33,548 nt of DNA from Gemmatimonadales bacterium (GTDB lineage Bacteria; Gemmatimonadota; Gemmatimonadetes; Longimicrobiales; Gaopeijiaceae): positions 1-33,548 of the forward strand of contig REBP01000169.1 in NCBI GenBank assembly GCA_007692665.1, read 5' to 3'. A program made the position numbers and the translations under genes. Below, in pieces: positions 1-33,548 of this stretch; the stretch's first letter is position 1, and the number at the start of each line of letters is the position of its first letter. The notes below the pieces were generated by a model. It saw only the letters and a list, made by a program, of their open reading frames with translations. It ran no database searches and was not told the DNA's origin.

Positions 1-260
1 GTCTCCGGGTCCTGGCTGAAGACCGGAATCACCTTGAGGAGGCGGGCCGAGGGGAGTCCCCAGACGGAGAGCTGCCCGCTGTACCCCCCGGAGAAGAAGG
101 CGTAGAACTCGTCGTGTTCGCCGGGGGCCACCCAGGTTCGTTCGGCGGCATCCCCGGTCGCGATGACGCCGTTGTCGCCTGCACATCCCGAGAAGGCGAC
201 GCCCATTCCCGCGACCACAAGGGTGGCGAGAGCCGTGTTCAGCTTCCTGATCGATTTCAT
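1..260 (-). CDS. nosZ: Nitrous oxide reductase NosZ, N-terminal part (runs off the window)
   Basis: NosZ reduces N2O to N2 in the periplasm with CuA and CuZ centres. Only the first 86 codons are present. The protein opens with a basic n-region, a hydrophobic stretch and a lipobox-like FSGC near residue 30. The segment DEFYAFFSGGYSGQLSVWG followed by LPSARLLKVIPVFSQDPE is the characteristic first propeller blade of NosZ. The Sec/lipoprotein-type signal without a twin-arginine motif matches clade II NosZ (seen here; clade habit is established knowledge). The start codon overlaps the stop of the upstream cytochrome gene as ATGA, so the two are translationally coupled. The copper-binding residues lie outside the window, so catalytic integrity cannot be judged. 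Confidence 0.88.
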   Translation of the reverse strand, partial: MKSIRKLNTALATLVVAGMGVAFSGCAGDNGVIATGDAAERTWVAPGEHDEFYAFFSGGYSGQLSVWGLPSARLLKVIPVFSQDPE

Positions 261-739
261 GGTTCGCTCTCCATTACGGTGCGGAGGTACTCGACGATGG
301 CGCGTGCTTCGTCTTCGGAGATGTTCTGGAACGGCATGACCAGCGGGTACTCGGCGAGGAGCTTCTGCCCCTCGGGGTGCTCCCGGGCCATCTGCTCCGG
401 GTTCAGGATGAAGTTCATGACGAACGCCGCGCTGCGGCGCTCGAGGACCCGGCCCAGCGGAGGCCCGACGAACCGCTCGTCGAGCATGTGGCAGGCCTCG
501 CAGTTGAACTCGAAGACTTCCTGCCCGCGGGCCGCCTTTTCCGCGTCCACGGGGGCCAGCGTGACCTCGGACGTGATGGGGCCGACGCCGTGTTCGAGTT
601 CGAACGCGGTAAAGGAGGGACCCGAGGCCGCGGCGCTCCCGTCAGGCCGGGCTTCGCCGTCCGGACGGTCGTCGCCGCCACAACCGGCCACGAGGGCCAG
701 GGTGCCCAGGGTGAGCGCGAGGGATCGGATGCGGTACAT
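257..739 (-). CDS. Lipoprotein cytochrome c, likely partner of NosZ
   Basis: A 160-residue monohaem cytochrome c. A signal peptide ends in the lipobox LVAGC (Cys20), followed by a Gly/Asp-rich linker. The haem motif CEACH is at residues 80-84 and the probable axial Met is Met135 in LVMPF. It is probably membrane-anchored and periplasmic, and passes electrons to NosZ; small c-type cytochromes are common in clade II nos clusters (established). Its stop overlaps the nosZ start by four bases. I start it at the Met that opens the signal peptide rather than at a Met 37 codons upstream. The intergenic region behind it carries a 19-bp palindrome and a CRP/FNR-like site. Confidence 0.88.
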   Translation of the reverse strand: MYRIRSLALTLGTLALVAGCGGDDRPDGEARPDGSAAASGPSFTAFELEHGVGPITSEVTLAPVDAEKAARGQEVFEFNCEACHMLDERFVGPPLGRVLERRSAAFVMNFILNPEQMAREHPEGQKLLAEYPLVMPFQNISEDEARAIVEYLRTVMESEP

Positions 740-840
740 GAACAGGGTCTCCTCCGTTGAGGGGTTCTCGGTCTCGTGAAGCTGGAAGAAAGCTAGGCCT
801 GGCCCGGAAACCCGTCTGTCCGGCAAAGACCGTGGGCGGA

Positions 841-859
841 TGTGGGGCAATCCCCTACA
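841..859. promoter_or_regulatory. 19-bp palindrome, copy 1 (putative LuxR-type regulator site)
   Basis: The sequence TGTGGGGCAATCCCCTACA forms 7-bp arms around a 5-bp centre with one mismatch. It lies between the divergent nos cytochrome gene (start 739) and the plus-strand operon starting at 968. The same 7-5-7 pattern recurs at 6093-6111, 8570-8588 and 10133-10151. Confidence 0.6.
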
Positions 860-869
860 GCCGTTCGCC

Positions 870-885
870 TGTGACCTCCGTCACA
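870..885. promoter_or_regulatory. CRP/FNR-family operator-like palindrome
   Basis: TGTGACCTCCGTCACA is a perfect 6-4-6 inverted repeat. The TGTGA-N6-TCACA pattern is the classical CRP/FNR-superfamily half-site arrangement. It lies 10 bp from the 19-bp palindrome in the same divergent promoter region. An FNR/Dnr/NnrR-type oxygen or NO regulator is the plausible ligand; no such gene is present in the window. Confidence 0.6.
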
Positions 886-967
886 GCCCGGGGAGAGGCG
901 TCGACCCAGATTCCACGGACGAGGGTTCCGGATCTCCCGGGACCCGACACCGGCTCGGGAGCGGGGA

Positions 968-1423
968 ATGCACACCATCGTGAGGCGCTTCATCAAGACG
1001 GGAGGGGTGTTTCTCCTGGTGGGGCTGGCGCTGGGCGCGTGGCTCCTGCTGTCCCGGGAACTCCTCGGACGTGGCGTGCATCCGCATCTCGTGTCGGCGC
1101 ACACCCACGCCCTCCTGTCGGGATTCGGGCTCTTCCTGATCTTCGGGGTCGCCCTCTGGCTCTTCCCGAAGCCACCGAAGGGCGACCTCCGGTACACACC
1201 GGGCCGGGCCCGGCTCGCCTACTGGATCCTTCTCGCGGGAACGTCCGTGCGGGTGGCCATGGAGGTGCTCCGGAGTGCGGTTCACGGCGCATGGATTCCC
1301 TGGGCCATCGTGGCGTCCGGGTTTCTCCAGGTCGCGGGGGCGTCCTTCGTCCTCTGGATTCTCTGGCCCAGGATCCGTGCGGTGGGAAGCCACCTTCGCG
1401 AAGCCTCGGGCGAGAGGTTCTGA
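968..1423 (+). CDS. Four-helix membrane protein resembling the N-terminal part of haem-copper oxidase subunit I
   Basis: A 151-residue protein with about four hydrophobic segments. The second carries AHTHALLSGFGLFLIFGV followed by a Pro that starts a loop. This recalls the TM2 region of cbb3-type subunit I (CcoN) and NorB, where His residues bind low-spin haem. It is far too short to be an oxidase. The gene at 1931 encodes a paralogue with the same AHxHALLxGF...IFGV pattern. It is the first gene of an operon with a CopD-like protein, a DUF542 protein and a radical SAM enzyme. A GGGAG Shine-Dalgarno sits 6 bases before the ATG. A b-haem or NO-related role is inferred; no function is established. 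Confidence 0.65.
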   Translation: MHTIVRRFIKTGGVFLLVGLALGAWLLLSRELLGRGVHPHLVSAHTHALLSGFGLFLIFGVALWLFPKPPKGDLRYTPGRARLAYWILLAGTSVRVAMEVLRSAVHGAWIPWAIVASGFLQVAGASFVLWILWPRIRAVGSHLREASGERF

Positions 1424-1425
1424 CC

Positions 1426-1926
1426 ATGGCCGGGGCCCTGTACCACGCGCTTGTCTTCCTGCACCTGGTGGCGGCCCTGGTCTGGCTCGGGGGGATGTTC
1501 TTCCTGGGACTCGTGGGAGCCCCGGTGCTCCGGAGGGTCGAGCCCGCCGAGGTCCGGTCGAGGCTCTTCCATGACCTGGGCGTGCGGTTCCGGGCGGTGG
1601 GATGGGGAGCGATCGGAGTTCTGCTCGTCAGCGGTGTGGCCATCCTTCAACTTCGGGGCATGCTCTCATGGACGACGCTTTCGGACCCGGCCTGGTGGGG
1701 CACACCCATCGGAACGGCACTCGCCTGGAAGCTCCTTGCCGTGGCCGCGATGCTCGCGATGAGCGCGTGGCACGACTTCGTGGCCGGCCCTCGGGCCGGA
1801 CGGCGGGCACTTTCGCCGGAGAAGCGGGACCGCGCTCGTCGTCGCTCGGCATTCATGGCTCGCGCCAACACCGCCATGGGGCTTCTCCTTATCTACTGGG
1901 CGATGCGTCTCGCCCGGGGAGGGTAG
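1426..1926 (+). CDS. CopD-like membrane protein
   Basis: A 166-residue protein with about four membrane segments. It has the CopD-family opening HALVFLHLVAALVWLGGMFFLG, a helical region with His and Trp near the membrane face, and a basic loop before the last helix. CopD-family proteins sit in the inner membrane and are linked to copper uptake or haem binding. The start follows the previous stop by two bases, and the next gene begins four bases after this stop. Its position between two subunit I-like paralogues suggests the three form one membrane unit. The ligand, copper or haem, cannot be read from the sequence. Confidence 0.65.
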   Translation: MAGALYHALVFLHLVAALVWLGGMFFLGLVGAPVLRRVEPAEVRSRLFHDLGVRFRAVGWGAIGVLLVSGVAILQLRGMLSWTTLSDPAWWGTPIGTALAWKLLAVAAMLAMSAWHDFVAGPRAGRRALSPEKRDRARRRSAFMARANTAMGLLLIYWAMRLARGG

Positions 1927-1930
1927 GCCC

Positions 1931-2389
1931 GTGAGCCCGGCCGTGCGGGGGTTCCTCCGGAGCGCGGTGGCCTGGCTCGTGATCGGCCTGCTCCTCGGCA
2001 TCTGGATGGCCGTGGACCCCGCCCGCGCACCCTTCGTCCGGCTCGCGCACATGCACGCGCTCCTGCCCGGGTTCGTGCTCCTGATGATCTTCGGCGTCGG
2101 GTACCATGTCCTTCCGCGCTTTTCCGGGCGCCCGCTCCCCTGGACGCGGGGCCCCATGGTCCACCTCGTCCTGGCCGATCTCGGGCTGTTCCTCCTGGTC
2201 GGCGGCTTCCTGCTCCGCTTTTCCCGGCCGGGCGTGGCTCACCTCGCACTCCCGGCGGGCGGCCTGCTGTTCCTCGCCGGTGCATTCCTCTTCGCCCACG
2301 TCACCTGGTTCCTCACGGAGGCTCCACCATGGCAACGCTTGAAGACGACAGGGGGCGGGACACCCCCCTCCACCACGATCTCACCCTGA
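1931..2389 (+). CDS. Second four-helix subunit I-like membrane protein (paralogue of 968-1423)
   Basis: A 152-residue protein with a GTG start and four hydrophobic segments. It repeats the signature of the first operon gene: LAHMHALLPGFVLLMIFGV followed by a Pro-containing loop and a TxG segment. The two His residues in AHMHA are the candidate haem ligands. The C-terminal ~20 residues overlap the start of the next gene by 61 bp in another frame and look like a read-on tail with no domain. Function is unknown; duplication within one operon suggests a heterodimer or two binding sites. Confidence 0.62.
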   Translation: MSPAVRGFLRSAVAWLVIGLLLGIWMAVDPARAPFVRLAHMHALLPGFVLLMIFGVGYHVLPRFSGRPLPWTRGPMVHLVLADLGLFLLVGGFLLRFSRPGVAHLALPAGGLLFLAGAFLFAHVTWFLTEAPPWQRLKTTGGGTPPSTTISP

Positions 2390-2550
2390 ACGAAATCGTG
2401 ACCCGACAGCCGGAGGCGGCGGGCATCCTCCTGGAGCTCGGCTTCGACGCCTGCTGCGGGGGCGCCCGGACACTCCTCGAGGCGTCGCGGCGGTGCGGCG
2501 TCGACCCGGAGGTGGTCCTGCGCCGGCTCTCCGGGCCGGAGGACCGATGA
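2329..2550 (+). CDS. Stand-alone DUF542 / ScdA N-terminal domain protein
   Basis: A 73-residue protein. TLNEIVTRQPEAAGILLELGFD followed by ACCGGARTLLEA matches the DUF542 domain, which forms the N-terminus of the di-iron RIC protein YtfE/ScdA, involved in repair of nitrosatively damaged Fe-S clusters. The CC pair at about residues 42-43 is the conserved redox motif. The hemerythrin-like di-iron domain is missing, so this is not a full RIC. It overlaps the preceding gene by 61 bp and the following radical SAM gene by ATGA. A role in thiol redox or NO defence in the denitrification setting is inferred. Confidence 0.8.
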   Translation: MATLEDDRGRDTPLHHDLTLNEIVTRQPEAAGILLELGFDACCGGARTLLEASRRCGVDPEVVLRRLSGPEDR

Positions 2551-3734
2551 GCCCAGCCGCTCGCCCGCCCATGGCCGACGTCGACTTCGACCGGGCCCCC
2601 TTCCTCGTGATCTGGGAGACCACCCAGGCCTGCGACCTGGCCTGCGTTCACTGCCGGGCCGAGGCGATCCCATGCAGGGACGCCGGCGAGCTCTCCACCG
2701 ACGAGGCCTTCCAGCTGATGCGGACGGCCCGGCGCTTCGGGCGCCCCCTCTTCGTTCTGACCGGCGGGGACCCGGCCAAGCGACCCGACGTGGTGGAGAT
2801 CGTCGCGGAGGGCGCGAGGCTCGGCCTCCGCATGGGCATGACCCCCTCGGCGACCCCCCTTCTCACGTCCGAACTCGTGACAGATCTCGCCGGGGCCGGC
2901 CTCACGCGGCTCGCCATGAGCCTCGACGGCGCCACCGCCGCATCCCACGATGCGTTCCGGGGTGTGGGCGGTTCCTTCCATCGGACCCTGGACACCCTCC
3001 AGGCGGCGCGGGGGCTCGGCCTCTCGACCCAGGTGAACACGACGGTGACCACGCGGACGCTGGGGGAGCTGGATGCCGTCGTCGAGCTGCTCCGCGACCT
3101 CGGCATCTCCCTCTGGTCGGTGTTCTTCGTGGTGCCGACAGGGCGCGCGACCTCCGGCGACCTGCCGAGTGCGCAGGCGTTCGAGGAGGTATTCCAGCGA
3201 ATGGCCGCGCTCGCGGCGCAGGTGCCCTTCGACATCAAGAGCACGGCAGCGCCTCACTACCGGAGGGTCCTCGTGCAGCGCCAGGTCGAGGCCCGAAGGC
3301 AGCATGGGCGGGCTACCCCGCCGGATCCCCTCGCCGGCGGGGTCGGATTCTCCATGGCCGACGGGGTGGGCCGGGCCCGCGGCGTGAACGACGGCAACGG
3401 GTTCGTGTTCGTGAGCCACAGGGGGGACATCATGCCGTCCGGGTTTCTTCCCCTCGCCCGCGGAAACGTCCGGACCCACGACCTGGTCGAGGTCTACCGG
3501 AAGGACCCCCTCTTCCGGAGCCTCCGGGACCCCGACCTCCTCGGGGGAAAGTGCGGCATGTGCGAGTTCCGCACGATCTGCGGCGGATCCCGCGCACGCG
3601 CCTACGCCATGACGGGCGACCCGCTGGCCGCCGAGCCATCCTGTGCCTGGGAACCGGCGCGCTGGCGTGCCAGCCGTTCGGCGAGCCGCGCCGCCTCCCG
3701 GACCCTGCCGATGATCCCCGGGCGCCCCGCGTAG
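2547..3734 (+). CDS. Radical SAM/SPASM protein, TIGR04053-like
   Basis: A 395-residue radical SAM enzyme. The [4Fe-4S]/SAM motif CDLACVHC provides Cys29, Cys33 and Cys36. A TGGDP segment follows in the SAM-binding region. The C-terminus has a SPASM-type Cys cluster: GKCGMCEFRTICGGSRARA, then a last Cys in EPSCAWEP, for auxiliary Fe-S clusters. FDRAPFLVIWETTQACDLAC is typical of the TIGR04053 family, related to the haem-modifying enzymes AhbD and NirJ. The start overlaps the DUF542 stop by ATGA. The tail overlaps the convergent hemY-type gene by 133 bp. A role in haem metabolism is suggested by neighbours only. Confidence 0.82.
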   Translation: MSPAARPPMADVDFDRAPFLVIWETTQACDLACVHCRAEAIPCRDAGELSTDEAFQLMRTARRFGRPLFVLTGGDPAKRPDVVEIVAEGARLGLRMGMTPSATPLLTSELVTDLAGAGLTRLAMSLDGATAASHDAFRGVGGSFHRTLDTLQAARGLGLSTQVNTTVTTRTLGELDAVVELLRDLGISLWSVFFVVPTGRATSGDLPSAQAFEEVFQRMAALAAQVPFDIKSTAAPHYRRVLVQRQVEARRQHGRATPPDPLAGGVGFSMADGVGRARGVNDGNGFVFVSHRGDIMPSGFLPLARGNVRTHDLVEVYRKDPLFRSLRDPDLLGGKCGMCEFRTICGGSRARAYAMTGDPLAAEPSCAWEPARWRASRSASRAASRTLPMIPGRPA

Positions 3735-4948
3735 TTGGTGTGAAGGTGGATGCCCTCCGGAAGGCGGAGGGCGTCCAGGGCACGAAAGCTCCGGTCCCAC
3801 GCCGGCATCCTGGCCCGCGAGACATGAAGGGGACGGGCCCGGGACCCGGTCCATCGCTCGGCCTCCGCCAGGGCGATCCCGGCGAGCCCCTCATCGTCCA
3901 GGGCCGACAGGTGCGGGTGTCGGGCCCCTCCCAGGAACGCCACGGCGGTCGATCCGGACCCGTCGAGGTGGCCCGAAAAGGTCATGCCGCGGATCCCCGA
4001 GGTCTCGCCGTGGGCGACCTGGAAGCCGAGCCCTGGCGGCAGCGGGTCGAGGGCCAGGTGCACGAGCAGGATCCGGTTCATCCGGAGGAGGCGAAGGTTC
4101 TCCGCGACGGACGGAGCGATGTCGTCCAGGACCCCGGCAGCGGCCGCCGGGGGTGTCGTCAGCACCACGGCGTCGCATTCGAGGCTCGTGGTGCCGGCAA
4201 GGATGCGCCAGCGCCCCCCTACCACGGGCTCGATGGCATCGACTCCCGCCTCCAGGGTCAACCGGTCCCGCACCTCCGCCGCCATCGACCTCGCCAGGCT
4301 CTCCATCCCGCCCGGGGGGACCACCGGGGGCACATCCAGGAGCTTGTTCCCACGCCGCGAGAGGAGCATGGCCACGAGGCTCCGTTCTCCCCCCATCTCC
4401 CGGAGCGCCGGGAGGAGGGCCCGCCCGGCGTCCATGTCATCGGGATCCGAACCGTACAGCCCTCCGAAGAGAGGACCCAGGAGCGCCTCACAGGCCTCGC
4501 GGCCGGCGCGCTTCCGGAGATACTCGCCGGACGAGAGGTCCACGTCCGTGGGATCGCCGGGCACGAAGGGTTCGAGGGCCAGCCGCAGCTTCCCCCGGGC
4601 GGAGAGAAGGGAGGTCGACCATCCCTCGCGGAGCGACGCCGGGACCGGGTGGAGCCTTCCCCCCCGTCCCACCAGGAAACGATGCTCGCCGGGGGTGATC
4701 CTGCCGCCTCCAATCGACCCGAAGCACGACGCATCCCATCCCGGGATTCGTTCGAGGTGGGGGAGCAGTTCCGGCACGGGGCGCAGCCGCTGGGGGCCGA
4801 GTTCCAGGATGCCACCGTCCCGGCGGACGCTCCGGATCACGCCGCCAACCCGGGGGCTCCTTTCGAAGAGGTGGAACGGGACGCCGCGCGCGGCAAGCGC
4901 CACACCGAGGGCCAGACCGGAAACCCCGGCTCCCACGATGCCGATCAT
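3602..4948 (-). CDS. hemY: Protoporphyrinogen/coproporphyrinogen III oxidase (HemY type)
   Basis: A 448-residue FAD flavoprotein of the usual length for the family. The Rossmann motif GAGVSG is at residues 6-11, followed by the acidic FERSPRVGG segment. A mid-region LFGGLYGSDPDDM matches the family FGGVY block. The C-terminal FAD-closing region NYAGRPGIIGRV resembles the usual GNY..G......C stretch. It oxidises porphyrinogen to porphyrin in haem synthesis; proto- and coproporphyrin substrates cannot be separated here. Its start overlaps the stop of the upstream kinase-like gene by ATGA, so the two form an operon. Its 3' end overlaps the convergent radical SAM gene by 133 bp. Confidence 0.85.
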   Translation of the reverse strand: MIGIVGAGVSGLALGVALAARGVPFHLFERSPRVGGVIRSVRRDGGILELGPQRLRPVPELLPHLERIPGWDASCFGSIGGGRITPGEHRFLVGRGGRLHPVPASLREGWSTSLLSARGKLRLALEPFVPGDPTDVDLSSGEYLRKRAGREACEALLGPLFGGLYGSDPDDMDAGRALLPALREMGGERSLVAMLLSRRGNKLLDVPPVVPPGGMESLARSMAAEVRDRLTLEAGVDAIEPVVGGRWRILAGTTSLECDAVVLTTPPAAAAGVLDDIAPSVAENLRLLRMNRILLVHLALDPLPPGLGFQVAHGETSGIRGMTFSGHLDGSGSTAVAFLGGARHPHLSALDDEGLAGIALAEAERWTGSRARPLHVSRARMPAWDRSFRALDALRLPEGIHLHTNYAGRPGIIGRVREAARLAERLARQRAGSQAQDGSAASGSPVMA

Positions 4949-5997
4949 GCGCCCACCCCCGGATCCCCGAACCGGGGAAGGTCCAGGTGCAGACGCGTGC
5001 CCTCGCCGGGGACCGAGGAGATCTCGAGGCGACCCCCGGCGTAGCGGGCACGCTCATGCATGCGGAGCACACCCAGGTGGCGATCCGTCTGAAGCAGGAC
5101 CCCGGCGGGGTCGAAACCGGAGCCGTCGTCCTCGAGATCGATCTCGACGCGTCCGGGAACAAGCCGGTAGCGGAGGCGGATGCGGGTGGGTGCGCCGTGC
5201 TCCAGGGCGTTCGCGATCCCTTCTCCGAGAATCCGGTACATGGCCAGCGCCCCCCCGGGAGCCAGGTGGGGATCGACGGAATCCCCTTCCACCTCGACCT
5301 TGACGTTCCTGTCGCGGGTGAGGTGGCGGGCCTGGACCTCCACGGCCCTCGAGGCCCCGAGCTCGTCGAGCTCGGGGGGGCGAAGGCCGCGGGCGATCCT
5401 TCCGATGCTCTCGAGGGCCGTCAGGGCGTCGCTCCGCGCTTCCTCGAGGGCCCGACAGGTCTCCTCGAGTCCGGGCGGCGGAGGGTCGGGGACGCCGCGC
5501 TGGGCGAGGTGGATCCGGACCAGGGCAGAGGAGAGGAACTGGGCGGTCCCGTCCAGGAGCTCCCGGGCCAGCCTCTTCCGCTCCAGCTCCTCGGCCTCCG
5601 AGACTCGGGCAGCCAGCGTCCGCTCCCGGTCGCGGGCCCGCTCCAGCGCGTCGAGCATGCGGTTCACGACCTGGACGACCCTGGTCATGTCGCGGTCCGC
5701 CAGCCGGGAAACCGGGACCCGGGCCTCCAGGTCACCCTTCTCGACCCGCCGGACCACCGACTCCATGGCACGGAGTGGACGCAGGGCGAGCCCCACCAGG
5801 AGCGCGTTGGCTCCGGCCACCAGCAGGACGCCCAGGGCAAGCCACAACTTGAGCCACGGGTCGGGAACGGTGCGGGCGACGAGGGCGCCGGCGGCCGCGG
5901 CCCCCCCGATGAGGAGGGTGGCGGCCACGACGATCTTGATGTGGAGCGAGACGCCCAGGAGGCGGCCCGCCCACGGCTCGGGAGCCGATCCTTGCAT
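4945..5997 (-). CDS. NarX/LiaS-type sensor kinase homologue lacking the phospho-acceptor histidine
   Basis: A 350-residue membrane protein. Two helices at about 23-43 and 54-74 have almost no periplasmic loop, then a HAMP domain runs to about 125. The HisKA_3 dimerisation helix reads ERKRLARELLDGTAQFL; the conserved sequence is ARELHD, so the His position (residue 148) is Leu, codon CTG. The HATPase domain looks intact: an N-box in GEGIANALEH, DDGSGFD, and a GEGT glycine loop. It may be a pseudokinase, a phosphatase, or a heterodimer partner of the intact kinase divergently encoded at 6140. It overlaps hemY by four bases. A 19-bp palindrome lies in its promoter region. Confidence 0.85.
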   Translation of the reverse strand: MQGSAPEPWAGRLLGVSLHIKIVVAATLLIGGAAAAGALVARTVPDPWLKLWLALGVLLVAGANALLVGLALRPLRAMESVVRRVEKGDLEARVPVSRLADRDMTRVVQVVNRMLDALERARDRERTLAARVSEAEELERKRLARELLDGTAQFLSSALVRIHLAQRGVPDPPPPGLEETCRALEEARSDALTALESIGRIARGLRPPELDELGASRAVEVQARHLTRDRNVKVEVEGDSVDPHLAPGGALAMYRILGEGIANALEHGAPTRIRLRYRLVPGRVEIDLEDDGSGFDPAGVLLQTDRHLGVLRMHERARYAGGRLEISSVPGEGTRLHLDLPRFGDPGVGA

Positions 5998-6040
5998 GTC
6001 CGGTCGTCCGGCTGGGAGGGGCGCGGTGGTGGATTCAAAC

Positions 6041-6057
6041 GAAAGGTTGCACCTTTC
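6041..6057. promoter_or_regulatory. Inverted repeat between the divergent kinase genes
   Basis: GAAAGGTTGCACCTTTC has perfect 7-bp arms with a 3-bp centre. It lies 44 bp upstream of the minus-strand kinase gene start. It may be an operator or a hairpin in the leader. I do not recognise the protein that would bind it. Confidence 0.35.
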
Positions 6058-6092
6058 CCTTCGTCAATCTGTCGGGAGTCGGACGAAGGTCC

Positions 6093-6111
6093 TGTGGGGA
6101 AATCCTCCACA
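6093..6111. promoter_or_regulatory. 19-bp palindrome, copy 2, in the divergent kinase promoter
   Basis: TGTGGGGAAATCCTCCACA has 7-bp arms and a 5-bp centre with one mismatch. It lies 29 bp upstream of the intact kinase start at 6140 and suggests autoregulation of the two-component system. Confidence 0.6.
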
Positions 6112-6139
6112 CCGTCCCTCCCCCCCTCGAGGAGAACGT

Positions 6140-7207
6140 GTGGCCGAAGCGCCCTTTCGTGCCTACGAGGCGGTGTTCGATGCGAGTCCGGACGGCATCG
6201 TCGTCGTGGACGGCCGCGGGCGGATCAGTGCCGCCAACCCACAGGCGCTCAGGATGCTGGGCTACACCCTCGAGGAACTCGTGGGCCAGCCCGTGGAGAT
6301 CATGGTCCCCCCGAGTGTACGCGGACGCCACGTGGCCCTGCGCGACGGGTTCATGGAGCGACCCGCCAGCCGCCCCATGGGCGCCGACATGGAACTGAGG
6401 GCGATTCGGAAGGATGGTCGGGAACTCCCGGTCGACGTGGCACTCCGCCCGGTGGGAAAGGGAGAGGACCGGTTCGTCATTGCGGTGATCCGGGACACGA
6501 CGCGGGAGCGACGGATGCAGACGCTGGGTACGGGCGCCCTGCGCGCGACCGAGGAGGAGCGGAAGCGCATCGCCCGCGAACTCCACGACGACACCGCCCA
6601 GTCGCTGGCGGCCATCATGATGCGCCTCGGCGTCCTGGAGAAGACCACCGACGAGGGGGCCCGTGCCCGGATTCACACCGAATTGAACGACGCCCTCGAG
6701 GGACTCGTCGAGGGGGTCGGGAGAATCGCACGAGGGCTGCGCCCCCCTGCCCTCGAGGATGTGGGGGTCGAGGCCGCGATCCGGTCTCAGGTTCGAACGT
6801 CCCTCGAAGGAAGCGGGATCGCCGTGAGACTCCATCTCGAACCCGTGGCCGACCGACTGTCCGAGGAGGCCCAGCTCGTGGTATACCGCATCGTGCAGGA
6901 GGCGCTCTCCAACGTGCGCCGGCATTCGGGCGCGACAACCGTCGAGGTCTGCCTTTCGGTGGAGGGTGAGGGGGAACACGCCCACGTGGTCGCCACGGTT
7001 ACCGACGACGGTCGCGGCTTCGACGCCGAAGGCGAGTTCCTGGCGGGGGCGGGGCTGGGACTGATCGGCATGGACGAACGGGCCCGCATCCTCGGCGGGC
7101 GGCTGATGCTGTCCAGCGCGCCCGGCGAGGGGTGCATGGTCCGGCTCCGCATCCCTGCTCCCTCCGGCTCTTCCCGATCCGCGAACCCCGAGGCTTCCGG
7201 TGTCTGA
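6140..7207 (+). CDS. Cytoplasmic PAS-domain histidine kinase, NarX/NreB-like
   Basis: A 355-residue soluble kinase with no membrane segment. A PAS domain covers about residues 5-120, including DASPDGIVVVDGRGRI and the PAC-like RAIRKDGREL segment. The HisKA_3 box reads ERKRIARELHDDTAQSL with His149 as phospho-acceptor. The HATPase_c domain has QEALSNVRRHS, DDGRGFD and a GLGLIGMDER segment. No Cys cluster like that of NreB is visible in the PAS region, so a haem, flavin or other ligand is possible. The GTG start at 6140 is chosen because GGAG lies five bases upstream. Its last codons overlap the response regulator start by 8 bp, giving a cognate pair. Confidence 0.87.
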   Translation: MAEAPFRAYEAVFDASPDGIVVVDGRGRISAANPQALRMLGYTLEELVGQPVEIMVPPSVRGRHVALRDGFMERPASRPMGADMELRAIRKDGRELPVDVALRPVGKGEDRFVIAVIRDTTRERRMQTLGTGALRATEEERKRIARELHDDTAQSLAAIMMRLGVLEKTTDEGARARIHTELNDALEGLVEGVGRIARGLRPPALEDVGVEAAIRSQVRTSLEGSGIAVRLHLEPVADRLSEEAQLVVYRIVQEALSNVRRHSGATTVEVCLSVEGEGEHAHVVATVTDDGRGFDAEGEFLAGAGLGLIGMDERARILGGRLMLSSAPGEGCMVRLRIPAPSGSSRSANPEASGV

Positions 7208-7862
7208 CCGCGTCAGGATCCTGCTGGCCGATGACCACGCCATCTTCCGCGCGGGGCTCCGCGCCCTCCTGGAACTCGAGGACGAACTCGAGGTGGTGGG
7301 GGAAGCTGCATCCGGAGACGAGGCCGTGGAGAGGGCACTGGCCCTCCGTCCGGACATCGTGATCATGGACCTCTCCATGCCGGGAACCCACGGGCTGGAG
7401 GCGACCCGCCGGATCGCCGCTCTCGACATCGGGGTCAGCGTGCTGGTCCTGACGGTGCATGCCGAGGAGGAATACCTGGTGCCGGTGGTCGACGCCGGCG
7501 CCTCCGGGTACCTCACGAAGGCCAGCGCCGGCCGAGACCTTGTGGACGCAATCCGGGTCGTGGCTCGAGGCGAGGTCTACCTGCCGGCTCGAGCCACCAC
7601 CCTCCTCCTTCAGCAGTACCGGAAGGCAGAACGCGATGGGGGTGCGGCAGTTCCCGGGCTGAACGAGCTCAGTGCCCGCGAGACCGAGGTGCTGGCCCTG
7701 ACCGCCGAGGGCTATTCCTCCACCGAAATCGGCCAGAAGCTCTTCATCTCCCCGAAGACCGTGGACACCTACCGCGCCCGCATCATGCAGAAGCTCCGGC
7801 TGAACCACCGCTCCGAGCTCGTCCGCTTCGCCCTCCGGACGGGGCTTCTCCGCGAAGTTTGA
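7200..7862 (+). CDS. NarL/LuxR-family response regulator
   Basis: A 220-residue two-domain regulator. The receiver domain has the acidic DD at residues 11-12, phospho-acceptor Asp57 in IVIMDLSMPG, and the conserved Lys in SGYLTKAS. The C-terminal LuxR-type helix-turn-helix reads LSARETEVLALTAEG, then KLFISPKTVDTYRARIMQKL. It uses a GTG start that overlaps the kinase stop by 8 bp. It is the best candidate to bind the four 19-bp palindromes, because such palindromes suit LuxR-type dimers and one lies in the promoter of its own operon. That assignment is an inference. Confidence 0.9.
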   Translation: MSDRVRILLADDHAIFRAGLRALLELEDELEVVGEAASGDEAVERALALRPDIVIMDLSMPGTHGLEATRRIAALDIGVSVLVLTVHAEEEYLVPVVDAGASGYLTKASAGRDLVDAIRVVARGEVYLPARATTLLLQQYRKAERDGGAAVPGLNELSARETEVLALTAEGYSSTEIGQKLFISPKTVDTYRARIMQKLRLNHRSELVRFALRTGLLREV

Positions 7863-7898
7863 GCGCACGTGCGCCCGCGCGCGGCTCCGGGCACCGGC

Positions 7899-8459
7899 TC
7901 AGGGGAGGAGCACCTGGGTCAGCACGTGGACGATTCCGTTGGAGGCCCTGACGTCCGCCGTCAGGATGCTGGCCCCCCCGATGAGAATCCCCTGCGGGGT
8001 GCTCGTCACCGTCAGCGTTCCCCCCCCGGCGGTCTCCAGTTCGGTGATGTTGCGCAGCTCGGCCAGCGTGTGGACGCCGGGAACCACGTGGTGCAGGAGG
8101 ATGCCGGCGAGCGTTTCCGGGTCCTCGAGGAGGGACTCCATCGCTCCGTCGGGGAGGTTGGAGAACGCCCCGTCGGTGGGCGCAAACACCGTGAAGGGTC
8201 CCCCGTCATGGAGCGTTTCCGTGAGCCCGGCCGCTTCCACCGCGCGCAGGAGTGCGCTGAACTGACCGGCCACCCGTGCGACCTCGACGATGGAGGCCTG
8301 GGGTGCAGCCGCGGCGGCGGGCGTGGGCCCGGGGGCCTCGGTGTCACCGCCGCATGCCGCGGCGAGGACGACGAGACCCCCGAGCAGGACAAGGGTGAGG
8401 GGACGCCGACGGGAAGTGCGCGGGGCTGACGGGTCATGCGGAGCTGGACATCTGGACAT
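7899..8459 (-). CDS. Fasciclin (FAS1) domain lipoprotein
   Basis: A 186-residue exported protein. A basic n-region, hydrophobic segment and lipobox LAAAC (Cys36) are followed by an Ala/Pro linker and one FAS1 domain. The FAS1 signatures are visible: FTVFAPTDGAFSNLP, then LAGILLHHVVPGVHT, and the C-terminal NGIVHVLTQVLLP. I start it at the Met after a GAGGGGG Shine-Dalgarno rather than 15 codons upstream. FAS1 proteins usually mediate adhesion; a specific role beside denitrification genes is unknown. A copy of the 19-bp palindrome lies about 110 bp upstream, suggesting control together with the respiratory genes. Confidence 0.85.
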   Translation of the reverse strand: MSRCPAPHDPSAPRTSRRRPLTLVLLGGLVVLAAACGGDTEAPGPTPAAAAAPQASIVEVARVAGQFSALLRAVEAAGLTETLHDGGPFTVFAPTDGAFSNLPDGAMESLLEDPETLAGILLHHVVPGVHTLAELRNITELETAGGGTLTVTSTPQGILIGGASILTADVRASNGIVHVLTQVLLP

Positions 8460-8569
8460 GGGACCCCCTCTTCTGGCTTGGCTGACCTGAAAGGCATGGG
8501 ACACAAAACCTGCCCCGGATCATAGCTTCTCCACGCACTCCCTTCCGTCGGGAATTATCCGCTCCCCGG

Positions 8570-8588
8570 CGTGGGGGGATTCCCTACC
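8570..8588. promoter_or_regulatory. 19-bp palindrome, copy 3, upstream of the fasciclin gene
   Basis: CGTGGGGGGATTCCCTACC keeps the 7-5-7 layout with arms of lower symmetry. It lies between the end of the multicopper oxidase gene (8628) and the fasciclin start (8459). It is the weakest of the four copies. Confidence 0.45.
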
Positions 8589-8627
8589 CGGGGGACGGCC
8601 GTTGCCGCAGCGGAGGATTCCCGGGGT

Positions 8628-10001
8628 TCAGTGATGTGTGTGGTTGCTCATGTCCGCCAGCACCGTGCTTCCGTCGTCCACGATCACGACCCCGATCATG
8701 CCGGCGGCGGTCTCGTTCCCGTCCGCATCTCGCGGACCCGTGGCATGCGAGAGGACGTGGCAGTGCCAGATCCAGGTGCCTCCGAACTGCGGGTCCAGGA
8801 TCACATCCCAGGTTTCACCAGGGGCCAGGCTCAGCGTGTTCATCTTCTGCGGCACTTCGAGGGGAAAGCCGTCCTTCGCCACCACCGTGAAGAAGCCTCC
8901 ATGCATGTGCATGGGGTGGTACATGCCCCCCAGGTTCGCGATGCGGAGCTTCACCCGCTCACCGAGCTTCATCTCGATGGGATCGATGAGGGGAAACTCC
9001 TTTCCGTTGATGACGTAGCCCAGCGGCCCGTCGCCCAGGATCCACTGCTCCTCGCGGTCGACCCTCCGTGACGCGGGTGCGTTCCTCTCCTCGATGACGA
9101 ACATCCCGTAGAGCCCCGCGGCCTCCTGGCTCATGGCATTGAAGTGCGAGTGGTAGAGCCGCGTGCCCGCCGGGTCCGCCACGAACTCGTAGGTGAACGA
9201 GTCCCCGGGCAGGATGGGGTCCTGGGAGATGCCCGGGACGCCGTCCATGTTGTTCGGCACGAAGAGTCCATGCCAGTGGGTCGTATGCGGCTCGTCCAGG
9301 TCGTTTCGGACCGTGATGCGCACCCGCTCCCCCTCGGTCACCCGGATGAGCGGCCCCGGGATCATGCGGTTGTAGGCCATGGCGTCGACCAGGTTGCCTT
9401 CCTTCGTCTCCCAGCGAATCCGCTCCGCGGTGAGATGGAAGACCTTCGCACCGTCGTCGGCCACCTCGAACTCGAGTTCCTGCAGGCCCTTCACGCCGGT
9501 GATCTCCGGCGGCGCCACGCCGGACCCGGCGGTGCGAGTCGCCGGGTCCGTGGCCTCGATGCTTCCTCCGGACACGACCAGCGTCCCCTTCATCTCGAAG
9601 CCGATGTGCGGGGTGCAGACGAACTCGTAGACCCCGTCGGGAAACCGTTCGTCGATGTGGAGCTCGTAGATTTCGCCCTTCTTGTTCAGGTACGGGCCGG
9701 TCCACGCATCGCCCAGTTCCACGCCGTCGGGCGCGGTGTTCCGAACGAACTGGACGTTGTGCGGCATGTCTCCGTGCTGAACGAACCGGACCACGTCGCC
9801 GCGGCGGACCTCGATCCGGTCGGAGGCGAAGCGGAAGGAGCCGTTGTCGTCGCGCATCTCGACGTCGATCACGCGGGCCTCGATGGAACTCTCGCCGGAG
9901 AGGGGATCGCAGCCGGAGGCGCCCAGGGTCAGGGTCAGCCCCACCGCAAGAATGGGCAGGAGTCGACGTCGGGACGTGGCGAGCAGGAGGGTGTTGGACA
10001 T
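8628..10001 (-). CDS. Two-domain multicopper oxidase with fused N-terminal plastocyanin-like domain, lipoprotein
   Basis: A 457-residue exported enzyme. The lipobox is ASGC (Cys31). Domain 1 (about 40-145) is a cupredoxin with a complete type-1 site: His81, Cys129, His132 and Met137. Two multicopper-oxidase domains follow. The first has THWHG (242, 244) and YHSH (284, 286); the second has YHPMHMHG (362, 365, 367) and WHCHVLSH (413-419), giving type-1, type-2 and type-3 ligands. NirK would have its type-1 Cys in the first of these domains, so this is not NirK despite the location. It probably oxidises Cu(I) or an organic donor with O2. The tethered cupredoxin may feed or accept electrons (inference). 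A palindrome lies 132 bp upstream. Confidence 0.85.
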   Translation of the reverse strand: MSNTLLLATSRRRLLPILAVGLTLTLGASGCDPLSGESSIEARVIDVEMRDDNGSFRFASDRIEVRRGDVVRFVQHGDMPHNVQFVRNTAPDGVELGDAWTGPYLNKKGEIYELHIDERFPDGVYEFVCTPHIGFEMKGTLVVSGGSIEATDPATRTAGSGVAPPEITGVKGLQELEFEVADDGAKVFHLTAERIRWETKEGNLVDAMAYNRMIPGPLIRVTEGERVRITVRNDLDEPHTTHWHGLFVPNNMDGVPGISQDPILPGDSFTYEFVADPAGTRLYHSHFNAMSQEAAGLYGMFVIEERNAPASRRVDREEQWILGDGPLGYVINGKEFPLIDPIEMKLGERVKLRIANLGGMYHPMHMHGGFFTVVAKDGFPLEVPQKMNTLSLAPGETWDVILDPQFGGTWIWHCHVLSHATGPRDADGNETAAGMIGVVIVDDGSTVLADMSNHTHH

Positions 10002-10132
10002 GGGATCTGTCGACCGGGGTTGAAAATGGGGCTGGATTCGGATTCGCGGTCCGCGCGGAGCTTCCCGCGGCAGACGAACGAACGCTACCGATCCCGCCCC
10101 ACCTCCCCTATCGGGGATCCCCCCTTCGGATG

Positions 10133-10151
10133 TGTAGGGAATCCCCCTACA
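10133..10151. promoter_or_regulatory. 19-bp palindrome, copy 4, upstream of the multicopper oxidase
   Basis: TGTAGGGAATCCCCCTACA has perfect 7-bp arms around 5 bp. A degenerate GC-rich relative lies just before it at about 10105-10127. The site sits in the 251-bp gap between the multicopper oxidase start and the end of the TonB-dependent receptor gene. Confidence 0.6.
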
Positions 10152-10252
10152 AGCGCCGTATCCCGAATCCCCGGGTCGACCGCGCCGATCCTTCAGAGAG
10201 CCGAGATCCCGACGTGACTGGTCGTCTCCGACTCCCCTCCACTACCGGTGCC

Positions 10253-12367
10253 CTACAGAGCCTGGCGCACCCCGATCTCGAAGTTCCGCCCCGGGCCCAC
10301 GTAGATGCCCTGCCGGAGGCCGGTGACGTAGCGTTCGTTGGTAAGATTCTTCAGCGCACCGAATACTGCGAGGGATGACGTGGCCTGCCACTGCGCGGAA
10401 AGGTCGAACAGGGTGTAGGCGGGCATGCGACCGCCCCAGATTCCGCCGGCAGCGTTGACCGGGATGGCCCGCAGGTTGGTCTCGTCGCCGAACTGCGCGC
10501 CCCTGTGGTGTGCAACCAGGGCCGTGCGGAGCGGACCGTGGTGGAAGTCCAGTGAGAGATTCGCGAGAACACGCGGGGAGTAGGGAATCCGGTTGCCCTC
10601 GTTCGCCCCGGTCTGGAAGCGCGAGACCGGCACCCACGTGACGTTGCCCGAGAGCGCGAGGCCCTCGATCAGCCGGTACCCCAGCGCCATCTCTGCTCCC
10701 TGGTGCAGCGTCTCGCCGGCATTCGACTGGGACAGCGTCGGGTCGCTGTTCCCGGTGACCACCTGGTTCTGAAAATCCATGCGGAACACCGCGAATTCGT
10801 AATCGAAGGCATTCCGGGTGCCGCGGACCCCGAGTTCGAGGTTGGTAGACCGCTCGGCTTCGAGCTGCTGGTCCGTCATGCCGTCCAGCGCCACTCCGTT
10901 CGACGCGGGGGAGAAGGCACGGTAGACGCCGCCGTAAAGCTGCGCGGACTCGTCGAGCGCGTAGGTCGAGCCGATGCCGGGAAGGAATTCCGTATTGGAT
11001 GTCCCGGCCGTCTCGTTTTCGCTGGTGAGGACGCGCCGGTTCTGATCATACGTCTCGAGGCGCACACCGGGAGTCAGGGCGAAACGATCGGAAAACTGGA
11101 TCCGGTTGTGCACGTGAAACGCGATGTTGGTCGCTGAATCCACAAGGTGCCGGTCGTTGAGCCCAGTGCGGTCCTGGGTGCGGTTGGCTCGGATGCGCTG
11201 GTCATCGGCTTCCTCGTAGAATCCGCGCACACCGAACTCCGCGCTGCTGACGAGCCCGAAGAGCCCGTGATCGAGGTTCAGACGAGTGTCGACCCCATAT
11301 CGGTCGAAAGATCGATTGTTACCCGTCAGCACATCGGTATAGACCCAGCGGCCAGCCGCATTCGATGCCTGGGTGTCCACGTTATAGCGCCAGTAATCCC
11401 GCCTCAGGTTGCTCCAGTAGGCCACGCTCGTGAGCGTCGCTCGGTCACTGATCTCGAAGCGGTAGTTCAGGTCCACCGCGGCACGGTCGGTCAGGTACCA
11501 GTCGTCCGGGGCAGGATTGTGACGGGCACCGGCAGTGAATTCGTCGAACAGCAGCCCGCGGTAGGAAATGTTGGCGTCATTCTCGTACCAGGAGAACTTC
11601 ACGCCCAGCGTATGCTGACTCCCGATGTAGAGGCCGGCCTTGGCCATCACATCGACCATCTCGTACCCCTTGTCCATGAAGCCGTCACCCCGCCCGTGCG
11701 TCGCCACGACCCCCGCGAACGCGCCGCCGCCGCCGCTCCGCGCGCCGGCTTCGAGCATCAGTTCCCGGGTGCCGAACGAGCCGGCCCGGGCCGACACGAG
11801 CATGCCTTCATCCGGTGTCTTCGTCAGGTAGTTTACCACGCCTCCGATGGTCGAGGGACCGTAGCGCAGGGACGCGGAGCCCTTCAGTACCTCGATGCGC
11901 TCGACGCGCTGAATGCGTGGATTGAAGTAGCGATCGTTGCCGATCAACAGACCGGGGGCAACAGGTACCCCGTCCTCGAGCAGGAGCGACTTCGCTTCGC
12001 CTGCAGACAGACCACGCAGCCCGATGTTCGAGACAATGGCGGTTTCCTCTTCGGACTTGGCGTTGACGCCGGGCAGGCGTCGCAGCGCATCCTCGGTGGA
12101 GATCGGCCTCAGAATTTCCATGTCCTCGCGGGTGAGGATATGCACGGTGCCCGTCTGGCGAAGGATCGAGCCCGGGCTGCGTCCGATGACCTCGATGACG
12201 GGCAGAACCACGGGTTGCTCGCGCGGCGCCACCTTCGCAGGAGGCGTTTCTGGGGGAGGCGTCTGCGGGGGCGGCGTCTGTGCCTCGAGTCCCGGAGGAA
12301 CGAGGGCGAGGATGCCTGCGGTGACAGCGAGACAGCACCGGATGGACCGCAGTCGGACGAGATGCAT
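10253..12367 (-). CDS. TonB-dependent outer-membrane receptor, FecA/siderophore type
   Basis: A 704-residue receptor. A signal peptide ends near residue 30, then a Pro-rich stretch. The plug domain covers about 55-165, with DALRRLPGVNAKSEEE, the GLRGLS motif, LLLEDGVPVAPG and RIEVLKGSASLRYGPSTIGG followed by VVNYLT. The C-terminal beta-barrel ends in FEIGVRQAL, with a terminal hydrophobic residue pattern suited to BAM recognition, and the TonB-receptor stretch NLTNERYVTGLR is near the end. FecA-like plugs suggest a ferric citrate or siderophore ligand, but the ligand is not determinable. A Fur-like box lies 47 bp upstream. No sigma/anti-sigma pair accompanies it. Confidence 0.9.
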   Translation of the reverse strand: MHLVRLRSIRCCLAVTAGILALVPPGLEAQTPPPQTPPPETPPAKVAPREQPVVLPVIEVIGRSPGSILRQTGTVHILTREDMEILRPISTEDALRRLPGVNAKSEEETAIVSNIGLRGLSAGEAKSLLLEDGVPVAPGLLIGNDRYFNPRIQRVERIEVLKGSASLRYGPSTIGGVVNYLTKTPDEGMLVSARAGSFGTRELMLEAGARSGGGGAFAGVVATHGRGDGFMDKGYEMVDVMAKAGLYIGSQHTLGVKFSWYENDANISYRGLLFDEFTAGARHNPAPDDWYLTDRAAVDLNYRFEISDRATLTSVAYWSNLRRDYWRYNVDTQASNAAGRWVYTDVLTGNNRSFDRYGVDTRLNLDHGLFGLVSSAEFGVRGFYEEADDQRIRANRTQDRTGLNDRHLVDSATNIAFHVHNRIQFSDRFALTPGVRLETYDQNRRVLTSENETAGTSNTEFLPGIGSTYALDESAQLYGGVYRAFSPASNGVALDGMTDQQLEAERSTNLELGVRGTRNAFDYEFAVFRMDFQNQVVTGNSDPTLSQSNAGETLHQGAEMALGYRLIEGLALSGNVTWVPVSRFQTGANEGNRIPYSPRVLANLSLDFHHGPLRTALVAHHRGAQFGDETNLRAIPVNAAGGIWGGRMPAYTLFDLSAQWQATSSLAVFGALKNLTNERYVTGLRQGIYVGPGRNFEIGVRQAL

Positions 12368-12413
12368 TCAGGAACTCCAGAGGGGGGGTGGACCAGACTC
12401 GGCTCCGATTGTA

Positions 12414-12430
12414 TTGAGACTCATTCTCAA
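12414..12430. promoter_or_regulatory. Fur-like operator
   Basis: TTGAGACTCATTCTCAA is an almost perfect inverted repeat matching the 7-1-7 Fur pattern (TGAGAAT-N-ATTCTCA) with one mismatch. It lies 47 bp upstream of the TonB-dependent receptor start. Iron-dependent repression of that gene is the likely role. Confidence 0.65.
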
Positions 12431-12522
12431 ACGCAAGGAGAGCGTCCCGGGCCTTGCCGATATCAAGGGTCGGGGCGAGGAGCTCCTGCCGCAGAATTCG
12501 ATGGATCCGGACGTCGTAAGGG

Positions 12523-12737
12523 TCCAGTGGAGCCAATCGGGATCGAACCGATGACCTCCTGCTTGCGAAGCATCCAGGTCGCTCATCGGTGCGATCGCGG
12601 GTGAAGCCCCGTAAACCCTCAATAGCACAATGATGGCGCGGCTTTTCGGCCATTGCCATACCTCCTGCTACCCGGAACCCTCGCGCACCCGTGAGCGGGT
12701 TTTCCGGGCAACGTCATACCACCTTGTCATACCACCC
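12523..12737. repeat. 215-bp direct repeat, copy 1 (contains tRNA-Ala 3' half)
   Basis: This segment aligns without gaps to 27326-27540 with about 15 mismatches counted by eye. It contains the 3' half of a tRNA-Ala on the minus strand, a GTGAGC-type hairpin with a short T-run, and a doubled GTCATACCACC motif at its right edge. The two copies enclose about 14.6 kb of metal-resistance genes. Confidence 0.85.
12528..12572 (-). pseudogene. tRNA-Ala 3' fragment, anticodon-like CGC
   Basis: On the minus strand the segment reads as anticodon loop (TTCGCAA), GCAGG stem strand, variable loop, T-arm ATCGG-TTCGATC-CCGAT and acceptor strand ending GGCTCCA. The D-arm and the 5' acceptor strand are absent, and the 5' anticodon stem strand no longer pairs well. 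It looks like the att-side half of a tRNA gene left by integration. Confidence 0.6.
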
Positions 12738-12862
12738 CCGACGGGCGGGGGGGGGGGTCGGGACGACCCGTGCGCGTCCGCCGTGGGGAGGGAGAGGTGA
12801 GGCCCATGTTCCGGGCCCGGATTGACTCGGCCCCAGGGGGCCAGGGCGGGATCTCGCGGAGC

Positions 12863-12906
12863 ATCATCTCAGCGTGTGCCGGGGGATCCCCGCCGCGCTG
12901 ATGATA
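12863..12906. other. Stem-loop upstream of the metallophosphoesterase gene
   Basis: ATCATC-T-CAGCG pairs with CGCTG-ATGAT around an inner GGGGATCCCC palindrome. It lies about 85-130 bp before the gene starting at 12991 and may be a leader hairpin or operator. The rest of 12738-12990 shows only an 11-bp G run and no gene. Confidence 0.35.
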
Positions 12907-12990
12907 ACCCCACGCTGTTTGACGCCACGCGCAGGGGCAGATACCATCGTGACCTCCTTCCCTGGTCCGCCTCCCAATCGTTGCCTCTCC

Positions 12991-13851
12991 ATGACCATCG
13001 CCCTCGTCGCGGACATCCACGGCAACCGCACGGCGCTGGATGCGGTCCTGAGCGACGCCCACGCCCAGGGCGTCCGGGAGTTCTGGTTCCTGGGAGACTT
13101 CTGCGCCATCGGCCCCGAGCCCTCGGCGGTGCTCGAGCGCGTTGAGGACCTTCCCGGCGCACGGTTCATCCGCGGGAACACGGACCGCTACGTGGTCACC
13201 GGTGAAGGTCCGCCCCCGCACCTTCTGCAGGTCCGAGCCGACCCGGACCTGATTTCGCTGTTCGCCGAGATCGCCGCCTCGATGGCCTGGACTCGGGGGT
13301 ACCTGGCGGCGGTGGGCCGGTTGGATTGGCTGGCCGGGCTGCCGCTGGAGACCCGATTCACCACCGCGGAGGGGGTTCGGATCCTGGCCGTGCACGCTTC
13401 CCCCGGCACCGATGACGGGGAGGGGATTCACCCCGGGCGGAGCAACGCCGAACTGAACGCTCTTCTGGAAGGATCCGGGGCTGACCTGGTGATCGTCGGG
13501 CACACCCACGCGCCAATGGCACGGCGCGTGAGCCGGGGCTGGGTGGTGAACCCCGGGAGCGTCGGGAACCCCCACGGACCCGACCCAAGGGCCAGCTACG
13601 CGATCCTGAGACCCTCCCCGGACGGACTCGTGATCCGGCACCGTCGCGTTCCCTACGACCTGGAAGCTTTCGCGGAGGCGGTGCGTCGATCGCGCCACCC
13701 CGGCGCGGCCTTCATCCTTTCCTTTATCGAGGGGGCCCGACCGGCCTACCCCCCGCATCCGGACCACACGCCCTGGCGCCCCGACCAGGAGTTCCGCATC
13801 GGCTCCGCGCCGGTCGGCCGACCGGGGGTCGACGACGAGTCCCCCCGATGA
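12991..13851 (+). CDS. Calcineurin-like metallophosphoesterase
   Basis: A 286-residue cytoplasmic protein. All metal-binding motifs of the family are present in order: ADIHGN (Asp8, His10), FLGDFCAIGPEP, IRGNTD and VIVGHTHAP, with a lone catalytic-region HASPG in between. It resembles YfcE/MJ0936-type phosphodiesterases, but the substrate is unknown. The ATG at 12991 is chosen because the conserved beta strand TIALVADIHGN starts there; an in-frame Met 39 codons upstream would add an unstructured leader. The stop overlaps the next start by ATGA. It lies just inside the repeat-bounded region. Confidence 0.85.
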   Translation: MTIALVADIHGNRTALDAVLSDAHAQGVREFWFLGDFCAIGPEPSAVLERVEDLPGARFIRGNTDRYVVTGEGPPPHLLQVRADPDLISLFAEIAASMAWTRGYLAAVGRLDWLAGLPLETRFTTAEGVRILAVHASPGTDDGEGIHPGRSNAELNALLEGSGADLVIVGHTHAPMARRVSRGWVVNPGSVGNPHGPDPRASYAILRPSPDGLVIRHRRVPYDLEAFAEAVRRSRHPGAAFILSFIEGARPAYPPHPDHTPWRPDQEFRIGSAPVGRPGVDDESPR

Positions 13852-14684
13852 ACGCCCCCGGCCCGGTCGACACCGCCGAGCTCTTCCGACCCCTCCTGGC
13901 GCAGCTCATTGACCTGCTGCGGGGGCTCCCGCCCGAGGCATGGCACTTCCCGGCAGTCGGGGACTCGTGGCGGGTCCGGGACGTGGTGGCCCATCTCATC
14001 GACGGCGACCTCCGGCGGATATCTGCCCAGCGGGACGGCCATGCTCCCCCACCTCCGCATCCCATCAACGGCTACCGCGACCTGGTGGACCACCTGGACA
14101 GCCTCAACCGGGAGTGGGTAGTAGCGTTCCACCGCCTCAGCCCGGCAGTCCTCGTTGCCCTGGCGGAGTGGAGCGGCGCCGAGGTGGCAGCGGTGATGGA
14201 GGGCCTGAACCCACAAGGGCCGGCCCTTTACCCCGTGGCCTGGGCCGGCGAGGGACGCTCGCAGAACTGGATGGACGTGGGCCGGGAGTTCACCGAGAAG
14301 TGGCACCACCAGCAGCAGATTCGCGTCGCGGTGGCGGCGCCGCTCCTGCTCGAAGCGACCTGGACCACGCCCCTCTTCCGACTGTCGATGCGCGCTCTTC
14401 CTCCCGCCTTCGAGAAACGGGATGCCCCGGTGGGGACGGCCGTATCGGTTGTGGTGGAGGGGGAAGGAGGGGGCGCGTGGTCGGTGGTGCGGGAGGTGGG
14501 AGGATGGCTCCTCCGGGAGGGAATGGCCTCCGCGCCTCGCACGGTCCTCCGTCTCTCCGCCGACAACGGGTGGCGATGGCTCTACAACGCTCTTCCTCCC
14601 GACGCTGCAATGGAACGGGTACAGATCGCAGGGGATCCCCATTGGGCCCGCGTGGTGCTTTCGGCCCGTTCGGTCATGGTGTGA
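13848..14684 (+). CDS. DinB/maleylpyruvate-isomerase-type metal-binding protein
   Basis: A 278-residue protein with a DinB-like four-helix bundle. The N-terminal half has WRVRDVVAHLIDGDL, with the conserved first metal His, and the third helix has TEKWHHQQQIR, with the remaining His ligands. Such proteins are divalent-metal-dependent thiol transferases or isomerases, often of unknown substrate. The C-terminal about 100 residues resemble the extra domain seen in MDMPI-like proteins, with a GWRWLYNAL segment. It is coupled to the metallophosphoesterase by an ATGA overlap. It converges on cusA with a 13-bp gap and no visible terminator. Confidence 0.72.
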   Translation: MNAPGPVDTAELFRPLLAQLIDLLRGLPPEAWHFPAVGDSWRVRDVVAHLIDGDLRRISAQRDGHAPPPPHPINGYRDLVDHLDSLNREWVVAFHRLSPAVLVALAEWSGAEVAAVMEGLNPQGPALYPVAWAGEGRSQNWMDVGREFTEKWHHQQQIRVAVAAPLLLEATWTTPLFRLSMRALPPAFEKRDAPVGTAVSVVVEGEGGGAWSVVREVGGWLLREGMASAPRTVLRLSADNGWRWLYNALPPDAAMERVQIAGDPHWARVVLSARSVMV

Positions 14685-14697
14685 GAGGCCGCGGCTT

Positions 14698-17600
14698 CTA
14701 CGCTCCGGAACGATTGATATCGACAGCCATCGGGGACCTCCCGGGTGCGTTCCGATCCCGGCCCGCCTCCCACTCGCGCCAGACCGAGTATACGGCCGGG
14801 ACCACGAAGAGCGTGAGAATCATCGCGGTCACCAGTCCGCCGACAAGGGGCGTCGCGATGCGGTGCATGGTGGCGGCGCCCACACCCGAAAGCCAGAGCA
14901 GGGGCAGAAGTGCGGCGATGTCCGAGACGACGGTCATGAGCACGGGGCGAAGCCGCTGGCTGGCTCCTTCCGTGATCGCCGCGATGATCTCCCCGCGGCC
15001 AGGACGCCCCCCCGACCTCTGCAGCAGCGACGCATACGCCTGGTCGAGGTAGATGAGCATGACCACGCCCATTTCCACGGCAAGCCCCGCCAGGGCGATG
15101 AACCCCACCCACACCGCTACGCTCGTCTCGAAGCCCTGGACCCAGACGAGCCAGACGCCTCCCACGAGGGCGAAGGGAAGGGTGAGCATGACGATGAGGG
15201 TCTTCGTGATGCTCCCGAAATGCAGGAAAAGGAGGATGAACACGATGGCGAGGGTGAGCGGCACGATCAGGCTCATTCGCGCGCGCACCCGCTCCATGGC
15301 CTCGAACTGGCCGGCCCAGGAGAGGGTGTAGCCGGGTGGCAGCTCCAGTTCGGCGGCCAGGTGCTCTGCGGCTTCGGACACGTACCCCCCCAGGTCCCGT
15401 CCTTCGACATCCAGGAAAACCGACGTCACCGGGAAGGCGTTCTCTGTCCGGATGACCATGGGGCCCTCCGAGAAGCCGATGCGGGCCACCGAGGCCAGGG
15501 TGGTCTCACCCCCGCCGGGAAGCGGGATCCGGACCTCCCCTACCCCCTCCGGCGAGTCACGGAAGTCCCGGGCGTAGCGAACCGTCACCGCGTACCGCTC
15601 CCGACCCTCCACGGTCTGGGTGACCGCCGTGCCCCCGATGGCGGTCATGAGCACGTCCTGCACGTCGCCCACGTTCAGGCCGTACCGCGCCGCCGCCGCC
15701 CGGTCGACCTCCACATCAAGATAGGCACCGCTCACCCCGCGTTCGGCTGCCGCCCCCCGGGTACCCGGAACCTCCCGGAGGATCGCCTCGGCCCGCACGC
15801 CCAGGCGCTGGAGTTCATCCAGGTCCGGACCGAAGATCCGCACTCCCACGGGCGTGCGCATCCCGGTGGTGAGCATGTCGATCCGGTTCTGGATGGGGAG
15901 CGTCCAGAGGTTGCTGATCCCCGGGATCCGTGTGGCCTCGTCCAGCTCGTCGACGAGCCGTTCCATGGTCATCCCGCTCCGCCATTCCCCCTCGGGCCTC
16001 AGGTTCACCACGGTCTCGAACATGTCCAGCCCGGCCGGATCCGTGGCGGTGTTCGCGCGGCCCGCCTTCCCCACCACGCTTTCCACCTCCGGAAAGCCGG
16101 CGATGATCCGGTTCTGCTGCATCATCCGGTCCCGGGCCTCGTCGATGGAGATCCCGGGGAGGGTCATGGGCATGAAGAGCAGCGTTCCCTCCTCGATGGG
16201 GGGCATGAACTCGGACCCGAGTTGCCGGGCAGGCAGCACGGTGACGGCCAGGACCAGCACCGCGCCTCCCAGGAGGAGCCATCGATGGCGGAGGGCCCCG
16301 GTGAGGGCGGGGCGATACCCGCGCAGGAGCACGCGGCTGATGGGGTTCTCGGCCTCGCTTCGAACCCGGCCGCGAATGAAGAGCCCCAGCGTGACGGGGA
16401 TGAGGGTGATCGAGAGGAGGGCGGCCGACGCCATGGCCAGCGTCTTGGTCCAGGCCAGGGGGTGGAAGAGCCGCCCCTCCTGGGCTTCCAGGGCGAACAC
16501 CGGGAGGAAGCTCACGGTGACCACCAGGAGCGAGAAGAAGATGGCGGGACCCACCTCCGACGACGCCTCCGCCACCAGGGTCCACCGGCGCTCCGGCGAG
16601 ATCTCTCCCTCTTCCCTCTCCAGGTGCTTGTGGACGTTGTCGATGAGGACGACTCCGGCGTCCACCATGGCCCCGATGGCAATGGCGATCCCGGCCAGCG
16701 ACATGATGTTGGCCTGGACCCCGAGGAGTCGCATGGCGAGGAAGGCACCCAGAACGGCGAGGGGGAGCGTCACCACCACCACCAGCGCGCTTCTGAAGTG
16801 GAGGAGGAAGAGCCCGGCGATGAGGGCCGTGACGAGGAGCACCTGGAGAATCGTGCGGCCCAGGTTCGAGATCGCGTCACGGATCAGGGGGGCGCGGTCG
16901 TAGGCGTCCACGATCCGCACGCCCTCGGGGAGTCCCGGAGCCAGGTCGGCGAGGCGCGCCCGGACCGCGTCGATGACCTCGAGTGCGTTTTCTCCGTGGC
17001 GCATCACCACGATCCCCGAGACCACCTCCCGCTCGCCGTTCCAGTCCGCAACCCCGCGGCGGAGGTCGGGTCCGAGCTGAACGTGGGCCACGTCGGCCAC
17101 CCGCACCGGGGTCCCCCCGGGGCCCGATCCGATCACGATGTTCTCGATGTCCTCGACGGATCCGATGTAGCCGAGTCCCCGTACCATGTACTCTCGCCCG
17201 GCAGCCTGGATCACGCGCGCGCCCACGTCGGCATTTGCCGAACGGATGGAGGCCTTTACCCGGTCCAGCGAGAGCCCGAACCCCTGGAGGCGCTGCGGGT
17301 CCACGTCCACATGGTACTGCCGGACATGCCCGCCGAGGGCAGCCACCTCGGCCACGCCGGGCACGGACTGGAGCTGGTACCGGAGGTAGTAGTCCTGGAG
17401 GCTTCTGAGCTCCGCCAGATCGTGGCGATCCGACTCGAGTACGTACTGAAAGACCCACCCCACCCCGGTGGCGTCGGGGCCGAGACGCGGGTTCACACCC
17501 TCCGGCATCTCGTCGCGGACCTGGGCCAGGTACTCGAGGACCCGGCTCCGCGCCCAGTACGGATCCGTCCCGTCCTCGAAGATCACGTAGACGTAGGAGA

Positions 17601-17868
17601 CCCCGAACGCCGAGATCCCCCGTACCGTCCTGGCCCGGGGAACGGACAGCAGCGCGGTGGTCAGCGGGTAGGTGACCTGGTCCTCTACCACCTGGGGTGC
17701 CTGCTCCATCCAGTCGGTCTGGACGATCACCTGGACGTCGGAGAGATCCGGAATGGCGTCCACCGTAGTGGTGCGGACCGCCCAGATCCCCAACCCGACG
17801 AACAGCACGCTGAGCAGGATCACGAGGGTCCGGTGCCGGACGGATCCGACGATGATGCGAGTCAGCAT
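14698..17868 (-). CDS. cusA: Cu(I)/Ag(I) efflux RND transporter CusA
   Basis: A 1056-residue inner-membrane RND pump of full length, proton-driven and working with CusB and CusC. The transmembrane proton-relay region reads IAIAIGAMVDAGVVLIDN. The copper methionine triad of CusA is conserved: Met about 567 in LLFMPMTLPG, Met about 615 in GLDMFETVV and Met about 664 in NRIDMLTTG, close to the E. coli positions 573, 623 and 672. This favours copper/silver over the Zn/Co/Cd (CzcA) type. It is the last gene of cusCBA, 10 bp after cusB. The plus strand opposite it is open for 1167 codons, which is a GC artefact. Confidence 0.93.
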   Translation of the reverse strand: MLTRIIVGSVRHRTLVILLSVLFVGLGIWAVRTTTVDAIPDLSDVQVIVQTDWMEQAPQVVEDQVTYPLTTALLSVPRARTVRGISAFGVSYVYVIFEDGTDPYWARSRVLEYLAQVRDEMPEGVNPRLGPDATGVGWVFQYVLESDRHDLAELRSLQDYYLRYQLQSVPGVAEVAALGGHVRQYHVDVDPQRLQGFGLSLDRVKASIRSANADVGARVIQAAGREYMVRGLGYIGSVEDIENIVIGSGPGGTPVRVADVAHVQLGPDLRRGVADWNGEREVVSGIVVMRHGENALEVIDAVRARLADLAPGLPEGVRIVDAYDRAPLIRDAISNLGRTILQVLLVTALIAGLFLLHFRSALVVVVTLPLAVLGAFLAMRLLGVQANIMSLAGIAIAIGAMVDAGVVLIDNVHKHLEREEGEISPERRWTLVAEASSEVGPAIFFSLLVVTVSFLPVFALEAQEGRLFHPLAWTKTLAMASAALLSITLIPVTLGLFIRGRVRSEAENPISRVLLRGYRPALTGALRHRWLLLGGAVLVLAVTVLPARQLGSEFMPPIEEGTLLFMPMTLPGISIDEARDRMMQQNRIIAGFPEVESVVGKAGRANTATDPAGLDMFETVVNLRPEGEWRSGMTMERLVDELDEATRIPGISNLWTLPIQNRIDMLTTGMRTPVGVRIFGPDLDELQRLGVRAEAILREVPGTRGAAAERGVSGAYLDVEVDRAAAARYGLNVGDVQDVLMTAIGGTAVTQTVEGRERYAVTVRYARDFRDSPEGVGEVRIPLPGGGETTLASVARIGFSEGPMVIRTENAFPVTSVFLDVEGRDLGGYVSEAAEHLAAELELPPGYTLSWAGQFEAMERVRARMSLIVPLTLAIVFILLFLHFGSITKTLIVMLTLPFALVGGVWLVWVQGFETSVAVWVGFIALAGLAVEMGVVMLIYLDQAYASLLQRSGGRPGRGEIIAAITEGASQRLRPVLMTVVSDIAALLPLLWLSGVGAATMHRIATPLVGGLVTAMILTLFVVPAVYSVWREWEAGRDRNAPGRSPMAVDINRSGA

Positions 17869-17878
17869 GGCCGGCCCC

Positions 17879-19156
17879 TCAGTGTCCCATCGCCGAGTGA
17901 TCCGTTCCCCCCGCCCCCGTCATGAGCCGGGACTCGGCGTCGAGGAGGAAGGCACCCCGTGCCACCACCCGCTCCCCTTCGCGAAGTCCCGCCACAACCC
18001 GAACCTGGTCCGCCGAGGCACCGGCCAGGGTCACCTCCCGCCCAACGAAGTGGCCGGGGTGCTCCTCCACGAAGACCACGTCCCTTCGACCGGCCCGAAT
18101 GACGGCATCCCGGGGGAGGAGAAGTGCCGGCCCATCCGCCGGGGCATCCCTTCCGGCCTCCAGGGTGACGGTGGCGTACATCCCCTCCCGGATGGAGCCG
18201 TCGGGGTTGGACATGCTGATCCGCAGTCGACCCGTTCGGGTGACCGGATCCACGCTCGGGTACACGAGGGCCACGCGTCCCTCCCGGTGGCTCCCGGGGA
18301 ACGCCTGGAACTCGATCCGGGCGCTCTGGCCCTCTCGGACGAGGCCCATGTCGTTTTCCGGCACGCGCGCCTCGATCCAGATCGGGCTCGGTGCGGCCAG
18401 ACGGAAGAGCGGGGATCCGGGGCCCACCCGCTCGCCGACCTGCACCAGGCGCTCCGTGACCACGCCACCTTCTCGGGCCAGAACCGTGTGGACCAGCGGT
18501 ACCTCCCCGGTCAGGAGCACCTGGTCCACCAGGGCGTCGGGCACCTCCCACGACGCGAGGCGGCGGCGGGCGGCCTCGAGGAGGCCGGACGTTGCGGGAC
18601 CGTCGCCGGGCCGCGCGACCCCGGCCAGCCGACGCTCCAGCCGGTCGGCGCTCACGAGCTCCTCGAAGGCCGCGACGAGATCCGGCGAATAGATGTCCAG
18701 GAGGGGGGCACCGGCGCGGACCCGGTCACCGGTGGAGGCAACGTGCAGCCGCTCGACGTACCCCCCGTACCTCAGCGTCATCGTGGACAGCCGTGACTCG
18801 TCCCATTCCACCGAGCCGGTGACCCGGAGCACTGCCGGAAGCTCCCCCCGAACCGCGGCAACGGTACGGATCCCCAGCGCCTCCACCCGGGCGGGATCGA
18901 GCTGCACCTCCGCCGCCCAGGGATCCATCTCGTCGCCCTCGTCCACCTGGTGGGCCGCGTGCGGGTCCTCGGGGGGCATGGCGTGCCCCGCATGGGGGTC
19001 CGTCGGGGGTCCCGTGACCTGGTCGCTCCGGGACTCCGAAACGTCGGGATCCTCGGAGGATGTGCAGGCGGCGCCGGCTCCGAGGAGGAACAGGATCCCG
19101 GCAAGCCGGAGGGCGGTGCCGAGGCGGGGCGAGCCGAAGGGAACGCATCTGCTCAT
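17879..19156 (-). CDS. cusB: Periplasmic adaptor CusB of the copper efflux system
   Basis: A 425-residue membrane-fusion lipoprotein (lipobox GAAC, Cys31). A His/Met-rich segment DPHAGHAMPPEDPHAAH follows and probably binds metal. The adaptor body includes the YGGYVERLHVASTGDRVRAG lipoyl-like half, a helical hairpin and the matching ETVLAREGGVV-like half, then beta-barrel and membrane-proximal domains. The C-terminus ends in HSAMGH, a second possible metal site. It links CusA to CusC across the periplasm. The start overlaps the cusC stop as ATGA. Methionine-based Cu(I) transfer to CusA is known for the E. coli homologue. Confidence 0.9.
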   Translation of the reverse strand: MSRCVPFGSPRLGTALRLAGILFLLGAGAACTSSEDPDVSESRSDQVTGPPTDPHAGHAMPPEDPHAAHQVDEGDEMDPWAAEVQLDPARVEALGIRTVAAVRGELPAVLRVTGSVEWDESRLSTMTLRYGGYVERLHVASTGDRVRAGAPLLDIYSPDLVAAFEELVSADRLERRLAGVARPGDGPATSGLLEAARRRLASWEVPDALVDQVLLTGEVPLVHTVLAREGGVVTERLVQVGERVGPGSPLFRLAAPSPIWIEARVPENDMGLVREGQSARIEFQAFPGSHREGRVALVYPSVDPVTRTGRLRISMSNPDGSIREGMYATVTLEAGRDAPADGPALLLPRDAVIRAGRRDVVFVEEHPGHFVGREVTLAGASADQVRVVAGLREGERVVARGAFLLDAESRLMTGAGGTDHSAMGH

Positions 19157-20556
19157 TGATCGGGATCCGAAAAGAGGGTGAACCCGACGGCCGCTTCCAG
19201 GCGCGCCGCGGCGACGGACAGGTCCCGGGCCGCGCGGGCCCCCTCCAGCTCCGCGGCCAGAAGGGTCAGAAGTGCATCGAGAACGGGGAGAAAGGAGGCA
19301 CCTTCCGAACCGGCCCGGAACCCCGCCATGGCGGCCTCCACCGTGGCGGTGGCCTGCGGGAGAAGGAGGCGGTCGGTGAGGTGGAATCTCTCCCGGGAAC
19401 GAAGCAGGTCCGACCAGGCCGCCAGGACCTGGGCATCGACCTCCGCCGACGCCTTTCGGGCGTCATCCCTGGCGCCCTCCAGGTCCATGCCCGCAGCACG
19501 AGCCAGCGGCTCCTGCTTCCTTCCCCGGAAGAGGGGGACGCCCACCGACATGGAAACGCTCCAGAGGTTGTCCATCCCGGCCCTGTGACCGTATCCGAGC
19601 ATGACCGACAGGTCCGGCCGCCGCTCCTGCTCGGCCAGTCGGCGGTCCGCCGATGCCGCCCCGACAACCTCGGTCGCCGCGAGGACACTCGGGTGTTCTC
19701 TCGTGGCTCGTTCGCGGAGCTCTTCCAGCGAGGGGATGCCGCTGACGGTGTCGGACGTGGGGAGGGTCGGACCGAAGGCCCCGAATGCGGGCGCCATGGC
19801 CAGCAACCGCCCCCATGCTTCGGGCCGCCGCACGCCGAAGCCCGGGGCCAGTGCCGAGTCCAGGAGGGCCCGCAGGCTCGCCTCGGTCCGGGCTCTCGCT
19901 CCCCGCAGGTCGCTTGCCCGTTCGTCGAGCCGGGTCAGCTCCGCCTGGGTGCGCACCACCTCGGCCTGCCCTGCGGATCCGACCGCAAGCCGGGACAGCG
20001 TCATCTCTCCGAGCTCGCGGAGGAGTTCGCGGGAGCGGTCAAGGGTCCCGAGGGCGTCGTCGAGGAAGAGGAGCTCGGCGTAGGCCTGCGCAACGCCGAG
20101 TCGCAGCTCGAGGGCGCGTTCCTCCCGCCGGTGCTCCAGCTCCCGCCACCTGGCCTCGGCGGCCCGGGTCCTGGCGTCCCTGACCCCCGGCGCGGGGAAA
20201 CGCTGACCGACCTCCAGTACCGCCATGGACATCCCTTCCCGGGAGAGGTCCACCGTACCCACGGGGAGATTCATGAGCCCTGCGGTAACCATGGGGTCGG
20301 GGAGGGCTCCCGCCGGGGCCACCCGCTCCCGCGCAGCCTCCCCGCTGCGCCGTGCGCGCGCCAGCTCCGGGTTCTCCCTCTCGAGCCGATCCAGGAGTTC
20401 CGGCAAGGTATGCACGGCGGGCGCCTGGGCGCTCACCTCCATCGCGGTGGCCCCGGACGCGGCGACGGAGACCACGAGCCAGAGGGGAACCGTCACCATG
20501 CGAAGCGTCCGGGGCCCCATGACACGGCATGGATCTTCATGTGAGGCGTGGCGCAT
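19153..20556 (-). CDS. cusC: Outer-membrane efflux channel CusC, TolC family
   Basis: A 467-residue TolC-family outer-membrane factor. It has a signal peptide ending near SAQA, then two repeats of long amphipathic helices with the typical LPELLDRLERENPELARARRS opening and PDPMVTAGLMNLP strand. The second repeat shows LEELRERATREHPSVLAATE and SVGVPLFRGRK. It is the first gene of cusCBA. Two downstream in-frame Met codons (start near 20520 or 20499) would give a shorter n-region; the choice between them is uncertain. A triple 11-bp direct repeat lies 104-131 bp upstream of the start. Confidence 0.88.
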   Translation of the reverse strand: MRHASHEDPCRVMGPRTLRMVTVPLWLVVSVAASGATAMEVSAQAPAVHTLPELLDRLERENPELARARRSGEAARERVAPAGALPDPMVTAGLMNLPVGTVDLSREGMSMAVLEVGQRFPAPGVRDARTRAAEARWRELEHRREERALELRLGVAQAYAELLFLDDALGTLDRSRELLRELGEMTLSRLAVGSAGQAEVVRTQAELTRLDERASDLRGARARTEASLRALLDSALAPGFGVRRPEAWGRLLAMAPAFGAFGPTLPTSDTVSGIPSLEELRERATREHPSVLAATEVVGAASADRRLAEQERRPDLSVMLGYGHRAGMDNLWSVSMSVGVPLFRGRKQEPLARAAGMDLEGARDDARKASAEVDAQVLAAWSDLLRSRERFHLTDRLLLPQATATVEAAMAGFRAGSEGASFLPVLDALLTLLAAELEGARAARDLSVAAARLEAAVGFTLFSDPDQ

Positions 20557-20659
20557 GGACCCTTCCCATCCCTGTGAGCCCCTCGCGAGGCCCCCGATGG
20601 TCCAGGGGCCAGCGTACGATCAACCGGAGATCGGCTGGACCGAAGGTCGCCACTCGTCC

Positions 20660-20687
20660 ATGAAGCGAAGATGATCCCGCCATGAAG
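20660..20687 (-). promoter_or_regulatory. Triple 11-bp direct repeat upstream of cusCBA
   Basis: On the plus strand ATGAAG, ATGATC and ATGAAG start at 20660, 20671 and 20682, exactly 11 bp apart. Read on the minus strand the first unit is CTTCATGGCGG. The layout is that of OmpR/PhoB-type regulators, and the same pattern occurs at 24806-24833. The palindrome TGAAGATTTCTTCA at 20683-20696 partly overlaps it. Confidence 0.6.
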
Positions 20688-20710
20688 ATTTCTTCACGCG
20701 GGGGAGAAGG

Positions 20711-22777
20711 TCAGAGCTTGACCCGCCTCAGGAGCTGGGCATTCAGGGCCACGACCACGGTGCTGGCCGACATGAGGACGGCCCCCACCGCCGGAGTCAG
20801 GAGGATGCCCCACCCCACGAGGACCCCGGCGGCCAGGGGAATCGCGAAGATGTTGTAGCCCGCGGCCCACCACAGGTTCTGGACCATCTTTCGGTAGGTG
20901 GCCTGTGACAGGGTCACGATCCGGGGGATGTCCCGGGGATCGGAGCGCACCAGGACGATGTGCCCCGCCTCCACGGCCACGTCGGTCCCCGCCCCGATGG
21001 CGATCCCGATGTCGGCGGTGGCCAGGGCCGGCGCATCGTTCACGCCGTCGCCCACCATGGCCACCTTCTTCCCCTGAGCCTGGAGCTCCTTCACCTTCGA
21101 TGCCTTGTCCTCGGGGAGCACCTCGGCGAACACGGTGTCGATCCCGAGCTCCTCCGCCACGGCCTCGGCGACGGCCCGGGCGTCGCCGGTGAGCATGGCC
21201 ACCTCGATGCCCCGCTCCTGAAGGGCCCGGACGGCCTCGTGGCTCTCCTCGCGAATGGCGTCCGCCACGGCGAAGACGGCCAGGGCCCGTCCGTCCCTGA
21301 GCAGGTAGATGGCGGCCTGGCCCCGATCGGCTGCCGTCGTGGCCGCGTCCTGGAGGGATGAAGGCACCTCGGCCGATTCGGCCTCCAGGAGCGCCGGGCC
21401 GCCCACCTGGTACTCCACGTCGTCGACCGTGGCGGCCACCCCCTTCCCCGTGATGGCCCGAAAATCCTGGGGCTCGGGAAAGGCGATCTCCCGATCCCGG
21501 GCCGACATGACGATCCCCCGGGCAATGGGGTGTTCGGACTCGGACTCCACGGCGGCGGCGGCCCGGAGTGCATCGTCCTCCGACACGTCGTCGGCCACGG
21601 TCATTTCCACTACGCGGTGCTCGCCCAGCGTGAGGGTGCCCGTCTTGTCGAATACGACGATGTCCAGGCTCCGGGCCTCTTCCAGGCCCCGACGATCCCG
21701 GATCAGGAGCCCCTCGCGGGCTCCGAGAGTCGTGGAGATGGACACGACCAGCGGAATGGCGAGCCCCAGTGCGTGGGGGCACGCGATGACCAGGACGGTG
21801 ACGGTCCGGACGATGGAGAAGTCGATGGGGGCCCCGAGGAACTGCCAGACCACGAGGGTCAGGACCCCGGCCCCGAGGGCCACGCCGGTGAGGAGCCGGG
21901 CCGCCCGATCTGCCAGGTGCTGCGCCCGGGACTTGGACTTCTGGGCATCGGAGACGAGCCGCATGATCCCGGAGAGGGTCGTCTCGTCTCCCGTCCGCGT
22001 CACCTCCACGCGGAGGGAGCCCTCTCCGGCGATGGTCCCGGCGATGACCCCGTCCCCTTCCTTCTTCTTCACCAGACGGGACTCCCCCGTGATCATGGCC
22101 TCGTTCACATCGCTCGACCCACTTCGGACCACACCGTCGGCGGCGACGCTCTCCCCGGGGCGGACGAGAATCACGTCGCCGTCCTGGAGCTCGCTCACCG
22201 GAACGTCTTCCTCCCCACTGTCCGTGACCCGCGTCGCGGTGTCGGGGAGCAGCTTCGCCAGTTCCTTGAGGGCGCCCTGGGCCTGGTCGATGGACCGCAT
22301 CTCGATCCAGTGACCAAGGAGCATGATCGTGACCAGGGTGGCCAGCTCCCACCAGAGGGCCGAAGCGTCGATGAAACCGAGGTCCACGACCCAGGAGAAG
22401 ATGAACGCGACGCTGATGGCCAGGGCAATGAGCGTCATCATCCCGGGGAGGCGGTCCTTCAGCTCCCGCCAGGCGCCTTCCAGGAAGGCCCATCCCCCAT
22501 AGAAGTAGACGAAGGTCCCCAGGATTGCCGGGATCCACGCAGCGCCGGGGAAGGCCACGGCCTCGTAGCCAAGGAGTCCCTGGATGTGGTCCGACCAGTA
22601 GACCACGGGAAGCGTCAGGACGAGGGAGAGCCAGAACCGGTCCCGGAATTTTTCCGGTGTGTGCCCTTCGTGGCTGTCATGGCCTTCGTGGCTGTCATGG
22701 TCCTCATGGTCGTCATGGGCATCCCCGTCGCGCGGGTCGTGGACGGTGTCCCCGTGGCTGAGCTCCTTCCTGTCCAT
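20711..22777 (-). CDS. copB: Copper-translocating P1B-type ATPase, CopB (CPH) type
   Basis: A 688-residue membrane ATPase. The N-terminus is a His-rich metal-binding tail (about residues 13-39, repeated DSHEGH units) instead of a CxxC heavy-metal domain. Eight membrane helices are expected. The transport motif is CPH at 333-335, typical of P1B-3 pumps for Cu(II) or Cu(I) and Ag. The catalytic motifs are complete: TGES at 230-233, DKTGTLT at 377-383, a SEHP motif, and GDGVND in the hinge. It exports copper to the periplasm. It is the last gene of the operon with the NTF2-like and CopCD genes, 36 bp after copCD. Confidence 0.92.
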   Translation of the reverse strand: MDRKELSHGDTVHDPRDGDAHDDHEDHDSHEGHDSHEGHTPEKFRDRFWLSLVLTLPVVYWSDHIQGLLGYEAVAFPGAAWIPAILGTFVYFYGGWAFLEGAWRELKDRLPGMMTLIALAISVAFIFSWVVDLGFIDASALWWELATLVTIMLLGHWIEMRSIDQAQGALKELAKLLPDTATRVTDSGEEDVPVSELQDGDVILVRPGESVAADGVVRSGSSDVNEAMITGESRLVKKKEGDGVIAGTIAGEGSLRVEVTRTGDETTLSGIMRLVSDAQKSKSRAQHLADRAARLLTGVALGAGVLTLVVWQFLGAPIDFSIVRTVTVLVIACPHALGLAIPLVVSISTTLGAREGLLIRDRRGLEEARSLDIVVFDKTGTLTLGEHRVVEMTVADDVSEDDALRAAAAVESESEHPIARGIVMSARDREIAFPEPQDFRAITGKGVAATVDDVEYQVGGPALLEAESAEVPSSLQDAATTAADRGQAAIYLLRDGRALAVFAVADAIREESHEAVRALQERGIEVAMLTGDARAVAEAVAEELGIDTVFAEVLPEDKASKVKELQAQGKKVAMVGDGVNDAPALATADIGIAIGAGTDVAVEAGHIVLVRSDPRDIPRIVTLSQATYRKMVQNLWWAAGYNIFAIPLAAGVLVGWGILLTPAVGAVLMSASTVVVALNAQLLRRVKL

Positions 22778-22813
22778 GATCAGGCTCCCTTGCCTTGCGT
22801 TTCGATGGTCTCC

Positions 22814-24259
22814 TCAGCGGGGGAGTGGCAGAGCCACCAACGCCGCCGTCACCAGGAGCACGACCAGGCCGGCCCCAAGTTCCATTCCCGCGGTCCTGCG
22901 GAGGCGCTCCGCCCCGCCGGCCTCGCCGAGCCCGGGCTTCACCACAAGCGCATTGCGGGCCCCCAGGGCAAGGACTGCGGCAACGAAGGCGCCCTTGAGG
23001 AGGAGGACCCTTCCGTACCCGCTCCCCAGGAGCGCCGACCAGCTCCCGAGATTCAGGGCTGCCATGAACGTGCCGGTGCCCACCATCAGTGCGGCGAAGA
23101 CAAGCGCCACGGGCGAGAAGGCGCGCACCAGGGCGACAACGCCCTCACGTGAACCGGCGCTCCGATCCCGAAGCGCTGCGGGTACTCCGACCACGAGGAG
23201 GGCGAACAGGCCACCCATCCAGCCCCCGGCTCCGAGGACGTGCACCGCATTGGCCGGGATCGTGAGGAGCGGTGCCGCGGAGGCTCCCGCCGCGTGACCG
23301 GAAAGGGCCGGAACAAGGGCCAGCCCCACCCCCCCGACGGCAGCAAGCGCCCACCCGAACCGGTGGCCACGGGTGGCGAGCCAGAACCCGACGATGACCA
23401 CCGGGACCCCCATCGCCTGGAGGATCCATCCCGATCCCCACGCTCCGGTGGACGCCACGCTCACCAGGAGGTCCAGTTCGGGAACCGCCAGCTCACCCCG
23501 TATCCCGGCCGCCTGCAGCACGAGTCGTACGGGGGTGGCCAGCAGGAGCAGGATCGCGCACCACAACCCCAGCTTCGCCAGCTCCCGGGACCATCCTGCC
23601 TCATGGGCCCTCACGGCACCCGAGTTCCGGCTTGCGGCCGCGAGCACCCCGACCCGGAACACCAGTGCCCCGAGAAGGCCCGTGAGGGCGAGGAGGGAGA
23701 TCCAGCGCGTGAGGACGAAGGGCCAGGACGATGCGTCGAAGGATCGTTCGAGAAGCGGAGGGGGGACGAAGCCGCCCTCGGGGACGGGTTCCTGCGCAGG
23801 GTCGGCTGCATGCGGGGCGGCCGCTTCGGACTCCAGCGCCACCGGCAGGAGGTCGAAGGCATAGGCTCCCTCGACGGGATGCCCGTCGGCCCCGGTCGTG
23901 CGCCAGCGAACGGTATGGCTTCCGGACCGGATCAGGTCCCCGACCTGGACCACGAGGACGCGGTCCGACGCTTCCGAAAGCCTGGGTTCCCCGAGGGGGA
24001 CCTGGCTACCGTCCGGAGCGAAGAGTTCGACGACGGTGAAGGAGAGTCGGACGGGCTCGTAGAAAGTGAGCCTGAGCTCCCTCGGAACCTGCTCGAGCTC
24101 CGATTCGCTCGCCGGGTCCGCAGACACCAGCGTCTGATGGGCCCATGCCAGCGTTGCCCCGCCAACCGACCCTGTCACCACCAGGGCCAGGATCAGGCCC
24201 GTCCAGGCTTTCCCCGGCCGCGGACGTTCGCGCCATGATCGCATGGGGTCGACGATCAC
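22814..24259 (-). CDS. CopC-CopD fusion (periplasmic copper-binding domain plus copper membrane protein)
   Basis: A 481-residue protein. A signal peptide ends at AWA, so the mature protein starts with HQTLVSADPASESEL, the CopC N-terminus whose first His is a copper ligand. The CopC fold continues to about residue 135 with GTGADGHPVEGAYAFDL-like strand end. An Asp/Pro linker leads to eight or so hydrophobic helices of CopD, with GHAAG and NAVHVLGAGGWMGGLFAL. Fused CopC-CopD (YcnJ/CopCD) proteins handle copper import or balance. It starts at GTG overlapping the NTF2-like gene stop (GTGA); a Met six codons in is an alternative. Confidence 0.88.
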   Translation of the reverse strand: MIVDPMRSWRERPRPGKAWTGLILALVVTGSVGGATLAWAHQTLVSADPASESELEQVPRELRLTFYEPVRLSFTVVELFAPDGSQVPLGEPRLSEASDRVLVVQVGDLIRSGSHTVRWRTTGADGHPVEGAYAFDLLPVALESEAAAPHAADPAQEPVPEGGFVPPPLLERSFDASSWPFVLTRWISLLALTGLLGALVFRVGVLAAASRNSGAVRAHEAGWSRELAKLGLWCAILLLLATPVRLVLQAAGIRGELAVPELDLLVSVASTGAWGSGWILQAMGVPVVIVGFWLATRGHRFGWALAAVGGVGLALVPALSGHAAGASAAPLLTIPANAVHVLGAGGWMGGLFALLVVGVPAALRDRSAGSREGVVALVRAFSPVALVFAALMVGTGTFMAALNLGSWSALLGSGYGRVLLLKGAFVAAVLALGARNALVVKPGLGEAGGAERLRRTAGMELGAGLVVLLVTAALVALPLPR

Positions 24260-24738
24260 CGGTTCGACCAGTGGATGTGCCGAATCCGCCAGCCCTGCGT
24301 CGTCCGGCTCAGCACGAGCGTTTCCACACCATGGCTTTCGATCTTTCGCTCACCGATCTGCCCCGTGGTGTGGGAGCGAGCCGTGTAGAGCACGAAGTCG
24401 CCCGACTCGAGCCACTCTTCCCCGAGAACGTGGCGGGTGGTCCGGGAGGCGAACCGGATGTCCGCCGCAAGGTGGTGGCTCCGGTACTCCTCCAGGTCCT
24501 CGGCAGCGCCCTGCTCGAAGACCACCACGTCGGGGTGCAGAAGCCCCACTGCCGTCGCCGAGTCGCCGGCGGCGAGCGCCTCATGGAAGGCGGACACTAC
24601 CGCGGCGGGGTCGCCCGGCAACTGGACGGCTTCAGCCGAGACCCCCGCTTGCGCTGGATCCGGACCTCCATGAGCGGGAAGGTCTGATGCGGTGGGGAGG
24701 GCCAGGCTGAGTGACAGGAGAACGAGGGTCGCGTTCAT
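24256..24738 (-). CDS. Secreted NTF2/SnoaL-like protein of the copper operon
   Basis: A 160-residue protein. An N-terminal signal peptide (LVLLSLSLALPTASDLPA) precedes an NTF2-like cone domain of the DUF4440/SnoaL type: PAAVVSAFHEALAAGDSATAVGLLHPDVVVFE at the start and TQGWRIRHIHWSNR at the end. The last strand is rich in His and Trp. A GGAG Shine-Dalgarno six bases before the ATG at 24738 sets the start. It is the first gene of the operon with copCD and copB, and a triple 11-bp repeat lies 68-95 bp upstream. NTF2-like proteins have no defined role in copper handling; metal binding by the terminal His residues is possible. Confidence 0.8.
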   Translation of the reverse strand: MNATLVLLSLSLALPTASDLPAHGGPDPAQAGVSAEAVQLPGDPAAVVSAFHEALAAGDSATAVGLLHPDVVVFEQGAAEDLEEYRSHHLAADIRFASRTTRHVLGEEWLESGDFVLYTARSHTTGQIGERKIESHGVETLVLSRTTQGWRIRHIHWSNR

Positions 24739-24805
24739 CGGTGGCTCCGCAAGCGGGGAAGACGGGATTTCGAGGGATCCGGTCTTCCAACCTGGCAGGG
24801 CCCGC

Positions 24806-24833
24806 ATGAAAAAACGATGAAGCCACCATGAAG
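24806..24833 (-). promoter_or_regulatory. Triple 11-bp direct repeat upstream of the NTF2-copCD-copB operon
   Basis: On the plus strand ATGAAA, ATGAAG and ATGAAG start at 24806, 24817 and 24828, exactly 11 bp apart. The first minus-strand unit CTTCATGGTGG differs by one base from that upstream of cusC. The repeats lie 16-43 bp past the stop of the kinase gene, in the promoter region of the next operon. Confidence 0.62.
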
Positions 24834-24848
24834 AACCGTTCAGATGAC

Positions 24849-26300
24849 TCACCCCGCGAGTGGCACCTCGATCCGAAACGCCGCCCCTCCCAGGTCCCCG
24901 GTCCCTTCCACGGTGAGGCCCCCTCCATGAGCACGCACGATTGCCTGCACGATGGAAAGCCCGAGTCCGACGCCTTCCGATCCTCCCCCCTGGGTTCGAC
25001 TGGCGTCCGCCTGCCAGAATCGGTCGAAGACCCGATCCACCTCATCCTCCAGAAGCCCCGGGCCCGAGTCCATGACCTGGATCACGCCCCGGTCTCCTGC
25101 CTGGAACACGTTCACCCGTACCGTTCCGCCGTCGCCCGCGAACCGCTGCCCGTTCATCACGAGGTTCCAGATCGCCTGGACCATGAGGCGCCCGTCGACG
25201 CGTCCCACCGGATTCCCCCGAACCTCCACGGTGGTGGAGACCTTCGACGGTCCTGCGCCTTCGGCGGTTCCAGGCTCCCGATCCTCGCCCCTGATGCCAT
25301 GGGCCCGCTCCACGGCTTCCTCCGCAAGCGCCCCCAGATCATGCAGTTCCATCTGGAGGTCGATGGCGCCGGCGTCGGCTCGCGCCAGGGTCAGGAGGCC
25401 CTCGACGATCCGCCCCATCCGGAGGACTTCCTCGAGTGCGCTCTCCAGGGTATGCCGGTACTCGTCCACGTCCCGGTCCCGGCGGAGGGCGAGTTCGATC
25501 TCTCCCCGCATGGAGGTGAGGGGGGTGCGGAGTTCGTGGCTGGCGTCTGCGGTGAACCTGCGCTGGGCCTCGAAGGAGCCCCGGATCCGGTCCAGCATCG
25601 TGTTCAGCACCTGCACGAGGCGCTGATACTCCGACGTGTCGGCGTAGGCACTGATTCTCCTGGACAGGTTCGCGGCCCCGACCCCTTCCGCCTGCTCGAT
25701 GATGGCGTTGACCGGCCCGAGGACCCGGGAGGCCAGCCAGCGCCCGCCCAGCATCCCGCCGAGTCCCGTGAGGATGACCAGCCCCAGGCCGAAGAGGGCA
25801 ACCCGCTGGAGCATGGCGTCTCGAGCGTGGAGCGGCGCCGCCACCTGGAGGACATGCTCATCATGGAGCTGCCCCAGCCGAACCAGCGGATAGAAGACGG
25901 AGCGGACCCGGTACGTTCCGAAATCCGCCTCTCGCCAGACCAGTTCTCCCCGGGCCGCAAGGACCAGCGCCTCCCGGTCCATCGGGAGGTCCCGGACCAT
26001 GTACCGGCTGCGGAGGAGGCTCTCTCCCCGCTCGCTCCAAACCTGGGCGTACCGGATGAGCTCCGTGATGGACGCGGCTTCCTCGGGGGTCAGTTCCCAC
26101 TCGTGAAACCGCATCTCCCCGGCTTCGTGATCGGTGAGCGCTGCGGCCTGGATGGAGGCCACGTTCAGGATGCTCGCGTCCAGCTCGGCATCGAGGATGT
26201 GCCGCACCGCAAACCAGGTCGCGATCACGCAGAGGACCATGCCTCCGACGGCGAGGAGCGCGAAGCGGAGGGCAAGGCCGCCCCGAAACGAGCGAACCAT
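24849..26300 (-). CDS. CusS-like copper sensor histidine kinase
   Basis: A 483-residue membrane kinase. A helix at about 9-31, a periplasmic sensor of about 140 residues and a second helix near 165-187 precede HAMP. The HisKA box reads FTADASHELRTPLTSMRGE with His255; the HATPase domain has NLVMNGQRFA, DSGPGL and GVGLGLSIV. The periplasmic sensor has few Met or His pairs, so the signal is inferred from neighbours. The ATG at 26300 forms TGATG with the stop of the regulator gene; a GTG one codon upstream is equally possible. The N-box residue pattern is slightly unusual (MNGQ where NA is common). Confidence 0.88.
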   Translation of the reverse strand: MVRSFRGGLALRFALLAVGGMVLCVIATWFAVRHILDAELDASILNVASIQAAALTDHEAGEMRFHEWELTPEEAASITELIRYAQVWSERGESLLRSRYMVRDLPMDREALVLAARGELVWREADFGTYRVRSVFYPLVRLGQLHDEHVLQVAAPLHARDAMLQRVALFGLGLVILTGLGGMLGGRWLASRVLGPVNAIIEQAEGVGAANLSRRISAYADTSEYQRLVQVLNTMLDRIRGSFEAQRRFTADASHELRTPLTSMRGEIELALRRDRDVDEYRHTLESALEEVLRMGRIVEGLLTLARADAGAIDLQMELHDLGALAEEAVERAHGIRGEDREPGTAEGAGPSKVSTTVEVRGNPVGRVDGRLMVQAIWNLVMNGQRFAGDGGTVRVNVFQAGDRGVIQVMDSGPGLLEDEVDRVFDRFWQADASRTQGGGSEGVGLGLSIVQAIVRAHGGGLTVEGTGDLGGAAFRIEVPLAG

Positions 26301-26989
26301 CACCTTTCGGTCCCGCTGGAACCCTCACGCAGCGTGTACCCCACCCCCCGAACGGTCTGCACGAGCGGGTCACCTCCTCCCGACCGGAGCTTCCTCCTCA
26401 GGTTCGCCATGTGCACGTCCACGACGTTGGACATGGGGTCGAAGCTCAGGTCCCATACCTTCTCGAGCAGCTCGGTGCGCCGGACCACGGCCTCCGGCCG
26501 AAGAAGGAGGTACTCCAGCAGCGCGAACTCCCGGGGAGTCAGGTCGAGGGGCTCGGACCCGCGGTACGCCTCGTGCCTCACCCGGTCAAGGCGGAGGTCG
26601 GCATAGCGAAGCTCGTCGGTCCGGACCTCGCCGGTCCTTCGGAGGAGGGCCCGGACCCTGGCGAGGACTTCGTCCAGGCTGAAGGGCTTCGTGAGGTAGT
26701 CGTCGGCCCCGGCATCCAGCCCCGCCACGATGTCTCCGGTGGAATCACGGGCGGTGAGAAGGAGGATGGGGGTCTTGACCCCGCCCTCCCGAAGCGCTCG
26801 CGTGATGTCGAGCCCGCTCTGCCCCGGGAGCATGACGTCCAGCACGTGGAGGTCATACGGATGGATGCGGGCCTTCGCCAGCCCGTCCCCCCCGTGATGT
26901 GACGCATCCACCGCATAGCCCTCCTCCCGGAGCGCCCGTTCGAGAAAGCGGCAGACCTTCTGGTCATCTTCCACGATCAGCACGCGCAT
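26300..26989 (-). CDS. OmpR/PhoB-family response regulator, CusR-like
   Basis: A 229-residue regulator. The receiver has EDD at residues 7-9, phospho-acceptor Asp51 in LDVMLPGQSGLD, and Lys in DDYLTKPFSLDE. The winged-helix domain has LTPREFALLEYLLLRPEAVV, DVHMANLRRKLR and the wing VRGVGYTLRE. It is transcribed just ahead of its kinase. The start is the Met of MRVLIVEDD; upstream codons are unlikely coding. It is the natural candidate to bind the two triple 11-bp repeats and so control cusCBA and the NTF2-copCD-copB operon. Confidence 0.9.
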   Translation of the reverse strand: MRVLIVEDDQKVCRFLERALREEGYAVDASHHGGDGLAKARIHPYDLHVLDVMLPGQSGLDITRALREGGVKTPILLLTARDSTGDIVAGLDAGADDYLTKPFSLDEVLARVRALLRRTGEVRTDELRYADLRLDRVRHEAYRGSEPLDLTPREFALLEYLLLRPEAVVRRTELLEKVWDLSFDPMSNVVDVHMANLRRKLRSGGGDPLVQTVRGVGYTLREGSSGTER

Positions 26990-27244
26990 GCAGTGAAACG
27001 GCTGGAGGTGCACATGGTGGAGCGTCCTTCTGGGGGGATGTTCGCGAATCCTCGCCACGGCGGCCCGATGGCCGTCACGGCGCCCCGGGGAGCGGAGCGG
27101 TGCCGGGGTCAGGCAGCCACGCCCCCCCCCCACCCAACCTACTCACGACACCCCCCATTCCGCGACGCCTGAAGGCAGCCTGCTCATGAGATGCCCGTCC
27201 GCGGCGCGCTTTCGACACCCCTGCAGGGCCCAATGTCTTACCGC

Positions 27245-27281
27245 TTGTCTTACCACCCCCCCCTTCCAGGTGGTAAGACAA
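27245..27281. other. Perfect 13-bp inverted repeat
   Basis: TTGTCTTACCACC (27245-27257) pairs perfectly with GGTGGTAAGACAA (27269-27281) across an 11-nt loop. A related GTCTTACC lies just before it, and the arm resembles the GTCATACCACC motif at the right edge of both 215-bp repeats. Confidence 0.6.
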
Positions 27282-27284
27282 GAC

Positions 27285-27324
27285 AAGCCCCACCTGCGCA
27301 AGTGCAGGTGGGGCTTGGGTTTTC
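27285..27324 (+). terminator. Terminator-like stem-loop beside repeat copy 2
   Basis: AAGCCCCACCTGC and GCAGGTGGGGCTT form a perfect 13-bp stem with a 6-nt loop (27285-27316), followed by GGG and four T's at 27320-27323. No plus-strand gene lies directly upstream, so it may instead belong to the repeat-bounded element. The rest of 26990-27244 shows no gene, only GC-rich sequence with a C run. Confidence 0.5.
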
Positions 27325-27325
27325 C

Positions 27326-27540
27326 TCCAGTGGAGCCAATCGGGATCGAACCGATGACCTCCTGCTTGCAAAGCAACCAGGTCGCTCATCCGTGCGATCG
27401 CGGGTGAAGCCCCGTAAACCCTCAACACTATAAGAATGGCGCGGCTTTCCGGCCCTTGCCATACCTCCTGCTACCCGGAAGCCTCGCTCACCCGTGAGCG
27501 GGTTTTCCGGGCAATGTCATACCACCTTGTCATGCCACCC
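27326..27540. repeat. 215-bp direct repeat, copy 2 (contains tRNA-Ala 3' half)
   Basis: This is the partner of 12523-12737, the same length and about 93% identical by eye. Differences cluster in a 15-bp stretch past the tRNA-like part. It closes the copper-resistance region on its right and abuts the transposase remnant. Confidence 0.85.
27331..27375 (-). pseudogene. tRNA-Ala 3' fragment, anticodon-like TGC
   Basis: The minus strand shows anticodon loop TTTGCAA, the GCAGG stem strand, T-arm ATCGG-TTCGATC-CCGAT and GGCTCCA at the end. The D-arm is missing and the sequence upstream does not fold as a tRNA 5' half. Copy 1 has CGC at the same place; both are Ala anticodons. Confidence 0.6.
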
Positions 27541-27818
27541 GAAATGGGACGTTTAAGGACCAAAGGGAGCTTCGGGGCTTTGGGTGGGGGAGCCGTTCTG
27601 GCTGGGCGTGCCGACGTACCCTCAGGAACCGGGGAGTCCATGTGAGGTGATCCCCGGGGGCGAGGAAGCTCGAACCAGATGATGCCACCGATTCCGCCGC
27701 CGCTCCGTTTTCCCCTTCGCTTGGGGTTCCGGTGACGAACGGCTCAAGGATCGCGTGGTGCAATTCGGCGGCGATCCCGAGGCCGTGGTCCGCTCGCCGA
27801 ATCGGGGGGAAGACCAAG

Positions 27819-28097
27819 GATCCGCTGGGCGTCCTCCTCGTCGATAAAGTAATGTTGCGACAGGCGCTCTCGCCTCAGCAGCGAGTTGAACGCCTCGGCG
27901 AACGCGTTGTCCGTCGGCTTCCCCGGCCGGCTGAAATCCAGCCGCACCCGGTTCCAGTAGGCCCAGTGGTCCAGGCTCTTCGAGGTAAACTCCGTCCCCT
28001 GGTCCACCGAGATCACCTTGGGGAGGGCGGATCGCTCCGCGCCTGTTTCGGACAGGATCCCGGCCACATCCTCCCCTGTGAACTTCCGCACGACTCG
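27819..28097 (-). pseudogene. IS3-family transposase OrfB remnant
   Basis: About 93 codons of an IS3-type integrase core. SVDQGTEFTSKSLDHWAY holds the second catalytic Asp, and GKPTDNAFAEAFNSLLRRE holds the catalytic Glu region, followed by HYFIDEEDAQRIL. The first Asp block and the C-terminal RPHSSLG region are missing or scrambled, so the element is dead. It lies on the right side of repeat copy 2. Sequence from 28098 to 28426 shows no gene; at 28278-28303 a CCCGAAGTGGGATATTTCAA stretch resembles one at 27538-27558 in direct orientation. Confidence 0.8.
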
Positions 28098-28426
28098 AAG
28101 CGCACGCACTCCCGGGTGTGGACATCCCCCTGCAGCGATCACCCGGAGGCCCCTTCCGCCCGAAGGTCCTCGTGACCGGGAGGCGGAGCAGGGCAATGAG
28201 GGAGTAGGACTGCTCCGCACGCCCTCTTCCTACGTGGAACGACCGGAAGGACGGAGGTCCGGACCTGATCGGCTCGTTCCCCGAAGTGGGATATTTCAAT
28301 TGGCAGAGCCGGACATCCGTCACCGGAGTTGACCAATCCCAATGTGCAGGCGTAGGTTCGCAGAGAACAGTGGCGGTTGATATGAGATCGGTCCGCCGCC
28401 CTCCCCACTTTCGATGGAGGTTCTCC

Positions 28427-28927
28427 ATGCTTTCTACCGTCCGCAGGATGCTCCTCCTGGGCGCAGCGAGCGCTGTCCTGGCAGCTCTCCCGACTGCAGC
28501 AGAGTCCCAAGAGCCTGGTGGTGATGAGGGGGTGTGCCGCAACTGCGCCGAGGGCGTCTACTACGGGGCACCGGCCCATTTCTGGGTTGGATCCGCTGGT
28601 TGCGAACCCACGGAGCCCGGGGGCTCCGCGGGTGCGGGAGGGGAATCGAGCGCCCCTGGATGCAAGCTGTGCTCGTCTGGGCATTGCGACAACCCACAAG
28701 TACCGCACGGTGGCCAATGCCCCACTGCCGGTTGTGACGACGACGTTGAACTACTCAAGAGGAGTGACATTGCGTTGATCCGCGCGGATCCGGACCAAGG
28801 GGTCCAGGCACTCGCTGCGGCCGGAGTTCCACATCTCCGCACCCAGTTCGGAGTCGCTCTGTTGAACTGCAGAGGGCAGGCGTTCGCCTTTGTACCTAAT
28901 TCCACGGTTGGCCGCGGAGGTGCTTGA
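28427..28927 (+). CDS. Exported Cys-rich protein preceding a beta-propeller lipoprotein
   Basis: A 166-residue protein. The signal peptide (RRMLLLGAASAVLAALPTAAES) is followed by a Cys-rich middle with GVCRNCAEG, an AGC, PGCKLCSSGHC, GGQC and AGC, nine Cys in the mature part. The C-terminal third, after CDDDVELL, is a short ordinary segment with DQGVQALAAAGVPHL. A strong GGAGG Shine-Dalgarno six bases upstream fixes the start at 28427. I do not recognise a family. Its stop overlaps the next gene, a beta-propeller, by 8 bp, so they are co-transcribed. Disulfide bonding outside the cytoplasm is likely. Confidence 0.7.
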   Translation: MLSTVRRMLLLGAASAVLAALPTAAESQEPGGDEGVCRNCAEGVYYGAPAHFWVGSAGCEPTEPGGSAGAGGESSAPGCKLCSSGHCDNPQVPHGGQCPTAGCDDDVELLKRSDIALIRADPDQGVQALAAAGVPHLRTQFGVALLNCRGQAFAFVPNSTVGRGGA

Positions 28928-30125
28928 ACCGCACTTGCCTCGGGGCCATCCCGGTCGGCGCCTTAGCTCGGGCACCCTGGCCTGCCTGCTGGTCTCGCTC
29001 ATCGGGTGGGGCTGTGGGGGCGATCTCGAGAACCTGGCCGAGGGTGGGGCGGCCGACCTGGCGGGGGCGGAGCGGGGCCTCCCGGGTCTTTCGCGGTGCA
29101 TAGTCCTCGAGCCCGGGGTTGACCTTCATCTCGACGCCACGAGCCCCGTGGGGATGGGCCTTCTGCCCCAGGTCATCACGACGCGCGGCGGTCAGATCCT
29201 CGTGCACGACGACTTTGCTTCCACGGGCGGGGGGCCGCTTGCGTTCGATTCAGTCGGGGCGTTTGTCGGCGTGGTCGGTGGCTCAGGTGACGGACCCGGC
29301 GAGTTCCGCCTTCCGTCCCGCATCGCTTCCGATGGCGATTCGATCGTGCTGGTGCATGACCGGGCCCACGGCCTGAAAGTGTTGACCCCTTCCGGCAGCG
29401 AAGTGGGTCGATATCCCGATGTAGCGTACCCCCGGGGGGGGCTGGCGGTGCTGAGCGACTCCCTCTTCGTGGTAGGAACACCCGCGGTCCGGCCTGCGGC
29501 GGCGCCCGATCGAGATCTCTTCGCGTACGATGTTCGGTCGGGAGAGCTGGTCTCGGCGTTTGGCCCCCGAACGGAATTCATTCCAGGGGGGGCACTTCGC
29601 ATCACCGCGGTGGCGCCGTCTGGCTCGCACGGCGTATGGGCCGTTACGGCGCCGAATCGGGTCCACCACTTCACGGTCGGCGACGAGCATGCGACTTCGG
29701 AGGTGGTGTTCCCCTCCGACTGGCTTGCGCAGGTCGAGGCGCTTGAAATCCGCACTCCAGCAGACACGGGCTACGTGTTTCATTCCGTTTACGAAGACCA
29801 ATCCGAAGGGGTGCTCTGGGTGCTCAGTACGCCCCGTGAGCCCGGGGCGCCGAATCCGTTTGAATCTCCGGTGCCGGGCGCACCCCTGTCCATCGATTTG
29901 CTGACGGTGAGCTCCGTTGTGGCCCATCGACGCACGGTGATCTCTGCGGTTCACCTAGCTCGGGGCGAGGTCATCGGGCACAGCATCGTGGACGGCTTGG
30001 GCCTGCAATTCACGCCCGACGGGCGGCTCGCGGCGATGCAGGCGGGAGCTGATTTTTCTCCCGAGATCCGACTGTGGAGGCTCAGGCTTTCAAATGGGGA
30101 GGAGAGTCCCGACCTATGTCGGTAG
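28920..30125 (+). CDS. Six-bladed beta-propeller lipoprotein
   Basis: A 401-residue exported protein. An n-region with Arg pairs and the hydrophobic LACLLVSLIGWGCGG suggest lipoprotein processing at Cys, though GWGC is an imperfect lipobox. The rest shows repeated propeller strands, including FASTGGGPLAFDSVG followed by GGSGDGPGEFRLPS, typical of 6-bladed NHL/TolB-like lipoproteins common in Gemmatimonadota. The start is a GTG at 28920; an upstream TTG at 28890 is an alternative. It follows the Cys-rich protein with an 8-bp overlap. Ligand and function are unknown. Confidence 0.75.
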   Translation: MLEPHLPRGHPGRRLSSGTLACLLVSLIGWGCGGDLENLAEGGAADLAGAERGLPGLSRCIVLEPGVDLHLDATSPVGMGLLPQVITTRGGQILVHDDFASTGGGPLAFDSVGAFVGVVGGSGDGPGEFRLPSRIASDGDSIVLVHDRAHGLKVLTPSGSEVGRYPDVAYPRGGLAVLSDSLFVVGTPAVRPAAAPDRDLFAYDVRSGELVSAFGPRTEFIPGGALRITAVAPSGSHGVWAVTAPNRVHHFTVGDEHATSEVVFPSDWLAQVEALEIRTPADTGYVFHSVYEDQSEGVLWVLSTPREPGAPNPFESPVPGAPLSIDLLTVSSVVAHRRTVISAVHLARGEVIGHSIVDGLGLQFTPDGRLAAMQAGADFSPEIRLWRLRLSNGEESPDLCR

Positions 30126-30163
30126 CCCGTGGCCTGTACCGAATCGGACTCGGTGGGGTCTCG

Positions 30164-30360
30164 GGACTTGGCGTGGAAGGCCACCCCGGACTCGACCGGG
30201 TCACATCTTCCCTCGGACTTCATCCCTCCCGGACCGCCTCGTAGAGCCCGCCAACATTTGTGTGCCAAACCGGGATGAGACGACCCCACAACACAAACCG
30301 GCGCAGTCGTGCCGTCCGCATGACTGCGCCGTTTTCCTGAGATCACCCGAACACCCATCG
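30164..30360. repeat. Imperfect direct repeat A (~190 bp) between the two propeller modules
   Basis: Blocks GGACTTGGCGTGGAAGGCC, TGTGCCAAAC and the hairpin plus GATCACCCGAACACCCATCG recur in the same order and orientation at 32911-33095. Spacing differs by a few bases. The two copies flank the minus-strand peptide operon. No gene is seen in the 30126-30469 gap. Confidence 0.6.
30299..30335 (+). terminator. Rho-independent terminator-like hairpin in repeat A
   Basis: CGGCGCAGTC (30299-30308) pairs perfectly with GACTGCGCCG (30322-30331), followed by TTTT. It could end transcription of the plus-strand Cys-rich/propeller operon that stops at 30125. Confidence 0.7.
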
Positions 30361-30469
30361 AGCGGCGTCCTGCCCACACATGCAAGCCTCCAGCGAACCC
30401 GTGGCGGTTCAATCGTACCCTCGGCTTGAAGGCGGATCCGGACGGTCGACCGCGAAGGCATGTCCCGAC

Positions 30470-31573
30470 CTACGGTCGCTCGGCCGGGGCTTCACCTGGA
30501 GAAAACACCGACGGCTCCACCACGAAGAACGCGGGGACCCCCTCCATGCGACCACTCAGGAGCACCCCGTAATCGGAATGCGCCGCATGCAGCGTGTACC
30601 ACCCGTCGAGATCGAAGAGTTCAACCCAACTACTCCCGTCCCATTCGGAGAAGCGGGTCCACCGTCCTTCCTGCTGGAGGACCGGCCCATGGCGGGTTGC
30701 CCAGATCACGCGGTCGCCCAGGAGGGCAACCCCGGCGGGGAACGGCTCGGTACCCCTGTCCCATACGGCGCTGTACGTGCCCGCAGCGTCCCGCTCACTT
30801 GTCGGTCGCATGTAGGGCGAATCGCCGAGTTCCAGCGAAGCCAGCGTGCGGACGCTGCCGTCCTCGCAACGGATCTCCAGCAGTCGAGGGCCCTCGAGTT
30901 CCTCCGTGAACAGGACGATGCGCTGCTCGTTGCGGGCCAGGAAGGGCGGGTGGTCGAAACCGTTGCCGCGAAGTCGGCCCAGACGGGCATAGGGCTCACC
31001 GAGGCCGGAGGCCCCGACCGAATGGAGACTCGGGACCGAGTCCTCGCGGGGCGCCGTCAACACGACCCAATCCTCGTGGCAGCCCCTGATCGCCCCTCGC
31101 GCGGGCCGCTCGAAGTTCTCGAAGCGCACGATCTCGTTTCCGCCCCAGTCCCTCACCACGAGTCCGGGGCGTCCAACGACCGCGACTCGGTCAGCTCCGC
31201 CGAAGTTCACGCCCAGCGGACCGCTCAACTCACCCGGACCCCTTCCCCGAGGCCCTGCACTGTCGACGAGTTGCCCCTGGCGATCGAACTTGAGGAGGTG
31301 GGGGGGGCTCCGCTGGAGCACGACCACCTCGCCGGCTTCGGTCAGGGTCGCGTCGAGCACGTAATCGATGGGCGGATCCGCGGGATCACCACCGACAGTG
31401 AGCCTGAGCGGCAGGCTATCGAGGGAACGGAGCTCGGGAACGTCATCCACCTCCACCGCGTCCCCGCATCCCGCCACGGGCAAGGCGAGCGCCGAACAGA
31501 CGATGAGGGCATTTACGTGCGGGGCACGACTCGCCTTCCTTCCGCGAGCGGTCCGGATTCTCATGGTGGTCAT
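30470..31573 (-). CDS. Six-bladed beta-propeller lipoprotein, last gene of the peptide operon
   Basis: A 367-residue protein. A signal peptide ends in the lipobox LPVAGC. Propeller signatures include ATLTEAGEVVVLQRSPPHLLK followed by FDRQGQL, and AGPRGRGPGELSGPLGVN, the GPGE pattern of these 6-bladed repeats. It lies at the end of a minus-strand operon after two small Cys-rich peptides and a thioredoxin-fold protein, and its ATG overlaps the stop of the latter as ATGA. It is related in layout to the propeller at 28920 and converges on it. The function is unknown; it could bind the peptides or act with them at the cell surface. Confidence 0.78.
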   Translation of the reverse strand: MTTMRIRTARGRKASRAPHVNALIVCSALALPVAGCGDAVEVDDVPELRSLDSLPLRLTVGGDPADPPIDYVLDATLTEAGEVVVLQRSPPHLLKFDRQGQLVDSAGPRGRGPGELSGPLGVNFGGADRVAVVGRPGLVVRDWGGNEIVRFENFERPARGAIRGCHEDWVVLTAPREDSVPSLHSVGASGLGEPYARLGRLRGNGFDHPPFLARNEQRIVLFTEELEGPRLLEIRCEDGSVRTLASLELGDSPYMRPTSERDAAGTYSAVWDRGTEPFPAGVALLGDRVIWATRHGPVLQQEGRWTRFSEWDGSSWVELFDLDGWYTLHAAHSDYGVLLSGRMEGVPAFFVVEPSVFSPGEAPAERP

Positions 31574-32106
31574 CCTTTGGTACCAAGGAAAGCCAGAATG
31601 CGAGGGAACCGCCTTCCGACGAGCTTTCCAGAGAGAAGATCATGTAGGGTCCCGATCCGCGAGGGCTTGGACGACAGTATCACTCCGTTGCCGTCTACGA
31701 CAATTTCCGCGGGAACCCACCCCACCCCCCACCGCTCGATTAGTTCGCCCCTTCTCGCGTGGACTAGGTGGGAAGCGGCGACCCCCGTCGAAAGCCGGTT
31801 GAGCCCGCCGCCGGCCATTGGTGTCGCCTCAAGCACCACCCATACGTGCTCGCCGCGATCCTGACTCCTGCTCCAGAACTGCTGGTACTTCCCGTCACGG
31901 GCCTCGCAGACAGCACATCGCTCCGAGACGAAAAGGATACGGGCTCGCTCAGGTGAATGGGAGTCTACCCACGGGCCATCTAAGGTCGCCCCAGGCTGGG
32001 GGAGGTGTTGGGAGACCATTCCGGTGCTACTGTAAGCCCCCCAGCACAAGACAAGTGCGAAGCAAATCGCAATCACAGCGAGAGTTCTATTCCATACGCA
32101 CATCAT
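31570..32106 (-). CDS. Membrane-anchored thioredoxin-fold protein
   Basis: A 178-residue protein with an uncleaved-looking N-terminal helix (LAVIAICFALVLCWGAY). The thioredoxin-like core has RILFVSERCAVCEARDGKYQQF with a CAVC active site and the cis-Pro segment WVPAEIVVDGNGVI further on. It resembles TlpA/redoxin-type oxidoreductases on the periplasmic face. It is positioned after two eight-Cys peptide genes and before a beta-propeller gene, so shaping or reducing disulfides in those peptides is an obvious inference. ATGA overlap with the propeller supports one operon. Confidence 0.8.
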   Translation of the reverse strand: MMCVWNRTLAVIAICFALVLCWGAYSSTGMVSQHLPQPGATLDGPWVDSHSPERARILFVSERCAVCEARDGKYQQFWSRSQDRGEHVWVVLEATPMAGGGLNRLSTGVAASHLVHARRGELIERWGVGWVPAEIVVDGNGVILSSKPSRIGTLHDLLSGKLVGRRFPRILAFLGTKG

Positions 32107-32180
32107 TTAACAGCCCCGCTTAATTGGCAGCCCCCGCCGATTTTCTGTGGCAACGGATATCCCCTTACCGGCACCGCATC

Positions 32181-32399
32181 TCAATCGGGCGGGCATCCTA
32201 TTTCAGAAAAGAAGCACGTATAGTTGCACAAACCATGTTCGTTGCACCCCACAAACCAGCATATTTCTCCCTCGGTCGTCGAGGGCATACACCAAGGGCA
32301 ATCCCAAGTATCCATACAACCCTCGCTGGCGAGAAGTATCTGAGCTCCAGCGACTACAGCCAACACAGTAGCAGAAACAGCAAGAAGAGCCGACTTCAT
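32181..32399 (-). CDS. Small exported eight-cysteine peptide, copy 2
   Basis: A 72-residue protein. The signal peptide MKSALLAVSATVLAVVAGAQ is followed by a short mature part with eight Cys: EGC, DC, PWC, EIC, VGC, GLC, YTC and IGC. The C-terminus FFSEIGCPPD matches the paralogue at 32480-32707. The start is fixed by GGAGG seven bases upstream. No known family is recognised. GC is lower here than in the rest of the window, suggesting transfer. Confidence 0.75.
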   Translation of the reverse strand: MKSALLAVSATVLAVVAGAQILLASEGCMDTWDCPWCMPSTTEGEICWFVGCNEHGLCNYTCFFSEIGCPPD

Positions 32400-32479
32400 C
32401 TTCCTACCTCCTGATCTCGAGGACACTGTGGTTTCGGATCTATTCCACTCCCAGCGGGCTTTCACGGCAAGCGCATCCC

Positions 32480-32707
32480 TCAATCTGGAGGGCACCCTGC
32501 CTCGCTCTCAAAACAGGTATACTTGCACTCCCCCCCGATACAATGCGTGTGAATGCAGACATCCCACTCAGGATCATCTTCGTGGCAGTAGGGGCACTTC
32601 GGATCCGATGGACAGCCATCCGTCAAGACCAACGCGGCCGACGGTATTGCGATTGCAAGTGACAAGACGAGCAAGAGCGATCTGGCGCCATGCTTTGCGA
32701 CTTCCAC
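32480..32707 (-). CDS. Small exported eight-cysteine peptide, copy 1
   Basis: A 75-residue protein. A hydrophobic signal segment (SLLLVLSLAIAIPSAALV) is followed by eight Cys in the same order as the downstream paralogue: DGC, KC, PYC, DVC, HC, EC, YTC and AGC, with the shared ending ESEAGCPPD. The mature part is acidic and has paired His (CIHTHC), so metal binding is possible. GTG at 32707 is chosen because GAGG lies six bases upstream; an upstream TTG at 32713 abuts the Shine-Dalgarno. It is the first gene of the peptide-thioredoxin-propeller operon. Confidence 0.72.
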   Translation of the reverse strand: MEVAKHGARSLLLVLSLAIAIPSAALVLTDGCPSDPKCPYCHEDDPEWDVCIHTHCIGGECKYTCFESEAGCPPD

Positions 32708-32910
32708 GCGCAACCTCTCTTCGGGATGGTTCAGGAAAGACCTTAGTGGACGCTACTGAAGCCGAACCATACGACTTCTAAACCCATTTATCAGCGGTAG
32801 CCGGATTGCGCAAGCGGGGTCGTCCCACGGGCGCAAACTGAGCGGGATAAATCGGACCGGGTTTGCCGGAGGCACATTTCTGTGAGCGCATTCTCGGCGG
32901 GATCGCCACC

Positions 32911-33095
32911 GGACTTGGCGTAGAAGGCCTCCTCCCCCTCGGCCGCCAACCATCTCGCGGAACCCGTGCGCATGTGCGAAGCGTGTGCCATTGGTGTGCC
33001 AAACCCTCAATGACGGGACCCCATTACGTGAAGCGGCCCGGTCATGCAACTCGCATGCCTGGGCCGTTTTCGTGGGATGACCTGAATACCCAACG
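32911..33095. repeat. Imperfect direct repeat B (~190 bp) outside the peptide operon
   Basis: This is the partner of 30164-30360. Shared blocks are GGACTTGGCGTAGAAGGCC, TGTGCCAAAC and the hairpin followed by a GATGACCTGAATACCCAACG-like end. The sequence between 32714 and 32910 shows no gene. Confidence 0.6.
33034..33070 (+). terminator. Terminator-like hairpin in repeat B
   Basis: CGGCCCGGTCATGC (33034-33047) pairs with GCATGCCTGGGCCG (33053-33066) with one mismatch and one G-T pair, then TTTT. Compared with repeat A the stem keeps pairing while bases change, for example a G-C pair replaced by C-G. No plus-strand gene precedes it here. Confidence 0.6.
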
Positions 33096-33137
33096 TGGAG
33101 GCGGCGGGAGGGGCCTGCGGTCCGCCTGGCGGCCTGG

Positions 33138-33385
33138 TCCTGGACCGGCTCGGCACACCGCCGACAAGCGAATCTTCCCGGCCATCGACGTGAACAGGTC
33201 CGGCACCCGTCGCGAGGAACTCCTCTTCAGCGGGGCCGAGCTGAACCGCGGCCTACCTGCTTCGGAACTTCCTCGCCGACATGCATCCCTCCGAGGCCAT
33301 CGAGTTCTTCATGGACCGCCTCAAGCGGACGAAGCCAACAACGAATTCCTGGAGTCCATGCAATCGGGGGATGGGGATCCGATCC
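33138..33385 (+). pseudogene. Frameshifted 3' remnant of transcription terminator gene rho
   Basis: Three reading frames in succession give LVLDRL, then ADKRIFPAIDVNRSGTRREELLF followed by AELNR, then AYLLRNFLADMHPSEAIEFFMDRLKRTK and NNEFLESM. Together these are the C-terminal part of Rho, with at least three frame breaks. It cannot encode a functional protein and has no 5' part. It lies just outside repeat B. From 33386 to the window end no gene is seen, only a G-rich run at 33486-33504. Confidence 0.75.
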
Positions 33386-33548
33386 GCAGGCGTCACCCTG
33401 GGCGACGTCGGTTGCCACCGATACCCCTGTGGCCCTTGCGCTTGGGGACGACCGCGCGCTTGGGTCCTAAACTTCCGCTTGACAATTGGGGGAGGGGGGG
33501 GGGGTAGCATTTAAGTAATTTTCGAATCAGGTTGCGCGAACGGCGGAG

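Follow-up and report, generated by a model that had tools for sequence, protein, structure and literature searches.

Two convergent modules in the window

The window (the whole 33,548-nucleotide stretch of Gemmatimonadales bacterium DNA analysed here) carries two gene cassettes placed end to end in convergent orientation, with the following features:

28427..28927, plus strand: P0006, exported 9-Cys protein of 166 aa, type B of the cassette (ORF reading, homologues)
28920..30125 (about), plus strand: P0001, NHL-type propeller lipoprotein, partner of P0006 (propeller profile, 4e-37)
30302..30339, no strand assigned: terminator-like stem-loop GGCGCAGTCGTGC...GCATGACTGCGCC TTTT, between the convergent modules and inside repeat D1 (sequence reading)
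30470..31573, minus strand: P0002, NHL-type propeller lipoprotein with VAGC (propeller profile, 1e-30)
31570..32106, minus strand: P0003, membrane-anchored CAVC protein (motif; weak profile match to the module DsbA family)
32181..32399, minus strand: P0004, exported 8-Cys peptide of 72 aa (ORF reading, peptide comparison)
32480..32713, minus strand: P0005, exported 8-Cys peptide of 75-77 aa, paralogue of P0004 (peptide comparison)

All genes named in the original prediction are present in the ORF reading, with the Cys counts and the ATGA junction it gave. In module 1, P0006 has a signal-like N-terminus and nine cysteines, as read from the sequence, and P0001 carries a lipobox-like GWGC. The start of P0001 is uncertain, since there is no ATG: it is either a GTG at 28920, giving an 8-nt overlap with the P0006 stop, or a TTG at 28890. 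In module 2, the start of P0002 and the stop of P0003 overlap in ATGA, and P0005 begins with a GTG at 32707 or a TTG at 32713. P0004 and P0005, which had been proposed to be paralogous, are 41% identical and have eight cysteines apiece with the common core spacing C-x5-C-x2-C-x9-C-x4-C. The tiny exported Cys-rich ORFs of the window were missed by a simple gene caller.

The propeller matches of P0001 and P0002 were obtained with a profile built from regional relatives; both proteins are among the region's genes, and the motif by which seeds were chosen occurs in P0001. When 35 propellers of this kind were aligned, the alignment matched six-bladed NHL domains whose structures are known (TRIM71, E 5e-77; also Brat), and by family membership P0001 and P0002 are predicted to be six-bladed, as had been claimed for P0001. 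The AlphaFold model of P0002 is poor (mean pLDDT 57) and confident only in the first blades. P0001 also matches PF17170 weakly (E 0.008). P0001 and its relatives belong to the broad fold family of DUF5128/NHL-type six-bladed propellers (PF17170), but no peptide or oxidoreductase partner of that family is described in the papers searched.

P0003, for which a thioredoxin fold had been proposed, is probably a thioredoxin-fold oxidoreductase. It has an N-terminal membrane segment, a CAVC motif following a strand and a segment, GWVPAEIVVDGNG, that resembles a cis-Pro loop, and a profile alignment weakly pairs its CAVC with the CPFC motif of DsbA proteins from the modules (E 0.018, probability 2.6%). 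No match was found in Pfam or the PDB, and a search across Gemmatimonadota returned weak and scattered matches. Its equivalents in related modules are clearly DsbA/Thioredoxin_4 proteins (2.5e-13 to DSBA in L003, 4e-18 to Thioredoxin_4 in L213); the oxidoreductase exceeds a Pfam cut-off in L003, L051, L190 and L213.

Recurrence of the peptide-propeller pairing

We searched 395 Gemmatimonadota genomes with profiles of the peptides alone, counting as genuine those loci where a small exported Cys-rich ORF lies in intergenic space. Fourteen genuine loci, the two in the window included, were retrieved (G000, twice, and G105, G099, G082, G381, G208, G229, G164, G311, G076, G154, G335 and G157). A propeller gene lies no more than two genes away in 14/14 of them, a count to be read with the knowledge that matches were sorted by ORF criteria while the neighbours were in view. 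Peptide homologues occurring mostly without propellers would have been the contrary outcome. A DsbA/thioredoxin-like gene is also present at most of these loci. Matches inside a longer ORF or without an exported Cys-rich ORF, not all of them fully read, were discounted as spurious (G257, G202, G284, G079, G330, G405, G304, G107 and weak A4 matches). The search profiles were affected by the G099 row of alignments A3 and A5, which joined two frames; the true G099 peptide ORF is L003:1495-1677, begins with MLAILV and has a leader whose frame is shifted by one base compared with G105. A control stretch, L127, holds three tandem peptides, and the extended region L173 places a propeller and a CLGC lipoprotein before them. 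Exported 8-Cys proteins adjoining propellers in L094 and L104 were rejected as peptide relatives, being CxxCH cytochrome-like.

One can ask whether such a pairing arises by coincidence where propellers are numerous: in genus g25, a single genome can have as many as 221 candidate propellers. The rough base rate at which a random gene lies near a propeller varies by genome from 2 to 19%, and, set against 14/14, it follows that the pairing is not due to local chance. The association also persists in genomes with few propellers, such as the window's own, and is borne out by the independent oxidoreductase search and gene fusions described below. Coincidence is therefore hardly credible as an explanation.

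Relatives of the module DsbA were independently sought in 84,980 genomes, which gave 80 loci from many phyla. A same-strand propeller is present within 3 kb at 12 of these. A peptide was found at 8/12 loci with such a propeller versus 1/68 without (Fisher p = 1.5e-7; G099 was left out of the intact peptides in this test), and, with the query loci excluded, at 5/8 versus 1/68 (p = 1.8e-5). Two genomes encode the DsbA domain and a propeller as one fused ORF (L051:3997-5721 and L190:1966-3756).

The peptide is absent at most propellers, including 11 other propeller loci in the window's genome. A mechanical count of Cys-rich small ORFs centred on propellers gave 4 close to them and 7 far away (1.6 and 0.8 per 100 kb, respectively). 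In a sample of propellers, the link between peptide and oxidoreductase fell short of significance (p = 0.08), with few cases. Module propellers are scattered over the propeller tree, where well-supported branches force at least eight label changes; thus, the combination recurs with different propellers. Recurrence in other Gemmatimonadota genomes and in independent searches gives good support to the original suggestion that the peptide and the propeller, in part with a thioredoxin-like protein, form a functional unit.

Peptide properties and alternative roles

The peptides, of about 70 aa, diverge rapidly everywhere except at the cysteines, which beyond the leader are the sole invariant residues of the alignment and whose spacing is common to diverged members. 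No family was found for them in Pfam, NCBIfam or PADLOC. The number of mature cysteines is even (2, 4, 6, 8 or 10) in 22/22 small peptides whose leader boundary is clear. Type B proteins, as in module 1, have nine cysteines in about 155 aa, a consistently odd count that predicts one free or intermolecular cysteine. Their partners are propellers only, which adjoin each P0006 homologue (G154, G335, G157), and no oxidoreductase gene was seen in type B modules.

Since the original prediction had offered a metal-binding disulfide system as one option, we considered whether the peptides chelate or sense metal with the aid of the propeller and of the efflux genes that the window carries at 14698-24259. 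The many cysteines would suit this role. The efflux genes, however, lie in a segment bounded by att-like 215-bp direct repeats (12523-12737 and 27326-27540) and therefore appear to form an island of their own; the other modules read showed no neighbouring metal genes, and the strict even Cys parity together with DsbA partners favours disulfides. A metal-binding role is accordingly quite improbable, and the metal half of that option is not favoured; a surface receptor role is one candidate among others.

Where tested, peptide frames are conserved between species and under purifying selection (pN/pS 0.06 and 0.18 for two peptides in one species pair), in agreement with the expectation that the reading frames are real. 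Another pair has a pN/pS of 0.86, which, with the fast divergence outside the cysteines and the tandem paralogues, would fit a bacteriocin-like secreted antagonistic peptide matured by its own oxidoreductase, the propeller being an immunity or display protein. Yet most of the peptides are acidic in their mature form (net charges run from +1 to -13), neither a dedicated peptide exporter nor a double-glycine leader was seen beside the modules read, and PADLOC matched 0/6 proteins to known anti-phage defence. We regard an antagonistic function as improbable.

The mau genes encode a propeller heavy chain and MauD. The cassette resembles mau/qhp amine dehydrogenase clusters in combining a propeller subunit, a small, heavily cross-linked subunit and a dedicated maturation protein, and an enzyme of this kind, with a Cys-rich small catalytic subunit and a MauD-like thioredoxin for its disulfides, could be envisaged from gene kinds that are the same as in mau. 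In MADH, the small subunit that bears TTQ contains six disulfides (PMC7876137). The peptides, in contrast, are hypervariable, with variable length and Cys number, and their alignment conserves neither a Trp pair, a Cys-Trp for a quinone cofactor nor any other cofactor residue; the propellers match six-bladed NHL domains, and heme, radical SAM, MauE and MauG genes were not seen beside the modules. An amine-dehydrogenase-like enzyme is thus very unlikely.

NVEALA peptides (PF14055) of Bacteroidota often adjoin genes for six-bladed propellers (PF17170) and TlpA. As in our modules, these peptides are small and exported and are encoded close to propeller lipoproteins and thioredoxin-fold proteins; the cassette peptides differ in conserving the Cys framework only, and partners in the clear cases are of the DsbA type. 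PF14055 matched neither the window peptides nor their relatives and scored above its cut-off in 0/61 Gemmatimonadota genomes, and no peptide read has an N-V-E-A-L-A motif after the hydrophobic segment. Membership in the NVEALA family was rejected on these grounds, and the parallel stays the analogy it was first presented as.

A proposed envelope cassette

The cassette always contains a six-bladed propeller and usually its own membrane-anchored oxidoreductase beside an exported disulfide-type peptide, an arrangement that is apparently undescribed: no description was found in the open-access papers searched, and open-access literature on NVEALA, or on Gemmatimonadota with propellers, yielded nothing relevant. 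Several carriers are MAGs, apparently sponge-associated.

We propose that the small peptide, conserved only at its cysteines, would be exported by a Sec-type signal, and that the thioredoxin-fold protein encoded alongside it, which is anchored in the membrane, would form or proofread its disulfides in the periplasm. Active-site variants of the oxidoreductase across modules are DsbA-like CPFC/CPYC, or CAVC, CSAC, CLGC and CxxS. The six-bladed NHL-type propeller from the same cassette, in many cases a lipoprotein, may then bind the folded peptide and hold or present it at the envelope. The peptide would, according to this scheme, be the substrate of its co-encoded oxidoreductase and the ligand of its propeller, with a ligand/receptor-type purpose for the cassette as a whole. 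That both window modules belong to a recurring Gemmatimonadota envelope cassette working in this way we judge to be about an even call. A broader version, a phylum-wide undescribed peptide-receptor system with each propeller lipoprotein matched to its own hypervariable, oxidoreductase-folded peptide in cell-cell or cell-host signalling, is tentative and on balance doubtful.

The cassette places orphan genes of three kinds in one common context: the tiny ORFs for exported Cys-rich peptides, orphan DsbA/thioredoxins and some of the numerous unexplained Gemmatimonadota propellers. If the propeller binds the neighbouring oxidised peptide, a phylum that is widespread but has hardly been cultured would possess a secreted-peptide system not described before.

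Organization of the two modules

The genome of the window, G000, is a Gemmatimonadota MAG of 4.23 Mb in 258 contigs. Both modules of the original prediction exist in the window as it set them out, with the following genes (here and below, signal peptides were assigned with a plain hydrophobicity rule rather than a trained predictor):

P0006, module 1, plus strand: exported protein of 166 aa with 9 Cys, overlapping P0001
P0001, module 1, plus strand: propeller lipoprotein
P0005 and P0004, module 2, minus strand: peptides with 8 Cys each, 41% identical to each other
P0003, module 2, minus strand: protein with a membrane segment and CAVC, overlapping P0002 as ATGA
P0002, module 2, minus strand: propeller lipoprotein

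No meaningful Pfam or NCBIfam family match was found for P0006, P0004 and P0005; NVEALA membership was tested and rejected. PF17170 matched P0001 weakly (E 0.008). A propeller profile built from 88 regional sequences retrieved P0001 at 4e-37 and P0002 at 1e-30, and an alignment of 35 propellers, these two among them, matches solved six-bladed NHL domains. AlphaFold gave little usable for P0002 and an unusable model for P0003, by its motif a putative thioredoxin-fold protein.

Propellers beside peptide loci

Profiles made from peptides only (those of the window, then their relatives) were run over 116 and 395 genomes. Genuine exported Cys-rich ORFs were recovered in genomes G105, G099, G082, G381, G208, G229, G164, G311 and G076, as was G154, the first relative of P0006; with P0006 and G154 as the query, G335 and G157 were added. 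The G099 row in the search profiles was an erroneous join of two reading frames. In G099, the peptide leader (L003:1495-1740, minus strand) is one base out of frame relative to G105; either the copy has decayed or the assembly is wrong at this base.

A propeller lies within two genes in 14/14 peptide loci, the window's two modules counted in and peptides having been classed as genuine by ORF criteria while their neighbours were in view. The rough base rate expected for random genes is ~2% in G000 and 6-8% in G154, G164 and G082, and does not exceed 19% even in the genome with the most propellers. Three sets of loci come from relatives (G099/G105/G381, G229/G164/G311 and G154/G335/G157), which leaves about eight independent lineages. 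The pairing of Cys-rich peptide and propeller recurs beyond this contig.

The P0006 group has 9 Cys in every member (P0006, G154, G335, G157), with one or two propellers adjoining and no oxidoreductase gene there. Because similarity is remote (28% over the alignment, BLASTP weak), the placement of P0006 in this group is likely rather than certain, judging from profile match, Cys layout and common context.

Sampling was also started from propellers, with 40 stretches centred on them, 15 controls and stretches of G000. A mechanical count of Cys-rich small exported ORFs did not clearly separate the surroundings of propellers (1.6 per 100 kb) from DNA far from them (0.8 per 100 kb); inspection of the individual matches was more informative. 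True modules were read at L095, where a 6-Cys peptide of 75 aa accompanies a CPFC DsbA and propellers, and at L089/L174, where peptides of 58-63 aa occur with a CSAC protein and propellers. Control stretch L127 holds three tandem 4-Cys peptides, and its extended region, L173, places a propeller and a CLGC lipoprotein directly before them. Eleven other propeller loci of G000 have no peptide, and genomes of genus g25 have up to 221 candidate propellers each. Peptides thus imply propellers and not the converse, most propellers standing without a peptide. Among the g25 genomes listed, G025 included, candidate propellers number 79-221, often in tandem; L085 has 11 propeller matches in 20 kb. The propeller tree has module propellers on many of its branches: the label changes 17 times, and supported branches force at least 8 of these changes. 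The tree is only a rough guide because it is a FastTree tree with long branches.

The peptides themselves diverge fast, as bacteriocin-like peptides would; they are, however, mostly acidic and no exporter is seen at the modules examined, so that we consider such a role unlikely. C-x5-C-x2-C-x9/10-C-x4-C is common to the window, G105, G082 and G381 peptides, and little else agrees. In 22 of the small peptides the end of the leader is clear, and their mature parts contain 2, 4, 6, 8 or 10 Cys and never an odd number (the L208 peptide, whose boundary is unclear, was set aside). Conservation of the reading frames between related genomes, on which the original prediction had also depended, was borne out in one genome pair: pN/pS was 0.06 and 0.18 for two peptides of G229 vs G164, and these frames are therefore real genes.

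The oxidoreductase partner

At most of the small-peptide loci, a DsbA- or thioredoxin-like gene also belongs to the set, with CPFC in G105, G099, G381 and G082 and CPYC in G076; G208 and G229 have a CxxS protein anchored in the membrane. For the DsbA forms the predicted class is secure (L003 vs DSBA, 2.5e-13), and for the CxxS forms it is motif-based.

When the module DsbA alignment was used as the sole query against 84,980 species genomes, 80 loci spread over many phyla were found; in 12 of them a propeller lies on the same strand no more than 3 kb away. An intact exported peptide (at least 6 Cys) was present in 8 of these 12 (L188, L191, L192, L196, L199, L204, L213 and L232) vs 1 of the 68 others (p = 1.5e-7; p = 1.8e-5 with the query loci left out). 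Together with the peptide-first count, this makes coincidental neighbourhood extremely improbable. Carriers of the eight loci are Gemmatimonadota, several of which, by their isolate names, appear to be MAGs from sponge studies. At L226 (Rhodothermales), DsbA and propeller occur and no peptide was found. In G000, an exported CLAC protein lies directly upstream of a propeller, without a peptide (L023:4253-6410). DsbA and propeller are fused in two single ORFs:

L051:3997-5721, minus strand: DsbA-propeller fusion, 574 aa
L190:1966-3756, plus strand: DsbA-propeller fusion, 596 aa

Surroundings and proposed role

A 215-bp direct repeat (12523-12737 and 27326-27540; 93%, only two copies in the genome) contains a tRNA-Ala-like 3' part, with no tRNA called, and brackets CzcCBA-like efflux, P1B-type ATPase, CopCD-like and two-component genes in what looks like an integrated metal-resistance island. 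A transposase-like integrase core fragment (27744-28091) lies between the island and module 1. Module 2 is flanked by a 107-bp imperfect direct repeat (30255-30360 and 32989-33095; 73%) with a terminator-like stem and partial copies on contig C238. GC falls to 54-59% over 32000-33000, which may reflect foreign origin.

The neighbouring efflux genes would suit a metal-binding system, but they sit inside the apparently separate island with its att-like repeats, and we regard this role as quite improbable; the even Cys number and the DsbA partner favour disulfides over metal. Amine-dehydrogenase-like enzymes share the parts list of propeller, cross-linked small subunit and MauD; they need a conserved Trp and helper genes, neither of which is seen at the modules, and we give such an enzyme very little credence. 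In MADH, the TTQ-bearing subunit has six disulfides (PMC7876137).

No description of the cassette was found in the open-access papers searched. Its most economical reading is that the peptide would be exported by Sec, oxidised by the membrane-anchored protein of thioredoxin fold encoded with it and, once folded, captured or displayed by the propeller lipoprotein. We infer binding of the peptide by the propeller and a possible ligand/receptor-type purpose of the cassette; the fusions, which co-locate oxidoreductase and propeller, fit a client common to both.
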